A stretch of DNA of 64,000 nt, from positions 62,001-126,000 of the forward strand of contig NZ_FRBS01000001.1 of NCBI RefSeq assembly GCF_900142675.1. The letters run 5' to 3'. This stretch comes from Shouchella rhizosphaerae (GTDB lineage: Bacteria; Bacillota; Bacilli; Bacillales; Bacillaceae_D). Every line of letters begins with the position of its first letter. The first letter of the stretch is position 1. The position numbers were made by a program, and so were the translations under genes. Of this stretch, positions 1 through 64,000 are shown piece by piece. Under the pieces are notes generated by a model. It had not been told where the DNA came from. It saw only the letters and a list, made by a program, of their open reading frames with translations, and made no database searches.

Positions 1-1280
1 ATGCGGAAGCGGTCAAACGAAATCTGGAGGTAATCCCGGCGAATCTCGGACCAATGAATGGAGGTCTGGGAACGGTGTCTACACTCCTGGACCAGATTGT
101 TGTCATCGACACTCATACGGTTGAAGTGCATCTTACAGCCCCTTACTATGGAGCGCTAAAGGATTTTACACTGATGAACCCAATGGCGATGGTATCGCCC
201 GATGCATTCAATGCGGACGGCTCTCCGGGAGATGTCCTCAGAACGGGCACGTTCGGAACGGGTCCTTACATGTATGAGGGGGAAACGGACGGGACGACGT
301 ACACCTTTGTTAAAAATCCGCATTATTGGGGCGAGGAGCCCGAGGTCGAACGCTTTCATGTGAAGGTGATTCCGGATAACGATACCAAGCTGCTGGCTTT
401 GCGCAATGGGGAAGTAGACATTCTCGTAGGAACACGGCATATGTCCTATGATCGTTTTAATGAAATGAAAAAATCGGGCTACGGAGCGCAGATTTCAGAA
501 GGGATAGCCAGCAACACGCGGTATCTTGCATTTAATGTGTCCAAAGCGCCTTTCGATGATCGGAATGTACGACTGGCAGCCAGCCGCGCAATCGACAAAG
601 AGGGAGTTGTACAAAGCATATTTACGGGAATTGAAACGAAGGCCGACAGTATTTTCGATCCTGCAATGCCTTACAGCAACGTGGAACTTGTTCCCCATGC
701 ATACGACATGGATCAAGCCAAGTTGATTTTAGAAGACGCTGGCTGGGTGGATACGGATGGCGACGGCGTCAGGGAAAAAGACGGCAAGCGCTTGGCAGGC
801 GAGATTCTGTATATTAAGGGAGATGCCATGATCGATGATTTACTTTTGGCGATTTCGGCGCAATGGAATGAACTCGGTATGGACATCAAGCCAAAGGGGA
901 TGGAAAAAATGACTTTTCACGCTGAGTTCGCAAAGGCCGATTTTGACCTCGCTTTTTATGAAACTTACGGCTCTGCCTGGGATCCCCACACATCGATGAC
1001 AAATATGAAGCCCGATTACAGACATGGTTATCCTGCGGCCCAGGCGCTGGCGCTCGTAGAGAACGGCAACGAGATCATAGATGCGCTTAATGTCAGCACA
1101 GATGAAGAGCAGATTCAGGAGATTTATGATTTGGTTTTAAACGAAATCAACGACCAGGCCATTCTTATTCCTCTTTCCTATACCAAAGAACTGGCCCTGT
1201 ACAATAGTCAAAGAATAGCGCATTACTCGTTTAACGGACAACCGGCTGATATTGACGTCGCTGCTATTCAGCTAAAATAA
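1..1280 (+). CDS. NikA/OppA-type ABC substrate-binding protein, 5' truncated by window edge
   Basis: The reading frame is already open at the first full codon (base 3) and ends at TAA 1278-1280, so the start and the lipoprotein signal lie upstream of the window. About 425 residues are visible. They carry hallmarks of the SBP_bac_5 family: AEAVKRNL near the beginning, FGTGPYMYEG, KNPHYWGEEP, RLAASRAIDKEGVV, and a late WDPH segment (GSAWDPHTSM) seen in nickel/opine-type binding proteins. Members sit outside the membrane and deliver peptides, nickel or metal-metallophore complexes to an ABC importer. The next genes are fused ABC proteins of the siderophore-import type rather than DppBC-type permeases, so the partner permease may be upstream. 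Family assignment is firm; the substrate is inferred. Confidence 0.85.
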   Translation, partial: AEAVKRNLEVIPANLGPMNGGLGTVSTLLDQIVVIDTHTVEVHLTAPYYGALKDFTLMNPMAMVSPDAFNADGSPGDVLRTGTFGTGPYMYEGETDGTTYTFVKNPHYWGEEPEVERFHVKVIPDNDTKLLALRNGEVDILVGTRHMSYDRFNEMKKSGYGAQISEGIASNTRYLAFNVSKAPFDDRNVRLAASRAIDKEGVVQSIFTGIETKADSIFDPAMPYSNVELVPHAYDMDQAKLILEDAGWVDTDGDGVREKDGKRLAGEILYIKGDAMIDDLLLAISAQWNELGMDIKPKGMEKMTFHAEFAKADFDLAFYETYGSAWDPHTSMTNMKPDYRHGYPAAQALALVENGNEIIDALNVSTDEEQIQEIYDLVLNEINDQAILIPLSYTKELALYNSQRIAHYSFNGQPADIDVAAIQLK

Positions 1281-1322
1281 AAAAGCTTTCCCTCGTCTGT
1301 AAGGGTGAGGAGAGCTTTTGTT
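1281..1322 (+). terminator. Rho-independent terminator after the binding-protein gene
   Basis: An AAAAGCTTTCCCTC arm (1281-1294) pairs imperfectly with GAGGAGAGCTTTT (1307-1319), directly after the stop codon. It separates the binding-protein transcript from the ABC pair that follows. Confidence 0.65.
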
Positions 1323-1330
1323 CGGTCAAA

Positions 1331-1349
1331 GTGTATAGCAGCTATATAC
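1331..1349. promoter_or_regulatory. Palindromic operator candidate upstream of ABC pair 1
   Basis: GTGTATAGCAGCTATATAC is a near-perfect dyad of 9-bp arms around a central A, one arm mismatch. It lies about 20 bp before the TTG start of the first ABC gene. An almost identical sequence stands at 5029-5047 before the second pair, in the same relative context. The spacing suggests binding by a dimeric regulator; which one is unknown. Confidence 0.5.
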
Positions 1350-1367
1350 TTTTGGGAGGTGTGCTGA

Positions 1368-3197
1368 TTGGGAGGACAATATAATAACCCAAAGAAAAAT
1401 CGTTCGACAGATGACAATCGCAGCGGCAACTTGGCCGGGGAGGAAGCTCCGCGTATGCTGCCGATAAGCGATACGTTTCGCATGTTGCGCCCGATCCAGA
1501 TTCACTTGATCACGTGCGCGTTCCTCACCGGGGCGAGCGCGGTAGCCGGCTTTGCGCCGTACTTGGCCATTGTGGAGATCGCCAGAGCCTTGTTCGTAGC
1601 CGCCAATGCCGCAGAGGCTGCCAGTACAGTGTGGATCTGGGTCGGCATCGGCGCCGCAGGCGCTGCGTTGCGACTCATTATGCTCGGGTTGTCCACGCAT
1701 GTCGGCCACAACGCCGACGCAGAAATGCTGCATCATCTCCGAGGTCAAATTGTGAAGCGGCTTGGCGTTCTGCCTCTCGGCTGGTTCCGAGCCGCCGGTT
1801 CCGGACAGGTGAAGAAGGCGATGACCGATGATTTGGAAGCGATGCATGAACTGTTCGCCCATGCGTTGGGAGCGGTTGTCGGCGCAGCCGTTTCGCTTGC
1901 TGTCGGCTTCACTTACCTGATGCTTGTGGATTGGCGGATGGCGCTCATTACGCTCGCAGTCCCGGTGCTGGCCGCAATTACGTATAAGATGGCGATGCGA
2001 TCGCTTCCCGCGCACATGTCCCGATTGTTAACCGCAGAGGGACGGATCAGTTCCGCAAGCGTGGAGTATGTTGACGGAATTAACGTCGTAAAGACGTTTG
2101 GAGGTACAAAGGGCCGAATATTGGCCCGTTTCGACGAAGCGATGAATGAACACACCGAGGCTTATCGAGCTTGGGTAGCAGGACATCGGAACAGTTCCGC
2201 CATGAACCGGGTATTGGGCTCGGAGATGGTCCTGCTTGGCGTAGTATTGTCCGCGGGACTGGCATTCGTGAGCGCAGGCTGGCTTGCGGTTGCCGATCTG
2301 CTCCCTTTCCTCGTTGTAGGCGTGGGGCTGCCGACAGCTTTCGGTCCGCTGATCCATGGCTCGCAAGGCGTTCGTATGGCGCGTATGGCAGCCGGCCACA
2401 TCGGCAGCCTGTTGTCCCGCGAACCGCTGCCCGAGCCCTCGGAGCCTCGTCAACCTCGGGACAATCGCATCGCACATGAGAAGGTATCCTTTTCTTATGA
2501 TGGACTTACTCAGGTGGTAAGCGAGATCGAGGCGGAGTGCAAGCCCGGTACCGTCACCGCACTGGTCGGTCCGTCCGGCGCGGGCAAATCGACGCTCGCC
2601 AGCCTGCTGCCGCGCTTCTACGATGTAACGGGAGGCGCAATCCGTATCGGCGGCGCGGATGTGCGCGAGATCGGTTCCAAGACGCTGCTTTCTTCCATGT
2701 CGCTAGTATTTCAGGAAGTTATGCTGCTGCGGGATACCGTGAAGGAAAATATCCGCATCGGACGCCCGGAAGCTACGGATGAAGCCATTTATGAGGCGGC
2801 CAAGGCTGCCCAGATTCATGAGGTAATCGAACGTCTTCCGAACGGGTACGACACAATGCTTGAATCTGGCGGGGGAGGATTGTCGGGCGGAGAGCGTCAA
2901 CGTCTGACGATCGCGCGCGCGATTCTCTCGGGCGCCGGCATCGTCGTACTGGACGAAGCGACGGCCTCGCTCGATCCCGACAGCGAGGCGGCGGTGCAAG
3001 ACGCATTGGCCGAGCTCACAGCTGGCAAGACGGTCATTGTCATCGCGCATCGTCTTCATACCATTAAAAGCGCAGACCAGATTCTCGTTCTGGATGGAGG
3101 GCGTCTTGCCGAGCGCGGCAAGCACGAAGAACTGCTTGCCGAAGGCGGGTTGTACGCTCGGATGTGGGAAGCGCAGAAGAGGGGGGAATCCGCTTGA
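1368..3197 (+). CDS. Fused ABC transporter (membrane + ATPase), YbtP/IrtA-like, pair 1 first subunit
   Basis: 609 residues. The start is TTG 1368, eight bases after GGGAGG (1354-1359). The N-terminal half is a six-helix type IV membrane domain with the PLGWF motif shared by all four ABC proteins here. The C-terminal half is a nucleotide-binding domain with Walker A GPSGAGKST (about residue 401), signature LSGGERQR (about 505), Walker B IVVLDEATASLD and H-loop IAHRLHT, all intact. Sequence style resembles the YbtP/YbtQ and IrtA/IrtB heterodimers that move iron-siderophore complexes. Its stop overlaps the TTG start of the partner at 3194. The later gene at 5097-6905 is a close paralogue. Transport of a metallophore is inferred; drug export by a similar architecture cannot be excluded. 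Confidence 0.85.
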   Translation: MGGQYNNPKKNRSTDDNRSGNLAGEEAPRMLPISDTFRMLRPIQIHLITCAFLTGASAVAGFAPYLAIVEIARALFVAANAAEAASTVWIWVGIGAAGAALRLIMLGLSTHVGHNADAEMLHHLRGQIVKRLGVLPLGWFRAAGSGQVKKAMTDDLEAMHELFAHALGAVVGAAVSLAVGFTYLMLVDWRMALITLAVPVLAAITYKMAMRSLPAHMSRLLTAEGRISSASVEYVDGINVVKTFGGTKGRILARFDEAMNEHTEAYRAWVAGHRNSSAMNRVLGSEMVLLGVVLSAGLAFVSAGWLAVADLLPFLVVGVGLPTAFGPLIHGSQGVRMARMAAGHIGSLLSREPLPEPSEPRQPRDNRIAHEKVSFSYDGLTQVVSEIEAECKPGTVTALVGPSGAGKSTLASLLPRFYDVTGGAIRIGGADVREIGSKTLLSSMSLVFQEVMLLRDTVKENIRIGRPEATDEAIYEAAKAAQIHEVIERLPNGYDTMLESGGGGLSGGERQRLTIARAILSGAGIVVLDEATASLDPDSEAAVQDALAELTAGKTVIVIAHRLHTIKSADQILVLDGGRLAERGKHEELLAEGGLYARMWEAQKRGESA

Positions 3198-4939
3198 TTC
3201 GTATGATTGTTCAGTTATATCGTCTTTGGCCGGATCCGAAGCTGCTGGTTCGCATGTGGCTGCTGAGCGCCATTCTTGCAGTGCTGCAGGGGCTGCTGCT
3301 CGGACTGCTGATCCCGATTCTGCGTGCGCTGCTGCAGCCGAGCCCCGATTTCGAGGCAGCCGCCCCTTGGCTGATTGCTGGGGCGGCGGGACTTGTGGTC
3401 TATGTGGTGCTGACTGTGCTGGCTACACCTATTGGGTTCGCCGCGAGCATGAAGCTTGCGGTTCAACTCAGACATCATCTGATGAGTCATGTGACGACGC
3501 TGCCGCTTGGCTGGTTTACCGCTGCCCGTAAGGGAGAATTCGTCCGTACGGTCACGAATGTGACCGGTGTCCTGTCGCAATTGACCGTGACGGTAGGAGC
3601 TCCTGCGATTACCGGCGTGCTGGTGCCTGCTACGATTGTTGGTGTCACCTTTATGGTGGATTGGCGGCTCGCCTTGGTGCTGCTCGTCACGATACCCGTA
3701 TCGTTATTCGCGCTGCGCCGCTCCAGGCGAACCGTTGATGAGGTATCCGCTGATATGGAAATAGCGGCGAACGAAGTGGCCGGTCGAGCGATAGAGTTCG
3801 GTCAGGCCCAGCCGGTATTGCGGGCAGCGGGACACGGCACGACCGGCAGTGTTCGCATGCGGGACGCTCTTGCCGACCATCGCTTGCGGTATCGCCGTGG
3901 ATTGAAGCGCATGCTGTTTCCTGATTTGTCATACAGCGGCGTAGTCATGATCGGTTTTATTGCGGCAGTCGTACTCGGTGTGCAGCTGCTGCTTGCCGGA
4001 ACAATCTCCATGGCGGATACGATTGCCTTGCTCGTGCTGGCGGTACGCTTTCTTGAGCCGCTCGGCGGGATGATCGATCACGCTTCGGGTCTTGGCGCGA
4101 TGGACTATCTTGCAAGGCGTGTCGAGGCTGTGTTGCATACGCCGTCGCTGCCGCACAATCCTCGGCCGGTGCGCCGGCTGGAACGGACCGATATTGCGTT
4201 CAACGACGTGACTTTCTCGTATAGCGACAAGCCTGTACTGACGAATGTGACGTTCGAATGTCCTCACGGCAGCACGACGGCATTGGTTGGTCCGTCCGGC
4301 TCAGGCAAGACGACGGTGACGCGGCTGATCGCCCGATTCTTCGATGCCGATGCCGGCAGCGTCAGTGTCGGCGGGACGGACGTCCGCGATATTGACCATA
4401 ACGTTCTGATGAACGACATCGCGATTGTATTTCAGGAAGTCTATCTCTTCGACGCCACAATTGAAGAGAATCTTCGGCTGGCCCGGCCGGATGCAACCGA
4501 AGATGAACTGGCCGAAGCGGCCCGCGCCGCTCGGCTGGATGAAGTGGTTGCGCGTCTGCCCCACGGCTGGAAGACGCGGGTAGGCGAAGCGGGGGCGCAG
4601 CTGTCCGGCGGAGAACGGCAGCGGGTATCGATCGCGCGCGCATTCCTCAAGAAGGCGCGCATCGTACTGATCGACGAAGCGGCATCGGCGCTCGACCCGG
4701 AGAATGAGCGCGCCATTGGCGAGGCGATTGCGGGACTGGCTCGCGATCCCGAGCGAACCGTAATCGTGATTGCCCACCGTCCATCGACGCTGGCTGCGGC
4801 TGATCGCGTCGTCGCTCTCGACAGGGGAGAGGTTGCCGAAGTAGGGAGCCCTGAAGCGCTTCGCAAATCCGGCGGAATATATGCCCGGTTGTATAACCAA
4901 TACGAGAGAGCCCGAAGCTGGCATATTAAGCGGGCTTGA
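3194..4939 (+). CDS. Fused ABC transporter (membrane + ATPase), YbtQ/IrtB-like, pair 1 second subunit
   Basis: 581 residues from TTG 3194, which shares bases with the TGA of the preceding gene and follows a GGGGGG ribosome site at 3181-3186. ATG 3203 is an alternative that aligns better with the paralogue at 6906 but is far from that site. The membrane domain contains LPLGWFTAA; the ATPase domain has Walker A GPSGSGKTT (about residue 363), signature LSGGERQR and Walker B IVLIDEAASALD. It should form a heterodimer with the 1368-3197 product, as overlap and translational coupling suggest. The paralogue at 6906-8645 has the same domain order and the same C-terminal ERARSWHI motif. Function by family: siderophore/metallophore-type transport, substrate unknown. 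Confidence 0.84.
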   Translation: MIRMIVQLYRLWPDPKLLVRMWLLSAILAVLQGLLLGLLIPILRALLQPSPDFEAAAPWLIAGAAGLVVYVVLTVLATPIGFAASMKLAVQLRHHLMSHVTTLPLGWFTAARKGEFVRTVTNVTGVLSQLTVTVGAPAITGVLVPATIVGVTFMVDWRLALVLLVTIPVSLFALRRSRRTVDEVSADMEIAANEVAGRAIEFGQAQPVLRAAGHGTTGSVRMRDALADHRLRYRRGLKRMLFPDLSYSGVVMIGFIAAVVLGVQLLLAGTISMADTIALLVLAVRFLEPLGGMIDHASGLGAMDYLARRVEAVLHTPSLPHNPRPVRRLERTDIAFNDVTFSYSDKPVLTNVTFECPHGSTTALVGPSGSGKTTVTRLIARFFDADAGSVSVGGTDVRDIDHNVLMNDIAIVFQEVYLFDATIEENLRLARPDATEDELAEAARAARLDEVVARLPHGWKTRVGEAGAQLSGGERQRVSIARAFLKKARIVLIDEAASALDPENERAIGEAIAGLARDPERTVIVIAHRPSTLAAADRVVALDRGEVAEVGSPEALRKSGGIYARLYNQYERARSWHIKRA

Positions 4940-5028
4940 GATGGAGCAGGGAAGGCACTGCGGAACGTGACAGCGGAAATCACTTAACTTTTCCGGGAAG
5001 TATGGGGAATAGGCTTTTTAGATATAAA

Positions 5029-5047
5029 GTGTATAGCAGCTATATTC
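5029..5047. promoter_or_regulatory. Second copy of the palindromic operator, before ABC pair 2
   Basis: GTGTATAGCAGCTATATTC repeats the 1331-1349 dyad with one base change and keeps the flanking AAA and CTTTT. It lies 49 bp before the ATG of the second pair, within a gene-free stretch of about 150 bp. Conservation where surrounding DNA has diverged argues for shared control of both pairs. Confidence 0.5.
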
Positions 5048-5096
5048 TTTTACTCATAAATAGGTGTTGGTATATCAACACGGATAGGGGGAACTG

Positions 5097-6905
5097 ATGG
5101 GTAACGATCATGTGCATGGTCATCATTCAATGAATGACATGCTTCATTCATCTACTGGGGGCGAGAACGGGCAACTTGCAAAATCCGACGCACTGTGGCG
5201 GTTGTTGCGGCCCGTTCATCTGCACCTTGCCTGGTGTGCAATTCTGTCGGCAATCGGCGCGGCTGCCGGGTTCGCTCCTTATATCGCGGTTGCAGAAATT
5301 GCACGCATGATGCTCGGTGCGGGGGAGACTAGCGGAAGCGCCGTATGGATGTGGGTCGCGATCGGTGCGATTGGAGCAGGGGTCCGCCTGCTGTTCATTT
5401 TCGCTTCGTCGCGGCTTGGGCATTATGCGGACGCGGCGCTGCTGCATGACGTGAGAGTACGCATCGTAAGCAAGCTGGGCGTATTGCCGCTTGGCTGGTT
5501 CCGCGCCAGCGGCTCGGGCGCCATAAAAAAACGGATGACCAACGACCTGGAGGAGATGCATCAACTGATTGCGCACGCGCTTGGCGAGCTGGTCGGGGCA
5601 GGCGCGGCCATGATTACAGGATTTGCGTATTTGCTGCTGGTGGATTGGCGTATGGCATTGATCTCCATGGCTGTATTGCTCCTCATGGTTATAAGCTATC
5701 GGATCGCCATGCGTTCGGCTACGACCCATATGTCCCGTCTGCTGGCCGCAGAAGGGCGAATCAGCGCGGCGAGCGTAGAATATGCGGACGGCATTGCGGT
5801 TGTGAAGGCGTTCGGTACAGGCGGACGCATGAATGAACGATTCGGCTCCGCCGTGAAGGAGCATACGAACGCCATGCTCGACTGGGTGAAGGAAACGACG
5901 TACAGCTCTGCGGCATCGCGGTTGCTTTCTTCCGAGATGACGGTGCTCGGCGTCGTCATGATTGCCGGACTTGCGCTTGTGAGCGCAGACCAGCTCGCGA
6001 TGGCCGATCTGCTGCCGTTTCTCGTCATTGCCGTTGGCCTGCCGACATCGATCATGCCCGCCATTCAGGGCGGGCAAGGGATACGAAAAGGCCGCGTTGC
6101 CGCCAGCAATATTGAGGAGCTCCTGCAGCAACCGGCCTTGCCGGAGCCAGCGCATCCCAAGCAACCGGCATCCTATCGCGTTGAATTGAACGACGTGTCT
6201 TTCTCGTATGACGGGTCAACCGAGACGCTGTCGTCGATCAGCGCGGTGTGCGAGCCGGGCACCGTTACGGCGCTCGTCGGTCCTTCGGGGGCGGGCAAGT
6301 CGACGCTGGCCAGTCTGCTGCCGCGATTTTACGATGTGACGGGCGGGTCGATTACAATCGGAGGCGTCGACGTGCGCGATATGACATCGGAGACGCTGCT
6401 GTCGTCGATGTCGCTCGTGTTCCAGGATGTCATCCTGCTGCGCGATACCGTGACCGAGAATATCCGCATCGGCCGTCAGGATGCCAGCGACGAAGAAGTG
6501 CGCGAGGCTGCGCGGGCTGCCCATATTCATCATGTGATCGAGCGTCTGCCTCAGGGATACGATACGGTGTTGGGCAGCGGAGACGGCGGCTTCTCCGGCG
6601 GAGAGAAACAGCGGCTCACGATCGCGCGCGCGATCCTGTCCGGGGCGCCGATCGTCGTGTTGGACGAAGCGACCGCTTCGCTCGATCCCGATGGGGAGAC
6701 GGCCGTTCAGGAGGCGCTGGCAAAGCTCGCGACGGGCAAGACCGTCATTGTCATTGCGCATCGGCTTCATACCATTAAGAGCGCGGATCAGATTCTCGTG
6801 CTGAACGGCGGTCGACTGGTTGAGCGGGGCAAGCACGAGGAGCTGTTAGCCAAGGACGGATTATACGCGCGGATGTGGAACGCGCAGCAGAAGGGAGAGT
6901 CGTAA
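5097..6905 (+). CDS. Fused ABC transporter, YbtP/IrtA-like, pair 2 first subunit
   Basis: 602 residues, ATG 5097 behind GGGGGAACTG. The N-terminus has a His-rich patch (HVHGHHSMND), absent from the paralogue at 1368, which could touch metal but may be incidental. A membrane domain with LPLGWFRASG is followed by the ATPase domain: Walker A GPSGAGKST (about residue 397), signature FSGGEKQR in place of LSGGERQR, Walker B IVVLDEATASLD, and IAHRLHT. Gene order, start region and the YARMW near the end match the first-pair protein, so the two pairs arose by tandem duplication. It is followed directly by its partner (stop 6903-6905, ATG 6906). Substrate is unproven. Confidence 0.85.
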   Translation: MGNDHVHGHHSMNDMLHSSTGGENGQLAKSDALWRLLRPVHLHLAWCAILSAIGAAAGFAPYIAVAEIARMMLGAGETSGSAVWMWVAIGAIGAGVRLLFIFASSRLGHYADAALLHDVRVRIVSKLGVLPLGWFRASGSGAIKKRMTNDLEEMHQLIAHALGELVGAGAAMITGFAYLLLVDWRMALISMAVLLLMVISYRIAMRSATTHMSRLLAAEGRISAASVEYADGIAVVKAFGTGGRMNERFGSAVKEHTNAMLDWVKETTYSSAASRLLSSEMTVLGVVMIAGLALVSADQLAMADLLPFLVIAVGLPTSIMPAIQGGQGIRKGRVAASNIEELLQQPALPEPAHPKQPASYRVELNDVSFSYDGSTETLSSISAVCEPGTVTALVGPSGAGKSTLASLLPRFYDVTGGSITIGGVDVRDMTSETLLSSMSLVFQDVILLRDTVTENIRIGRQDASDEEVREAARAAHIHHVIERLPQGYDTVLGSGDGGFSGGEKQRLTIARAILSGAPIVVLDEATASLDPDGETAVQEALAKLATGKTVIVIAHRLHTIKSADQILVLNGGRLVERGKHEELLAKDGLYARMWNAQQKGES

Positions 6906-8645
6906 ATGATTCGCAAACTGTACAACTTATGGCCGGATCGCAGCATATTGCTGCGCATAGGAGCGCTGCAGGCTGTTTTGGCCATCCTGCAAGGACTGCT
7001 GCTCGGGTTGTTGGTGCCGATATTGCGGGCGCTGCTGCAAGCCGAACCGGATTTCCAGGCGGCCGCTCCTTGGCTCATTGCGGGTTCCGTCGGGCTTCTT
7101 CTGTATTGGGTGCTCACGGTCATCGCGACGCCGATCGGCTTTGCCGCCAGCATGGAGCTGGCGGCGGCGCTTCGCCATCATGTGATGCGCCATGTCGCCA
7201 CGTTGCCGCTAGGCTGGTTCACCGCCGCCAACAAGGCGCGGCTGGCACGCGCCGTGACGGCGGACGCCGGCAATATCGGACATTTGGCTGTCGTCATCGG
7301 GGCGCCAGCCATTGTCTCCATGTTTGTCCCACTTACAATTATCGGAGTCGCCATGGCGCTGGAATGGAGAGTGGCGCTCGTATTTCTAGCGATTATTCCG
7401 ATTGCGCTGCTGATGCTTCGGCATTCCGGCCGTATTGCATCGGAGGCCGATATCGAGCTTGAAGAAGCGGCCACGGAAATCGCCGGCCGCGCGATTGAGA
7501 TTGGTCAAGCCCAGACGGTGCTGCGAGCGGCGGGACAGGGGCAGTCGGGGGGCATGCGCATGCGGGAAGCGCTGGATGAACATCGGGCTTCATACCGCCG
7601 AGGGCTAAGACGTGTCATGCTGCCGGATCTGTCGTATACGGCTATTGTGCTCGGTGGCTTTATCGCTATACTGGCCTTCTCCGCATACTTGCTGCTGTCC
7701 GGTTCGCTTGCACTCACGGATACGATCGTACTGCTGGTGCTGGCGGTCCGATTTTTGGAGCCGCTCGGCAATTTGATCGAGCTGATCGGCGCGCTGCGAG
7801 CCATGGAGAATGCAACTGTTCGCGTTCAGTCCATACTGGATACGCCCTCCCTCCCTCGCCTGCCGAATGCGGCGACTACTCTGGAGCATGCGGGGATCGA
7901 GTTCGACGAAGTTACGTTCTCCTACGGCGACACGCCAGCGCTGAGCGACGTTACATTTCGCTGTCCGGCAGGCAGTACGACGGCGCTGGTCGGACCTTCC
8001 GGATCCGGCAAAACGACCGTCACACGGCTCATTGCGCGGTTCTTCGATGCCGATGCCGGATGCGTACGGGTCGGCGGCGTGGACGTTCGGCAGCTTGATC
8101 CCGGTGTGTTGTTGAACGATATCGCCATCGTGTTCCAAGAGGTATATCTGTTCGATTCCTCCATTGAAGAGAACCTTCGGCTTGCGCGCCCGGACGCTTC
8201 GCTTGAGCAGCTTAACGAAGCCGCACGCGCTGCCCGTTTGGACGAGGTCATCGAACGGCTGCCCGATGGGTGGCAGACCCGTGTCGGGGAAGGGGGATCG
8301 CGGCTCTCCGGGGGAGAACGGCAGCGTGTATCGATTGCGCGCGCCTTCCTTAAGCAAGCGCGCATCGTACTGATCGATGAAGCGGCGTCCGCGCTTGATC
8401 CGGAGAACGAGCGGGCCGTAAGCGAAGCGATTGCGCGGCTCGCGCGCGACCGCCGCAGAACGGTCATCGTCATTGCCCACAGACCGGCTACCCTTGCGGC
8501 GGCGGATCAAGTCATCACGCTTGAGGCCGGGCGGGTTGCAGAGATTGGATCTCCGGCGGAGCTTCGTGTCGCAGACGGAATGTTTGCCAAGCTATATGGT
8601 CAGTACGAGCGGGCCCGCAGCTGGCATATTGCAAGGAGGAATTAA
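6906..8645 (+). CDS. Fused ABC transporter, YbtQ/IrtB-like, pair 2 second subunit
   Basis: 579 residues, ATG 6906 immediately after the previous stop, with GGGAG at 6894-6898. The membrane domain contains LPLGWFTAAN; the ATPase domain has Walker A GPSGSGKTT (about residue 361), signature LSGGERQR, Walker B IVLIDEAASALD and the IAHRPATL H-loop. It is paralogous to 3194-4939 along its whole length, including the ending ERARSWHI. Expected role: second half of a heterodimeric ABC transporter of siderophore-import type in the membrane. The stop is followed within a few bases by a truncated Fur-family gene, so that gene is likely cotranscribed. Confidence 0.84.
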   Translation: MIRKLYNLWPDRSILLRIGALQAVLAILQGLLLGLLVPILRALLQAEPDFQAAAPWLIAGSVGLLLYWVLTVIATPIGFAASMELAAALRHHVMRHVATLPLGWFTAANKARLARAVTADAGNIGHLAVVIGAPAIVSMFVPLTIIGVAMALEWRVALVFLAIIPIALLMLRHSGRIASEADIELEEAATEIAGRAIEIGQAQTVLRAAGQGQSGGMRMREALDEHRASYRRGLRRVMLPDLSYTAIVLGGFIAILAFSAYLLLSGSLALTDTIVLLVLAVRFLEPLGNLIELIGALRAMENATVRVQSILDTPSLPRLPNAATTLEHAGIEFDEVTFSYGDTPALSDVTFRCPAGSTTALVGPSGSGKTTVTRLIARFFDADAGCVRVGGVDVRQLDPGVLLNDIAIVFQEVYLFDSSIEENLRLARPDASLEQLNEAARAARLDEVIERLPDGWQTRVGEGGSRLSGGERQRVSIARAFLKQARIVLIDEAASALDPENERAVSEAIARLARDRRRTVIVIAHRPATLAAADQVITLEAGRVAEIGSPAELRVADGMFAKLYGQYERARSWHIARRN

Positions 8646-8650
8646 CCTTG

Positions 8651-8953
8651 ATGAAAGCATCAGCACAAGGCGTTTACGTGATACAACTGGAAGACAGAAT
8701 TGAGAAAAGCGGGATTAAATGGACAAAGCAACGTACAGCAATCATTCATGCCTTTATGGAGAAAGGAGCAGGGCTTTTAACCGCAGAAGAAGTGTTCCTT
8801 CTAACTAAAAGTCATCTTCCCAAACTGGGAATGGCAACCGTTTATCGGACGTTGGAATTGTGCGTCGAGGCACGTTTACTTCGCAAGATTTTTAATGATC
8901 GAACAGCCAGATATTGCCTTTGCCCTTTTGAAATGAACGGTAACCGTACTTGA
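8651..8953 (+). CDS. Fur-family regulator, truncated after the winged-helix domain
   Basis: About 100 residues. ATG 8651 (or TTG 8648) follows AAGGAGGA at 8633-8640, so translation initiation looks intact. The sequence IKWTKQRTAIIHAF, then TAEEVF, then LGMATVYRTLELCVEA is the Fur/Zur/PerR winged-helix domain, including the recognition helix. Normal members are about 140-150 residues and continue into a His/Cys-rich metal-binding and dimerisation domain. Here the protein stops shortly after ARYCLCPFEMN with no such domain and no continuation in other frames. It is therefore either a dead 5' remnant or a DNA-binding fragment. The broken serS just beyond suggests a rearrangement junction near 8.95 kb. 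Confidence 0.7.
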   Translation: MKASAQGVYVIQLEDRIEKSGIKWTKQRTAIIHAFMEKGAGLLTAEEVFLLTKSHLPKLGMATVYRTLELCVEARLLRKIFNDRTARYCLCPFEMNGNRT

Positions 8954-9002
8954 AATAGAATGTATTTTATTCGTTCAAACTATTTAGTTACTGGACGTGA
9001 AA

Positions 9003-9036
9003 CGGCCCCTCTGCGGATAGAGGGGCTGTCTTTTAT
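9003..9036. terminator. Terminator hairpin between fur-like fragment and serS remnant
   Basis: GCCCCTCT (9005-9012) pairs with AGAGGGGC (9019-9026), followed on the plus strand by CTGTCTTTTATTT. A similar GC-rich hairpin at 31853-31879 follows the intact serS, so this one was probably the old serS terminator. Confidence 0.6.
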
Positions 9037-9043
9037 TTGCCTA

Positions 9044-10296
9044 TCAGAGGTTCAGACATTCCAGCCCTTGCATGTATCGCTGCAACGCTTGCGGAATCCG
9101 GATGGAGCCGTCTTCCTGCTGGTGATTCTCCAGCAGTGGGATCAATATACGGGGCGAAGCGATGGCCGTATTGTTCAGGGTGTAGCAAAATTGCGTCTTG
9201 CCGTCTGCATTCCGGTATCTGATGTTCGAACGACGGGCTTGAAAATCCAGCAGATTGGAGGCGGAGTGAGTCTCACCGTACGCTTGACGGCTTGGCATCC
9301 AGGTCTCGATGTCCCATTGTTTGTAGGTTTTCTGAGACATGTCGCCTATGCATACGGCCATGACGCGATAAGGAAGCTCCAGCAGCGACAGGATCTCCTC
9401 CGCATTGGCTGCGATCTCTTGCAATAGCTGTTCCGATGTCTCCAGACTGGCTTCACACAAAATGACTTGCTCCACCTTGGAGAACTGATGCAACCGGTAC
9501 AAGCCATGAACGTCTTTTCCTGCCGATCCTACCTCATTGCGGAAGCAAGTTGAGATGGCAGCAAGTCGGATGGGCTCGGTGACGTCCACGATTTCATGGT
9601 CGTACTACGACACAAGCGGCACTTCTGAAGTACCCACCAGCCATTTATCCACTTCCGCCATCCTGGAAGTGAGCGGTACCAAGCAAAGCCTCTGTCCGGA
9701 CCATGAGCGGCACCTCAAGCAGCGTGAACCCTCTTTGAATTAGCACATCGAGGGCCAATTGCTGGACCGCCCGGTGCAGTAGCGCTCCCATGCCAGTAAG
9801 ATAGTAATTGCGGCTGCTCGCGATCTTGACACCACGGGGGATATCGATCATCTGATGGAGCTCACCAAGCGAGACATGATCCTTGGTCTCGAAATCAAAC
9901 CTCGTCGGTTCACCTATCCGTCTTACCTCTACATTGTCATGATCGGAGCTGCCCGACGGCGTATCCGGCGACACTACATTGGGTACGTGGAGCATGAGTT
10001 GTCTGTAATGGGTTTCAACTTCTCTGTGCTCCTCTTCCGCAGTACTTAAGCGTTGATTGATTTCCTTTACTTGCTGTTTACTGCGGTCAGCCATCTCACG
10101 TTCATTGCTCCGCATGAACTTGCTGATCTCCTGGCTTAGCCGGTTGCGATCCTGCCGCAGCTCCTCCAACTGCTGGTGCAGGCTCCGCCGTCTGTCATCG
10201 TATGCCACCAATTGAGAGATGGAGGGGGATCCCTTTTTGGTTCGCGATAGCTTGCACTTCCGCTTGATTTTGCCTAATCCATTTGGTGTCCAACAT
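9044..10296 (-). pseudogene. serS: Seryl-tRNA synthetase, broken copy
   Basis: Reading from ATG 10296 the sequence matches the intact serS at 31889-33166 throughout but has at least three lesions. Near 10230 two bases are missing after GGGATCCCC, shifting frame before residue 30. Near 9655 about 28 bp are lost, deleting the PLGQEQTFK segment. At 9605-9607 a Tyr codon is TAG. The coiled-coil tRNA arm and the class II catalytic core motifs (TCFRNEVG, SNLLDFQARR) are still readable in pieces. No functional enzyme can be made; the cell depends on the second copy. The ribosome site AGGAGTGCG and the leader upstream are still present, so decay of the coding part is probably recent. Confidence 0.92.
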
Positions 10297-10311
10297 GCAA
10301 CGCACTCCTTA

Positions 10312-10515
10312 TTGAGAATATAAAAAGCGCTCTCGTCCGATTGGGACGAAGAACGCTATTCTCGCGGTGCCACCCAAATTGATCGAACAGCATCACTGTC
10401 CAATCCCCTTAGTTCCACGGTAACGGGCGGGCCCGGTTAACTTAGGGGGAACGTGCTTCCCCTTGACGAAAACGCCTCCGAGTTGGATTCTCTTCAACGG
10501 CCTGAGGTGACTTTT
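10312..10515 (-). promoter_or_regulatory. T-box leader of the broken serS
   Basis: On the minus strand the T-box core GGGTGGCACCGCG (10375-10363) is followed by a hairpin AGCGTTC...GAGCGCTTTTTA (about 10358-10321), the competing terminator. The same elements occur in the leader of the intact serS at 33182-33388. T-box leaders read uncharged tRNA, here by context tRNA-Ser. The specifier codon was not assigned. The element still looks complete although it feeds a dead gene. Confidence 0.8.
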
Positions 10516-10521
10516 TTTATA

Positions 10522-10550
10522 AGTATATCTTAGACTGCTCATGTATTCAA
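10522..10550 (-). promoter_or_regulatory. Sigma-A promoter of the broken serS
   Basis: On the minus strand TTGAAT (10550-10545), a 17-bp spacer and TATACT (10527-10522). The intact serS has the same pair of hexamers with an 18-bp spacer. Confidence 0.6.
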
Positions 10551-10560
10551 GGGCTGAGTT

Positions 10561-11475
10561 TTACCGATACCCCTCAGCATCTGCAGGTTTGCCCGTATCC
10601 TGAACTTCAACGATGTAACGCCAAGCATCGGGCCTAGAGCCGTCGAGATCCGTTATTCCGTACACTTTCGCAAGTTCACCGCTCGATGTAGATTGTCCGT
10701 TCCAGCGTGCGGCGTCTGGGTCACTAGCCAATGCCGCGATCCCACGGCCAATAAAGCGTGGCGTTTCCGAAATGATGAAATGTGGTTCCCGTACGAGCGC
10801 ATCTCTCCAGTTCGCTTCGGTTACGCCGTATTCCTCCAACATGATTTCAGAACGCAGCCAGCCCGGCGATACTGAGAGTGCGCTTCCTTGGTAGGGGGCA
10901 AGTTCATGCGCCAAAGATTGGGCCATTCGGATGACGGAGGTTTTCGCCAAATCGTAGAATAGTGATAAACGATAGTTTGTTTCATTATAGGCTTTTGTCC
11001 CATCCGTGACTTCCACAACTAGTCCGTGCGGTTTTCGGGTTAACAGCTGCAGTGCGTAGTGGTTTGTAATGATATGGGTGTCGATGGCCAAATGTAGCAT
11101 GCGTAAACCGTTTTCCAGCGAATGCTCCCAGACGGGGACATTCCACTCTACCATATATTCGCCGCCCCAGATATCGTTGACCAAAATGTCTAGCTGACCT
11201 TGTTCACGTTCTATTCGTACGATTAAATCCTGAACCTGAGCGGGATTGAGGTGATCGACTTGTACGGCAATTCCGGTGCCGCCCGCCTGATTAACGAGTT
11301 CAGCAGTTTCTTCAATTGTTTCTGGACGATTGTACTCTGAGGGGCTCATCCGTGTTGTACGGCCAGTCACGTAGACGGTTGCTCCTGCTGCCCCTAACTC
11401 AATTGCGATACCTCTGCCTGCGCCCCGGGTTCCTCCAGCAACTAACGCTACTTTTCCTGATAAAGGTTTCATCAT
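10561..11475 (-). CDS. SDR-family oxidoreductase
   Basis: 304 residues, ATG 11475 after AGAGAGGTAG. The glycine-rich nucleotide motif is AGGTRGAGRGIA (about residues 14-25). A following TGRTT suggests NADP preference. LVNDIWGG stands where NNAG normally lies, and YDLAK supplies the catalytic Tyr and Lys, so it is a classical short-chain dehydrogenase with a slightly divergent NNAG. The C-terminal 60 residues extend beyond the usual 250-residue core. The gene stands between the broken serS and an AlkD-like gene. At the intact locus these two are adjacent without it, so it was inserted there or lost from the other copy. Substrate unknown. Confidence 0.85.
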   Translation of the reverse strand: MMKPLSGKVALVAGGTRGAGRGIAIELGAAGATVYVTGRTTRMSPSEYNRPETIEETAELVNQAGGTGIAVQVDHLNPAQVQDLIVRIEREQGQLDILVNDIWGGEYMVEWNVPVWEHSLENGLRMLHLAIDTHIITNHYALQLLTRKPHGLVVEVTDGTKAYNETNYRLSLFYDLAKTSVIRMAQSLAHELAPYQGSALSVSPGWLRSEIMLEEYGVTEANWRDALVREPHFIISETPRFIGRGIAALASDPDAARWNGQSTSSGELAKVYGITDLDGSRPDAWRYIVEVQDTGKPADAEGYR

Positions 11476-11516
11476 TAGCTACCTCTCTTCCTCTAATGAT
11501 CGATTTCATCATAGTT

Positions 11517-12227
11517 TTAACTTTTCTTTAAATTTAAGTAGTAGTCCTTTGTACTTTTATCAAACTTCTCTATAGCGTATCTTAATGTTACTCTAGGCAT
11601 GGTGCTGGCGTGTTTATTCAGGAAAGATTTCAGCTTGTCTTCGTCTTTTTTACCTGCTTCACGAATGAAACTGCCAACTGCCTTGTTGATCAATTCCTCC
11701 GGATCGTTTATTAGTATTTCAGCGATGGCAAAGGTGTCCTCGAGGTTTCCTTTTTTGATAAAGCTATATGTACTTACCATCGCTGTTCTTCGCTCCCAAA
11801 TATTAGAGGAGTGTGCCATCTCGTACAGTTTATCCTTTGGTTTATCGAGCAAATAGTTTCCAACGACAGAAGGAGCGGCACGATCGACGAAGTCCCAGTT
11901 GTTAATTCGATCATGCCTTCCTACATAAAGTTCGTATAATGCTTGTCTGTGGTCGTCGGGGAGTTTTTTTGTCTTAGCCTGAAAATCCATAATGCTCACG
12001 GCACCCATTCTCACTTCATAATAATCACTTTCTAAAAGTAGATCGATTTCCGTTAAAGGCATATTCATAAATTGTTTTGCAATTTGGAACACAGTACGCA
12101 TGTTTAGACCTAAGGCCTTCGTGTTTTGATCGGAACCTTTAAAAAACTTCTTCATTTTTTCGATGTCCGCTTCGTTTTGGTGTTGCTGTAACTCCTGTAT
12201 AAAGCGTTCAGCAGTAAGATTGTCCAT
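11517..12227 (-). CDS. AlkD-like DNA alkylation repair protein (copy 1)
   Basis: 236 residues from ATG 12227, which follows AAGGAGTT. An upstream in-frame ATG at 12287 lacks a ribosome site. It is an all-helical HEAT-like repeat protein of the DNA_alkylation family. NNWDFVDRAAPSVVG contains the Trp and Asp of the AlkD WDxVD motif, and IWERRTAMVS the conserved Arg, so the active site looks intact. AlkD enzymes remove bulky or positively charged N3/N7-alkylpurines without base flipping. A close paralogue lies at 33472-34185, also next to a serS/T-box unit. Activity is inferred from family. Confidence 0.83.
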   Translation of the reverse strand: MDNLTAERFIQELQQHQNEADIEKMKKFFKGSDQNTKALGLNMRTVFQIAKQFMNMPLTEIDLLLESDYYEVRMGAVSIMDFQAKTKKLPDDHRQALYELYVGRHDRINNWDFVDRAAPSVVGNYLLDKPKDKLYEMAHSSNIWERRTAMVSTYSFIKKGNLEDTFAIAEILINDPEELINKAVGSFIREAGKKDEDKLKSFLNKHASTMPRVTLRYAIEKFDKSTKDYYLNLKKS

Positions 12228-12321
12228 GATTTCAAAACTCCTTTCGATTGGTCGAATAATAGTATAGCAAACGAACGATTTCCACATTTCTTTTAGGTTG
12301 CTGTATTTCAGAAATCTTTCT

Positions 12322-12681
12322 TTAAAATAAATGCGGACAACGATCCATCAACTGCTGCTTGATTTGCTCAGGTTGGTCCGTTTCCACAACAATACGTTCG
12401 TACAAAGACGAAGGTGCCAATTCGAGGATCACAGTCGAATGTCGTTTTGAGTAAGCCATGAATGTACGTTTTCCGTTATGGAAGAAGCGTCCTGTCCGGT
12501 AAAAGGGTAGTGAGACACCTCCAGTCGGTAATGCTGTAACACGCTCTTGGAACGAGCCAGCCTGCACAGATTTGATTGCGGTATAAGGAATCGTCAATTT
12601 TCGCTTAAAACCTGTAATAGCTGCTATCCCTGAAAACGTCAAGACGACTTCAGTAGGATCAAAGTAAAATTCAGTATTCAT
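12322..12681 (-). CDS. Small PH-like domain protein of unknown function
   Basis: 119 residues, starting at ATG 12681 just after the stop of the upstream regulator gene (12684), so the two are coupled. No signal peptide or membrane helix is visible. The alternating beta-rich pattern (FYFDPTEVVLTF, KLTIPYTAIKSVQ, TFMAYSKRHSTVILEL, then a C-terminal helix with EQIKQQL) resembles a bacterial PH-like fold. That assignment rests on pattern only. A shortened copy is at 22453-22681 beside a remnant of the same regulator, so the two genes move together as a cassette. Confidence 0.7.
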   Translation of the reverse strand: MNTEFYFDPTEVVLTFSGIAAITGFKRKLTIPYTAIKSVQAGSFQERVTALPTGGVSLPFYRTGRFFHNGKRTFMAYSKRHSTVILELAPSSLYERIVVETDQPEQIKQQLMDRCPHLF

Positions 12682-12683
12682 CG

Positions 12684-13235
12684 TTATTCTCCTTTACTTG
12701 TTGGTTTTTGAGGTTGAGGAATCATCATAGAAGCAAATAAACGCGTTTTTCGCTCAGGTGTTGGCTTGTTTGCCGCAACCTTCTCCAGTAGCTCATTGAC
12801 ACCAGCAACAAATGCCGCAAATTCTCCATCTGACATATGGAGTGGCGCATTCCAGTAGCCGAAGCCATCCGTCGCATATTGCTCTACCGGCGTTTTGCTC
12901 AAATAAGCGGTTGCTTGTTGTAGAAGATTGGCATGGAAGATGGAGAAGTACCGCAGATGATCCTCCTGGGAGGCGGAGTATGCTTCGCTCTCAGGAATGG
13001 ACAAGTTTTCTTTCACAGCTGCATAGACGCGTTCCTCTTGACCATGTATTTTGTTAACCTGGACGACTTCAATCAAGTGGGCTTCCAACATGATCTTCAT
13101 ATGGCGGTACAAGGTCGCTTGCGGCACATCACCAAGCACTTCCGCCAATTGCAAAATCGTCTGAGGTTCTTCCGCAAGCAATTGTTGAATAATACGCATG
13201 CGTACGGGATGAAGCAGTAGATCGGTTTTTTTCAT
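12684..13235 (-). CDS. Winged-helix transcriptional regulator (ArsR-like HTH)
   Basis: 183 residues from ATG 13235, six bases after AGGAGG. An earlier in-frame start at 13271 would lie in the promoter palindrome. Residues 1-80 form an ArsR-like winged helix: LLLHPVRMRIIQQLL, then QTILQLAEVL, then QATLYRHMKIMLEAHLI. The rest is a helical ligand/dimer domain with YFSIFHANLLQQATAYL and GYWNAPLHM. It is divergent from the alpha/beta hydrolase at 13373 and cotranscribed with the PH-like gene. The perfect palindrome at 13271-13302 in the divergent promoter is its likely binding site. The family is not one I can name precisely. Confidence 0.8.
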   Translation of the reverse strand: MKKTDLLLHPVRMRIIQQLLAEEPQTILQLAEVLGDVPQATLYRHMKIMLEAHLIEVVQVNKIHGQEERVYAAVKENLSIPESEAYSASQEDHLRYFSIFHANLLQQATAYLSKTPVEQYATDGFGYWNAPLHMSDGEFAAFVAGVNELLEKVAANKPTPERKTRLFASMMIPQPQKPTSKGE

Positions 13236-13270
13236 AGGAACCTCCTCGTATTTAGTATAATAGCTTGACA

Positions 13271-13302
13271 TGTTATTATTATTCTATAAAATGATAATAA
13301 CA
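13271..13302. promoter_or_regulatory. Palindrome in the divergent regulator/hydrolase promoter
   Basis: TGTTATTAT (13271-13279) and ATAATAACA (13294-13302) are perfect 9-bp inverted arms 14 bp apart. They lie between the regulator start (13235) and the hydrolase start (13373). A TTGACA hexamer abuts the left arm at 13265-13270. The position suits repression of both genes. Confidence 0.5.
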
Positions 13303-13372
13303 TCAATGATCTTTTATTGCAAGTGTCTCGTTCATTTGAATGAACCGATAATAAATGAAAGTAGGGATGATT

Positions 13373-14377
13373 ATGATTTTAGAACAAAAGAAAAAATGGA
13401 TGGAGAGACGATGGTTTCAAGTCGTGCTCAGTATGATGCTGGTGGTCGTTGTATTAGGAAGTGCGGGTTTCATCTATCAATATCAGAGCTTGAAGGCCGA
13501 TGCGATCCAATATCCGCCAGTGGGCGAAATGGTTGAGCTTGATGGGCAACAGATGCATATGTACAAACAAGGTGAAGGGGATATTACCATTGTGCTGGCA
13601 TCGGGGCATGGCACGGAAAATCCATATGTAGATTTCTATCCGCTGCATGAGAATCTCTCTAAGCAAGCCAGGGTGGTCATTTATGATCGATTTGGTTATG
13701 GCTGGAGTGATCAAACATCGGTTCCAAGGGATATCGACACTATTACGCAAGAGCTCTCCAACTCCCTGCGTGAGAGTGGAGAGAAGGGGCCTTATCTGTT
13801 CGTTGCGCACTCTATTGCATCTCTTGAGGCTATTCGCTTCGCCCAAACGCATCCGGATGAAGTCGTCGGTATCGTTCTGCTTGATGCAGGTAATCCGACA
13901 TTTTACGAAACCTATAATACACCTTCCAAAACAATGCAAAAGTTCATGCAAACGTTGAAAACTAGTGGAGCTTTGCGAGTTTTGTCCCACGTTCAATCTG
14001 TCGCAGAAACATTATTGGTACCAGAAGAAGGATATGGGCAAGACATTCCTGAGCCACTTAAGGAGATGCAGCTTGCCATGCTATTAAAGAATTTTTCGAA
14101 TGATACAGTCATTGACGAAATGATGCATCTGCAATCAAATGCCAAAAAAGTGGTCGATGGTGGTCATCTTGGCGATCTACCACTAATTTGGTTCACAGCA
14201 GGAAGCAATCAGCAAGTGATCGAGGGGTGGGCGGAGTCTCAGGAAGAATTGGCAGAATGGTCTACAAACCATAAACAAATTATTTTAGACAATGCGGGAC
14301 ATTATGTGCATCATCATGAGCCCGAGCTTATTATCGAGGAGATTTCAAGTTTAGCAGAGCTTTTGAGTCAAAATTGA
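13373..14377 (+). CDS. Membrane-anchored alpha/beta hydrolase
   Basis: About 334 residues. ATG 13373 is preferred because AGGG lies six bases before it; ATG 13355 is also in frame. An N-terminal membrane anchor (VVLSMMLVVVVLGSAGFIY) precedes the hydrolase domain. The oxyanion region is SGHGTENPY, the nucleophile elbow is AHSIAS (Ala-His-Ser-Ile-Ala, not the usual GHSxG), and the catalytic His is in GHYVHHHEP. It should act outside or at the membrane surface on an unknown ester or lactone. It is divergently transcribed from the regulator at 12684-13235. The last 42 codons of a second copy survive at 22979-23104. Confidence 0.83.
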   Translation: MILEQKKKWMERRWFQVVLSMMLVVVVLGSAGFIYQYQSLKADAIQYPPVGEMVELDGQQMHMYKQGEGDITIVLASGHGTENPYVDFYPLHENLSKQARVVIYDRFGYGWSDQTSVPRDIDTITQELSNSLRESGEKGPYLFVAHSIASLEAIRFAQTHPDEVVGIVLLDAGNPTFYETYNTPSKTMQKFMQTLKTSGALRVLSHVQSVAETLLVPEEGYGQDIPEPLKEMQLAMLLKNFSNDTVIDEMMHLQSNAKKVVDGGHLGDLPLIWFTAGSNQQVIEGWAESQEELAEWSTNHKQIILDNAGHYVHHHEPELIIEEISSLAELLSQN

Positions 14378-14830
14378 ACTGGAACAATTCATATTTCAAT
14401 ATTTGAATAAGATAGAAATGCATAGTTACTTAAAAGTCTTGTCTTTGTTCATTGGGTGGTAAATGGAATCGAATAAAATGTTTAGACTTAAGCAAAAAGA
14501 GCAGAAAATTTTTAGGTATGGATAATCTCATCACATTGAGAGGAGGATTTTTACAGCGTTTCAGAGAAGGATTCTAGTTCAACGAAATCAACAATTGTTT
14601 ACGCATTTTCACTCAGCAGTCATCCATTAGGTAGGAGCATCATGTAAGTATTTATATTCGCTGAACAAGTGAGTGAGACTGACTCAAAGCAGGGGAAGTA
14701 AAGCGAATAGTTATTGTGGAATCAATTAAACAATGTGCGAATATAAGATAATGCATATCAAGTGATTTTGCACACTTAAAGTGCCTATTTTTACTCGGAA
14801 AAGTCGTCTTAAGAGCTCCTAGTAAGCATG
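14378..14830. other. Gene-free stretch, about 450 bp
   Basis: AT-rich DNA with stops in all frames. I see no recognisable gene or clear terminator for the hydrolase. It ends in the promoter of the response-regulator gene. Confidence 0.6.
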
Positions 14831-14839
14831 TGGTATAAT
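14831..14839 (+). promoter_or_regulatory. Extended -10 promoter of the first two-component operon
   Basis: TGGTATAAT is an extended -10 element (TGnTATAAT) 30 bp before the TTG start at 14870; no convincing -35. It shows that the in-frame ATG at 14828 cannot be the translation start. Confidence 0.55.
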
Positions 14840-14869
14840 ATTGTTAATTGTCAGAAAGGGGGAGCCCTA

Positions 14870-15529
14870 TTGAAAATAAAAGTAATTGTCTCTGATGATA
14901 ACTCCCTTATACGTGAAGGGATGAAAATTATTTTATCCACGTTTGAGGAATTTAAGGTGCTTGCGACGGTTAAGGATGGAAAGGAAGCTGTAAAATATTG
15001 TGAACGGTATGCTGTTGATGTCGCTCTGCTTGATATACGTATGCCGAACATGAATGGACTGGAAGCAACTAAGCTTATCAGGGAAAGCACTTCTGCTAAG
15101 TGTTTAATATTAACCACTTTTGATGACGACACCTTCATTGAGGATGCATTAAAATACGGTGCCAGCGGATATTTGCTGAAAAATAACGATCCTGAAAAAA
15201 TACGCGATGCGATAAGAACAGTGTACAACGGCCACCATGTGTTGCAAGATACGGTTTTGGATAAGATGAGATCCGGATTTAGCCTTAGTCCGAGATATGA
15301 AGATGGGGCGAAAATTGCGGGATACAGCTTTGACACTAGCCCGTTCACCGAGAGAGAACTGAAGATTATGGCTTTGATCGCGAAAGGTTTGACTAACAGA
15401 GAAATTGCAGAAAAGCTGTTTATATCTGAAGGGACGGTTGCCAACCACGTTACTTCGATATTGGGCAAGACCGGCTTCGCGCATCGTACCCAAATCGCGA
15501 TTTATTATTTGACCGGGGAAGGTAAGTAG
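14870..15529 (+). CDS. NarL/LuxR-family response regulator (LnrK-like)
   Basis: 219 residues from TTG 14870, behind AAAGGGGGAG. The receiver domain has the acidic pair (SDDN), the phosphoacceptor Asp in ALLDIRMP (about residue 55), a Thr in LILTTFDD and Lys in GYLLKN. The C-terminal LuxR helix-turn-helix reads FTERELKIMALIAKGLTNRE then SEGTVANHV. It forms a pair with the histidine kinase that begins one codon after its stop. The downstream ABC genes make an LnrJKLMN-like set, except that here the regulator precedes the kinase. It most likely activates the ABC operon at 16742 on sensing a membrane-active compound, by analogy with B. subtilis. Confidence 0.9.
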   Translation: MKIKVIVSDDNSLIREGMKIILSTFEEFKVLATVKDGKEAVKYCERYAVDVALLDIRMPNMNGLEATKLIRESTSAKCLILTTFDDDTFIEDALKYGASGYLLKNNDPEKIRDAIRTVYNGHHVLQDTVLDKMRSGFSLSPRYEDGAKIAGYSFDTSPFTERELKIMALIAKGLTNREIAEKLFISEGTVANHVTSILGKTGFAHRTQIAIYYLTGEGK

Positions 15530-16651
15530 ATGAAGCATAACCAGTTGGAATTGTGGATCATCAGCCTCAAAGTCATGCTGCTGCTCTATGCTGTCGTTTC
15601 ATACTTTATGTCCGGTGCTGTTGTATCGCCATGGATGACGTTGTTTATCCTGATCTATGTAAGCTTGAATATTTCCTTTCATTTGATCGGAAGATACCTG
15701 AAGCTCGTCTTGATAGCATGCTCCATCGCTGTTCTGGTTGTTTTCCATTATGCTCTGTATCCGCTTTTGGTTGTGCTTATTCCTGTTAATTTGTATGAGT
15801 TGGCCGCACAGCTGTTTCGAAATTATTGGCTCAGAGCGGCTATTGTGTTCATCCCGCTTGTCGTCCTGCCCAATGAATGGCTGCTGGACTACGGATTGTT
15901 TGCCGCGTTAGGCTTTGTGTTTTTGACGATGCTGAACATTTACGAAAGCAAGGTGCAGTATTTATCCGATGAAACGGATCGGATGAGAAACGACACACAT
16001 CAGCTAACGGTGCGTTTGACGCAAAATGAAGAATTTATGAGACAAGCGGAGCATGCCTATAAATTGGAGGAACGCAACCGATTGTCGCAGGAGATTCACG
16101 ATCAAATCGGCCACTCCATGACAGGAGCTTTGATTCAAATGGAAGCAGCGAAGCGGCTGATGGATAAGGATCCGACCAAAACGGCGGAACTGCTGCAAAA
16201 TGCGATCCATATCTCAAAAGAAGGCATTGAACGCATTCGTCTCGTGCTCAAAAATATGAAGCCGCTCACGGAACAGCTTGGACTGCGCCGCATGAAACGG
16301 CTCACCGAGCAGTTTTCCGCAACGCATCTGATTCGAATTTACTTGACGCATGAAGGCAATCTCGATATGATTGCCCCGATTCACTGGAAGATCTTCGAGG
16401 ACAACATGATGGAATCGTTAACAAATACGATGAAATATGCACGATCCAGCGTCGTGACGGTCCACATTCAAGTGTTGAATACGATGATTAAATGTAGGAT
16501 CTCCGATAACGGCAATGGGGAAAGGCAAGTAATCAAAGGAATGGGTATCATCGGTATGGAAGAAAGGGCTGCCATCGTCGGAGGAACGGTTATTGTCGAC
16601 GGATCAAACGGCTTTTCGGTAACAACACTGATTCCATATGATAAAAAGTGA
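15530..16651 (+). CDS. Sensor histidine kinase, NarL-partner type (LnrJ-like)
   Basis: 373 residues; ATG 15530 directly follows the regulator stop. The N-terminal 135 residues are several hydrophobic helices with no sizeable extracellular domain, implying sensing within the membrane. A coiled segment leads to the HisKA_3 motif SQEIHDQIGHS (His about 189) and then a HATPase_c domain with ESLTNTMKYA and a late GMGIIGMEER loop. This is the HPK7 class that partners LuxR-type regulators. A terminator at 16666-16706 separates it from the ABC genes. The kinase at 35923-37053 is a paralogue of the same architecture. Confidence 0.9.
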   Translation: MKHNQLELWIISLKVMLLLYAVVSYFMSGAVVSPWMTLFILIYVSLNISFHLIGRYLKLVLIACSIAVLVVFHYALYPLLVVLIPVNLYELAAQLFRNYWLRAAIVFIPLVVLPNEWLLDYGLFAALGFVFLTMLNIYESKVQYLSDETDRMRNDTHQLTVRLTQNEEFMRQAEHAYKLEERNRLSQEIHDQIGHSMTGALIQMEAAKRLMDKDPTKTAELLQNAIHISKEGIERIRLVLKNMKPLTEQLGLRRMKRLTEQFSATHLIRIYLTHEGNLDMIAPIHWKIFEDNMMESLTNTMKYARSSVVTVHIQVLNTMIKCRISDNGNGERQVIKGMGIIGMEERAAIVGGTVIVDGSNGFSVTTLIPYDKK

Positions 16652-16665
16652 AGAATCTCATGGGT

Positions 16666-16706
16666 AAGGATGAACTTGTGCACTGGTGCAGGTACATCCT
16701 TTTTTA
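16666..16706 (+). terminator. Terminator between kinase and ABC genes
   Basis: AAGGATG (16666-16672) pairs with CATCCTT (16695-16701), with inner TGCA/TGCA pairing, and is followed by a T run. The regulator/kinase and transporter are therefore partly separate transcripts, as in the second operon (37733-37762). Confidence 0.65.
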
Positions 16707-16741
16707 TATGATAACCCTATACATGAAGGGGAGGATGCACG

Positions 16742-17677
16742 ATGAATGTGCTTGAAATTGAGAAATTGACGAAAAAGTTCGGTGATTTCATCGCCGTAGA
16801 CCATATTTCCTTCTCCGTTAAGGAGGGAGAAATTTTCGGGTTCCTCGGTCCGAACGGAGCCGGAAAAAGCACGACCATTCATATGATTGTTTCGTTGCTG
16901 AGCGTTGCGGACGGGACGATCAAACTGCTGGGAAAAGATATCGCCAAGCACCGCAAATTTGCGAAGGAGAACATCGGCATTGTTCCTCAGGAACTGGCCA
17001 TATATGAGAACATGAGCGCTTATGAAAATGTTGCCTTTTTTGCCGGGTTGTACGGATTAAGGGGAGAAAAATTGAAAAAGAGTGTGGCAAAGGCGTTGGA
17101 TTTTGTCGGACTCGGTGACAAACAGCATGTTTACTCGGAGAAATTTTCCGGCGGCATGAAAAGGAGACTGAATATTGCCTGTGCCATCGCCCATCAGCCC
17201 CAATTGATCATCATGGATGAACCGACGGCGGGGATCGATCCACAAACGAGAAACTATATTTTGCAATCCGTAAAAAAGTTGAATGAAGCGGGTTGCACGA
17301 TTATCTATACAAGCCATTACATGGGCGAAGTAGAGGAAATATGCTCACATATCGCGATTATCGATCATGGGAAAATTATCGCGGAAGGGACCAAGGAACA
17401 GCTCAAGAGCATTATTACGGAGCAAACTCAAATTGAAATCGAGGTCCGATCCGCGGAACACTTCCGTGCAGAAAAATTGAGAGACATTGTGGGCGTAAAC
17501 ACCGCCCATATGACCGATGACAAAGTCATCATAAGTACGGCTGCGGAAGTGAACAACATGAATGACATTATTCGCACGTTAATCCGTGAAGAGGTGGAAA
17601 TTCTTTCGGTTAAAACGACGCAGCCTGATCTAGAAACGGTCTTTCTGACGCTGACAGGCCGAAGTTTGCGCGAATAA
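16742..17677 (+). CDS. ABC transporter ATPase (LnrL-like)
   Basis: 311 residues, ATG 16742 after GGGGAGG. The N-terminal nucleotide-binding domain has Walker A GPNGAGKST (about residues 38-46), the ABC signature FSGGMKRRLN and Walker B LIIMDEPTAGIDP, then TSHYMGEVEEI. The C-terminal 90 residues form the small extra domain typical of drug/lipid exporter ATPases. It feeds the two ABC2-type permeases that follow. By family and gene order this is an LnrLMN-like exporter, which in B. subtilis gives resistance to linearmycin-type polyenes. The paralogue is at 37806-38738. Substrate here is inferred. Confidence 0.9.
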   Translation: MNVLEIEKLTKKFGDFIAVDHISFSVKEGEIFGFLGPNGAGKSTTIHMIVSLLSVADGTIKLLGKDIAKHRKFAKENIGIVPQELAIYENMSAYENVAFFAGLYGLRGEKLKKSVAKALDFVGLGDKQHVYSEKFSGGMKRRLNIACAIAHQPQLIIMDEPTAGIDPQTRNYILQSVKKLNEAGCTIIYTSHYMGEVEEICSHIAIIDHGKIIAEGTKEQLKSIITEQTQIEIEVRSAEHFRAEKLRDIVGVNTAHMTDDKVIISTAAEVNNMNDIIRTLIREEVEILSVKTTQPDLETVFLTLTGRSLRE

Positions 17678-17712
17678 AACACGATAAACAGGAAGTTAGG
17701 GAGGTGCAACCG

Positions 17713-18819
17713 TTGAACGTTTTACGAATCGCACTGAAAGAGCTGAAGACGTTTCGAGATCCGAAAATACTGGTATTTATGCTGGCGACTCCTCTTCTGC
17801 TTATGTTCATTTTGGGGACGGTGCTCAGCAATGCCTTTAACAGTAGTGCTGAGATAAATGAAATACAGTTGCTAGCTCAGCTTGAAACCAGCGACAGCAT
17901 GATTCAGGAATCTTGGGAGTCCTTTGTTCGAGAAACGGAGCAGGCTGGGATTGTTTTTGAACAAGCAGGGAGCTATGAAACAGCCGTACAGGATGTACAG
18001 AACGGTCGTTACACCGGGTATGTGACCATTTCTAGCGACGGGATGGAATATTATGGCAGTGATCGCAGTGAACTTGAAAGTAGTATTGTTAAGGGAATGC
18101 TTACCGCATTTGCTATGGGATACAACCTTGAAACCGTGATTACAGTGGACGATGCGGCAACGCAAAGCATAGACAATGCAATGAATTATGTAGAGGAGGT
18201 CTCCTTACATGCCGACAGGCAGCCGGGTGCAATGGATTATTATGCGATCACTATGACAACATTAATCATCCTCTTTAGTGCTTTGACGGCCGGGCAGTTG
18301 ATGGAGAGCGAACGGAAGCGAAATACCGCGATGCGTCTGCTGGCAGCACCTGTGACAAGACTGCAAATTTTTATCGGCAAAATTGCTGGAACGTTTTTCT
18401 TGAACGCCCTGTTCGTTATTATTATTGTCTTTTTTAGCTCGATGATGTTCGAAGCGTATTGGGGAGAGCGGCTTGCTGTGGTATTTGCTGTCTTGTTCTC
18501 GCAAATTTTGTTTGCCCTTTCACTCGGTATCGGGCTGGGTTATTTGCTCCAAGGCGGCGCATCCGGCGTGGTGCTTATGATCATCGTTCAACTGGAAGCC
18601 TTTTTCGGCGGCGCCTATTTTGCCATTCAAGATGCTGGCGGCTTTCTGGGTGTGTTGGCGAATATGTCTCCGCTCGGCTGGACGAATCAGGGGATTTTCC
18701 AATTGATTTACACAGAAGCGAGCTCTGCCGCCAATCAGGCCATGCTGTTTAATATTTGCGGAGCCGCATCGTTATTAGTTGCGACAACCTATTTGCTGCG
18801 TCGGCGGGAGGGACTGTAA
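17713..18819 (+). CDS. ABC2-type permease (LnrM-like)
   Basis: 368 residues from TTG 17713, eight bases after GGGAGG; GTG 17704 is in frame but sits within that ribosome site. One N-terminal helix (LVFMLATPLLLMFILGTVL) is followed by a large extracytoplasmic domain (about residues 45-165), then five C-terminal helices with the ABC2 signature around LMESERKRNTAMRLLAAPV. It would form the heteromeric channel with the next gene. The stop and the next TTG start are one base apart. Confidence 0.87.
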   Translation: MNVLRIALKELKTFRDPKILVFMLATPLLLMFILGTVLSNAFNSSAEINEIQLLAQLETSDSMIQESWESFVRETEQAGIVFEQAGSYETAVQDVQNGRYTGYVTISSDGMEYYGSDRSELESSIVKGMLTAFAMGYNLETVITVDDAATQSIDNAMNYVEEVSLHADRQPGAMDYYAITMTTLIILFSALTAGQLMESERKRNTAMRLLAAPVTRLQIFIGKIAGTFFLNALFVIIIVFFSSMMFEAYWGERLAVVFAVLFSQILFALSLGIGLGYLLQGGASGVVLMIIVQLEAFFGGAYFAIQDAGGFLGVLANMSPLGWTNQGIFQLIYTEASSAANQAMLFNICGAASLLVATTYLLRRREGL

Positions 18820-18820
18820 A

Positions 18821-19966
18821 TTGAAACAAACGATTTGGCTTGTGCGAAAAACGTTGATCACGACATTTAAAAATTATCGGAACTGGCTGCTTTACTTGCT
18901 GTTGCCCGTCATCGGCCTCGTGCTTGCCTCGCTTATGTTTTCAAATTCGCCAACCAGTGAATTGTACATCGGGGTCGTCAATCAAGATAGCGAGCAAAGT
19001 CTAACGAAAGATGCGATCGCCTTCGTAAACAACCTGGATAATGTATCGATAGAAGTCATCAGCGAGTCGGAAATAAATGAACGCCTTGTGGCGGGGGAAC
19101 TGGATGCCGTACTCGTTTTTCCGGACGGATTTGCCCGAAGCTTGAGCAGCGGGAATCCTCAAAATGCCCGAATCGTATCGATTCAAGGTGAGATGGTCAC
19201 GTCATATGCCAAGTCGTATGTCAACATGTGGATCGACAGAATTGCGGTTATAGGTAACGCGGCGCAAGGAGAGGACGATTTCAGGGCGCTGTATGAACAA
19301 TATAAAGAAAGTTATTTTCAGTTGTCCGCTGTTCAAATTGACGATCAATCCGTATCAAACAGCATGTCTAAACAGTCGATTGGTTATCTGCTTATTTTGA
19401 TGATGTTTTCTGCAGTCGGTTTATCCGGTATGATGATCAAGGAAAAAGAAAATCGGACTTATCAGCGGCTGTTGTGCGCACCTGTAACGGGCAATATGTA
19501 TACAGCATCCAATATGTTGGTAAACATGCTGGTCATGATGCTTCAAATTGCAGTGACATTGCTCGTTATGATTGTTTTTTTTCAAATGAGCCCGGGCATA
19601 TCGGCTTGGCTGCTGTTTATCGTTTTGGTGTTTTTTGCCCTGGTAGCGGTCAGCTTGTCTCTCATGATCGTTGCACTGGCGGACAATTCGATGAAGGCCA
19701 ACGCCTGGCAGACCTTGATCATTATTCCTACCAGTCTTTTGGCCGGATGCATGTTTCCGGTAGAGGTCATGCCAACTTACATGCAAAGTATCGCAGAATT
19801 TTTGCCGCAATATTGGCTCCTTGAAACGATTGGTCAACTGCAGGAGGGCGGTATGCTGAGTGATGTCTTGTTGAACCTTGTTATTTTGCTGGCCTTCGCA
19901 TTGATGTTCTTCCTGATCGCCGCATACAAGTTCAGCAGAAGCCGGGAGTTAAAAACCTTTTACTGA
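18821..19966 (+). CDS. ABC2-type permease (LnrN-like)
   Basis: 381 residues from TTG 18821, behind GGGAGGGA. An in-frame ATG at 18779 lies inside the previous gene. It has the same layout as its partner: N-terminal helix (LLYLLLPVIGLVLASLMF), an external domain, then a block of helices starting near KEKENRTYQRLLCAPVTG. The ending KFSRSRELKTFY is cytoplasmic. It completes the regulator/kinase/ATPase/permease/permease set. Exporter role inferred from homology to the LnrN position. Confidence 0.87.
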   Translation: MKQTIWLVRKTLITTFKNYRNWLLYLLLPVIGLVLASLMFSNSPTSELYIGVVNQDSEQSLTKDAIAFVNNLDNVSIEVISESEINERLVAGELDAVLVFPDGFARSLSSGNPQNARIVSIQGEMVTSYAKSYVNMWIDRIAVIGNAAQGEDDFRALYEQYKESYFQLSAVQIDDQSVSNSMSKQSIGYLLILMMFSAVGLSGMMIKEKENRTYQRLLCAPVTGNMYTASNMLVNMLVMMLQIAVTLLVMIVFFQMSPGISAWLLFIVLVFFALVAVSLSLMIVALADNSMKANAWQTLIIIPTSLLAGCMFPVEVMPTYMQSIAEFLPQYWLLETIGQLQEGGMLSDVLLNLVILLAFALMFFLIAAYKFSRSRELKTFY

Positions 19967-20017
19967 TTCTCGCCATGGTCATCCGTTTGATCACCGTGGG
20001 GATTATTCTAATGTAAG

Positions 20018-20045
20018 TTGACAAAAAAACTATAGGTGCTATACG
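20018..20045 (+). promoter_or_regulatory. Promoter of the hydrolase pseudogene, with internal dyad
   Basis: TTGACA (20018-20023), 16-bp spacer, TATACG (20040-20045). The dyad TATAGGTGCTATA (20031-20043) fills the spacer and runs into the -10. It loosely recalls the TATAGC/GCTATA core of the dyads at 1331 and 5029, with a different centre. Confidence 0.4.
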
Positions 20046-20172
20046 CTATTTTTGATTAGTAACATCGACTTCTGTTCAGTGGGGAACTTCTTGCTGGAAC
20101 GATTTCAAAATCGAACATAGAGTCAATAACTACGCCACAGTCGAACTTATATGAGAAAGAGGTCAAAAATAG

Positions 20173-22424
20173 ATGGCTCGCATAGAACGGATAAAATCCC
20201 AAAATGAATGGAGAAAGAAAAGAAAATGGCTGAGCATACGTGCTAGCTTAACCTATCGATGGAAAGGAGCCATCCTCGCGCTGTGTGCAGCGGTTGGATT
20301 GACCTATTTAACCAACGCTTTTAACTGGTTAGGTTCTCGCGGGTTATGGGATACCTTGACTGGAACGATGGTTTCCATTATAGCTGTTGTCCTGATTACA
20401 GGGTTTTTAGCTGGCATATTCCATCTTATCAAACGCCTTCCCACTCGTTACGTCTGGACCGCTCTGGCTTCTTTGATCTTACTAGTCATCTGCTTTATCA
20501 ATACATTAGAAGTAGGATTGGTCCTTGCTTTGTGCACGATTATTGTACTCTCTATCCTGGGAGCACTGTTGTATGGATGGAGTACGAGGCAATACGCAGG
20601 GGACAAATTAAAGTCAAAGATCGCTTTGGTATGCTTGGGAAGTTTGACAATACTTTTTTTAGGTACAGGAGGATATTGGCTGCTTCACAGCGGCAATCCC
20701 GATCTTCCCTTGCCGTACCGACTGCAAACGATGAAAGCTGACGACCGCTATGCAGCTTCAATGGACAATCCGGCACAACGGGGTGAATACGAGGTCCGCT
20801 TCGTGACATATGGTAGTGAAAACAATTATCGTGACGATTTTAACCGATTAGACTCGCTTTTGACGGAATCGGTGAATGGTTCAGCTTTTGTAGACAATTG
20901 GTCCAAAAGCAGGGAGAAAACATTTGGTTTCGGACCCGAACAGATGCCGATGAACGGCCTCGTCTGGTATCCGGATGGGGAAGGAACGTTTCCCTTGGTG
21001 ATTGCTGTTCATGGCAATCATATTGCTACGGAGTATTCCGACTGGGGTTATGAATATTTGGGAACGCTGCTTGCCAGCAAAGGGTATATCTTTGTATCTA
21101 TCGACCAAAATTTTCTCAATGCTTCTCCTTATGATGATTTGCTCATTTTCAACACGCTGGAGAATGAAAATCCGGCAAAGGGATGGTTAACTCTCGAACA
21201 TTTGAAACTTTGGGAAGAGTAGAGTGAAACGCAAGAACATCCCTTTTTCGGAAAAGTCGACATGAGTCGGATCGCCTTGATCGGTCATTCACGTGGTGCA
21301 GAAGGAATCGCAACTGCGGCCGCTTTTAACAAAATGTCAGCTTATCCGGAGGATGCCACCCAAAAATTTGATTACAGCTACGACACCGTTCTTTGATTGC
21401 GATAGCGGGCACAGATGGTTTGTACAAGCCTGCTGGGAAGCCTCTTGTTTTGGAGGATGTCAACTATCTTGCCCTGCATGGTGCTCATGATATGGACGTC
21501 AGTTCATTCAGAACGGCAAGCCAATTTCATCGTATACGTTTTACGGAGGACACTGATTATTTCAAGTCTTCGGTATATATTTACGGAGCCAATCATGGGC
21601 AATTCAACACCGAATGGGGAAGGCATGACAGCATCGGCTTAAGCAATAACGTGTTCAACATAGCCCAGCTCATGCCAGAGGAAGATCAGCTGGAAGCAGC
21701 AAAGGTGCTGATATCCTCATTTTTGGACGCGACGCTCAAAGAAGAGCATGAACTTCGCGGTGTGTTTCAAGATCTTGGCTATGCCCGCGACTGGCTCCCT
21801 GATACGATGTATATTTCGAATTATTGGGATTCTAATACCACTTTAATCGGAAACTTCGAAGAAGATGCGGACCCAGGTACGACTACTTTACCTGGCGGAA
21901 AGTTTGCCGGAGAGAATTTAACGCTGTGGTCGGAGGAAAAGGTGAACATGAAATTTTCTCCTGATTTGTACAGTGCAGTTCAGCTTGGATGGGACTCATC
22001 CACAAAGGGGATTGCACGGTTTACCGTTCAATTGGAGGATGCTGATTTAACTGCAGGTGAAAATACCGCTATCGTTTTTTCGCTCGCGGACAGCAGACTT
22101 GATATCGCTATGGATGGGGAGGAAGCGCTTGTCGATTTGACGATTGCGGTCAAGGATAGACAAGACAATGAAGCCGTCATGCTGCTGAGCAGCCAGTCAT
22201 ATTTGCTACCAATGCTGGAGGGAAACATTCTCAAACTTCCGTTCACTTCTTTGAATCCAACGAAGGAACCGGTGTTTCAAAATTATTCGATTGCCATGAG
22301 TGATTTGCAAAAAAATAATCCGGTTTTTGAACCGGCGAAACTAAAGGAAATTAGTTTTGTGTTTGATCAAACCCAGGCAGGGAGTGTATATCTTAAAGAT
22401 ATTGGTATCAGAAACGATGAATAA
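20173..22424 (+). pseudogene. Membrane-bound alpha/beta hydrolase, broken by a stop and a frameshift
   Basis: ATG 20173 opens a protein with about four N-terminal membrane helices (residues 30-180), then a hydrolase domain with LVIAVHGNH. TAG at 21220-21222 interrupts it. The same frame continues through the nucleophile elbow GHSRGAEG to 21393, where a shift of one base is needed to join the last 340 residues (IAIAGTDGLYK, HGAHDMDVS, GANHGQFNTEW). All parts together read as a single protein of about 750 residues, apparently related to large bacterial chlorophyllase/dienelactone-type hydrolases. Two lesions make it very probably non-functional. The promoter and start region remain. Confidence 0.85.
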
Positions 22425-22452
22425 TGATTGAAATCAAGTGGTCCATTGAATG

Positions 22453-22681
22453 TCATATAGCTTTCAAATGCTGACAACGAGCCAACAACTGCTGTTTAAT
22501 CTGCTCAGGCTGATCTGTTTCCACAACAACACGCTGGTAAAAAGACGAAGGGGCCAATTCGAGGGTCACGACCGAATGTCGTATAAGGAATTGTCAGTTT
22601 GCGCTTGAGACCTGTAATGGCTACTAACTTGGAAAACGTCAAGACGACTTCAGTAGAGTCAAAATGAAATTGAGTATTCAT
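22453..22681 (-). pseudogene. Remnant of the PH-like gene (second copy)
   Basis: From ATG 22681 the sequence follows the gene at 12322-12681 (FDSTEVVLTF, KRKLTIPYT) but lacks an internal block of about 130 bp between TATAAGGAA and GAATGTCG. It ends at a shifted stop at 22453. It lies directly behind the regulator remnant, in the same order as the intact cassette. Confidence 0.75.
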
Positions 22682-22683
22682 CG

Positions 22684-22978
22684 TTACTCTCCATTACTTG
22701 TTGGTTTTTGAAGTTGCGGAATCATCATCGAAGCAAAAAGACGCGTTTTACGCTCAGAAGTTGGCTTATTCGCCGCAACCTTGTCCAGCAACTCATTGAT
22801 GGCTGCAACAAAGGACGCAAACTCTTCATCCGTCATATGAAGTGGGGCATTCCAGTAGCCAAATCCATCTGCTGCATACTGCTCTGCTGGAGTTTTGTTA
22901 AGATAAGCGGTTGCTTGTTGTAGCAGATTCGCATGGAAGATGGAGAAGTACCGCATATGGTCCTCTTGGGAGGCGGAA
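22684..22978 (-). pseudogene. 3' remnant of the ArsR-like regulator gene (second copy)
   Basis: The frame encodes ASQEDHMRYFSIFHANLLQ, GYWNAPLHMT and KTRLFASMMIPQ, about 96 C-terminal residues closely matching the product of 12684-13235. The helix-turn-helix domain, start codon and divergent promoter are missing. At about 22978 it joins the 3' end of a hydrolase gene on the other strand. Confidence 0.85.
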
Positions 22979-23104
22979 GCAGAATGGTCTACAAACAACA
23001 AACAAGTAATTTTAGACAGCGCGGGACATTATGTGCACCACCATGAACCGGGACTAATTATCGAGGAAATTTCGAATCTGACAAAATCTTTGCTTCAAAA
23101 TTGA
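22979..23104 (+). pseudogene. 3' remnant of the alpha/beta hydrolase (second copy)
   Basis: AEWSTNNKQVILDSAGHYV then HHHEPGLIIEEISN to a TGA at 23102-23104 reproduces the last 42 codons of the hydrolase at 13373-14377, including the catalytic His segment. With the adjacent regulator remnant it shows that one deletion removed the divergent promoter and most of both genes. Confidence 0.85.
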
Positions 23105-23635
23105 ATGGAGCAACTCGTATTATCGACGTTTTCGCGGATTGTTCCTGTTCGCACTGGCAGGAGGTGCAGGGATGTTAAGTAAACTGCGGTTGACTTCAAG
23201 CGACCAATTTACACAGTTTGGCATCCTCCTTTTTTCAGTGGATGGCTGGAGACAGACTGATTACACTTTTCCCCGACGGTGGAGCGTCAGCAGGTCAGGC
23301 AATCGGTGACGGAACTTCTCCGTCGGCATCAAGCCGAGCGAGGGGAGGGGCGGGAGACGTCGTTCTTATCCGTTAGCTGTCAGCCCTTGTTGGAGTGTTT
23401 CGCAGAATGTTTCGGCGACGCTGAGGACGGAACTTGAGGTGACAACTGACAGATACTTGAAAGGACGTATCATCTGCTAGGGATCAGACAAAGTGGAGCG
23501 GTTAAAAAAAGGGGCTGTTTTTGTCTGGCTAGTCGATCGACTGGCAGGCGAGCTCTGCCTTTGGTAGGACGCACCTGCCTGGAAAGTGGTGGAAGTATTC
23601 GAATGGCGAGGCAACAATGCCTTCTCTCTGATCTT
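23105..23635. other. Gene-free, decayed stretch of about 530 bp
   Basis: Moderately GC-rich DNA with stops in all frames. Short open pieces are not recognisable. It separates the cassette remnant from the integrase remnant and looks like eroded coding DNA. Confidence 0.5.
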
Positions 23636-23998
23636 TCATAAGATTCTCTTCATATTTTCCACTGGACTAAACTTTTTATACTGCTGCTTGATATCGCTGC
23701 TGAACAACTCTACATAATAATCTACCATTTTAAGTGATGCATGCCCCAAGATACGTCTGAGGGTAAATGGATCGCCACCGTTCAAAATATAGAACTTGCC
23801 ATTGTATGTCGAAATGTGTGCGGGGAAACTCTGACGCCGAAAATGCCCGCTGCGCTACCGAAGGCGTGCATTTTGTCTTGCAAGGCTCTTGTGCTGATTT
23901 GTTCGTTGTCCATATTGACGAACAAGGCATTTGTCTCCAGGTCGCCTCCTCCAGTCCAAATATTTGCGAATGATTTTCCCACAGGAAATCTGAAGTTC
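23636..23998 (-). pseudogene. Tyrosine recombinase (integrase), C-terminal remnant
   Basis: Minus-strand frames give GGGDLETNALFVNMDNEQIS, then RVSPHTFRHTMAS, which holds the HxxR part of the active site. After a one-base shift the reading continues YILNGGDPFTLRRILGH, then YYVELFSSDIKQQYKKFSP, with the catalytic Tyr region, to TGA at 23636. The N-terminal half is absent. This is the catalytic domain of a phage/ICE-type integrase, dead through truncation and frameshift, and marks a former mobile-element boundary. Confidence 0.82.
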
Positions 23999-24014
23999 TA
24001 ACATCTTACACCAT

Positions 24015-24180
24015 CTAGCCTATCAAAGATTTAAAGTTGAAGTGCAAAATACTGTCCGCATAGAGCATAAAATGACACTTGGTCGGAATTTTGCCATAGG
24101 CGCGACGCAAATTTTCAGTCATGTGCTGGTATAGCGAATCGATATCCGCAACCCGGATTAGCACATGCCCGCCGTTGCCG
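24015..24180 (-). pseudogene. Possible VOC/bleomycin-resistance-type protein remnant
   Basis: The minus-strand frame reads GGHVLIRVADIDSLYQHM, then RRAYGKIPTK, then SILHFNF, to TAG at 24015. The V-x-DIDxLYQ pattern followed by YGKIPT resembles the second half of VOC-superfamily (glyoxalase/bleomycin-binding) proteins. No start is present, and upstream sequence is a different gene remnant. Assignment tentative. Confidence 0.35.
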
Positions 24181-24191
24181 GATCGTGATTT

Positions 24192-24323
24192 TTACGCCCG
24201 TAAAAATGAAGTGGCGGTCAATTCAATTTCCCAAGCCTCCACTGTGGCAAATAAATCATTAAGATTCCAGGTCTGCTCAACAGGGATATCTGAGCGGTGT
24301 AATGTTTTCTGAACATTTTTCAT
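24192..24323 (-). pseudogene. pepF: 5' remnant of an oligoendopeptidase F gene
   Basis: ATG 24323 follows AGGAGC. The first codons read HRSDIPVEQTWNLNDLF then ATVEAWEIEL, the characteristic N-terminus of M3B oligopeptidases (R-x-IP-x-x-xTWxLxDLF, then AWE). A stop comes after 43 codons, and unrelated DNA replaces the rest of the gene of about 600 codons. Non-functional. Confidence 0.6.
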
Positions 24324-24429
24324 TTTGAGTGCTCCTTTCAAAATTAGATGATACAGACAAAGATCATACAGACAAAAAGATGATAAGTCTAGTTGGAGGA
24401 ATATTTCGTAAATCGAATAGTTATATGAT

Positions 24430-24437
24430 TATTATAC
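24430..24437. repeat. Left copy of 8-bp target duplication TATTATAC
   Basis: TATTATAC immediately precedes the left inverted repeat of the transposon and recurs immediately after the right one (30626-30633). Eight base pairs is the usual ISL3-family target duplication. Confidence 0.8.
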
Positions 24438-24461
24438 GGGTATTCGGATTATCGTGTGGAA
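24438..24461. repeat. Left terminal inverted repeat (IRL)
   Basis: GGGTATT then CGGATTATCGTGTGGAA. A related subterminal copy in the same direction (CGGATAATCGTGTGGGA) is at 24501-24517, a possible second transposase-binding site. Confidence 0.8.
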
Positions 24462-24665
24462 AATCCGTTTTAAAAGTTTAATGTTCACATAACACTAAAT
24501 CGGATAATCGTGTGGGATTCCATAAAAATTCTCACTTTGTAAACAATACAATATTTAAAAGACGAATAGGTTGTAAAAAACGTTTGGCTGCCTTTTCGTC
24601 TTATTTCTAATGATGGTGTAAAATGAGTTTTACCTCATTTTAAATTTGAAGGTGCTGTTCGTACG

Positions 24666-24750
24666 CGAAATAGAATAAAAGAATACCGAGAAAAGAAAGG
24701 TATCTATTTCCCAAGGGGAGTTAGCTGATTTATATAGCATAAGCAAGTAA
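24666..24750 (+). pseudogene. XRE-type helix-turn-helix fragment, frameshifted
   Basis: RNRIKEYREKKGI in one frame and ISQGELADLYSISK in the next fit the start of small XRE regulators when joined over one shift. The sequence then ends in stops. Only about 28 codons remain. Confidence 0.4.
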
Positions 24751-25060
24751 TTCTACCATTTTGAACGTTCTGTTTTTGCCCCACTGACTTTCTCTTCAAA
24801 TATGTATTCAGAATCAACCCCTTCTTTCATCAGTGATCCTTTTGCATTTCTAAAGATTGTTCCTCGGTGAAACACGTGCATACCATAACTTCATGTTTTT
24901 TTATCCAGTCTATAATAATGATTAATACACTTATTGACGAGTTTATAAACCAAATCTAGAGCTTTTCTCAATGGTTTTTATGGATTTCCATAAAGGACAC
25001 AAAACAACATTTTTATATACAAAAGTTTTAACTTCAATAAAAATTTTTGAAAAGATTTTC

Positions 25061-25087
25061 AAACCTGACATACAAGATGTCAGGTTT
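25061..25087. promoter_or_regulatory. Perfect 11-bp palindrome before the WYL regulator
   Basis: AAACCTGACAT (25061-25071) and ATGTCAGGTTT (25077-25087), five-base loop. It lies 103 bp before ATG 25190. It lacks a following T run, so an operator for the regulator is likelier than a terminator. Confidence 0.5.
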
Positions 25088-25189
25088 GATGAGTTATTCT
25101 TCATTTAGCCGGAATGAAGGGAGTTGGATATAATGAATCATATAAATATCAATAAGTGATAAAAAAGTTATTGAGAAGGAGCGGCAAAG

Positions 25190-26086
25190 ATGAAACTAGA
25201 TCGTTTGCTCGGTATTACGATGGAATTGATGACGAAAAAAAGAGTGACAGCTACGGAATTGGCTTCCAGGTTCGAGGTCTCCGTTCGAACCATTTATCGT
25301 GATATTGATTGGATTAATCAATCCGGCATTCCTGTTGCTTCTTTCTCTGGAACAGATGGTGGTTTTGAGCTAATGAACGGGTTCTTCTTGACTAAGCAGC
25401 ACTTCTCTATCGATGACTTTTCCGTGATCTACAACCTTTTAAAGAGTGTGGAAAGCTCTGTAAGTGGGCCCAAATTCACAACCTTGATTAACAAACTCTC
25501 AAGCTTGCAGCCTGCCCTGTTAAATGGAGAGCGTCAGGACAAAATCATTTTCGGTATAAGCGCTTCCGAAGGAGAGAAAGAGATGGTCTTCCCCTTGATG
25601 GAAGCCGTCGATAAATCGAAAAGAATTTCTTTAACCTATACCGACGCCGCCTGTCAAGTTTCAGAGAGAAAAATAGAACCGTTGAATCTTTTATGGGAAC
25701 GGGGGGTTTGGTACTTGGACGGTTACTGTCTGTCACGAAAAGACAAACGCTATTTTCGAGTATCTAGGATGGCCAATCTAGAAGTGCTCGATGAGCCATT
25801 TCATCCAAAAGCAGAGTACAAACGTCCGGTTCAGGAACATAAACAAGGCACAAACGCCCACCTTCGCTTTGATTTAACAGCACAGCCGAGAGTGTTTGAG
25901 CAATTTCCAGAGAAATTCATCCATCACGGAGATTTCATTGACGTACAAACCATTTTTTACTCTAGAGACTACGCGGTCTCTGTCATTTTAAGTTACGGAG
26001 CAAAAGTTAAAATCATATCCCCTAATGACCTGAAGGATGATTTGGCTCAAACGATAAATGACATTCAAAAGCTCTATTTTGATTAA
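25190..26086 (+). CDS. YafY-type HTH/WYL-domain transcriptional regulator
   Basis: 298 residues, ATG 25190 after AAGGAG. Residues 1-60 form an HTH_11 winged helix (TATELASRFEVSVRTIYRDI). The WYL domain spans about residues 135-215, with LLWERGVWYLDGYCLSRKD and RYFRVSRM; the usual WYL tripeptide appears as W-Y-L in VWYLDG. A C-terminal WCX region follows (about 225-298). Such regulators bind a small ligand or nucleic acid and control adjacent genes. It is the first passenger gene of the ISL3-type element and lies 34 bp before the NmrA-like gene, so it likely controls the NmrA/ABC set. The palindrome at 25061-25087 is a candidate site. Confidence 0.88.
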   Translation: MKLDRLLGITMELMTKKRVTATELASRFEVSVRTIYRDIDWINQSGIPVASFSGTDGGFELMNGFFLTKQHFSIDDFSVIYNLLKSVESSVSGPKFTTLINKLSSLQPALLNGERQDKIIFGISASEGEKEMVFPLMEAVDKSKRISLTYTDAACQVSERKIEPLNLLWERGVWYLDGYCLSRKDKRYFRVSRMANLEVLDEPFHPKAEYKRPVQEHKQGTNAHLRFDLTAQPRVFEQFPEKFIHHGDFIDVQTIFYSRDYAVSVILSYGAKVKIISPNDLKDDLAQTINDIQKLYFD

Positions 26087-26120
26087 ATACCTAAACTAAA
26101 CAAAAATAGGAGAATGTATA

Positions 26121-26942
26121 ATGACAATTTTAGTGACAGGTGCTACAGGAACAGTAGGAAGACATGTGGTGGAACAACTCATTAATAAAGAAGTGCAAGT
26201 AAGAGCGGTATCGCGCAACCCAAAAAGAGCTAGTTTGCCGGAAGGCGTTGAGGTTGTAGGAGGAGATCTTATGTCCCCTGAAACGTTGATACCAGCATTC
26301 CAAGGTGTTACCGCATTATACTTGATTACTTCCAGTGATCAAGCTGATGCGACTTTGGAAACCAATCCTCAAGTCGTTGAGCTGGCAGAAAAGGCTGGGG
26401 TTCAAAAAGTATCATTACTGACGGTATACGGTGATGGACCAGTGGAACAGGCAATTAAAAACAGTCGTCTTGAATGGGCATTTGTGCAACCCGTTGGATT
26501 TATGGCCAACGCCATTGACGACTGGCAGGAATCGATTCGAAAAGAAGGAGTCGTTCGTGCGCTTGGAGGCGAAACTCGCGGAGCCATTATCCATGAAGCT
26601 GATATAGCAGCAGTTTTTGTTGAAACACTTCTTGAGAATGGACACCATAGAAACTTTTATACACTCACTGGTCCAGAAGCTCTTTCCACTATTGAACAAG
26701 TGGAGATCATTAGTAAAGGCATTGGAAAAGAGATTGAATTTGAAGAATTAACCGAAGAAGAAGCGCGAGGCGAGTGGAAAAAGATGGGTCACAATGAAGA
26801 AAGTATTGATTTTATGGTTCAAATGAGTAAAAACCCGCCTGAGATTGGTTATACCATTTTACCAACGATCGAAGAAGTAACAGGACGTCCAGCAAAAACA
26901 TTTGCTGAGTGGGTATCTGAACATAAAAGTGACTTTATGTAA
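26121..26942 (+). CDS. NmrA-family NAD(P)-binding protein
   Basis: 273 residues, ATG 26121 after AGGAGAATG. The N-terminal MTILVTGATGTVGRHVVEQL is a Rossmann dinucleotide motif (GxxGxxG). RAVSRNPKRA provides a phosphate-binding Arg typical of NADP users. No SDR Tyr-Lys pair is evident, which fits the atypical NmrA/azoreductase-like group that either reduce quinone-like compounds or sense NADP. Passenger of the transposon, between the WYL regulator and the ABC genes. It could detoxify what the ABC system exports, but that is inference. Confidence 0.85.
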   Translation: MTILVTGATGTVGRHVVEQLINKEVQVRAVSRNPKRASLPEGVEVVGGDLMSPETLIPAFQGVTALYLITSSDQADATLETNPQVVELAEKAGVQKVSLLTVYGDGPVEQAIKNSRLEWAFVQPVGFMANAIDDWQESIRKEGVVRALGGETRGAIIHEADIAAVFVETLLENGHHRNFYTLTGPEALSTIEQVEIISKGIGKEIEFEELTEEEARGEWKKMGHNEESIDFMVQMSKNPPEIGYTILPTIEEVTGRPAKTFAEWVSEHKSDFM

Positions 26943-26961
26943 TAGATCCTGATTTCAAATA

Positions 26962-26988
26962 AATGCCCTGGTTTTTTTTCAGGGCATT
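26962..26988. terminator. Hairpin after the NmrA-like gene
   Basis: AATGCCCTG and CAGGGCATT are perfect 9-bp arms with an all-T loop region. There is only a weak T tract after the stem, so termination is uncertain. Confidence 0.4.
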
Positions 26989-27029
26989 CTTAGAGAGTCT
27001 ATACAAAAATTGAGAAGGAGCTAGCCAAA

Positions 27030-27979
27030 ATGCAATATGCAATAGAGGTGAACAACCTAAAAAAATCATATAATGAAAATCAGGTGGTAAAAGGTATCAA
27101 TTTACAAGTAAAAAAGGGGAGTTATTTGCACTTCTCGGCCCAAACGGTGCTGGAAAAACAACTACCATTCACATGCTTTCGACTCTACTAAAACCGGATG
27201 GAGGAACCGCATTCATTCAAGGATTAGATGCTGTCAAAAACGCAAAAGACGTTCGAAAAAAAATAAGCCTGACGGGGCAGTTTGCTGCCCTCGACGAGGG
27301 ATTGTCGGGTTCACAAAATTTAATATTGATTGCCAGGCTTCAAGGCCACTCCCATAAACAAGCTCGTTCAATAGCTAATGAATTGATTCAATCCTTCGAT
27401 CTTTTTGAGGCCAGGAACCGTATGGTAGCAAATTATTCTGGGGGCATGAGGCGTCGATTGGATATTGCAGCAAGCATCGTCACCCAACCGGACCTTATTT
27501 TTCTTGATGAACCAACAACGGGCCTAGATCCCCATAGTCGCATTCAAGTTTGGGAAGTGGTCCGCACGCTCATAAAATTGGGTACGACTATATTGTTAAC
27601 CACTCAATACTTAGAAGAGGCTGATCAGTTAGCTGATCAAATCGCCGTTATTGATAAAGGGACAATCATTGCTGAAGGGACACCAAACCAACTGAAAGCT
27701 TCGATTGGTGAAAAAACCTTATCGTTACGATTAACAAAACATTATGAATACAATAAGATTAGACGCATTTTAGCTGATCATCACGATTTACATGTATTTC
27801 AAGATGAAGATCCTCTTGTTTTCAAGATACCCGTAAAAGAAACAAGGCTCGCGAATGACGTGATTCACACGCTCTTGATCAATGAGATTCCCATTCAAGA
27901 TTTTGCAATGCGTGAACCAAGCCTGGAAGAAGTGTTCCTAGCCTTAACAGAGTCGAAACACGAGGAGGTCGTTCAATGA
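27030..27979 (+). pseudogene. DrrA-like ABC ATPase, frameshifted near the start
   Basis: ATG 27030 after GAAGGAG encodes the normal start of a drug-exporter ATPase (AIEVNNLKKSYNENQVV). One base is missing in the A6G4 tract at 27110-27119, so the frame shifts just before Walker A. The continuing frame has GPNGAGKTTTIHML, the signature YSGGMRRRLDIA, Walker B LIFLDEPTTGLDPHSR and TTQYLEEADQLADQ, to TGA 27977-27979. The only in-frame start after the shift (27173) would omit Walker A. Unless this is a homopolymer sequencing error or slippage restores frame, no active ATPase is made. Daunorubicin-resistance (DrrA) type by sequence. Confidence 0.78.
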
Positions 27980-28800
27980 ATTTAACGAAAAATTTAAGCG
28001 AGTCATTATCCTACTGGAATTCATCACCCAAAAGTACCAGTGCTTTAAAAGCTACACGAACCTTTATGTGGAGAACGGTACAAAATACAAAAAATAACCT
28101 ATTTGGCTATGTTATTGAAGCTGTTCTGGGTCCTGTAATTATGCTGCTTATCTTTAGTTATTTGTTTGGTGGAGCCATTGCAGGATCAACTAATGAGTAC
28201 ATTCAGTTTCTATTGCCAGGTATCCTTATTTTGACTGTCGTGCCCTTAACAGTCTACAGTGGAACAACCATATGTCTTGATATTACAAAAGGTGTTTATA
28301 ATCGATTTCGGACCATGCCATTTTGGCAACCAGCATCCATACTTGGGCCATTAATTACTGATGGATTAAGGTATACAATTGCATTACTTTCCGCATTAGC
28401 TACAGGGTTTCTACTGGGATTTCGTCCGGAAGGTGGCTTGTCTGGAACAATATTTTCCATTTTGTTTATTATTTTCTTCGCATTTAGTGTGAGCTGGGTT
28501 TTTTCAACCATTGGCGTCATTGCTAAACGCCCAGAATCTGTATCAGGGTCGAGTATGATTTTTATTTATCCGCTTTTGTTTGCTAGTAATATTTTGGTAG
28601 ATTCAGCTACGATGCCAAAATGGATTCAAGTCATTGTTGATATAAATCCGATTAGTATTGTAACCTCTACAGTGAGAGGTTTCATGTCTGGAACAGTTAC
28701 CACTGCTGAAATCGTAGGAGGTATTGCCATATGCGTGTTATTCATCATTATTTTTGCACCGATGACCATTTATCTTTATCTCTCGAAGAGCAATAGGTGA
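27976..28800 (+). CDS. DrrB-like ABC2-type permease
   Basis: 274 residues; ATG 27976 overlaps the preceding TGA by four bases (ATGA), indicating coupling. Six hydrophobic segments are visible, starting with LGPVIMLLIFSYLFGGAI. PGILILTVVPLTVYSGTTI and KGVYNRFRTMPFWQPA fall at the ABC2 signature position. The family exports hydrophobic drugs with a DrrA-type ATPase. Its own frame is intact although the ATPase gene is shifted. Passenger of the ISL3-type element. Confidence 0.86.
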   Translation: MNLTKNLSESLSYWNSSPKSTSALKATRTFMWRTVQNTKNNLFGYVIEAVLGPVIMLLIFSYLFGGAIAGSTNEYIQFLLPGILILTVVPLTVYSGTTICLDITKGVYNRFRTMPFWQPASILGPLITDGLRYTIALLSALATGFLLGFRPEGGLSGTIFSILFIIFFAFSVSWVFSTIGVIAKRPESVSGSSMIFIYPLLFASNILVDSATMPKWIQVIVDINPISIVTSTVRGFMSGTVTTAEIVGGIAICVLFIIIFAPMTIYLYLSKSNR

Positions 28801-28944
28801 AAAAGACTGGTGTTATTATTCTAGTTCATTATGAAAGCGCGTCATTATGGCGGGTTGTGATATGTTTTCCGAAAAATGAACCCAAAATCATCAGATATAC
28901 CTTTACCCTTATTTAGGACGTTATTGATGATTTGGAGGAAGACC

Positions 28945-29134
28945 TTGGACAAAGAATTATGGAAAAAAATCTCGAAAATAAGTTGCTTTATGCTACTATT
29001 CTTTATTTTGGTAGCTATGGGATGGTGACAAATTAATAAATGGTACAATTAACGTCTTTCTATTAGGTATATTAGGCTTAGTAATGACAACATTACCTTT
29101 TGTAGAATTTGTGGTCGCTATAAAATATCAGTAA
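28945..29134 (+). pseudogene. Small membrane-protein reading frame, apparently frameshifted
   Basis: TTG 28945 after GGAGGAAGACC opens LDKELWKKISKIS then CFMLLFFILVAMGW and a stop. The next frame continues INVFLLGILGLVMTTLPFV then EFVVAIKYQ to 29134. Together they would make a two-helix protein of about 60 residues. Function unknown; it may be chance. Confidence 0.25.
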
Positions 29135-29174
29135 ATCTGTATGAATTATTAGAGCTAATATTATAAATGCTATT

Positions 29175-29195
29175 AGCTGTTTTGACAGCTCTTTT
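29175..29195 (+). terminator. Short terminator-like hairpin upstream of the transposase
   Basis: AGCTGT and ACAGCT (29175-29190) with a TTTG loop, then CTTTTT. It may end the passenger transcript. Confidence 0.5.
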
Positions 29196-29255
29196 TCATT
29201 TTTAATCCATCTCGACAATTCATTTTAAAAGTATATTTTGAAAGGGAGAAAAAAG

Positions 29256-30596
29256 ATGTTACCCAATATTCTTAACCTACCTAACTTTGAAATTCTCGAT
29301 ATGAAAGAAAGTGAAAATGATTACAGGTTTTTAGCGGAATCTATTAACTCACCCTCTTCACATTGTCCCAAATGCGGGTCAGTTCCTAACTACTATAAAC
29401 ACGGTAAAAAGGAACAGTTATTCTTCGATCTGCCTATGCACGCTAAACGTGTAGGTTTAATTGTTAAGCGACAAAGATACAGGTGTTTGGATTGCAAGGA
29501 AACCTTCTTTGAAGACCTCCCTGATATGGATGTCAACCGTTCTGTTACCAATAGACTTATAGATTGGATGCAAAAAGCAAGTCTTGAAAAGACCTTTACC
29601 AGCGTTGCAGATGATATAGGCGTTGATGAAAAGACTGTACGAAACATCTTTAATGACTTCGTTACTGAACTTGAAGCCCATACTGATTTTAGAACTCCTA
29701 AATGGCTTGGTATTGATGAAGTCCATTTGCTTAAAAATTATCGTTGTGTCATCACAGATGTTGAAAACAAGTCAGTAATTGATATTTTACGAAAACGTAA
29801 TAAAGATATAGTTATCAGTTACCTATCAAAACTTCAGGATATTGATAAAATTGAACTTGTAGCCATGGATATGTGGAATCCTTATAAAAGTGCTGTTAAT
29901 ACAATGATACCACATGCCAAAATCGTAATTGACAAGTTCCATGTTGTTAAATTAGCAAATGAAGCCTTAGAGAAAATCCGAAAAGCTAACCGTAAAAATA
30001 TGTCAGCCAAAGAACGTAGACAACTCATGAGAGATCGTTATGTGCTTCTTAAAAGACGAAAAGACCTTAACGACTTCGATGATCAAATAAAGTTGCAAGT
30101 ATGGACTAATAAGTTCCCATTACTTGGTCAAGCATACGAACTTAAAGAGCATTTCTTTGACATCTATGAGGCTGAATCAATTGATGAAGCCTATAAACTG
30201 TACCAAAACTGGCTTTCAAATGTTCCTAAAGAATTAATGACATATTTTGAAGACCTGATAAAGTCAATGAATAATTGGTAAGAAGAGATATTCAACTATT
30301 TCGATTCTCCCATTACCAATGCCTATACCGAGTCCTTAAACCGTTTAATTAAGACAATGAATCATGTTGGTCGTGGTTACTCTTTCGAAGCCCTTAGAGC
30401 AAAAATTTTATTTACCCAGGGTTATCGTAAGAAAAAAAAGAAAAAGAAGTTCAAAGAAGTTTCCACTACATTTGATAAAATGCATGACCTACAAAATATA
30501 CAGCTGCAACCTCCTGCCTATAAATGGGTCTATGAGGAAGTTTATGGCGCTGACATTTCCCCACTGACTAAGGTTATGGAGGATGGTTCTTTTTAG
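29256..30596 (+). pseudogene. tnp: ISL3-family transposase, interrupted by one in-frame stop
   Basis: ATG 29256 follows AAAGGGAGAA. The N-terminal zinc-binding part (HCPKCGSVPNYY ... YRCLDCKETFFEDLP) and an HTH lead into the DDE_Tnp_ISL3 catalytic domain with LGIDEVHLLKNYRCV, VAMDMWNPYKSAVN and VIDKFHVVKLANEALEKIRK. TAA at 30279-30281 breaks the frame after MNNW. The same frame then continues EEIFNYFDSPITNAYTESLN to TAG 30594-30596, containing the terminal conserved Glu region. Without readthrough the last 105 residues are lost, so the enzyme is probably inactive. Confidence 0.85.
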
Positions 30597-30601
30597 CCCT
30601 C

Positions 30602-30625
30602 TTCCACACGATAATCCGAAATACC
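30602..30625. repeat. Right terminal inverted repeat (IRR)
   Basis: TTCCACACGATAATCCG then AAATACC; the reverse complement matches IRL at 21 of 24 positions. It starts six bases after the transposase stop. Confidence 0.8.
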
Positions 30626-30633
30626 TATTATAC
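30626..30633. repeat. Right copy of 8-bp target duplication TATTATAC
   Basis: Exact repeat of 24430-24437, adjoining IRR. Confidence 0.8.
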
Positions 30634-30886
30634 ATGAACATAAGAAAGTTCAAACGATTTTAGGTAAGGAAATAGTATAAAATAAGAGTATGATCATGGG
30701 TCTGATTACTGAATTACTGTCTAGCTATCTCACCTGCAAAAACTCGCTTAACGAGTGTTTGCAACTAGTAAAATCGCGATGCTACGCAAAAAAAGCGAAG
30801 GTGCAACCGGAAAATGGCAAGGTTGCAACCTCTGATAGATAGATAAATAGTGGCTGTCGGTTTACGATAAGGGTGAGGTGAAGAGA

Positions 30887-31804
30887 ATGGAATTTTATAA
30901 AAAACTAAAAAAACTGAGGGCGCAAAAAGGATGGTCCCAAGAAGAATTTGCCGAGCATCTCCAAGTCTCCAGACAAGCGGTGAGTAAATGGGAGAACGGT
31001 CAAGGCTTTCCGGAAACAGAAAAGCTCGTGAAGATGAGCAAGTTATTCCAGGTTTCGCTCGATTACTTATTAAAAGATGAAGATCAGCCCCCCGGGGAAC
31101 AAGGGACGAATGAGGAAGGCTACTATGCCAGCCAAGAAGTCGTGGAAGCGTACCTTCTAAAGAAGAAGCAGGGGGCGCAAAAAATCGCGGCGGGAGTGGC
31201 TGTTCTTATCGCCTCGATCGTATTGCCTATGACCTTTCAAGAAGCTTTTGGCTATGTGTTGTTTATGATGGTTATTGCTGTTGGTGTAGCAATCTTGGTA
31301 TGGCAAGGTTTTAGCGTAAAAAAGTATAAGAAACTCGAAATGCAGCCGTTAGTTTTTGATGATGCGTTTATTCATGAATTTAGACAGAAAAGCTCCGCCA
31401 ATCGCAAACGGTATGGAGTCTTGATTGTCACTGGGATCGTAATCATAATATTAAGCTTTGCGATCCCTTTTTTAACAAACAGCACAGGGAATGCAGGAAG
31501 TGATCGGCTTCAGGCACTAATGCCGGTGATATGGGCATTGGCCGTATATTTATTCATTATTGCAGGATCGGCGATGGAAGCCGAAAGATTAGTTGCAAAC
31601 AATGAAGAATATGTAAAGGAGAACGAGGAATATGAGAAATCGAGCAAACATGGTTGGATTCATGCGGTAATTTGGCCCTTGGCGACGGTTATTTTTCTGG
31701 CAATCGGTTTTATTTGGGATACCTGGCATCCCGGCTGGCTAGTGTTTCCGGCTGGGGCCGTATTAACGATCGCTTATATGGCTTGGAAAAATAGCAGGGA
31801 TTAG
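30887..31804 (+). CDS. XRE-family HTH protein with C-terminal membrane domain
   Basis: 305 residues; ATG 30887 is chosen because GAGGTG (30875-30880) lies six bases before it. GTG 30878 is in frame but overlaps that site. Residues 1-65 form a Cro/CI-type HTH (LRAQKGWSQEEFAEHLQVSR then QAVSKWENGQGFPE). The rest has pairs of membrane helices (AAGVAVLIASIVLPM, GYVLFMMVIAVGVAILVW, VLIVTGIVIIILSFAIPF, LAVYLFIIAGSA) and a final pair near FLAIGFIWDTW. Such one-component membrane regulators may sense envelope stress. It stands just outside the transposon and before serS. Target genes unknown. Confidence 0.83.
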   Translation: MEFYKKLKKLRAQKGWSQEEFAEHLQVSRQAVSKWENGQGFPETEKLVKMSKLFQVSLDYLLKDEDQPPGEQGTNEEGYYASQEVVEAYLLKKKQGAQKIAAGVAVLIASIVLPMTFQEAFGYVLFMMVIAVGVAILVWQGFSVKKYKKLEMQPLVFDDAFIHEFRQKSSANRKRYGVLIVTGIVIIILSFAIPFLTNSTGNAGSDRLQALMPVIWALAVYLFIIAGSAMEAERLVANNEEYVKENEEYEKSSKHGWIHAVIWPLATVIFLAIGFIWDTWHPGWLVFPAGAVLTIAYMAWKNSRD

Positions 31805-31852
31805 TCTCAACCGACAGACTCCCTTGCTCGATGTGTCCGGATCATAAAACCT

Positions 31853-31879
31853 GCAGCCCCTCTTGTGCACAGGGGCTGC
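31853..31879. terminator. Bidirectional terminator between HTH gene and serS
   Basis: GCAGCCCCT (31853-31861) pairs with AGGGGCTGC (31871-31879). Downstream T-rich tracts exist on both strands (CTTTGATT plus; GGTTTTATG minus). Confidence 0.65.
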
Positions 31880-31888
31880 CTTTGATTA

Positions 31889-33166
31889 TCAGGGCTCCAG
31901 GCGTTCCAGCCCTTGCATGTATCTCTGTAAAGCTTGAGGAATCCGAATGGAACCATCTTCCTGCTGGTGATTTTCCAGCAGTGGAATCAATATTCGGGGA
32001 GAAGCGATGGCCGTGTTGTTTAAGGTGTAGCAAAATTGTGTCTTGCCGTCTCGATCTCGGTAGCGAATGTTTGAGCGGCGAGCTTGAAAATCCAGCAGGT
32101 TAGAGGCGGAATGAGTCTCTCCGTACCCGTGCCTGCTTGGCATCCAGGTTTCGATGTCCCATTGTTTATAGGTTTTTTGAGACATGTCGCCGGTGCATAC
32201 GGCCATGATGCGATAAGGAAGTTCAAGGAGCGCCAGGATCTCCTCCGCATTGGCCGTAATCTCTTGAAAGAGCTGTTCCGACGTATCCAAATTAGCTTCA
32301 CACAAAATGACTTGCTCGACTTTTGCAAATTGATGCAACCGGTACAAGCCATGAACGTCTTTTCCTGCTGACCCCACTTCGTTGCGGAAGCAGGTAGAGA
32401 CGGCAGCAAGTCTGATCGGCTCTGCGACGTCTATCATTTCATGATCGTAATACGACACAAGGGGGACTTCAGATGTACCGACCAGCCATTTGTCCTCCTC
32501 TGCCATTTTGAACGTTTGCTCTTGGCCAAGCGGGAAGTGTGCGGTATTCAGCAAGGCCTCTGTCCGGACCATGAGCGGCACTTCAAGCAGCTTGAATCCT
32601 CTTTGGACTAACACGTCAATGGCCAACTGCTGCACTGCCCGGTGCAAGAGCGCTCCCATATCCGTCAAGTAGTAATTGCGGCTGCCGGCAGTCTTAACGC
32701 CGCGGGGGAGATCAATCATCTGATGGAGCTCTCCAAGCGCTACATGATCTTTAGGTTCAAAAGCAAACGTTGTCGGTTCGCCGACCCGTTTTATCTCCAC
32801 ATTGTCATGATCGGATACGCCCACCGGCGTATCCGGTGACACAACATTGGGTACATAAAGCATGAGCTGTCTATAATGGCCTTCGACTTCTTTATGCTCC
32901 TCTTCAATAGTGTGTAAGCGTTGGTTGATTTCTTTCACGCGTTTTTTGTGGTGGTCCACTTTCTCACGTTCATTGTTCCGCATGAACACGCTAATTTCTT
33001 GGCTGAGCCGATTCCGATCTTGGCGCAGCTGTTCCAACTCGTGGAGCAGGGCTCGCCGTCTGTCATCGTACTTAACTAATTGAGAGATGGAGATGGGGAT
33101 CCCCTTTTGGTCCGCGATTGTTTGCACTTTTGCTTGGTTTTGCCTAATCCACTTGATGTCCAACAT
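31889..33166 (-). CDS. serS: Seryl-tRNA synthetase (intact copy)
   Basis: 425 residues from ATG 33166, seven bases after AGGAGTGCG; a longer frame reaching 33277 would start inside the T-box leader. The N-terminal coiled-coil arm (RALLHELEQLRQDRNRLSQE) binds the long arm of tRNA-Ser. The class II core follows with motif 2 TCFRNEVGSAGKD, HQFAKVEQVI, and motif 3 near FCYTLNNTAIASPRIL. It charges tRNA-Ser with serine in the cytoplasm. Length is standard and no lesion is seen, unlike the copy at 9044-10296. Control is by the T-box leader upstream. The AlkD-like gene lies further upstream on the same strand. Confidence 0.95.
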   Translation of the reverse strand: MLDIKWIRQNQAKVQTIADQKGIPISISQLVKYDDRRRALLHELEQLRQDRNRLSQEISVFMRNNEREKVDHHKKRVKEINQRLHTIEEEHKEVEGHYRQLMLYVPNVVSPDTPVGVSDHDNVEIKRVGEPTTFAFEPKDHVALGELHQMIDLPRGVKTAGSRNYYLTDMGALLHRAVQQLAIDVLVQRGFKLLEVPLMVRTEALLNTAHFPLGQEQTFKMAEEDKWLVGTSEVPLVSYYDHEMIDVAEPIRLAAVSTCFRNEVGSAGKDVHGLYRLHQFAKVEQVILCEANLDTSEQLFQEITANAEEILALLELPYRIMAVCTGDMSQKTYKQWDIETWMPSRHGYGETHSASNLLDFQARRSNIRYRDRDGKTQFCYTLNNTAIASPRILIPLLENHQQEDGSIRIPQALQRYMQGLERLEP

Positions 33167-33181
33167 GGCAACGCACTCCTT

Positions 33182-33388
33182 TTTAATGAGAATACAAAAA
33201 GCGCTCTCGTCCGATTGGGACGAGGAGCGCTTTTCTCGCGGTGCCACCCAAATTGACCGAACAGCATAACTGTCCAATCCACTTAGTTCCGCGGTAACGG
33301 GCGGGTCCGGTTAACTTAGGGGGAAAGGCTTCCCCTTGACGAAAACGCCTCCGAGTTGGATTCTCTTCATTGGCCTAATGTCGTTATT
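33182..33388 (-). promoter_or_regulatory. T-box leader of the intact serS
   Basis: The minus strand carries the T-box core GGGTGGCACCGCG (33249-33237). A strong terminator hairpin follows, with arms AAAAGCGCTC/GAGCGCTTTT and an inner CTCGTCC/GGACGAG stem (about 33234-33194), and a T run. Uncharged tRNA-Ser should stabilise the antiterminator and allow serS transcription. I could not assign the specifier triplet by eye. Confidence 0.85.
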
Positions 33389-33394
33389 TTTTAT

Positions 33395-33424
33395 AGTATA
33401 GCGCAGACTACTGATTGTATTCAA
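33395..33424 (-). promoter_or_regulatory. Sigma-A promoter of serS
   Basis: Minus strand TTGAAT (33424-33419), 18-bp spacer, TATACT (33400-33395). Confidence 0.6.
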
Positions 33425-33471
33425 GGCATAATGATGAAAGTTCAGACTCTTGGCTGATTCGCTTTATCATG

Positions 33472-34185
33472 TTAATTGTTTTTTAAGCTTAAATAGTAGT
33501 CCCGTGTACTTTTATCAAACTTCTCAATCGCATATCTAAGCGTAATCCGAGGCATCGTGCGGGCGTGTTTATTCAAGAATGACTTTAACTTTTCCTCGTC
33601 TCTCTTTCCGGCTTCACGAATAAAACTGCCGACCGCTTTGTTGATTAACTCTTCTTTATCGTTGATGAGTATTTCGGCAATAGAAAATGTATCTTCCAAA
33701 TGGCCGTTTTTAATAAAGCTAAACGTACTTACAATCGCCGTTCTCCGCTCCCAAATATTCAAGGAATGCGCCATTTCGTACAGCTTATCTTTTGGTTTAT
33801 CCAGTAGATATGTTCCGACTACAGAAGGAGCGGCGCGGTCGACAAAATCCCAATTGTTGATACGGTCATGCCTTTGAATGTAAAGGTCGTACAAGGCCTG
33901 TCTATGTTCATTGTTGAGCTTCTTTTTCTTGGCCTGGAAATCCATAATGCTGACGGCGCCCATTCTTACTTCATAATAATCGTTTTCTAAGAGCTGTTCT
34001 ATTTCTGTCAGGGGCATGTCCGTGAATTGCTTGGCAATTTGGAACACCGTACGCATGTTTAACCCTAAGCACGTCGTGTTTTTGTCTGACCCTTTAAAGA
34101 ATTTTTTCATTTTTTCTTTGTCCGCTTCATTCTGATGGAGTTGCAACTCATCAATAAAGCTTTTAGCTGTAAGGTTGCTCATCAT
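33472..34185 (-). CDS. AlkD-like DNA alkylation repair protein (copy 2)
   Basis: 237 residues; ATG 34185 (or 34182) follows AAAAGGAG. Helical HEAT-like repeats contain NNWDFVDRAAPSVVG and LNIWERRTAIVSTFS, the Trp/Asp and Arg positions of AlkD glycosylases. It is highly similar along its length to the 11517-12227 product (for example KFFKGSDKNT against KFFKGSDQNT). It is presumably cytoplasmic and excises cationic alkylpurines. Here it directly precedes serS; in the other copy an SDR gene lies between. Whether both copies are active is unknown. Confidence 0.85.
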   Translation of the reverse strand: MMSNLTAKSFIDELQLHQNEADKEKMKKFFKGSDKNTTCLGLNMRTVFQIAKQFTDMPLTEIEQLLENDYYEVRMGAVSIMDFQAKKKKLNNEHRQALYDLYIQRHDRINNWDFVDRAAPSVVGTYLLDKPKDKLYEMAHSLNIWERRTAIVSTFSFIKNGHLEDTFSIAEILINDKEELINKAVGSFIREAGKRDEEKLKSFLNKHARTMPRITLRYAIEKFDKSTRDYYLSLKNN

Positions 34186-34455
34186 CCGAAACTCCTTTTA
34201 GGTTGGTGGGACAATAGGATAACATAATTATGATTTTTATACTTCTTTTTAATTGCTCCTTTTAACATAAAGGAGTACAACTTTACGTCCAGGCACGACT
34301 TTGCCGTTTGCATTTCGGTTTTGTTAGGACAGGCGACAAGCTTTTTTTGTACAATGTAAAAAGAAGCAAGGGTGCTCTGCATTCTAACAAGCGCTGGCTA
34401 AAAAATGGGTGATCCATGGTGGAAAGTACGATTATTGAATGGTAGGTGGGCATAC

Positions 34456-35169
34456 ATGTTCTTAAAACGGATTGAATTGCAGCGGGAAAAAATTTCTTCT
34501 TTTCAATCGTATCCTTTTTCTATTCCCGTTATGAAACATTTTCATAGGCTTGATTTGAAGAGCCATGTCACTTTTTTTGTCGGCGAAAATGGCTCAGGAA
34601 AATCAACATTGCTAGAAGCGATTGCCGATAAATGCGATTTTAATACGGCGGGGGGCGGACGCAACAATTATTATGAAGTGGATGCGTCAGAATCTGCGCT
34701 TGGTGATTATATTCGCCTTTCATGGTTGCCAAAAGTTTCAAATGGTTTTTTTCTTAGGGCTGAGTCTTTCTATCAGTTTGCTTCCCATATTGATGCAATC
34801 GGTACATTCGATGCATACGGGGGGCGTTCCTTGCATCATCAGTCACACGGAGAAGCATTTTTGTCCCTTTTTACGAATCGATTCAATAAAAAAGGAATTT
34901 ATCTACTAGATGAGCCTGAGGCGGCTCTGTCGCCACAGCGGCAACTTTCGTTTTTAGCGATTTTACATGATTTGGTTTCGACAGGGGATAGCCAATTCAT
35001 TATTGCGACTCACTCTCCGATTTTATTAGGCTATCCACATGGAACGATTTTTAGTTTTGATCAGGATGTGATCAAAGAGATTGACTATGAGCAAACGGAA
35101 CACTACCAATTGACACGGCATTTTTTAGAAAATCGTGAGCTGTTTTTACGTGAGATTTTAGGAGAGTAA
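34456..35169 (+). CDS. Stand-alone AAA ATPase of the ABC/SMC-like class
   Basis: 237 residues from ATG 34456 behind GGTAGGTGGG; an upstream in-frame ATG at 34405 lacks a ribosome site. Walker A is VGENGSGKSTLLEA (about residue 42), then a small beta/helix insert. The signature-like SHGEAFLSLF, Walker B GIYLLDEPEAALSP and H-switch ATHSPIL follow. No membrane segment or toprim domain is present, and the protein is about the shortest workable AAA_21-type ATPase. Such proteins are widespread in Firmicutes with unclear function; relatives include OLD-like ATPases. No paired nuclease is visible next to it. Confidence 0.83.
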   Translation: MFLKRIELQREKISSFQSYPFSIPVMKHFHRLDLKSHVTFFVGENGSGKSTLLEAIADKCDFNTAGGGRNNYYEVDASESALGDYIRLSWLPKVSNGFFLRAESFYQFASHIDAIGTFDAYGGRSLHHQSHGEAFLSLFTNRFNKKGIYLLDEPEAALSPQRQLSFLAILHDLVSTGDSQFIIATHSPILLGYPHGTIFSFDQDVIKEIDYEQTEHYQLTRHFLENRELFLREILGE

Positions 35170-35236
35170 TTGCTGACGATTGATTCCGTTTGTCTCAAGT
35201 CAAAGGAATGCGAGCTACATAAAGGGAGGCGATCAT

Positions 35237-35803
35237 TTGCAAACGAATGTGTATTTAGTCCGCCACGCCCATTCAACGTACACAGCAGATGAGCTTGGAA
35301 GGCCACTGTCAGAAAAAGGGATGGCCGCTAGCGAGAACGTAAGAAGGCTTTTTGCAAGGAAAAAAATTGACGTTGTCCTTTCCAGTCCATATAAGCGTGC
35401 GATTCAAACGGTAGAATGTGTGGCTGCCGGAATCGGGAAAGAAGTAATCATAAAAGACGGCTTTAAGGAACGGCGTTTGTCTGAAAAGCCGATGGAGGAC
35501 TTTCAAGCAGCGATTGCAAAAGTTTGGGAAGACCCTACGTTTTTTTGGGAAGGGGGAGAATCGAACGTAGCCGCTCAAAAGCGGGGCGTTCAAGCACTGC
35601 TAAACGTGTTGGAAGAATATGCAGGAAAAAACATTGTCGTAGCCACTCACGGCAATATCATGGTTTTAATGATGAATTTCTTTAACCGAAACTATGATTT
35701 TCTTTTTTGGCAAAGCCTTGAGATGCCCGATATTTATGAGCTCGTGTTTCAAGGCAAAAACCTAATAAATGTGGAGAGGATTTGGAATGGGCCAGAGGAA
35801 TGA
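35237..35803 (+). CDS. Histidine phosphatase superfamily protein
   Basis: 188 residues. TTG 35237 is seven bases after AAAGGGAGG; longer in-frame starts lack such a site. The RHG-type motif is LVRHAHSTY (RHA variant), with SSPYKRAIQT, an acidic KERRLSEK loop and the second His in VVATHGNIM. This is the broad-specificity phosphoglycerate mutase-like fold acting through a phosphohistidine. It lacks a signal peptide, so it is cytoplasmic. The substrate cannot be inferred. It is separated from the ATPase gene by 67 bp. Confidence 0.87.
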   Translation: MQTNVYLVRHAHSTYTADELGRPLSEKGMAASENVRRLFARKKIDVVLSSPYKRAIQTVECVAAGIGKEVIIKDGFKERRLSEKPMEDFQAAIAKVWEDPTFFWEGGESNVAAQKRGVQALLNVLEEYAGKNIVVATHGNIMVLMMNFFNRNYDFLFWQSLEMPDIYELVFQGKNLINVERIWNGPEE

Positions 35804-35922
35804 TGATAGCTATAAGCGTGATTCTAAGGCAAAGTGGTTTCGTTTATACATAAGTAAGTTCGCACATTTTTCAGGTTGGTTGCCTAATTGGATTGCGGGC
35901 ACGCCTGGAAGGAGTTTGTAGG

Positions 35923-37053
35923 ATGAATAAAACGTATTTTATTTGGATTGGGATCCATTTTCTTGTATGGCTGGTTGCGATAGCAAGCATGACCACTCAT
36001 TTAAACGAAATTCAACTTGCGAGTCTTTGTTTATTTTTTCTCTTGCTGTTTTTGCTTCCCCTGTTTGCAGGAAAATCAATGATGCAAATGGCGTTGTTCC
36101 TTATCCAAATATTGGCGACTACTGTTATCTTTTATCCGGACGAAAATGGGTTTTATCCCTTTTTATTATTCGTTCAGGCGTTAGTCCTCGCTGAGGCTGT
36201 TTTTTACTTACCACGGTTAAAAAGTTTGATTGTCATTGGTGTTCAAATAAGCTTTATGCTATTGATCGTGGCTGAAGTTCGTCTTTCGATTTCAGAACTG
36301 GCTTGGATAGGCTTATTTTATCTTCTGCTGCTCCTGTCTTTGGTGTATTATCAATCGATCCATATTCGGCAAACAGTATTAATACAAAAGCATGGCGCTT
36401 TACTTGAAGAATACAGGAAAATGAAAAGACAACTTGTGACAGAGGAGGAGCAGGCGAGGCAGGGCGAGCGGATGTTGATTGGCCACGAAATCCATGATTC
36501 TGTCGGTCATAAACTGACAGCACTGCTTATGCAATTTGAAGCATTCCGACTAACTGCTGTTGAAAAGGATAAACAAAAAATTGCGGACCTTAAAAAACTA
36601 GCTGAACAAAGCTTAGAGGAAACAAGGAAGGCAGTGAAATCCTTTAAACAAAAAGATGTAGGTGGGTTACAGGGGGTGATCCGTCTAATTCGGCAACTGG
36701 AAATGGAAAGTTTTATGAAAATCCATTTCTCTGTTAAGCACGGCGCCTTTGCTGCATCGCTGTCAGGTGAGCAATCCTTTGCGGTCTATCGTGCTGTACA
36801 AGAAGCGCTTACGAATATAATGAAACACAGCTCTACAAGGGAAGTTAGAGTACTGTTTGAATCACCTGGTGGAAGTATATTTCGCTTTGAAGTGGCGAAT
36901 GAGGCGACTCCAAATCCCTATTTCCAAGAGGGCTATGGCTTAAAAGCGATGAGAGACCGATTAGAAAAAGTGGATGGTTCTATGGAAGTTATTCATGATG
37001 GCTCACAATTTGTCGTCAGAGGAAGTATACGATTAGCTGATCGGAGAGGATAG
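35923..37053 (+). CDS. Sensor histidine kinase (LnrJ-like), second operon
   Basis: 376 residues from ATG 35923, eight bases after GGAAGGAG. Six closely spaced hydrophobic segments occupy residues 1-140, with little exposed loop. A coiled linker then leads to the HisKA_3 box IGHEIHDSVGHKLTALL (His about 190) and HATPase_c with EALTNIMKHSS and GYGLKAMRDRLEKV. HPK7 class, partner of the LuxR-type regulator immediately downstream (ATG two bases after the stop). Gene order kinase/regulator/ATPase/permease/permease equals B. subtilis lnrJKLMN. It probably senses lipophilic antimicrobials in the membrane. Confidence 0.9.
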   Translation: MNKTYFIWIGIHFLVWLVAIASMTTHLNEIQLASLCLFFLLLFLLPLFAGKSMMQMALFLIQILATTVIFYPDENGFYPFLLFVQALVLAEAVFYLPRLKSLIVIGVQISFMLLIVAEVRLSISELAWIGLFYLLLLLSLVYYQSIHIRQTVLIQKHGALLEEYRKMKRQLVTEEEQARQGERMLIGHEIHDSVGHKLTALLMQFEAFRLTAVEKDKQKIADLKKLAEQSLEETRKAVKSFKQKDVGGLQGVIRLIRQLEMESFMKIHFSVKHGAFAASLSGEQSFAVYRAVQEALTNIMKHSSTREVRVLFESPGGSIFRFEVANEATPNPYFQEGYGLKAMRDRLEKVDGSMEVIHDGSQFVVRGSIRLADRRG

Positions 37054-37054
37054 A

Positions 37055-37687
37055 ATGATTAAGGTGCTGCTAGCAGAAGACCAAGTCATGGTAAGGCAAG
37101 GGTTAAAAGCAATGATTGAAACCGATGAAGAGATCAAAGTAACTGGAGAGGCTGACCATGGGAGAAAAGCGCTTCGTTTATGTGAGACGCAAGTGTTCGA
37201 TGTGGCGATTTTAGATATTCGTATGCCTGAAATGGATGGAATTGAAGCGGCCAAGATGATGCGCCTGCGTTATCCGAAAATGAAAATATTGATGCTGACA
37301 ACGTTTGATGATCATCAGTACGTGGTCGAGTCCTTAAGATTAGGCGTTAATGGTTATATGCTGAAAAACGGCGACACGGAATCATTGATTCGTTCGATTA
37401 AAAGTACTATAAAGGGAGGTCTTTCCCTTGAGGATCAGGTAGCTGCTAAAGTAGTGCCTACTCTTCTGCAAAATCAAGAGAAACCATCTGTTGATCCTAG
37501 CCTAACGCCTAGGGAACGCGCTATTTTAACTTGTATAGGAGAAGGGCTAAATAACAAAGAGATAGCAGAGCGATTAGGCTTGTCAGTTGGCACAGTAAAA
37601 AATCAAACGAGCCAGATTTTTGACAAGTTGGCATTAAGGGATCGGACTCAACTGGCCATTTATGCGATTCGCCATCGGCTTGTGTGA
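37055..37687 (+). CDS. NarL/LuxR-family response regulator (LnrK-like), second operon
   Basis: 210 residues, ATG 37055 after GGAGAGGA. Receiver: AEDQ acidic pair, phosphoacceptor Asp in AILDIRMPEMDG (about residue 54), LMLTTFDD, and GYMLKNGD. The LuxR HTH is LTPRERAILTCIGEGLNNKE then LSVGTVKNQTSQI. Paralogue of 14870-15529. It is likely to activate the ABC genes after the terminator at 37733-37762. Confidence 0.9.
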   Translation: MIKVLLAEDQVMVRQGLKAMIETDEEIKVTGEADHGRKALRLCETQVFDVAILDIRMPEMDGIEAAKMMRLRYPKMKILMLTTFDDHQYVVESLRLGVNGYMLKNGDTESLIRSIKSTIKGGLSLEDQVAAKVVPTLLQNQEKPSVDPSLTPRERAILTCIGEGLNNKEIAERLGLSVGTVKNQTSQIFDKLALRDRTQLAIYAIRHRLV

Positions 37688-37732
37688 GTGGAGAAAAAGT
37701 GACGAAAGTAACAACAGTCATTTGAACGAGTG

Positions 37733-37762
37733 ACCGGAGTCAGTAGGGACTGCGGTTTTTTT
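37733..37762 (+). terminator. Terminator after the second two-component pair
   Basis: ACCG..AGTC pairs with GACT.CGGT and is followed by a seven-T tract. It occupies the same place as the hairpin at 16666-16706 in the paralogous operon. Confidence 0.6.
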
Positions 37763-37805
37763 GTTTTAAGCTACATGTAAGAAAGTAAAAAAGGGAGGCT
37801 TCTCT

Positions 37806-38738
37806 ATGCTTGAAACGATACAGTTAAGCAAATCATTTAAAGGGAAGAAAGCAGTACAAAATGTTAGCTTGTATTTGGATCATGGCGAATCGGTTGGTTT
37901 AATAGGCCCAAATGGGGCAGGGAAATCGACTACCATTTCCATGATATCCACATTAATCAAGCCTACAGCCGGTGAAATTAGGCTAAAGGGAATGAATGTT
38001 GTAGATAAACCAGGCGAGATGAGAAAGGTATTAGGAATTGTGCCACAGGAATTAGCGTTGTACGAAGAGTTGTCGGCATATGAAAATCTTAAATTTTTTG
38101 GTTCCATCTATAAAATCAGAAACAAAGATCTAGAAGGAAGAATCCAACAAGCGTTAGAAATTGTTGGATTAGCCGATCGCCGCAAAGAATTGGTGAGAAC
38201 GTTTTCTGGTGGGATGAAACGAAGAATGAATATTGCCGCAGCCTTGTTGCATCAACCACAAATCCTCATACTAGATGAGCCTACTGTCGGCATTGATCCT
38301 CAATCGAGAAATCATATTTTGGAAACGGTGCGCATGCTAAATGAAAAGAAGGGAACAACGGTTTTATACACCAGCCATTATATGGAGGAAGTGGAGCAAC
38401 TTTGTGACCGGTTATACATTATGGATCATGGGGAAGTCATTGCTTCAGGTACAAAGGCTGAGCTGCTTAGCATCTTATCAACAGAAGACACAATCAAAGT
38501 GGAGCTTAGTAAAGGCGAACCCGGTTTTGTTGAACAAGTAAAAGCGCTGAATGGTATTCGCGAAGTAGAGGGCTCTCATGTGGAGTTGAAGATGATTGCA
38601 AAAAAAGGAAGCAATTTAATTAGTGAGCTCGTTCATCTTGCTGAACAGCATCGTATTCAAATCATTAATTTTCATACGGAAACGCCAAGTTTGGAGGATG
38701 TGTTTCTTCACTTAACTGGACGTAGGCTACGGGATTAA
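37806..38738 (+). CDS. ABC transporter ATPase (LnrL-like), second operon
   Basis: 310 residues, ATG 37806 behind AAAGGGAGG. Walker A GPNGAGKST (about residues 36-44), signature FSGGMKRRMN, Walker B ILILDEPTVGIDPQSR, and TSHYMEEVEQL; an 80-residue C-terminal accessory domain ends with TPSLEDVFLHLTGRRL. It resembles 16742-17677 throughout. It energises the two permeases that follow by 11 bp and by overlap. Family role: export of amphipathic antimicrobials, LnrLMN type; specificity unproven. Confidence 0.9.
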   Translation: MLETIQLSKSFKGKKAVQNVSLYLDHGESVGLIGPNGAGKSTTISMISTLIKPTAGEIRLKGMNVVDKPGEMRKVLGIVPQELALYEELSAYENLKFFGSIYKIRNKDLEGRIQQALEIVGLADRRKELVRTFSGGMKRRMNIAAALLHQPQILILDEPTVGIDPQSRNHILETVRMLNEKKGTTVLYTSHYMEEVEQLCDRLYIMDHGEVIASGTKAELLSILSTEDTIKVELSKGEPGFVEQVKALNGIREVEGSHVELKMIAKKGSNLISELVHLAEQHRIQIINFHTETPSLEDVFLHLTGRRLRD

Positions 38739-38749
38739 GGGAGGCCGCT

Positions 38750-40012
38750 ATGCGAAGTTATATAAAAAAAGACTTGCTCACGTTTTGGCGTGATCGGAAA
38801 GAGCTTATTACTGTGCTGGTGCTGCCGATTCTATTAGTAGTTGTGCTCAATTTTGCTTTTTCTGGGTTGCTTGGAAAGGATGAGGATGCGATCGATTTAC
38901 GTTTAGCGATCGTCAATCAGGATGATGAAACAGAAGCATCAGCACAATTAAAGGAAAAATTGCTTCATGATGCTTCATTCTCAGAACAAGAAGCACAAGA
39001 CCTAGTGCACCGAACAAATGAAGTGCGCCCAGTGCAGATACTAGTTGACTATTTCGAAAGCGATGAATTAAAAGAGTGGGTGACTGTTTACGAAATAGAG
39101 GAGTCAGAGGCAGTCAAAAAAGTAGGTGAGGGGGAGATAGATGGCTTTCTTCTTATACCGGACGGCTTTACTGCTGATAGTTTGTATGCCGCGGTAACTG
39201 GAGAATCCCCGACGACAAAGCTGACGTTTAAGAGGGATAAAGAAACAGGTGACACTAGTGCATTATACAATATCATTCACGGCTTTATGGATCATTTAAA
39301 TTACCACTTTGCTCTGGAAACCCTCTCCGGCGCTACTGAAGTAGAGGTGAAGCTTCCTGAAGGAGGCCTTGAACAGGAGGAAGCAGCGGAGAACTTTTCA
39401 TTAACGCAATATTTCACGATTACGATGGCCATATTGTTTGCTTTATTTACCGCTATGACCGTCGCTACAAAAACAGGGCATGAAATGAGGCAACAAGTAT
39501 TTAATCGCATCCTTATCGCGCATCAAAATCGATTGCTGTTTCTAGTTGGAAAAACAGTTTCAACTTTTTGCTTGGCTTGGCTGCAAATCATGCTTGTCTT
39601 TACGTTGGCCCATTTCATTCTTGGTGTATTCCCTGAGCGAACGGCGAATTTTTGGTTAGGACTCTTAGGAATCGTTACCTCGGTCTCTTTCGCAATTGCC
39701 GGCTTAGCTGCTATATTTACCACCATTTTACTGAAAATGAAGAAAGTGGAGGCTGCCAATGGCCTATTTATGCTCGTCATTATACTGTTTGGTGTTGTGG
39801 GCGGCAATTTTGTTCCAATTTACATTTTGCCTGATTGGTTGCAACAAATTGGTGAATGGACACCAAATGGTCTTGCATTAGTCATGTTTACAGAATGGAT
39901 CCGGTTCGAACAAGTATCGTCGCTAGTTGGCCCAAGCGTCTTGTTGATCATATTCTTTGTACTATGTAGTATCGCTGGTTTAGCCTTTTATCCAAAAAGG
40001 GGGGAAGCGTAG
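38750..40012 (+). CDS. ABC2-type permease (LnrM-like), second operon
   Basis: 420 residues, ATG 38750 after GGGAGGCCGCT. One N-terminal helix (LITVLVLPILLVVVLNFAF) is followed by a long external domain (about residues 45-215), then five helices from MAILFALFTAMTVATKTG. Longer than its counterpart at 17713-18819, mainly in the external domain. It overlaps the next gene by one base. Confidence 0.87.
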   Translation: MRSYIKKDLLTFWRDRKELITVLVLPILLVVVLNFAFSGLLGKDEDAIDLRLAIVNQDDETEASAQLKEKLLHDASFSEQEAQDLVHRTNEVRPVQILVDYFESDELKEWVTVYEIEESEAVKKVGEGEIDGFLLIPDGFTADSLYAAVTGESPTTKLTFKRDKETGDTSALYNIIHGFMDHLNYHFALETLSGATEVEVKLPEGGLEQEEAAENFSLTQYFTITMAILFALFTAMTVATKTGHEMRQQVFNRILIAHQNRLLFLVGKTVSTFCLAWLQIMLVFTLAHFILGVFPERTANFWLGLLGIVTSVSFAIAGLAAIFTTILLKMKKVEAANGLFMLVIILFGVVGGNFVPIYILPDWLQQIGEWTPNGLALVMFTEWIRFEQVSSLVGPSVLLIIFFVLCSIAGLAFYPKRGEA

Positions 40013-41106
40013 TGAAACCAGTACTATGGGCGCAATTTATGAAAGATAAGCGAAACCCACTTTTGCTATTATTATTAATGGCTGGCAGCATCCTCGCTAC
40101 GCTCTTATTTACTGGCGGTGTTCATTCGCCGACAACAGTCGCTATTTTTAGTGAGGAGGAGAATGCCTCAAGTATTGAGAAAAAATGGGAACAATTGTTG
40201 AATGCTGATGATGCATTCCAGTTTATCATCGTTGATCCTGAGCAAGCCCGGGAGGACATACGAGCTGGTCAACTCGATGTGGCCGTAAAGCTAATGGAAA
40301 CAGATTATAAACTCATTGCCGCTGGCGAACTACCTAGTGTCGCTATTGTTCAACAGCATGTTGATAAAGTCTTTCAACGGGAGGCATACGGTACGGCGAT
40401 ATCGGCTGAGGACGGAAGTAGCCGTGAGGAGTTTGAGCGGTATTTGAAGGATGCCCCTTTTCAGGTAGAAGTACAAGGCATTGACCGCGAGGAAACGATA
40501 GAGTATAACATGACGACGCAGCTATTGTTTGCTTTTACTTTTCTAGTCTCCATGTTTATTGCCGGTTTTAAAGTCAACAATGTGATGTACGATAAAATTT
40601 CTGGCGTATGGAATCGAATGATTCTGTCGCCGATAAGCAAAACCAGCATGTACAGCAGTTATCTTTTATATAGTTTCTTAATAACCATGTTTCAAATTTG
40701 CGTCGTGCTGATTGTGTTTAAGTATGGCTTAAATTATGAGGTAGGAGACCAACTATGGCTTGTCATTTTAATCGCAGCATTTTTTACTTTTAGTATGATT
40801 AGCGTGGCCCTGCTTATTACCGGTTTTGTAAAAACGCCGGAGCAATTTTTGGCGATTTACCCTTCGCTTATTCCCATTATGCCGCTAATTAGTGGGGCAT
40901 ATATGATGCCTGGGACGATTACAAACCCTGTGTTGCTGTTTATTGCCGATTTATTTCCGCTGACACATGCGATGGACGCCATTATGGCTGTCATCTTTTA
41001 TAATGCTGGTTTGCAGGATGTGGGCATGTCATTGTTGGTTATGGTGTTGATTGGAATTATCGCAATGGGACTAGGAATTAATCTAATGGAACGAAGAAGC
41101 CAGTAA
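40012..41106 (+). CDS. ABC2-type permease (LnrN-like), second operon
   Basis: 364 residues from GTG 40012, which shares its G with the upstream TAG and follows AAAGGGGGG. The N-terminal helix is LLLLLMAGSILATLLFTGG. An external domain reaches about residue 165, then helices start at LLFAFTFLVSMFIAGFKV and include PSLIPIMPLISGAYMMPG. It closes the operon before a strong terminator. Partner of the 38750-40012 product in a heteromeric exporter. Confidence 0.87.
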   Translation: MKPVLWAQFMKDKRNPLLLLLLMAGSILATLLFTGGVHSPTTVAIFSEEENASSIEKKWEQLLNADDAFQFIIVDPEQAREDIRAGQLDVAVKLMETDYKLIAAGELPSVAIVQQHVDKVFQREAYGTAISAEDGSSREEFERYLKDAPFQVEVQGIDREETIEYNMTTQLLFAFTFLVSMFIAGFKVNNVMYDKISGVWNRMILSPISKTSMYSSYLLYSFLITMFQICVVLIVFKYGLNYEVGDQLWLVILIAAFFTFSMISVALLITGFVKTPEQFLAIYPSLIPIMPLISGAYMMPGTITNPVLLFIADLFPLTHAMDAIMAVIFYNAGLQDVGMSLLVMVLIGIIAMGLGINLMERRSQ

Positions 41107-41128
41107 GTATAACTATGAAGCTTAAAGC

Positions 41129-41173
41129 AAACAACGCTCTCGTCTAAAAAGAAAGGAAGGAGAGCGTTGTTTA
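41129..41173. terminator. Terminator at the end of the second LnrJKLMN-like operon
   Basis: AAACAACGCTCTC (41129-41141) pairs perfectly with GAGAGCGTTGTTT (41160-41172). Confidence 0.75.
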
Positions 41174-41222
41174 CCGATCATAGGGAGAGAATACCATTGG
41201 TCACGTTCAAAAGCCTAGTGAG

Positions 41223-42032
41223 TTATTTAGGAAATGCCTGTTTTTCGTAATGCTTATAAAGGGAATGAAACTTGCCATTGTAATTTTTATGCCATGGTTT
41301 CTTTTTTCCGCAAAAGTGGAGTATGACTGTTTGCCGCAGTACGGCGTCAATGTCAAAACGGCCACCACTTTTTAGTTTGTAGTAGCGGTAATAACGAGCA
41401 TCATAATTATAAAGACGTTCATCGACATTTTTGATCTGAGGAGAATAGAGTGCGTTTAATACATCTTGATCAGGAAGGACGAGACGATTCCTGTATTTTT
41501 CGACATAGGCAAAAATGTCGTTTATGTCCATGGTTTCCCGTTGCTTGGCTAAATTCATAAGGAGGACGCCTGAATTGTAGTATGCTTCCATTTCATACGC
41601 ATTTAGTCTAAACTTATTGATTTCTTGGATGTTAATAAAGCTATGCTGTGCCGCCGCATACAAACAGGAATCGATATTGGTTTCATACAGAGGGCGAATC
41701 GGGTTTAACACCAAAATATCGGGATCCAAGTATAAAATGCGGTCAAGCTCCGTCGGAAGAAATCGATAGGCCAACAAACGGTAATACATTTCAGAGGAAT
41801 AATGTTTGACGACAGGCGCATTGGCAAATAGCGTTTTGTCCGTTTCTACAATGATCAATGAATGCCCTTGTTGGCACACAAATTGCTCCAGCTGTTGAAG
41901 CTGGTTTTCTGGAATGGACGAATGGATTAAGTAAATGGCAAAGTCTTCGTTTGCATTATTCATAAATAACGATGTCAACATGACTTGTAAAGGCTTTAAG
42001 TAATGGGCGTTAAGGGTCACCAAAATATTCAT
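41223..42032 (-). CDS. Glycosyltransferase family 8 protein (GspA-like)
   Basis: 269 residues, starting ATG 42032. The GT8 fold is recognisable: NILVTLNAHYLKPL at the start, RILYLDPDILVLNPI with the DxD metal-binding motif (about residue 100), NSGVLLMNL, LPDQDVLNALY and the metal-binding HFCGKKKPWH near the end. It lacks a membrane helix or signal and should transfer a hexose from a nucleotide sugar in the cytoplasm. B. subtilis GspA, a general stress protein, is of this type. Acceptor unknown. It stands alone between two convergent terminators. Confidence 0.88.
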   Translation of the reverse strand: MNILVTLNAHYLKPLQVMLTSLFMNNANEDFAIYLIHSSIPENQLQQLEQFVCQQGHSLIIVETDKTLFANAPVVKHYSSEMYYRLLAYRFLPTELDRILYLDPDILVLNPIRPLYETNIDSCLYAAAQHSFINIQEINKFRLNAYEMEAYYNSGVLLMNLAKQRETMDINDIFAYVEKYRNRLVLPDQDVLNALYSPQIKNVDERLYNYDARYYRYYKLKSGGRFDIDAVLRQTVILHFCGKKKPWHKNYNGKFHSLYKHYEKQAFPK

Positions 42033-42192
42033 GGCATAGGATCCTTTATAAAAGTATTAAAACTGGTTTTATTATCGCAAACGGAACGTCAAGAGGCAAG
42101 TATCCGAGTGTACTTCAGGAACCGTGTTGATAATAAGCTATGCTTCATTTATGTTATGCTACAGACAGGGGAAAGGGAGTGGCAAATGGACA

Positions 42193-42678
42193 ATGGATTA
42201 TTATGTGAAACAACGTATTTTCTCCTTTAAAGATCAGTTCACGGTTTTTGACGGCAATGAGAAACCGCTATACAAAGTGGACGGCAAATTGTTTTCCTTT
42301 GCTAACCAATTGGCGATCACAACCGTAGATGGGAAGCCAGTCTTGCAAATTAAAGAGAAATTGTTTTCGTTTTTGCCTCATTACACGATTTCGAATGAAG
42401 AAAAAGAACTGTGCCACGTAACAAAGAAACTTACTTTCTTTCGTGCCAAGTATGAAATTAAACCCCTTGATTGGACGATAGAGGGCAGTTTGTTGGACCA
42501 TCATTATCGTGTGGTCGGCGATGGCAAAGAAATTATGAACGTCGAGAAACAATGGTTGAGCTGGGGAGATACATACCATTTAACGATTCATGATCAACGC
42601 CATGAGACAATAGGCATTGCCTTAATGATTGTCCTTGATATGGTGCACCATCAAGGGAAAAACCATTCAAACCAGTAA
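42193..42678 (+). CDS. LURP-one-related (YxjI-like) protein
   Basis: 161 residues from ATG 42193; the GGGAG site is 13 bases upstream, slightly long, and an in-frame ATG at 42124 has none. The repeated short strands (YYVKQRIFSFKDQFTVFD, EKPLYKVDGKLFSF, GKPVLQIKEKLFSF) build the 12-stranded LOR beta-barrel around a central helix, as in YxjI and tubby-like folds. It is a cytoplasmic protein of unknown function with no catalytic motif. Ends at a bidirectional terminator. Confidence 0.82.
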   Translation: MDYYVKQRIFSFKDQFTVFDGNEKPLYKVDGKLFSFANQLAITTVDGKPVLQIKEKLFSFLPHYTISNEEKELCHVTKKLTFFRAKYEIKPLDWTIEGSLLDHHYRVVGDGKEIMNVEKQWLSWGDTYHLTIHDQRHETIGIALMIVLDMVHHQGKNHSNQ

Positions 42679-42684
42679 CACGAA

Positions 42685-42716
42685 AAAAGCGCCGGAAAAA
42701 TCCAGGCGCTTTTGGT
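42685..42716. terminator. Bidirectional terminator
   Basis: AAAAGCGCC (42685-42693) and GGCGCTTTT (42705-42713), serving the LOR gene and the convergent zinc-binding protein gene. Confidence 0.75.
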
Positions 42717-42734
42717 GTTTATTGTATACAGCCT

Positions 42735-44090
42735 TTAATTGTTAAGAGCTGTGCGCAAAGTTTCAATGTTGTTCTCCATAATCGAGAAATAATCCGCGTC
42801 AGCTTGTTCATCCTCTTGTGTAAGGGCTTCAAGGGGATGAATCGTCAGTGCTTCTGCGCCAAGATGGTCTTGCACCACTTTAGCAACGGAAGGCGTAATA
42901 TTCGGCTCAAAGACTACGTAATGTAAACCAAGTTCTTTTGCTGTTTCTACTGTTTCAACAAGTTGGGTTTGCGATGGTTCATCTGTCGAGGAAATGCCTG
43001 CTATCCCGATTTGTTTAATGCCATAACGTTCTTCCCAATAGCCGTAACCAGCATGAGAAACAATGAATGTATCGACTGAAGCATCGTTAACCATTTCTTG
43101 CATCTGTGTATCAAGCTCTTCGAACTGCGCCTTCAATGTTTCAAAGTTGTCATTAAAATAGGCTTCTTGTTCAGGCTTTAGCTCAACGAGCATGTCTTTA
43201 ATCGCTTCTGCCATCTCAATTGAACGAATGGGGTCAAGCCAGACGTGGGGATCTTGGTCTCCATGATGATGGCCATCGTGTGAGCCGCCTTCCTCCTCAT
43301 GATCGTCAATTTGAATCGTTACCGGCTCGCTTTCGGCAATGACATGGTGGTCGTCGTCAAATTGTCTAGCGATGATTTGGATGCCGTCTTCTTCCGCTGT
43401 ACCAGTATAAACATCAGAATGGTTATCAGGTATGACTTCCCAAGCATCTGGATCAGTAGCATCTCCACCTGCTGCAAGGGTATACCAATGCCAATGGTCA
43501 CTGTTTTTAGGAGATTGTGCTGTTAATTCAACTGTGTCGCCAGAGTGGTAATGGTCGGCAAGCCCGTCAATTGTGGCTGTAGCGATATCCCCTGCTTCTC
43601 CTTCATTGTCATGGTGGTCATGGTCATGTCCATCTTCCCCTTCATGGTTGTGGTAATCATGCTCATCCTCAGCTTCATGATTATGGTCGTCATGATCATG
43701 CCCATGGTCGTGGTCGTGTGAATTAGCAATTAGATCCGTGGCAGCAGAAGCCTCTAATGTAACAACATCGTGGTCTTCAACGGCAGAAGTAATCTTATCG
43801 GCAAAAGCTTCTAGACTTGCACCGTTGTAAATGAAAGCATCGGCTTCAGCGACGTCGATCATCGTTTGTGGCGTTGGCTCATATGTATGGGCGTCAGCAC
43901 CTACAGGAACGATGTTTTCGACCTCTACAAATTCACCACCAATTTTTTTCGTCCAATCTTCATAAGGAAAAATCGTTGTGTACACAGTGATTGTATCTTC
44001 TTCAGAAGGACCAGACTGGCTTTCGTCTGCCGGCTGGCAAGCGCCTAACGCAAGCAAGGATGCGCTGGCTACCATCAAATATTTTCTCAT
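42735..44090 (-). CDS. znuA: Zinc ABC transporter substrate-binding lipoprotein (ZnuA/AdcA-like) with inserted domain
   Basis: 451 residues. The signal peptide ends in a lipobox (LLALGAC), so it is tethered outside the membrane. The cluster A-I core has the metal-ligand His in VGADAHTYEPTP, DPHVWLDP, VSHAGYGYW and the acidic FEPNITP. Between the first two lies a very long His/Asp loop (HDHDHGHDHDDHNHEAEDEH onward, about residues 124-168). A beta-rich segment of about 100 residues (SGDTVELTAQSP ... DGIQIIARQFDDDHHVIAES) follows, then a second His patch. Ordinary ZnuA proteins are about 310-350 residues. Two Zur-like boxes precede the gene. It should scavenge Zn2+; the permease genes are not in the window. 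Confidence 0.9.
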   Translation of the reverse strand: MRKYLMVASASLLALGACQPADESQSGPSEEDTITVYTTIFPYEDWTKKIGGEFVEVENIVPVGADAHTYEPTPQTMIDVAEADAFIYNGASLEAFADKITSAVEDHDVVTLEASAATDLIANSHDHDHGHDHDDHNHEAEDEHDYHNHEGEDGHDHDHHDNEGEAGDIATATIDGLADHYHSGDTVELTAQSPKNSDHWHWYTLAAGGDATDPDAWEVIPDNHSDVYTGTAEEDGIQIIARQFDDDHHVIAESEPVTIQIDDHEEEGGSHDGHHHGDQDPHVWLDPIRSIEMAEAIKDMLVELKPEQEAYFNDNFETLKAQFEELDTQMQEMVNDASVDTFIVSHAGYGYWEERYGIKQIGIAGISSTDEPSQTQLVETVETAKELGLHYVVFEPNITPSVAKVVQDHLGAEALTIHPLEALTQEDEQADADYFSIMENNIETLRTALNN

Positions 44091-44108
44091 CAGTCTCTCC
44101 TTTTTTAA

Positions 44109-44123
44109 GCGTAATGTTTACGA
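44109..44123 (-). promoter_or_regulatory. Zur box candidate, proximal
   Basis: GCGTAATGTTTACGA agrees with TCGTAATnATTACGA at 12 of 14 defined positions, 19 bp upstream of the zinc-protein start. Confidence 0.6.
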
Positions 44124-44147
44124 TTTATAAGAGCAAATTTGATTATA

Positions 44148-44162
44148 TCGTAATAATTCTTA
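44148..44162 (-). promoter_or_regulatory. Zur box candidate, distal
   Basis: TCGTAATAATTCTTA matches the same consensus at 11 of 14 positions, 39 bp from the first box. Two boxes fit tight zinc repression. Confidence 0.5.
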
Positions 44163-44267
44163 TGTGTGAAGGGTTTATTTTTAAGTTTATGTTATAAGTT
44201 ACTGACTTTTCCTTGAAAAATCGACTGTCTCCATTTAATGTAAGAGAACGGGCGAGGTGGTGACCGA

Positions 44268-44975
44268 ATGATTAAAGCAATTGCCCATCGTGGCTATTCG
44301 TGCAAATACCCAGAAAACACGCTGTCTGCATTCGAAGCGGCAATCCGTTTAGGTTATTATTGGATTGAAATGGACGTGAGGCTTACGAAAGATGGCGTAC
44401 CGCTGATTATCCACGACCCAAAAGTCGACCGGGTGACGAATGGCAAGGGGTATGTAAAAGATTACTCTCTTGCTGCGTTAAAAGAGTTAACGGTCTATCA
44501 AAAAGAACGACTTCCTACATTAAAAGAAGTGTTTGCTGCTTTTGCGGGCCGCTGCAAAATGGCGATTGAGCTAAAGAAAGGCAAAAACGGCGACAATGGC
44601 ATTGAGCAAGCTGTATACCAATTGATTAAAGACTATAACTTGGAGCAGGATGTTTATATCAATTCATTTAACCATGCCTCCATTGGAAGGATGCGGGAAC
44701 TTTCTCCAGCGCTTGAGCTTGGCCTTATTCAAACGAAGCCAACGAAAGCATTGTTTCCATATATGAAGACAATCAACGCTTTTTCTCTAGCTATTCACAT
44801 CCGCCATTTCAGTAGAAAATTCGCGGAGCAGTGCAGTCGTGAAGGCGTGCAATTGATCGTTTACAACGTCGACAGTGTCCGTTTGATTAAAAAAATGAGC
44901 AACTTCCCTAATGTGCGTTGCACCGTAAATGAACTGGAACGGTTCAAGAAGTGGTATAAGCCAGCAGGTGGTTGA
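44268..44975 (+). CDS. Glycerophosphodiester phosphodiesterase
   Basis: 235 residues, ATG 44268 after GGGCGAGGTGG. AHRGYSCKYPENTLSAFEAA near the start supplies the catalytic His and Arg, and IEMDVRLTKDGVPLIIHD holds the metal-binding Glu/Asp and second His. MAIELKKG and a C-terminal NVDSVRLIKKM complete the GDPD barrel, though the usual W of the NVW motif is missing. No signal peptide, so a cytoplasmic enzyme cleaving glycerophosphodiesters to glycerol-3-phosphate and alcohol. Length is typical. Confidence 0.9.
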   Translation: MIKAIAHRGYSCKYPENTLSAFEAAIRLGYYWIEMDVRLTKDGVPLIIHDPKVDRVTNGKGYVKDYSLAALKELTVYQKERLPTLKEVFAAFAGRCKMAIELKKGKNGDNGIEQAVYQLIKDYNLEQDVYINSFNHASIGRMRELSPALELGLIQTKPTKALFPYMKTINAFSLAIHIRHFSRKFAEQCSREGVQLIVYNVDSVRLIKKMSNFPNVRCTVNELERFKKWYKPAGG

Positions 44976-45030
44976 TTGGTTTAAGCTAGGCGATCGACAA
45001 CAGTGAATCGTTAAAGGGAGGTAGACAGCA

Positions 45031-45561
45031 ATGAAGGGGAAAAATGTCTATTTGCGTGAGTTTAAAATCGATGATTGGCATGACGTACATGCGTATGCTT
45101 CGCTGGAACGAGTCTGCCGGTACCAGACATGGGGCCCTAATAACGAAAAAGATTCACAAAACTATGTTAAACAAGCGATTGCCGATGCTCGCAAATGTCC
45201 TCGGACGAGGTTTGCATTTGCAATTGCTCTAAAAAATAGGGAGCGCGTGGTCGGAGCCGCCGAACTAGTTATCGACATTGCTAACCGCAGCGGCACGATT
45301 GGCTACATTGTCCATCCTGATTATTGGGGCCAAGGCGTAGCAACCGAGGCAGCTACATGTCTGATAGACGATGGATTCAACCGGCTTAAACTCCACCGCA
45401 TATGGGCTACATGCGATTCTCGTAACATTGCTTCTGCTAAAGTATTAAAGAAGATTGGGATGCAGCAGGAAGGGCGCTTGCGTGATCACCTGCGGTTGAA
45501 TGACGGCTGGCGTGACTCGCTTGTTTTTAGCCTATTAGAAGATGAAAGAACCCGACAGTAG
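45031..45561 (+). CDS. GNAT-family N-acetyltransferase (RimJ/RimL type)
   Basis: 176 residues, ATG 45031 after AAAGGGAGG. LREFKIDDWHDVHAYAS opens the acceptor-binding part; GTIGYIVHPDYWGQGVATEA is the acetyl-CoA motif A; RIWATCDSRNIASAKVLKKI then MQQEGRLRDHL is motif B as in RimJ/RimL-like enzymes. It acetylates an amine or protein N-terminus; substrate unknown. It follows the phosphodiesterase by 55 bp, same strand. Confidence 0.88.
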   Translation: MKGKNVYLREFKIDDWHDVHAYASLERVCRYQTWGPNNEKDSQNYVKQAIADARKCPRTRFAFAIALKNRERVVGAAELVIDIANRSGTIGYIVHPDYWGQGVATEAATCLIDDGFNRLKLHRIWATCDSRNIASAKVLKKIGMQQEGRLRDHLRLNDGWRDSLVFSLLEDERTRQ

Positions 45562-45664
45562 CGGCAAATGGTTGAACAGTGCTTAAGATAACACTTTGGC
45601 TTCCTGTGGCAATATGGTACAGTTAACATATAAAAAAACGAATAAATAGAAAGAAGGCTGTTTA

Positions 45665-45976
45665 ATGGATAAAGAAACGGTTGTGTTGGTACGCAAAAAA
45701 AGTCCATTGCCATTAAAAATAGGGAAAGTGGCCCTAGGCTTTATAGGCATTGCCGGTGTCGTTGCCGGAATAGCGATTGCTTCTTTAGAAGCGAAAAGCA
45801 TGGTGCAGGCCTTTCTTATTTTGGCAGTTTCGATTATTTGTGTGGGCTTATCGTTGCTGCGCGTGCAAACGGTTACGTGTCCTCATTGTCATTCGGAAAC
45901 GACAATCCATACGTTGACAGTCGATTTTGAATGTAGGAGCTGCTTGAAGCCGACTGCAATAAAATGGGAAAAGTAA
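45665..45976 (+). CDS. Small membrane protein with zinc-ribbon tail
   Basis: 103 residues, ATG 45665 (weak AGAAGG upstream). Two hydrophobic helices (VALGFIGIAGVVAGIAIA and VQAFLILAVSIICVGLSLL) are followed by a cytoplasmic C-terminal CPHC ... CRSC pair, 17 residues apart, which should bind Zn. No known family was recognised. The next feature is the guanine riboswitch. Confidence 0.7.
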   Translation: MDKETVVLVRKKSPLPLKIGKVALGFIGIAGVVAGIAIASLEAKSMVQAFLILAVSIICVGLSLLRVQTVTCPHCHSETTIHTLTVDFECRSCLKPTAIKWEK

Positions 45977-46024
45977 TTCTGGCCAATTTGCCACAAACCT
46001 CTTTTTATTTTCGATCAGATTCTT

Positions 46025-46030
46025 TATAAT
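46025..46030 (+). promoter_or_regulatory. -10 element of the xpt operon
   Basis: TATAAT; a TTTTTA 17 bp upstream is a poor -35. Transcription would start about 30 bp before the aptamer. Confidence 0.45.
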
Positions 46031-46061
46031 AGGCAAGGGAAACTAAATAAACGAACAAAGC

Positions 46062-46136
46062 ATCAGCTCGTATAATAGCGGTAATATGGTCCGCGAGTCT
46101 CTACCAGGCTGCCGATAACGGCCTGACTACGAGTGG
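46062..46136 (+). ncRNA. Guanine (purine) riboswitch
   Basis: P1 arms CTCG/CGAG enclose the conserved TATAAT, ATATGG, TCTCTACCAG, CCGATAAC and GACTACGAG blocks of the purine aptamer. The discriminator after GA is C, which pairs with guanine/hypoxanthine/xanthine rather than adenine. Ligand binding should favour the terminator at 46158-46207 and shut off xpt and the permease. Confidence 0.92.
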
Positions 46137-46157
46137 TCTTTTTCAGTTGCTATTTTC

Positions 46158-46207
46158 AAAGCCGAAAGATCACTCTATTTTTATAGTGATCTTTCGGCTT
46201 TTTATTT
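46158..46207 (+). terminator. Riboswitch-controlled terminator
   Basis: AAAGCCGAAAGATCACT (46158-46174) pairs perfectly with its complement ending in GGCTTT (46202), then T run. Confidence 0.85.
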
Positions 46208-46210
46208 TGA

Positions 46211-46828
<618 letters not shown>

Positions 46829-46849
46829 AAAGGGCGGAATATACAATTT

Positions 46850-48358
46850 ATGAATGGCCATTATCCTTTATTTAAAAAACAAGACATTGATGCATTTTTT
46901 GCTCTTTTTCAAAACAATCTCGCAAACTTTGTTGTCATAACGGTTACCCTTCTGGGAATGGGATTTCCAGAGTCTCTTGTCTTCGGGCGAATTATTCCTG
47001 GCGTGGCCGTCGCTGTCATTGCCGGAAACCTTTATTATGCACACATGGCCAAACGGCTAGCGAAAAAAGAAAAACGTACAGATGTAACGGCGTTATCCTA
47101 TGGCGTATCCACGCCTGTCATGTTTGTGTTTCTATTCGGTGTTACCGCTCCCGCTTTGGCGATGACAAACGACCACGAACTAGCCTGGAAAATAGCTGTA
47201 GCTGCTGCTTTTTTATCAGGCCTTGTTGAAGCGCTCGTTGCTTTTTTTGGCAATTGGGTCAGAAAGCACACGCCGCGTCCGGCGTTATTAGGTGCATTAG
47301 CAGGGGTGGCGTTTACGTTTGTTGCTGGGGAAATGTTGTTTTCTGTTTTTGATGTGCCTGTCATTGGCCTTGTGGCCTTGTCGATCATTTTGCTTGGCTT
47401 TGTGGCAAAAGTCGGAATGCCATTTCGCATTCCTACGTCCCTTTTTGCGATCATTATCGGTGTCATACTGGCGTTTGCACTAGGCTACCAATCTGGTTCA
47501 GACGTTACAAACGCGTTTGCAAATGTTGGTTTCTATCCGTTTTTGCCAACGTTGGCAGCGTTCGAAGGCATGTCCGCTTTATTTGGCGTGATGATTGGTT
47601 TGCTCGGCATACTCATTCCGATTACAATTTACAATGCGATTGAAACGATGAACAATGTTGATGCAATGGCGGCAGCGGGCGACTCGTATGATGTTCGTGA
47701 ATGCCAGGCAGTAGATGGCATTGGCGCGATGCTCGGCGCTTGTTTCGGGGGCATGTTCCCGACAACTGTGTATATTGCAACAGTAGGCGCTAAGGAAATG
47801 GAAGCCGGTCGGGGTTACAGCATCTTAAATGCAGTGATGTTTTTATTTGCAGCAGCAACGGGCCTCATCGCTGCTTTTTCGGCACTTATTCCGATGGCGG
47901 CGATTGCGCCGATTCTTGTCTTTGTCGGCATGTCGATGATATCGAGTACGTTTGCCAACAACGAGAAAAAGTACTATCCAGCGGTTGCTTTAGCCATGCT
48001 TCCTTATATCGCCAACTACATGATGACACGTTTTAACAATAGCGCAGGGGAAGTGGTGGCAGGCATTTCTGAAGGGATTGTCCCTCTAGGCCAAGGAGCA
48101 ATGTTTACAGCTATAATTATTGGCGCTATTACCGTGTGCCTCATTGATCGAACGTTCCACAAAGCGGCGCTTTTTGCCGGGATCGGCGCTGTCCTTGCTT
48201 TCTTTGGCTTTACACATGCTCCTTCGCTCGCTCTTAATGCGGCTTTCGACTACACGATTGGCTATGCCTTAATTGCTTTGTTCTTTGTCTACATCGGTTT
48301 CCGTGAACAAAAGCAAGAAGCCTCGCTAGCGAGAGAACAAGCAACGAAAGCGGCCTAA
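46850..48358 (+). CDS. NCS2-family nucleobase permease
   Basis: 502 residues with 12-14 hydrophobic segments, e.g. NFVVITVTLLGMGFPESLVF and ALLGALAGVAFTFVAGEMLF. NAIETMNNVDAMAAAGDS then GIGAMLGACFGGMFPTTVY are in the positions of the NCS2 (UraA/XanQ fold) substrate sites. It is longer than standard PbuX (about 440 residues) and not an obvious PbuX orthologue. Cotranscription with xpt under the guanine riboswitch argues for purine (xanthine or hypoxanthine/guanine) uptake. Confidence 0.85.
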   Translation: MNGHYPLFKKQDIDAFFALFQNNLANFVVITVTLLGMGFPESLVFGRIIPGVAVAVIAGNLYYAHMAKRLAKKEKRTDVTALSYGVSTPVMFVFLFGVTAPALAMTNDHELAWKIAVAAAFLSGLVEALVAFFGNWVRKHTPRPALLGALAGVAFTFVAGEMLFSVFDVPVIGLVALSIILLGFVAKVGMPFRIPTSLFAIIIGVILAFALGYQSGSDVTNAFANVGFYPFLPTLAAFEGMSALFGVMIGLLGILIPITIYNAIETMNNVDAMAAAGDSYDVRECQAVDGIGAMLGACFGGMFPTTVYIATVGAKEMEAGRGYSILNAVMFLFAAATGLIAAFSALIPMAAIAPILVFVGMSMISSTFANNEKKYYPAVALAMLPYIANYMMTRFNNSAGEVVAGISEGIVPLGQGAMFTAIIIGAITVCLIDRTFHKAALFAGIGAVLAFFGFTHAPSLALNAAFDYTIGYALIALFFVYIGFREQKQEASLAREQATKAA

Positions 48359-48420
48359 AAGTAAAACGTTCAAGCATTGAGACATCCATCCACTGTATGA
48401 TGAATGAATTGCTATAAACA

Positions 48421-48449
48421 AAAAAGTCGGGAGTGCTCCCGACTTTTTT
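48421..48449. terminator. Bidirectional terminator
   Basis: GTCGGGAG/CTCCCGAC stem with A and T runs on either side, between the permease and the convergent 5'-nucleotidase. Confidence 0.8.
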
Positions 48450-48452
48450 GTG

Positions 48453-51389
48453 CTAGTTGCTTACTTTTTTCCAAACATCCCATTGTCCCGATTCACTCGG
48501 ATTCTCACCTTGCGTCCACCATTTTGCTTCGTATAGTCGGCCCTCATAGAGCACGCGGTCGCCAGCGACATAAATAGTGGTAGCATTCCACTCTTGTGGT
48601 CCTTCAGGTACTTCCTCGGAATCAGTCACTTTTTTCCAAACATCCCACTGTCCCGATTCACTCGGATTCTCACCTTGCGTCCACCATTTTGCTTCGTATA
48701 GCTGGCCTTCATAGTAAACACGATCGCCGGCAGTGTAGATTTCATCTGCTTGCCATTCTTGCGGTCCATCAGGCTCCTCATAGCAATCAGTTGCTTTTTT
48801 CCAGACGTCCCACCTTCCTGAATCAGCAGGATTTTCCCCTTGTGTCCACCATTTGGCTTCATAAAAATCGCCTTCATGCTCGACGCGGTCGCCAGCTGTA
48901 TAAATGGCGGTTTTCTCCCACGCTTTATAATCGCATGCTGGCAGCTCAGGTTCTGGTTCAACTGGTTCTTCGATAAAAGCGTATGTTGATGGGTTTCTCA
49001 TGCCTGGCGTTCCAAAATAAGTTTCTAGCGAACCTATTATCCGTACTTGTTTGCCAATGTTTTCAGGATTGTTGACTAAGTTTAGCCCATTTCGGACAGG
49101 GGTGCCGTTCACAAGCTGAACAGGCAACATCTTCGCCCTGTCTGTCTCATCTGGTGAGTCTGCCAATAACAAGTTAGAAGGGGCGTGGCTGCCTTCGCCG
49201 ATAATAGGTCGGTTGTTATTGATCGACCCGACAATGTAGCCCTTGACTGCCTTTGTGCCTGAGTTGTTGGCGATTGCTTCTGCGATAGTCAGTGTGCCAG
49301 TAGGGTCTTCCGGCTCTTTGCCTTCAATGGCAATGCGGCTTCCTTCTGTATAATCGATTGGCTCTGTTTGCGTTGATGCATAATCAACTACAGCTTGCCA
49401 AACAGGGCCGTAGCTGTCATCAACGGCCGTGCCGAGGTTGTAAAAGGTTGAGGCATGCATATAGTCGTTATAAGCGACGGTATACGTTCCATCAGGATCA
49501 AGTGGTTCGCCGTTTTCAAGTAGTATAGTCACGTCGCTAAAGCCGCTGTTCTCGTCTGGAATGAGCGTGTAAGTCAAGCCAGAACCTTGCAAATCAACGC
49601 CTCGATGGTAACGTGATTGCTCGAGTAAAACTTCTTTTAAGCGGGAACCTGTCGTTTCGACAACAACAATGGTGTTGCCATAACGGTCGAGAGCTTCAAT
49701 TTGTTTGTCTGTAATCGAGCCTGGAGGAATTTCTCCAGTGATGGAAGAACCGTTTAAAAGCGCAAAGTCGCTGCCTGTTTTAGCGCGAATTGAATCGGCG
49801 TATAAGTTGCCAAGGCCAACATCTTGTTTGTTTTTGTTTTCAGAATAAAGGCCTGTGTTCGTCGAGCCGATGATCTCCCCTGGATTTGGCGCAGTTGGAT
49901 CCACTTTTAAAGCAATCCGCCCCTCGCTTTCGTAGTCAAGCGCGTGGCCTGCAGCCGTACGTTCCAAAGCATATTGTTCCATTGCCGTCGTCATTAGGCC
50001 GACTGTTTCTTGTAAGATTTCGCCTTCAAAATGGTATCCTGATCCGCCAGTGCCAATATAGTCAGCAACTGCCACTTTATAAGTGGAGTCTGCCTCAAGT
50101 GGCTGGCCATCAATTGATACGTTCACGTCAATAAAGTTGCCTGTCATTCCTGTTATAATTTCGTAGTGTAGACCTGATGTTTGCAAATCAATTTGGTTGC
50201 GATCATCACGGGCGTATGAATAGGCGATGACGTTTTCGATCGCTTCGCCTGTCATTTCAATCACCATAATCTCATTGGCAAAAGGCTCAATTTTATAGAT
50301 GTCGTTTAATGTCACTTCGCCTGGGGCAATGCTGTCGCGAATGCCGCCATTATTCGTTAAGGCAATATCTGCATCGGCAAAAGCGCGCATGGCATCTGTC
50401 CAAAAATTGCCGAGAGGAACATCGCGATCATAGCGCCCGTCACGGGATAGCCCGGTGTTTGAATAGCCGATTACTTTGCCGAGAAGCTCATCCATCTCTT
50501 CGTTGTACTTATCAATAACTGCTTGGACGTCTTCATCCGTTTCTGTTAAGGAGGATACCGCTGTAAGCTGGCCTGAAACTTCCGTTACCTCATCAGTCGT
50601 TTCATTGTAGGTAAACTCCAGTTCACCTATATGTTGCAAATTGGAACCCGTTTGGACAATTGGCGTGCCGTTTACAATGGCAGGAGCGTTTAATGTCGTA
50701 TGAGAATGGCCGCCTATAATAGCATCAAAATACTCGACCTCATTCGCAAGGCGGCGGTCTTGGTCGTAGCCGATATGAGTCAGAGCAATAATGACATCAG
50801 CTTGACTTTCCAACTCGTCTTTATAAGCAAGCGCTGTTCCTATATAATCATTATCAAAATCCATACCAACTACATTTGCTGGTGCTGTTGCTGGCGGCGC
50901 CTGCGTTAAGCTAAATAATGCAACGGAGATGCCATCCGCATCTAATAACACATAAGGTTTCGTATTTTCGACATCCGTCGCCCCTGTATCAAGGTTGGCG
51001 GCAAGCCAAGGAAAGTTTGCCTGTTCCATGTTCGTTTTTAAATGGTCTTGCCCGTAATCGAACTCATGGTTGCCAATTGTAAATGCATCTAAGCCAACAA
51101 GGTTAAATATGTCGATCATTGGCTTTCCGTAATTTAAATCGACGACAGGGTTGCCGCTCGCAAAATCACCGGCATCGACATACAGAAAATGGTCGGACAT
51201 TTGCCGCTTGTTCTGTATGTAAGCTGCCACTTTCCCATACTCGTCAAAGCTAGCATGGATATCATTAGTGTGAATAATATGAAGCGTTTTTTCACCTGTT
51301 TCTCCAGAAACGGATTGTGGAACGGTTAAACAGAAGAATAGAGCAAAAACTAGCAGAATCATGTGTCGCATTGATTTTCGTATCGGCAT
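48453..51389 (-). CDS. Secreted multidomain 5'-nucleotidase with three chitin-binding-type modules
   Basis: 978 residues, ATG 51389 after AGGAGGAAC. A signal peptide (MILLVFALFFCLTVPQSVSG) is followed by a calcineurin-like metallophosphatase domain with HTNDIHASF, DAGDF, IGNHEFDYG and GGHSHTT (residues about 33-280), then two 5'-nucleotidase C-terminal domains (about 300-480 and 515-690; FANEIMVIE and YGNTIVVVE). A DUF6359-like segment (about 705-815) comes next, then three near-identical modules of about 48 residues with IYTAGDRV ... YEAKWWTQGENP ... WDVWKK, the CBM5/12 fold. It should dephosphorylate extracellular nucleotides while bound to chitin or wall glycan. Confidence 0.92.
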   Translation of the reverse strand: MPIRKSMRHMILLVFALFFCLTVPQSVSGETGEKTLHIIHTNDIHASFDEYGKVAAYIQNKRQMSDHFLYVDAGDFASGNPVVDLNYGKPMIDIFNLVGLDAFTIGNHEFDYGQDHLKTNMEQANFPWLAANLDTGATDVENTKPYVLLDADGISVALFSLTQAPPATAPANVVGMDFDNDYIGTALAYKDELESQADVIIALTHIGYDQDRRLANEVEYFDAIIGGHSHTTLNAPAIVNGTPIVQTGSNLQHIGELEFTYNETTDEVTEVSGQLTAVSSLTETDEDVQAVIDKYNEEMDELLGKVIGYSNTGLSRDGRYDRDVPLGNFWTDAMRAFADADIALTNNGGIRDSIAPGEVTLNDIYKIEPFANEIMVIEMTGEAIENVIAYSYARDDRNQIDLQTSGLHYEIITGMTGNFIDVNVSIDGQPLEADSTYKVAVADYIGTGGSGYHFEGEILQETVGLMTTAMEQYALERTAAGHALDYESEGRIALKVDPTAPNPGEIIGSTNTGLYSENKNKQDVGLGNLYADSIRAKTGSDFALLNGSSITGEIPPGSITDKQIEALDRYGNTIVVVETTGSRLKEVLLEQSRYHRGVDLQGSGLTYTLIPDENSGFSDVTILLENGEPLDPDGTYTVAYNDYMHASTFYNLGTAVDDSYGPVWQAVVDYASTQTEPIDYTEGSRIAIEGKEPEDPTGTLTIAEAIANNSGTKAVKGYIVGSINNNRPIIGEGSHAPSNLLLADSPDETDRAKMLPVQLVNGTPVRNGLNLVNNPENIGKQVRIIGSLETYFGTPGMRNPSTYAFIEEPVEPEPELPACDYKAWEKTAIYTAGDRVEHEGDFYEAKWWTQGENPADSGRWDVWKKATDCYEEPDGPQEWQADEIYTAGDRVYYEGQLYEAKWWTQGENPSESGQWDVWKKVTDSEEVPEGPQEWNATTIYVAGDRVLYEGRLYEAKWWTQGENPSESGQWDVWKKVSN

Positions 51390-51619
51390 ATTGTTCCTCC
51401 TTAAAGATGATCAGCACCAAATGGGCATACTCAAATCATAGCAGAAAAAACCGTTTAATAGTGTTTTATAATGTAATAGATTGTAAAAGTTACGCTAAAA
51501 TAAGAGGGGCGTACTAGGTATGGAAGTAGAGAAGCGGGATTGAAATCATAATATTCTGTCTATTGAACAAAATAGATCACCTGCCTAAGGGCAAGCACCT
51601 ATCGGTAAGCAAACTTCTA

Positions 51620-52054
51620 TCAGCCTTTTTGGCTGTAATCCTCATTGTCAATGAGCATCTCTATTACGACGACAAACGCAGCAAGGGCTGCTTGCGACAT
51701 CAGTTTAATATGGATGGTAGACATATAGTGGTTAAGCAAAAAAACAACAGGAAGTGTGAATGTATACCTTATGCAAAATTCTAGTATTTTCTGAAGCAGT
51801 CTGCTTGCGACAGCAGGGAGAAGCAACGTATTGAACACTTTAACAAACAATTCAACAAAAATGCCGAGCAGCAAAAAAAGCAAGACAAACAAAGCTAAAG
51901 CTTGAACAGAGTCATAGCCGATGCCTAGCAGTTGGAACAAACCGGCCATCCCTAAATAATATATACCAAAGATGAATGCGAGAACCGCTGCTGAGATGAC
52001 AATGATAAAAAACACAGTTACGCATACAGTGAGCAGCGAAGAACCCTTACGCAT
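51620..52054 (-). CDS. YrvL-family membrane protein
   Basis: 144 residues from ATG 52054, six bases after AGGAGGG; a frame extended to 52174 would run through the repeat region. Four hydrophobic segments are seen (LLTVCVTVFFIIVISAAVLA, GIYYLGMAGLFQLLGIGYDS, ALALFVLLFLLLGIFVELFV and a C-terminal one). The LGIGYDSVQALALFVLL region resembles YrvL. A family member has been described as a negative regulator of a sigma factor, but no sigma gene is nearby here. No operon partners. Confidence 0.7.
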   Translation of the reverse strand: MRKGSSLLTVCVTVFFIIVISAAVLAFIFGIYYLGMAGLFQLLGIGYDSVQALALFVLLFLLLGIFVELFVKVFNTLLLPAVASRLLQKILEFCIRYTFTLPVVFLLNHYMSTIHIKLMSQAALAAFVVVIEMLIDNEDYSQKG

Positions 52055-52075
52055 CAAATCCCTCCTTTTAACAAA

Positions 52076-52127
52076 AGCGCCTCGAGCTGATGGCCCGAAG
52101 CTAGACGATAACAAAAGCGCAAGGCGC
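52076..52127. repeat. Intergenic repeat, copy 1
   Basis: Contains CTCGAGCTGATGG, GAAGCTAGACGATAACAAAA and GCGCAAGGCGC. It is repeated in the same direction at 52197-52250. GCGC-rich ends suggest a REP-like element. Confidence 0.65.
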
Positions 52128-52196
52128 CCGGTAATCAGCGACAAGCGCTGGAGGATCAGAAGATGAAGTAGCATTTTACTTCAGCGGCTGGTCCGA

Positions 52197-52250
52197 AGCG
52201 TCTCGAGCTGATGGCGCCTGAAGCTAGACGATAACAAAAGCGCAAGGCGC
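52197..52250. repeat. Intergenic repeat, copy 2
   Basis: Same as 52076-52127 apart from a two-base insertion and a few substitutions. The 70 bp between copies is unrelated. It lies downstream of the SEC-C gene and upstream of the YrvL-like gene. Confidence 0.65.
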
Positions 52251-52262
52251 GTAAACGAGAAT

Positions 52263-52293
52263 CGAACAGCCAAAGCGAAGACTTTGGCTGTTC
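52263..52293. terminator. Hairpin after the SEC-C gene
   Basis: GAACAGCCAAAG and CTTTGGCTGTTC are perfect 12-bp arms, weak T tract. Confidence 0.5.
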
Positions 52294-52298
52294 AGCCA

Positions 52299-53315
52299 TT
52301 AGGCCGTTGCTGTTTCTTTTAGCACAGTCACAATTTCTGCAGAGCGAGCGGAAATTGTTGATGGGCTAACACCATACTTTTTAGCAAGTGCCTTTTGTGT
52401 AGCAGAAATAGGCGCAATTGTTTGAAGGGCGTATTCCATCGCAGCAGCGTACGCTGCTGGCTTGCGGATTGCCGGATTCTGTTCCTGGCAAAACTGGTTC
52501 CATTTCTCTAAGGCAAGCATTTCAATTTCCGGCGGGCATCGATCAAGGCGAAGGCCATTGAGCAATGCTTCGGCTGTTTCCTTTTGTTTGTCTGTATGCC
52601 AGCGAAACTGATCAGGAGCAACTGTTGGAGCCTGTTCGCTATTTAAAAGGGCGGACAACAGCTGCGGCCACTTCTGCAAAAAGGCGTCTTCTGTTTCGTT
52701 TACAAACGAAGCGACTTTTTGTTTAATAGCAGCCGTTTTTTCAGGCAAATGGCTAATAACAGGACCAATAAAGGACATGTGCGCATCAGAGTTTGCCGGA
52801 AAGCCGATGACAGTGGAGCCTGGTCGTGCAGTCTTCTCATGTTCAGTTGGCAATGTATGGTCGATCTGCTGTCCCGTTAACAAATCGACGCTTCTGTACA
52901 CGCGCTCAGCCGTTTGCTGTTTAATTTCAAGAACAGCTGGGCGCGTGTGTTTCCAAGTTTCCAACAGGAAAGCAGTTTTTGGGCGTTTGATCTTTCTCTG
53001 TTTCCCTTCATAAAAAACATCAAAAATCGTTGTCTCATCCTCTTGAATGGGCTTTGTGAAAATCAACCAAACAAGCAACATGCTTGAAAGTGTTTCAGTC
53101 ACCGTTTTATCAGCCTCAGGATAAACGGAATGGTAGCTTTGCACCCAATTTGTTAACTGTTTTTGATAGCGGGTAAATGCCATGTAAAGCAATTCGGTTT
53201 CAAGCTGGTTTAGTTCGTCTTGTACGACCATCGCCTGGCTAGATGAGCGATTCATACAGCATTTTTTATATTTTTTTCCGCTCCCGCATGGGCACAGATC
53301 GTTTCGTTTAGGCAT
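52299..53315 (-). CDS. SEC-C metal-binding motif protein with C-terminal HTH-like segment
   Basis: 338 residues, ATG 53315 after AAGGAGG. The first 20 residues, PKRNDLCPCGSGKKYKKCC, form a SEC-C zinc motif (C-x-C ... C-C) as found at the end of SecA. The middle is helical and unassigned (RWHTDKQKETAEALLNGLRL). The C-terminus reads TQKALAKKYGVSPSTISARS, a likely helix-turn-helix. A role as a zinc-dependent protein or nucleic-acid adaptor is possible; I do not know the function. Confidence 0.75.
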   Translation of the reverse strand: MPKRNDLCPCGSGKKYKKCCMNRSSSQAMVVQDELNQLETELLYMAFTRYQKQLTNWVQSYHSVYPEADKTVTETLSSMLLVWLIFTKPIQEDETTIFDVFYEGKQRKIKRPKTAFLLETWKHTRPAVLEIKQQTAERVYRSVDLLTGQQIDHTLPTEHEKTARPGSTVIGFPANSDAHMSFIGPVISHLPEKTAAIKQKVASFVNETEDAFLQKWPQLLSALLNSEQAPTVAPDQFRWHTDKQKETAEALLNGLRLDRCPPEIEMLALEKWNQFCQEQNPAIRKPAAYAAAMEYALQTIAPISATQKALAKKYGVSPSTISARSAEIVTVLKETATA

Positions 53316-53535
53316 CGATGTTCCTCCTTATCAATCAACTCTCCTATTTTAACAGATTCCACAAAGAAAAAAAGGTGTTTGCTTGGGGAAATGTTGGGAC
53401 ATAGGAAAGATGAGTGCGTGATCGGCATAAAAAAACCCACACTCTAGAGCATGGGCATCAGTTTGTAGCAAAACGCTCTCGTTCTTCCTTCGGCTAATAA
53501 GCGTTCTCTACTCGTTTAATGGATTATGTGAATTG

Positions 53536-55023
53536 TTATCTTGAAATTCCGAAGACTACAGGCATCCAAAAGTAGACGGCCAGTGTAATAACAATGACAC
53601 TAAGAATGTTTAGCCATACGCCTGCTTTAACCATGTCGGCTATATCCAGTTCACCTGCGCTGAAGACGGCCGTATTAGGGGGTGTTGCCACAGGAAGCAT
53701 GTAACAAGAGCCTGCAGCGAGCGCAACAGCAGCCATCATAAAGAGGGGATCCATGCCAATAGCCACTCCTAACCCGGCCGCAATTGGCAGCACCAAATTG
53801 GCGACAGCGGTATTCGATAAAATCTCAGTCATCGCCAGTACAATGACTACTAGCAAAAGAATCACAATAAAGGCCGCGTATTTTTCAAGTCCTTCTAACG
53901 CTACGGCAATCCAGTCGTTTACGCCTGACGATTCAAGGCTTTTTGCTAAGGCAAGCCCGCCTCCAAATAAAATGAGAACGCCCCATGGCAGTTTTGCTAA
54001 GTCCTCCCATTTTAAAATCCGTTCACCCTGTTTAGTGCTTGGTAAAAAGAAGAGTGAGATCGCTCCTAACATCGAAACACTTGCATCAGGCAAGTTTCCG
54101 AGGTTATCGAGAAACGACAAGGCTGAGAAGGTGTTTGCTAGCCAAAGAATACCGGGTTTTCCGACCCAGAGGAAAATGGTGATAAGAAATACGACAATGA
54201 CGATCCATTCCTCCGTTTGAATAGGCCCTAGTTTTTTCTTTTCTTCCTTAATAAATCCGACAGAGCGTTGTTGTTTGACTTTGACTTTAAACCGGATTTT
54301 TGTCAAATAGAAATAGAGGCAAATAAACATTACCACTGCAACAGGGCCAGCGAAAATAAGCCATTGCAAGAAAGTGACTTCAATACCAAACTGAATGCTA
54401 GCAATACCGGCAAGGGCCGCATTGGGCACGGCAGCAACTAAAGTGGCAAGCCCGCCAATCGTGGCTGTGTATGCAACCGCTAACAAAATCGCTTTAGCAA
54501 AATAGTGTACGTTTTCCCCGGTTAAAATGTGTTTTTCGCGAACTTCAGAAATAAGAGCAAGGGCAACAGGCAACATCATAAGAGCGGTAGCGGCATTTGA
54601 AATGAATAGCGTAAGCGTGCCTGTCGCCAACATAATGCCCAAAATGATTTTGTGGCTTTCTGTTCCAATAAAATCAATAATGGATAAAGCCATTCGCCTA
54701 TGTAAATTCCATTTTTCAATCGCAATTGCGAGAATAAAGCCGCCTAAATACATGAAAATTACAGGTTCCGAATAGCCACTCGATACAACGTCAATCGGTG
54801 CACCGCCAAATAAGGGGATGATAATAAGCGGTATTAAGGAAGCAGCAGCCATTGGAACTGCCTCAGTTACCCACAAAGTGCCGACTAATGCGACTGTGGC
54901 AAGGACAACGCGCCCTTCATAGCCAATGGCATCGTCTGGGATGAGCAAAAAAGCAAGCAAAGCCAGAATCGGGCCAAGCACGAGACCAATTTTGTTTGCC
55001 TGAGAATACGACTTTGATTTCAA
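53536..55023 (-). CDS. DASS-family (SLC13) sodium:dicarboxylate/sulfate symporter
   Basis: 495 residues from TTG 55023 with AGGTGATCG upstream. About 12 hydrophobic segments; GTLTLFISNAATALMMLPVA and EILSNTAVANLVLPIAAGLG are the paired SNT motifs that bind sodium and the carboxylate in VcINDY-type transporters. YMLPVATPPNTAVFSAG is the family signature near the end. It imports succinate-like dicarboxylates or another divalent anion with Na+, fitting an alkaliphile's sodium economy. Substrate not determinable. Confidence 0.9.
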   Translation of the reverse strand: MKSKSYSQANKIGLVLGPILALLAFLLIPDDAIGYEGRVVLATVALVGTLWVTEAVPMAAASLIPLIIIPLFGGAPIDVVSSGYSEPVIFMYLGGFILAIAIEKWNLHRRMALSIIDFIGTESHKIILGIMLATGTLTLFISNAATALMMLPVALALISEVREKHILTGENVHYFAKAILLAVAYTATIGGLATLVAAVPNAALAGIASIQFGIEVTFLQWLIFAGPVAVVMFICLYFYLTKIRFKVKVKQQRSVGFIKEEKKKLGPIQTEEWIVIVVFLITIFLWVGKPGILWLANTFSALSFLDNLGNLPDASVSMLGAISLFFLPSTKQGERILKWEDLAKLPWGVLILFGGGLALAKSLESSGVNDWIAVALEGLEKYAAFIVILLLVVIVLAMTEILSNTAVANLVLPIAAGLGVAIGMDPLFMMAAVALAAGSCYMLPVATPPNTAVFSAGELDIADMVKAGVWLNILSVIVITLAVYFWMPVVFGISR

Positions 55024-55119
55024 AAAACGATCACCTGCTTTTAAAAATATTCGTTTGCGTTTTTATAGTTTACGAGAATCGTGTCACATTTTGCAATAAA
55101 AATGGATTCTATTTTTGTT

Positions 55120-55148
55120 TTGACAACTATGAAAACTCATGCTACAGT
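55120..55148 (+). promoter_or_regulatory. metE promoter
   Basis: TTGACA (55120-55125), 17-bp spacer, TACAGT (55143-55148), about 28 bp before the SAM aptamer. Confidence 0.7.
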
Positions 55149-55176
55149 ATGAACAACACATTTTCATAAAAACACT

Positions 55177-55277
55177 CTTATAACGAGAAGCGGAGGGACT
55201 GGCCCAATGAAGCTTCAGCAACCATTCATTGCGATGAAAAGGTGCTAAATCCAGCAAAGGGAACTTTGGCAGATAAG
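55177..55277 (+). ncRNA. SAM-I (S-box) riboswitch
   Basis: P1 arms CTTAT/ATAAG flank the conserved GCGGAGGGACTGGCCC, ATGAAGC, CAGCAACC and GGTGCTAAATCCAGCAA blocks. SAM binding should promote the terminator at 55293-55332. First of two aptamers before metE. Confidence 0.95.
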
Positions 55278-55292
55278 GGGATTCATTTCGTG

Positions 55293-55332
55293 AAAACAAC
55301 ACCCTTTCCAATCCCGGAACGGGTGTTTTTCA
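55293..55332 (+). terminator. Terminator of the SAM riboswitch
   Basis: AACACCC pairs with GGGTGTT, followed by TTT; separate expression platform for the first aptamer. Confidence 0.8.
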
Positions 55333-55340
55333 ATTTTATA

Positions 55341-55540
55341 GATGCAACCAGGTGCGGCTATTGCCGCTTAAAAGGGGAAGCTGGTGAAAATCCAGGACGG
55401 TCCCGCCACTGTGACACGAGATGCAACATTTATTCGTGAAGTCAGATTGCCTGCCTGTTTGTACTGCTTGACTCTACGTGGATATAGAGAGGAGTGGATA
55501 ACAAAGCCAATGGAATGTTTGTGCCGAGGCGCAAGTTAAC
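55341..55540 (+). ncRNA. Adenosylcobalamin (B12) riboswitch
   Basis: AGGTGC, then AAAAGGGGAAGCTGGTGAAA, ATCCAGGACGGTCCCGCCAC and TGTGA form the B12-box core; GAAGTCAGATTGCCTGCCT closes it. The 3' boundary is approximate. It is the second aptamer before metE and sits above its own terminator. Confidence 0.92.
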
Positions 55541-55556
55541 AATTGGCTAACTTTCC

Positions 55557-55590
55557 AAATCCCTTTTAATTACGTAATGGGGATTTTTTG
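55557..55590 (+). terminator. Terminator of the B12 riboswitch
   Basis: AAATCCC (55557-55563) with GGGGATTTTTT (55579-55589). Confidence 0.75.
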
Positions 55591-55626
55591 TTTGTCGATG
55601 ATAAAAACATGAAGGGGTGGAGAAAT

Positions 55627-57921
55627 TTGAGCAAAGTGAGAAGTTCATCATTAGGGTATCCGCGGATTGGCGGCCAGCGAGAATGGAAAAAAAACCTTGA
55701 GGCGTTTTGGGCAGGAAAGCGCTCAAAAACTGATTTTTTGCAGGAACAGAAATCGTTAAGGCTATCTTATTTGCAAAAACAGCAACAGCTCGGCCTTGAT
55801 CTCATTCCGGTAGGCGATTTTAGTGATTATGACCATGTGTTAGACACGGCTGTTGCTTTCGGAATTGTGCCAGAAAGATTTGCGTATGCTGGCGGAAAAG
55901 TGGAGGAGGAAACGTATTTTGCGATTGCCCGGGGAACGGATGATGCTGTCGCAGCCGAAATGACAAAGTGGTTCAACACCAACTACCACTATATTGTCCC
56001 AGAGTTAACGGCTAGCAGAGAACCAGCCCTTGTCGATAACCGCTGGCTACGTTTGTACGAAGAGGCAAAAAGTGAACTTGGCATTAACGGCAAACCGGTA
56101 CTTCTTGGGCCAGTCAGTTTTGTGAAACTAGCAAAACAATATGGAAATAAATCCTTCTCCGAACATGTGCAGACACTTGTGCCTTTGTACGGACAAGTAC
56201 TGGCTGAATTGGCACAGGCAGGCGCGCCATTGATTCAAGTAGATGAACCGATTTTGGCTGGCGATGTGACCGAAGCAGAGTGGGCTGTTGTCGAGGAAAC
56301 GTATCAGTCATTAGCGAAACTAGCGCCAAACGCCAAGCTTTTGCTGCAAACCTATTTTGAGAGCGTCGCTGACTATAACCGTTTTATACAGCTGCCAGTT
56401 GCGGGGCTAGGATTTGACTTTGTAGCTGGAAAAGAAGAAACATTTCAAAATCTTCGTGTAAACGGATTTCCAAACGATAAGCTGTTAGCACTTGGCGTTA
56501 TTGATGGACGTAACATTTGGCGGACGGATCTTACAGCTGTCAATGCCGAACTAAAGGAAGTGTTACAGGTAGTTGAACGGGAAAGGCTCATTCTCCAACC
56601 ATCATCTAGCCTTTTGCATGTGCCAGTAACGGTCCAATCAGAAGAGAAAATAGCAGATGAATTAAAAGAAGCGATTGCATTTGCGGATGAAAAAATAATC
56701 GAGATCGTTTCATTGGCGAAAGTGGTCAACGGTCACGAGCCACCTTCGTTATTAGAAGCGAGCAAACACGCGTTAGGGCGATTAAATGCTTCAGAAGCCC
56801 GGAACAATCAATCGGTCCAACAAGAAGTAGCACAAATCAGCAGCGAGGACCCATCCCGTGGTCTAGACGCACCTACGCGTGCCAAGTTGCAAGCGGCCAA
56901 ACTGAAACTGCCGCTGTTGCCGACGACGACGATTGGCAGTTTTCCACAAACAAAAGAGATCCGTAAAAAACGGTTAGACTGGCGCAAAGGAAAATTGGAC
57001 AGTGCTGGCTATGAAACATTCATTAACGCCGAGATAGACCGCTGGATCGCTATCCAAGAACAGCTTGGGCTCGACGTCCTTGTCCATGGCGAATTTGAAC
57101 GGACAGACATGGTTGAATTTTTTGGCGAAAAGCTTGGCGGCTTCCAGTTTACTACATATGGCTGGGTTCAGTCTTATGGGTCACGTTGTGTCAAACCGCC
57201 AATTATTTACGGAGATGTTTACTTTAAACAACCAATGACTGTAAAAGAAACGGTTTATGCCCAATCCAAAACAGACAAACCGGTTAAGGGGATGCTAACT
57301 GGTCCAGTCACGATTTACAATTGGTCGTTTCCAAGGGCTGATATTACGGAAGGGGAGGCGGTTAATCAAATTGCTCTCGCTTTGCGCAAAGAAGTCCTTG
57401 CCCTTGAAAAACATGGAATTGGCGTCATTCAAGTAGATGAACCTGCTTTGCGGGAAGGATTGCCGCTTAAGCGCGCGAAATGGCAAAGCTATCTTGACCA
57501 ATCGGTAACGGCCTTTCAGTTGACGGTCAACCAAGTAAAGCCAGAAACGCAAATCCATACGCATATGTGTTATTCTGATTTCCAAGATATTATCGAAGCG
57601 ATTGACGGGCTTGACGCAGACGTCATTTCAATCGAAATGTCCCGTAGCCACGGGGAACTAATTTCATCATTCGAAGAGTACACGTATAACAAAGGCATTG
57701 GCCTCGGTGTATATGACATTCACAGCCCCCGCGTTCCGGCTAAAGAAGAAATTGCCCGTAACATTGAGCGTGCGCTGAATGTCTTACATCCAAAGCAATT
57801 TTGGGTCAATCCTGACTGCGGCTTGAAAACACGGCAAGAACCAGAAACAGTGGCTGCATTAAAGGTGATGGTGGAGGCAGCGAAGGAAGCCCGGCAAACA
57901 CTTGAGACGAAGACCATTTAA
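55627..57921 (+). CDS. metE: Cobalamin-independent methionine synthase
   Basis: 764 residues from TTG 55627 behind AAGGGGTGGAG; an in-frame TTG at 55588 lies in the terminator. The N-terminal barrel starts SSSLGYPRIGGQREWKKNLE. The C-terminal catalytic barrel begins LPLLPTTTIGSFPQTKEIRK and holds the zinc ligands in THMCYSDF (His, Cys) and NPDCGLKTR (Cys), plus VHGEFERTDMVEFFGE. It transfers the methyl group of 5-methyl-tetrahydrofolate polyglutamate to homocysteine. Transcription is stopped by either SAM (product pool full) or AdoCbl (a B12-dependent enzyme can take over). Confidence 0.97.
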   Translation: MSKVRSSSLGYPRIGGQREWKKNLEAFWAGKRSKTDFLQEQKSLRLSYLQKQQQLGLDLIPVGDFSDYDHVLDTAVAFGIVPERFAYAGGKVEEETYFAIARGTDDAVAAEMTKWFNTNYHYIVPELTASREPALVDNRWLRLYEEAKSELGINGKPVLLGPVSFVKLAKQYGNKSFSEHVQTLVPLYGQVLAELAQAGAPLIQVDEPILAGDVTEAEWAVVEETYQSLAKLAPNAKLLLQTYFESVADYNRFIQLPVAGLGFDFVAGKEETFQNLRVNGFPNDKLLALGVIDGRNIWRTDLTAVNAELKEVLQVVERERLILQPSSSLLHVPVTVQSEEKIADELKEAIAFADEKIIEIVSLAKVVNGHEPPSLLEASKHALGRLNASEARNNQSVQQEVAQISSEDPSRGLDAPTRAKLQAAKLKLPLLPTTTIGSFPQTKEIRKKRLDWRKGKLDSAGYETFINAEIDRWIAIQEQLGLDVLVHGEFERTDMVEFFGEKLGGFQFTTYGWVQSYGSRCVKPPIIYGDVYFKQPMTVKETVYAQSKTDKPVKGMLTGPVTIYNWSFPRADITEGEAVNQIALALRKEVLALEKHGIGVIQVDEPALREGLPLKRAKWQSYLDQSVTAFQLTVNQVKPETQIHTHMCYSDFQDIIEAIDGLDADVISIEMSRSHGELISSFEEYTYNKGIGLGVYDIHSPRVPAKEEIARNIERALNVLHPKQFWVNPDCGLKTRQEPETVAALKVMVEAAKEARQTLETKTI

Positions 57922-58007
57922 CTTTTTGGCAGCAAAGCATTCAAACGTTTGACAAGCGTTTTCTATCAGTCTGAAGGGCATTATCGACTTACTTTGTTAA
58001 TAACTTC

Positions 58008-58035
58008 AGCATGGGGCAGACGCCCCATGCTTTTT
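58008..58035. terminator. Bidirectional terminator between metE and cstA
   Basis: AGCATGGGGC/GCCCCATGCT with loop AGAC and a T run; overlaps the last codon of cstA. Confidence 0.8.
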
Positions 58036-59659
58036 ATGCGTTTAAATCAGTTGGTTTTTGCTTGTTTTTAGGTTTTGTAACACTGCGGGCCCCCTCGATG
58101 CCGAGGAATACGCACATCACAAATAGGATGAAAGAAGCAACAACGAGCAAGTAATCACCGGCAAGAAAATTGGAATGCATCATAACGAGAAGCGCTGATG
58201 TGGTGACAATAAACATAAACACCATAGGGATGATCACAAACAATGCTTTCGATTTTGTTTTCACAAGCCATAAGGTAATGGCAAGGAGAGCCAACGCCCC
58301 AAGCATTTGGTTGGCGGCGCCAAACAGCGGCCATACGCTTTGCCATGTGCCGGAAAGGGCAAGCGTCGTTGCTCCTATTAAGCCGAGTACGGTTGCCGTA
58401 TGCTTATTACGAAGCAACTGCACGTTGATGCTTTCGCCTAGTTCCGTAACAGCATAACGCATGAGCCGCGTGGCCGAGTCAAGTGTTGTCATTAAGAATG
58501 CCGATGCAGCGAGTGCCGTAAACGTAACACCAGCTGCCACAGGCAATCCCCACGTGTTCATAAAGTGTCCAATGCCCACGGAAAACACACTAATCGGATC
58601 ATTCAGTTCGGCCATAAGCGCATTAAATTGGTCAAGTGTTAAATAAGCAACGGAACCAATCGCGATGATGGCAACAAATGCTTCGATTAACATGGAACCG
58701 TAAGCGACAAAGCGGCCATTCTTTTCGTTATTCAGCTGTTTGGACGTTGTTCCCGACGAAACGAGTGAATGGAAGCCGGAAATCGCCCCACATGCAATTG
58801 TAATAAACAAAATGGGAAACAAAAAGCCGAGCGTATCATTATAAAAACCGGTAAAGGCAGGCATTTGAATAGTAGGCCTAGCGATTAACAAACCTAAAAA
58901 TGCGCCACCAATTAGAAAATAGAGCAAAAATGAATTTAAGTAATCACGGGGTTGTAGTAAAAACCAGACAGGCAACACGGACGCGAAATAGGCGTAAACG
59001 ATTAAAATGAGCGACCAAGCAGTAGCACTAAGGGTGATTGGAAAGCTTAGGCCAATCCAAACCGATAGTGCCATGGCGACGACGCCAAGCAACGTTGCAA
59101 GCGCTAAATGGATGCGCACTTGGTTGACAAGAACGCCGAAACCCATCGCGACAGCAATAAACAAAAGGGAAGCAGTGGCTGCGCCTGGAAAGGACACAAA
59201 CGTATTTGCAACTAGAATGATAAAGACGCCAATGATCAAAATTAACGTCGCTATCGAAAAGGCTAAGAACATTAACTGCCCACGTTTCCCCATATGTTCT
59301 TTAATGACTTCGCCAATCGACTTAGCTTTATGGCGAATGGAAGCTTGCAAAGATGCATAATCATGGGTGCCGCCTACAAAAATGCTGCCGATTATAATCC
59401 ATAGAACGGCAGGCAGCCAGCCGAACACAATCGCGGCAATTGGCCCAGTAATCGGACCGCCGCCTGCAATTGTCGTGAAATGATGGCCAAGCAGTACAGG
59501 CGTTTTCGTCGGAATATACTCCTGTCCGTCATAGAACGTATGTGCAGGCGTTGTCCGTTGTCCGTCAATTTTTAAGCGACGCTCCAAGTATTTTCCATAA
59601 GTGAAATAGGCGACAATTAACAAGGCAACGCAAATAAGCATAAGCGTCACAAAATTCAC
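58034..59659 (-). CDS. cstA: CstA-family peptide/pyruvate transporter
   Basis: 541 residues, ATG 59659 behind GTGAGGTGG. About 14-16 hydrophobic segments. The N-terminal signature LLGHHFTTIAGGGPITGPIA then FVGGTHDYASLQASIRHKAK defines the carbon-starvation family; FHSLVSSGTTSKQLN is also conserved. It is shorter than E. coli CstA (about 700) and of the length common in Firmicutes. Members import peptides or pyruvate during carbon limitation. It is preceded by a 168-residue gene 9 bp upstream, with which it is cotranscribed. Confidence 0.9.
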   Translation of the reverse strand: MNFVTLMLICVALLIVAYFTYGKYLERRLKIDGQRTTPAHTFYDGQEYIPTKTPVLLGHHFTTIAGGGPITGPIAAIVFGWLPAVLWIIIGSIFVGGTHDYASLQASIRHKAKSIGEVIKEHMGKRGQLMFLAFSIATLILIIGVFIILVANTFVSFPGAATASLLFIAVAMGFGVLVNQVRIHLALATLLGVVAMALSVWIGLSFPITLSATAWSLILIVYAYFASVLPVWFLLQPRDYLNSFLLYFLIGGAFLGLLIARPTIQMPAFTGFYNDTLGFLFPILFITIACGAISGFHSLVSSGTTSKQLNNEKNGRFVAYGSMLIEAFVAIIAIGSVAYLTLDQFNALMAELNDPISVFSVGIGHFMNTWGLPVAAGVTFTALAASAFLMTTLDSATRLMRYAVTELGESINVQLLRNKHTATVLGLIGATTLALSGTWQSVWPLFGAANQMLGALALLAITLWLVKTKSKALFVIIPMVFMFIVTTSALLVMMHSNFLAGDYLLVVASFILFVMCVFLGIEGARSVTKPKNKQKPTDLNA

Positions 59660-59668
59660 AAGACCACC

Positions 59669-60175
59669 TCACGTTTTATAAATTTGCAGAAATGGTTCAA
59701 TAAAGGGCTTCCCTTTTTTGTGCGCGTAAAGCTCGCTTCCGTCTTGAAGCAAAATTCCTGCATAGCGTTCTGCCCAGCCATGCAAGCCCCATTTGACGAA
59801 TGATAAGCTACGGCAACGGCGTGCCGCTTGACACAGCTCAGGCGAAGGCACTGTTGCTGTTAGCAGCAGTCCGATGTAAATCGACGACATATGCTGAGAT
59901 GAATGGTTTGCGTTTGTGTGAATATGAGCATCAAGCTGGCGCACAAATTCAGAAAATGTGTCCATTGTTGCTGTTTTTGGCTCATAAAAGAAAAAGTGCT
60001 GGTTGTTTTCAACGCTCCAGACTGTTGCTTTCTTGGAAAGGACATAACGTTCATCGCGCCGCTGATAATGGGCACTGAAGCGCAGTGGGAGATGGCCAAG
60101 ATGGTCGTCTTCATACACATCAAACTGGTGCTTTAAAGCGTTTTGCAGTTGGCGTAAAGGCAATTCAGTTGGCAT
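59669..60175 (-). CDS. Hypothetical protein cotranscribed with cstA
   Basis: 168 residues from ATG 60175, five bases after GAGGTG; ATG 60187 is in frame but overlaps that site. No membrane helix or signal peptide is seen. The sequence (RYVLSKKATVWSVENNQHFF, FFYEPKTATMDTFSEFVRQL, FVKWGLHGWAERYAGILLQD) does not match a family I know. Its strict 9-bp linkage to cstA suggests an accessory or regulatory role for that transporter; this is inference. Confidence 0.72.
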   Translation of the reverse strand: MPTELPLRQLQNALKHQFDVYEDDHLGHLPLRFSAHYQRRDERYVLSKKATVWSVENNQHFFFYEPKTATMDTFSEFVRQLDAHIHTNANHSSQHMSSIYIGLLLTATVPSPELCQAARRCRSLSFVKWGLHGWAERYAGILLQDGSELYAHKKGKPFIEPFLQIYKT

Positions 60176-60359
60176 GGGGCACCTCATTCAAATTGGTAGC
60201 GGTTACATACATGTGTTTAGTATACATTTATTAAATCGATAATTCAATTCTTTCTGAAAAAATATCGGTGCTGTCTTCACTAGATCAGAGCCTCTTTTCG
60301 ACGTTTACATATAGAGGGAAAGGGAACAGAATAAAAAAGCCTCAAAGGAGTTCGATAAG

Positions 60360-61769
60360 ATGAAACTTTTTATAAATGGCGAATGGGTTAGCGAAGAGCT
60401 GGATGTATTTGACGTGGTGAATCCGGCTACCGGCGAAGTTGTCGGCTCGGTGCCGAAAGGAGGAGCGAAGGAGGCAAAAGTCGCAGCCGATGGCGCCTAC
60501 GAGGCGTTGCCTGCATGGGCAGCGCGTTCAGCTTATGAACGAAGCGCCATATTAGAGGCGTGGCACGATCTTATTGCTGAACAGAAAGAGGAACTAGCTC
60601 GATTAATGACAATGGAACAAGGCAAACCAATTAATGAAGCGCGAGGGGAAATCGCCTATGCCAATTCATTTATAAAGTGGTATGCAGAAGAGGGCAAACG
60701 CATATACGGGGAAACCATTCCGGCTTCATCTCCTGATAAACGTTTATTTGTGGTAAAACAGCCTGTAGGTGTCATCGCTGCGATTACACCGTGGAACTTC
60801 CCGGCCGCTATGATTACGCGGAAAGTGGCACCGGCGTTGGCAGTAGGCTGCACAGTGCTGATCAAGCCAGCATCGCAAACGCCATTGACTGCATTGAAAC
60901 TAGCAGAGCTTGCTGAAAAAGCAGGATTGCCAAAAGGCGTGCTCCACGTTGTTGTTGGGTCAACAAGTGACATCTCAAAAGCGTGGCAGGAAGACGAGCG
61001 TGTCCGCAAGTTGACGTTTACCGGCTCTACGGAAATTGGCCGCACTCTTATGAGTGAAGCGGGGCAAACCGTTAAGAAAATCTCTTTGGAGCTTGGCGGG
61101 CATGCACCGGTCCTTGTGTTTGAAGATGCCGACATCGATAACGCTGTCCAAGAAACAATCGCCTCCAAATTCCGTAATGGCGGACAGACGTGCGTATGCG
61201 CCAATCGTATCTACGTGCATGAATCGATTGCTGAAGCATTCATAACGAAAATGAAACAAGCAGTCGAGCAGCTGAAAGTGGGGAATGGATTGAACGAGGA
61301 GACAGACATTGGTCCACTGATTGATGAAGATGCAGTTGATAAAGTCCTTACCCATATTCGAGATGCAAAAGACAAAGGGGCAGAAGTACTAACAGGAGGA
61401 AACAGCAGTGACGGGCTGTTTATTAAACCAACTGTCATAGCAGGAGTAACGGATGACATGGCATGCATGTCAGAGGAAACATTCGGCCCCCTCGCACCGA
61501 TATCTACTTTTAAGACAGAAGAAGAAGTCGTCAAACGGGCAAACGATACGATTTACGGGCTTGCCGCCTACTTATTTACCACTGATCTAAGCCGCGGGAT
61601 TCGAGTTGCAGAAAAGCTGGACTACGGGGTAGTCGGTTTAAACGACGGCGGCCCATCGGTTGCCCAGGCGCCATTTGGTGGTTTCAAGCAAAGCGGGATT
61701 GGCCGTGAGGGAGGCCATGAAGGGTTAGAGGAATTTCTTGAAAGCAAGTACGTTTCTTTAAAAATGTAA
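60360..61769 (+). CDS. gabD: NAD(P)-dependent succinate-semialdehyde dehydrogenase
   Basis: 469 residues, ATG 60360 after AAAGGAG. Aldehyde dehydrogenase fold: PWNFPAAMITRKVAPALAVG, TFTGSTEIG, catalytic Glu in LELGGHAPVLVFEDAD, catalytic Cys in FRNGGQTCVCANR. The CVC and the ending NDGGPSVAQAPFGGFKQSG then GREGGHEGLEEF are typical of GabD. It oxidises succinic semialdehyde to succinate in GABA use. No GABA transaminase gene is adjacent, so the exact aldehyde is less certain. Confidence 0.88.
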   Translation: MKLFINGEWVSEELDVFDVVNPATGEVVGSVPKGGAKEAKVAADGAYEALPAWAARSAYERSAILEAWHDLIAEQKEELARLMTMEQGKPINEARGEIAYANSFIKWYAEEGKRIYGETIPASSPDKRLFVVKQPVGVIAAITPWNFPAAMITRKVAPALAVGCTVLIKPASQTPLTALKLAELAEKAGLPKGVLHVVVGSTSDISKAWQEDERVRKLTFTGSTEIGRTLMSEAGQTVKKISLELGGHAPVLVFEDADIDNAVQETIASKFRNGGQTCVCANRIYVHESIAEAFITKMKQAVEQLKVGNGLNEETDIGPLIDEDAVDKVLTHIRDAKDKGAEVLTGGNSSDGLFIKPTVIAGVTDDMACMSEETFGPLAPISTFKTEEEVVKRANDTIYGLAAYLFTTDLSRGIRVAEKLDYGVVGLNDGGPSVAQAPFGGFKQSGIGREGGHEGLEEFLESKYVSLKM

Positions 61770-61773
61770 AGCT

Positions 61774-61799
61774 AAGCTGCGCTCAGAGCGCAGCTTTTT
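61774..61799 (+). terminator. Terminator after gabD
   Basis: AAGCTGCGCTC and GAGCGCAGCTT, perfect 11-bp arms, T run after. Confidence 0.85.
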
Positions 61800-62314
61800 A
61801 ATAATCTATTAATTAAATTAATAGTGATCTAGTAAATTGTATGTAATAAAAGTATGATAGAATACTAATATGGATGAAAACCCCAAAACAAGCATGATTA
61901 ATAAAGAATTGTCAACAAAAAAAGTGAATATTTAATCAAAAAACTCTTGTAATTAAATTAATAGTAGTATAATCTATTAATAGGTACTAGATTTACTTTG
62001 AAGTAAATATATTAATAATGATTAAAGCAACTACGAATAAGTTCAGTTCTAATCATAATAAGTTTGTTTGCATTTAAAATTGCAAATATTTAATATTTAT
62101 TTATGCTTTTAGTTATTCTAATTGCTATAACACTGTAGTAAATTTTAGGATAAATTAATGGAAGGGGTGGAATAAAGTGAACTATAGCAATGTGTTCCAA
62201 ATTGAGCATACTTCGGCCATTTCCCGGTGACGGAGACTTTACTAGAAAACATCATGACTAGAATAAGAACATTTGACGCTAGAATGGGATTTTGCGGCAA
62301 AATAGGAGGGCAGC
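61800..62314. other. AT-rich gap of about 515 bp before the ketoacyl synthase
   Basis: Very AT-rich. TAATTAAATTAATAGT occurs twice (61810-61825 and 61950-61965) and a CTATTAATAG dyad follows, candidate regulator sites. A tiny reading frame is at 62177-62230. Composition differs sharply from the gabD side. Confidence 0.55.
62177..62230 (+). CDS. Possible 17-residue leader peptide
   Basis: GTG 62177 follows AAGGGGTGG at 62163-62170. It encodes MNYSNVFQIEHTSAISR and stops at TGA 62228-62230, overlapping a GTG that opens a further 38-codon frame running into the next gene. Good ribosome site, but could be chance. Confidence 0.25.
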   Translation: MNYSNVFQIEHTSAISR

Positions 62315-63304
62315 ATGTATTCAAGCTACATCAAATCGATTGAATTTTTTGTTCCTTATAATAAAGTTCGAAACGATCCGGAAAGCAAACTAACTAAAAA
62401 AATCGGTATCCATTCACGACATATTGCTGGAGAAGATGAACTTGCTTCAGATTTAGCTTGTGAAGCTGCCCGAAAACTGTTTGATTCAAATGTATGCAAA
62501 CCTGAAGATATCGATTTTTTATTATTCTGTACACAGTCACCTGATCATTACTTGCCTACGACTGCTTGTTTAATTCAAGATCGAATGGGTTTGCCAACTT
62601 CCTGCGGGGCTTTAGATATAAATCTTGGTTGTTCAGGTTTTGTGTATGGTTTATCGCTCGCAAAAGGATTGATTGAAACTGGAACAGCAAAAAACGTTCT
62701 ATTGATTACTGCAGATACCTACAGTAAATTTATTCATCCAAAAGACTACTCGGTCACAGAATTATTTGGAGACGGTTCAGCTGCTACTTTAATAACTAGG
62801 TGTGAGCGACCTCATTCTTCTGTAGGGCCTTTTGAATTCGGTACTGATGGAAGCGGCGGCAAGAATCTCATTGTTCCTGCTGGTGGAATGCGCGAACGAC
62901 AAACAACTGACTCACTAATGGAACAGCAAGATGATAAAGGCAATATCCGTTCCAGAGTAAATTTGTATATGAATGGTTATAAAATATTTAAATTTGCGTC
63001 GAAAGAAGTAACGAGCTGTGTTAGAAAATTTCTTCAGCAGAACAACGAGACTATTACTGACTATGATTATTTTGTTTTTCATCAAGCTAATGAACATATG
63101 ATGAAGGCGCTACGGGAGAAATTAGAAATTCCCAAAGACAAGTTCTCCATTCAACTACGTGAGTACGGTAATACAGTCTCCTCTACTATCCCAATAGCCC
63201 TGTACCATGAATCAAGGGATAGGAAAATAAAACGAGGAGACAAGCTTATGTTAGTTGGTTTTGGGGTCGGATATTCATGGTCTGTTTGTTCTGTTATTTG
63301 GTAA
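62315..63304 (+). CDS. Ketoacyl-ACP synthase III-like enzyme (FabH family), stand-alone
   Basis: 329 residues, ATG 62315 after AGGAGGG. The thiolase-fold triad is intact: Cys in DINLGCSGFVYGLSLAKGL, His in FVFHQANEHMMKAL and Asn in REYGNTVSSTIPIALY. ELFGDGSAATLI and a final GFGVGYSWSVCSVIW also match KAS III. It lacks neighbouring fab genes. The AT-rich DNA and the methyltransferase downstream suggest a secondary-metabolite or acyl-signal pathway rather than bulk fatty-acid synthesis. It condenses an acyl-CoA/ACP starter with malonyl-ACP or an alternative nucleophile. Confidence 0.85.
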   Translation: MYSSYIKSIEFFVPYNKVRNDPESKLTKKIGIHSRHIAGEDELASDLACEAARKLFDSNVCKPEDIDFLLFCTQSPDHYLPTTACLIQDRMGLPTSCGALDINLGCSGFVYGLSLAKGLIETGTAKNVLLITADTYSKFIHPKDYSVTELFGDGSAATLITRCERPHSSVGPFEFGTDGSGGKNLIVPAGGMRERQTTDSLMEQQDDKGNIRSRVNLYMNGYKIFKFASKEVTSCVRKFLQQNNETITDYDYFVFHQANEHMMKALREKLEIPKDKFSIQLREYGNTVSSTIPIALYHESRDRKIKRGDKLMLVGFGVGYSWSVCSVIW

Positions 63305-63533
63305 ATCGTATCCGAATCTAAAAAAGAAAACTTCTGGATGGGTTCGAGGCGTTTGAAAACTTACAAACTAAACGATTTACAAACCTTTAATCTGTAAAAT
63401 GCCCGTCTGTTTTAACCGAATATTAGTATTTTTGAAATTGTTTTTGTTTAACTTTGTACTTTAAGGAGCTGGTAAACCGTTTATAGATAAACCGTGGATC
63501 TGTAGCAAAGTTCTTAAGAGGAGGAAAACGTAC

Positions 63534-64000
63534 ATGGAAACCAATTTTATTCGAAATTTACTTAATAATATTGAAACGAAAATTAATCAAGGTCAATACT
63601 CTGAGGCTTTTAGCACTCTTTATGATGAATTAAGAAACATACGTCACCATTCTTCCACAGAAGATTGGAAGCAATTTATCTCTCAATATCGTGAGCATCC
63701 AGTAAGTGCATTTTTCTGGCAAGAGCCACTATCTCGTCGAGCATTTGAAAAACCCCGAGGCTATGCAGGTGATCCGATAATGCTGGACTTGCAGTATGAC
63801 TATGAAAAATTGGAATCGTCACCCTACGAGAATGAACAAGCAGAAATTTCCGATCTTCTTTATTACGACATAAACCGTATAGGTCATGCAAATCATGCTA
63901 ATCGAGAAAGAAGGCGGATACTTTCCAAAATGATTAATCAAACATCAGAACGTGTTGCGAATCCTTCTATTCTCTCAGTCGCTTGTGGCCATTTAAGGGA
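63534..64000 (+). CDS. PhcB-like class I SAM methyltransferase, 3' end beyond window
   Basis: ATG 63534 behind GAGGAGG; 155 codons are open to the window end. After a helical N-terminus (NNIETKINQGQYSEAFSTLY), SRRAFEKPRGYAGDPIMLDL is the signature of methyltransferases related to the 3-hydroxypalmitic acid methyl ester (PhcB-type) enzymes. Motif I begins at the edge (ILSVACGHLR). It probably methylates an acyl product of the adjacent ketoacyl synthase, 229 bp upstream; the intervening DNA holds no gene. Function is inferred from family and context. Confidence 0.75.
   Translation, partial: METNFIRNLLNNIETKINQGQYSEAFSTLYDELRNIRHHSSTEDWKQFISQYREHPVSAFFWQEPLSRRAFEKPRGYAGDPIMLDLQYDYEKLESSPYENEQAEISDLLYYDINRIGHANHANRERRRILSKMINQTSERVANPSILSVACGHLR

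Follow-up and report, generated by a model that had tools for sequence, protein, structure and literature searches.

An allelically variable acyl/polyketide-type gene island with a PhcB-related methyltransferase in the Shouchella clausii group

The right-hand end of the 64,000-nucleotide stretch of DNA analysed here (the window; bases 62001-126000 of contig C4 in a genome of 4.24 Mb) holds the first genes of an acyl/polyketide-type island that differs between strains. With moderate confidence, we read this locus as what survives, at the 5' end, of a specialised-metabolite island that occupies, in the Shouchella clausii group, the site between an aldehyde dehydrogenase (ALDH) gene and a PTS-sucrose operon. 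Horizontal transfer is its probable origin, and an undescribed small molecule of acyl origin its probable product; enzymes of familiar kinds come together in it in a new combination. Direct observation covers which genes are present, their catalytic motifs and homologies, the divergence of alleles at a single site, and a deletion.

Gene content and upstream region of the locus

In the window genome the gene order is KAS III-MT-ADC-SDR remnant-BVMO (Table 1). The preliminary description, made from the window, had recognised a stand-alone FabH-type enzyme with a full triad, followed by a methyltransferase bearing RAFEKPRGYAGD, in AT-rich DNA with repeated sites and a tiny upstream reading frame, and had expected the locus to continue. 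Almost all of this is borne out. KAS III contains both Pfam domains (ACP_syn_III, 8.5e-25; ACP_syn_III_C, 2.4e-29) and the Cys-His-Asn triad of such enzymes, located by motif as C106, H256 and N286; RAFEKPRGYAGD forms residues 69-80 of the methyltransferase; G+C content is 28.3% in the intergenic region after ALDH, 37.9% in KAS III and 38.2% in MT, versus 45.45% for the window; and beyond the window end MT is completed and ADC, the SDR remnant and BVMO follow. It is 'stand-alone' that has to be given up, given that same-strand genes carry on beyond the window. A known capsule, siderophore or fatty-acid cluster, which had been named as grounds for abandoning the idea of a new metabolite, was not found among the downstream genes, although the allele of S. 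tritolerans, described below, is of type II PKS/FAS-like kind. The window allele showed no dedicated ACP, thioesterase or transporter.

Table 1. Features of the locus. L002 is the sequence that continues past the window end; window position = L002 position + 59999.
Feature	Coordinates	Strand	Remarks
Aldehyde dehydrogenase (ALDH)	60360..61769	+	Succinate-semialdehyde type by eye; left border, outside the island
Perfect palindrome CTATTAAT-TAA-ATTAATAG	61806..61824	.	Perfect over both arms; putatively operator-like
Second ATTAATAG half-site, then CTATTAATAG	61950..61983	+	Putatively operator-like
29-codon upstream frame	62254..62343	+	Overlaps the KAS III start
KAS III, 329 aa	62315..63304	+	Triad C106-H256-N286
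PhcB-related class I SAM methyltransferase (MT)	63534..64000 in the window, end 64478 outside	+	Complete protein 314 aa
Acetoacetate decarboxylase (ADC)	L002 4482-5222	as KAS III/MT
Short-chain dehydrogenase (SDR) remnant	about L002 5312-5606	as KAS III/MT
Flavin monooxygenase, Baeyer-Villiger type (BVMO)	L002 5681-7339	as KAS III/MT
PTS/GH3/GH32 sugar operon	begins L002 7720		After BVMO; unrelated to the island

Against NCBIfam models KAS III scores 272.5 with PRK09352 (cut-off 249) and 248.7 with TIGR00747 fabH (cut-off 292.1), and its closest solved chain is 3gwa (E 2e-100), from Burkholderia pseudomallei. That it might be the sole KAS III of its genome was rejected, a further KAS III-like gene lying on contig C11 (34-42% identical, in two pieces). 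ADC belongs to PF06314 (4e-83) and matches the solved clostridial acetoacetate decarboxylase 3bh2 over its full length (E 6e-114), with YPKKLG at residues 113-118 and both YPKK lysines, K115 and K116, present. BVMO matches phenylacetone monooxygenase 1w4x (E 2e-187) and carries, at residues 168-179, the stretch FQGEMYHTGRWP, which fits the type I Baeyer-Villiger fingerprint, FxGxxxHxxxW(P/D). Against a biosynthetic reading, enzymes related to ADC and BVMO serve ordinary catabolism elsewhere; the Niallia and Streptantibioticus plasmid stretches around close ADC relatives gave no KAS III, MT or BVMO match (E 1e-4). As for the SDR, residues 173-272 are left, in two frames.

Upstream of KAS III, TAATTAAATTAATAGT occurs exactly at 61810 and 61950, one copy lying within the perfect palindrome. 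With up to two mismatches allowed the count is three, versus 0.12 on average in shuffled sequence; the third match is the first read on the other strand, its site being palindromic. The palindrome has a single copy in the genome (up to one mismatch allowed); S. clausii AKU0647 and S. tritolerans retain both arms, even though the latter has another first gene. Conservation of the upstream stretch may reflect no more than backbone shared between the strains, since the flank next to it is conserved too. A promoter scan of the upstream region returned 5 promoter-like sites versus 7.1 in shuffles, none of which stood out, and a clear promoter was accordingly rejected.

The small upstream frame has a counterpart of 29 codons at the matching place in AKU0647, where it is preceded by AAGGAGGTGA, a strong ribosome-binding site absent from the window copy. 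A meaningful upstream peptide was rejected on account of poor conservation between the two strains and of the missing ribosome-binding stretch in the window copy. Absence of this site before the frame could alter KAS III expression in the window genome.

The methyltransferase family and its neighbourhoods

MT is a Methyltransf_25 protein by Pfam (8e-8); an NCBIfam scan gave no model above its cut-off, and identity as a phosphoethanolamine methyltransferase was rejected, the matches being weak and local. The structural search that the preliminary description had proposed places the AlphaFold2 model (mean pLDDT 91.6) among class I methyltransferases, the N-terminal part being helical. Among solved structures the top match is 3ocj (Z 20.8, rmsd 3.0, covering 248 of the 314 residues), a Bordetella parapertussis 'possible exported protein'; all further entries have Z of at most 16.8. 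MT is homologous to a methyltransferase on a Paraburkholderia graminis plasmid (28% over 272 aa, E 7e-27, in a single pairwise comparison), whose N-terminus is longer and whose ACGHLRE stretch is different. The Paraburkholderia gene heads an operon of the order methyltransferase-histidine kinase-response regulator-response regulator (MT-HK-RR-RR).

The METHYLTRANSFERASE family to which MT belongs has 342 relatives across 84,980 named genomes, the best 80 of which were kept. MT itself is present in 3 of 41 family genomes, all Shouchella, and among 398 sampled phylum genomes in the window genome only (both at E ≤ 1e-10); outside Shouchella the top relative among the best 80 of 342 is 41% identical. 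At 44 of these 80 loci (46 of 82 when two plasmid loci are added) an ORF of a signal-transduction cluster, that is, of kinase/response-regulator or GGDEF-EAL kind, stands at most 400 bp away from the MT match, where clusters were formed by single linkage from greedily chosen ORFs and gaps were measured to the tblastn match. By record titles the 80 loci are clumped, with 17 from Myxococcota and 28 of Rhizobiales type, so that independent associations with signalling must be far fewer than 44. The domain scan of these neighbours covered nine representative proteins, in one of which (from L057) the receiver domain is below the Pfam cut-off. They include a protein of Corallococcus with protein kinase, AAA, GAF and histidine kinase domains, one of similar make-up from Pirellula that has a receiver domain, proteins combining receiver and HD domains, and, from Rhizobium and Methylobacterium, GGDEF-EAL proteins.

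Acyl-chain enzymes are also seen beside members of the family. MT relatives in Deinococcus and Rubrobacter have genes for FeeM-type N-acyl amino acid synthases nearby, and in a Planctomycetota MAG (L060:1-1612) a KAS III gene overlaps the PhcB-related MT gene, the contig beginning inside the KAS III gene; this KAS III was part of one search profile but was also found independently (E 1e-24). Among the 80 loci, KAS III stands beside MT in AKU0647 and this MAG only, and ADC or BVMO at two Shouchella loci only. Taken together, these neighbourhoods hint that the family may act on acyl-derived small molecules, often in signalling.

Two arrangements among these relatives are worth recording in their own right. 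At Myxococcota loci (L025, L028, L034 and others) the PhcB-related MT gene converges on a large gene that belongs to the protein kinase-AAA-GAF-histidine kinase cluster and lies within 40 bp of the MT match, the domain scan covering L025; the two could be an undescribed signalling pair. On a Deinococcus actinosclerus plasmid (L106:3518-6876), a desaturase-FeeM-methyltransferase-PhcB-related methyltransferase operon is a candidate N-acyl signal cluster.

How far, then, does the Shouchella locus itself resemble a signalling locus? The preliminary description had pointed to a PhcB-like methyltransferase and to possible downstream sensor genes. The family lead holds to the extent that MT is homologous to the methyltransferase of a phcBSRQ-like operon and has relatives near signalling genes; an adjacent sensor is what the locus lacks. 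A domain scan of the genes as far downstream as L002 14586, and a judgement by eye of those upstream, turned up neither a sensor gene nor a kinase or response regulator next to MT; the only regulator seen is of AraC type, beyond the sugar operon. One rival reading is a PhcB-like signal locus, in which KAS III and MT would make a methylated acyl autoinducer and ADC and BVMO would only adjust or degrade it. The homology, the 44 loci with signalling ORFs, the overlapping genes of the MAG, the FeeM genes and the strongly allelic character of MT between genomes with near-identical flanks would all suit such a locus. We nevertheless consider it unlikely: the neighbours include no kinase gene and, as regulator, the distant AraC-type gene only, the 80 loci are clumped, the likeness is judged through the Paraburkholderia protein and not Ralstonia PhcB itself, and Phc systems, in the accessible part of PMC8578825, comprise neither ADC nor BVMO.

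Alleles at the ALDH-PTS site

The favoured reading, an acyl-metabolite island, draws on what is found at the same site in related strains. In a survey of 41 genomes of the family, ADC was found in three (1e-20) and a KAS III of the window type in two (1e-60), all of one genus, the island relatives being S. clausii AKU0647 and S. tritolerans FJAT-45399. Of 13 genus genomes, four (window, AKU0647, S. tritolerans and a fourth, G029) have an ALDH at least 96% identical (96% for the orthologues in the three other genomes with island or remnant), a PTS gene at least 98% identical and the oxidase between the two, a count that covers the sites of these close ALDH copies and not those of more distant copies in other genomes.

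The AKU0647 allele reads KAS III-MT-ADC-KAS II-SDR-BVMO, with an intact SDR and an open BVMO frame of 552 aa, the counted stop being the frame end by coordinates. The window is collinear with it save for 1.9 kb, comprising KAS II and most of the SDR, that is missing in the window. In G029 the site is reduced to a 101-bp scrap of MT and a frameshifted BVMO. The S. tritolerans allele (L010:8982-20000 on into L016) is without KAS III and reads MT-ADC-FabG-ACP-KS-CLF-FabZ-PPTase-DH-FabI-SDR-BVMO.

The S. tritolerans allele deserves attention as a compact type II PKS/FAS-like cluster (KS, CLF-like partner, ACP, FabG, FabZ, PfaC-like dehydratase, FabI and PPTase) joined to MT-ADC-SDR-BVMO. When motifs are lined up by eye, its CLF has Gln at the position of the KS active-site Cys. 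The DH shares 47% identity with a portion of a large Azospirillum protein, PUFA-synthase-like by eye; a search for this dehydratase in 398 phylum genomes found none, which says little given that no known positive was among them.

Between AKU0647 and S. tritolerans, dS is 0.012 in the ALDH flank and 0.72 in ADC, and the two MTs are 60% identical. A near-identical flank next to very different island genes suggests that allelic replacement, and not vertical drift, lies behind the divergence of the two islands. The island is furthermore a mosaic: the window oxidase is nearer to its S. tritolerans counterpart (93% identity) than to the one in AKU0647 (81%), whereas for the window MT it is AKU0647 that is nearer (81%, versus 63% for S. 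tritolerans). Given the differing alleles at one site and the remnant in G029, this is a variable island that is losing genes in the window genome.

With two genes lost, the window copy may be non-functional, and the deletion of KAS II and most of the SDR, together with the scrap and frameshift of G029, would fit a dead remnant in the course of being lost. As an account of the locus we find this doubtful. The frames of KAS III, MT, ADC and BVMO are all intact, and dN/dS between window and AKU0647 is 0.13 for KAS III, 0.24 for MT, 0.11 for ADC and 0.24 for BVMO, values that average over pre-deletion time too and place the four shared genes under constraint for at least much of their divergence. 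For the metabolite of such an island, the fuller alleles of S. tritolerans and AKU0647 make the product tractable to look for, and chain-making modules swapped at one site between near-identical flanks amount to a natural experiment in biosynthetic evolution.

Possible chemistry and comparison with known systems

From the enzymes we infer in what order the steps run, how long the chain is, which group MT methylates and whether the product might serve as a signal or an antibiotic, the reactions of ADC, BVMO and SDR being drawn from the known chemistry of their families. A condensing enzyme (KAS III, KAS III with KAS II, or a KS-CLF type II PKS, depending on the allele) would form a 3-oxoacyl thioester, release of which would yield a free 3-oxo acid. 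The acetoacetate-decarboxylase-type enzyme would then take off CO2 to give a methyl ketone, into which the phenylacetone-monooxygenase-type enzyme would insert oxygen, producing an acetate ester. Reduction of a ketone would fall to the SDR, which the window genome has lost. The PhcB-related MT could methylate an acyl-derived carboxylate or hydroxyl and may give a separate methyl-ester product. It is the hardest enzyme to place in the route because a methylated acid would block decarboxylation: the methyl ester of a 3-oxo acid would be no substrate for ADC, which makes it unlikely that MT and ADC act in simple series. MT may instead work on another branch, on a hydroxyl, or for a second product. 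The combination of decarboxylase and Baeyer-Villiger chemistry thus suggests a route from 3-oxoacid through methyl ketone to acetate ester, and not simply a methyl ester. The methylated acyl signal or small metabolite first proposed for this locus survives in part: both enzymes are real and the MT homology stands, but ADC and BVMO imply more than ester methylation.

The relatives of KAS III bear on chain length. Its subfamily occurs in six other genomes among 398 sampled from the phylum (E ≤ 1e-70), with FabG-like SDR genes beside it at five of the six loci (L117-L121 among them), where the sugar/glycan-type surroundings, ACP and sugar genes were recognised by eye; on a Burkholderia glumae plasmid, vioA, KAS III, ACP and SDR lie together. 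The subfamily thus also serves other kinds of cluster and does not by itself indicate ADC/BVMO chemistry. KAS III beside FabG-like genes in sugar/glycan settings fits a short 3-oxo/3-hydroxy acyl product, which keeps a C4 alternative alive. We nonetheless find it rather improbable that the locus runs a short-chain route, in which KAS III would make acetoacetyl-ACP, ADC would turn acetoacetate into acetone, BVMO would turn acetone into methyl acetate and MT would be incidental: well as this suits the closeness of ADC to acetoacetate decarboxylase and the company that KAS III keeps, S. tritolerans joins MT-ADC-SDR-BVMO to a chain-elongating and -reducing set that would be needless for acetone.

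Within the favoured reading of an acyl-metabolite island, a bolder version can be formulated, though we would bet against it: PhcB-family MT, decarboxylase and BVMO may be a constant tailoring core, combined at one chromosomal site with interchangeable chain-making engines so that strains of the Shouchella clausii group make different variants within one new class of acyl metabolite, used for signalling or competition. If true, Bacillota would gain their first example of PhcB-related signal chemistry. More generally, a methyltransferase family whose retrieved members often stand beside sensor kinases and cyclic-di-GMP enzymes is now linked to dedicated acyl-chain synthases, which suggests what its substrates may be.

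Individual enzymes of the locus have known counterparts in other settings. ADC resembles 3bh2 in its full-length match and retained YPKK, but the Shouchella enzyme belongs to a biosynthetic island and not to a solvent operon; similarly, BVMO resembles 1w4x in overall match and type I fingerprint but, unlike it, shares one island with ADC. The KAS III proteins of Burkholderia glumae pBGF3 and of Deinococcus plasmids are 39.8-51.6% identical over 92-100% of the protein and have an annotated ACP gene adjoining, in glycan or NRPS/PKS surroundings, whereas the window locus is without ACP.

With Ralstonia phcBSRQ the Shouchella locus shares acyl chemistry and a homologous MT family, as judged via the Paraburkholderia graminis MT-HK-RR-RR operon and not via Ralstonia PhcB. 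It differs from the Phc operon in having no kinase genes and in the addition of KAS III, ADC and BVMO; the Shouchella and Paraburkholderia MTs differ in the ACGHLRE stretch and share 28% identity only. The order of the Paraburkholderia operon resembles phcBSRQ as given in the accessible part of PMC8578825; there, Ralstonia PhcR is a receiver plus kinase, whereas its Paraburkholderia counterpart is a receiver only.

Within limited coverage of the literature, no paper was found that names the Shouchella locus, and no type II PKS cluster with MT-ADC-SDR-BVMO tailoring was found; antiSMASH cluster types for the former genus are given in PMC8543038, and Firmicutes are already among the phyla with KS-CLF hits in PMC10132072, both as far as the accessible parts of these papers go. 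Highly reducing type II PKS clusters consist of KS-CLF, ACP, KR and DH according to the accessible part of PMC10698177. The window allele lacks the KS-CLF pair, ACP, KR and DH of this set, and ER and PPTase too, whereas the S. tritolerans allele of the same site has KS, a CLF-like partner, ACP, KR and DH, together with ER and PPTase.
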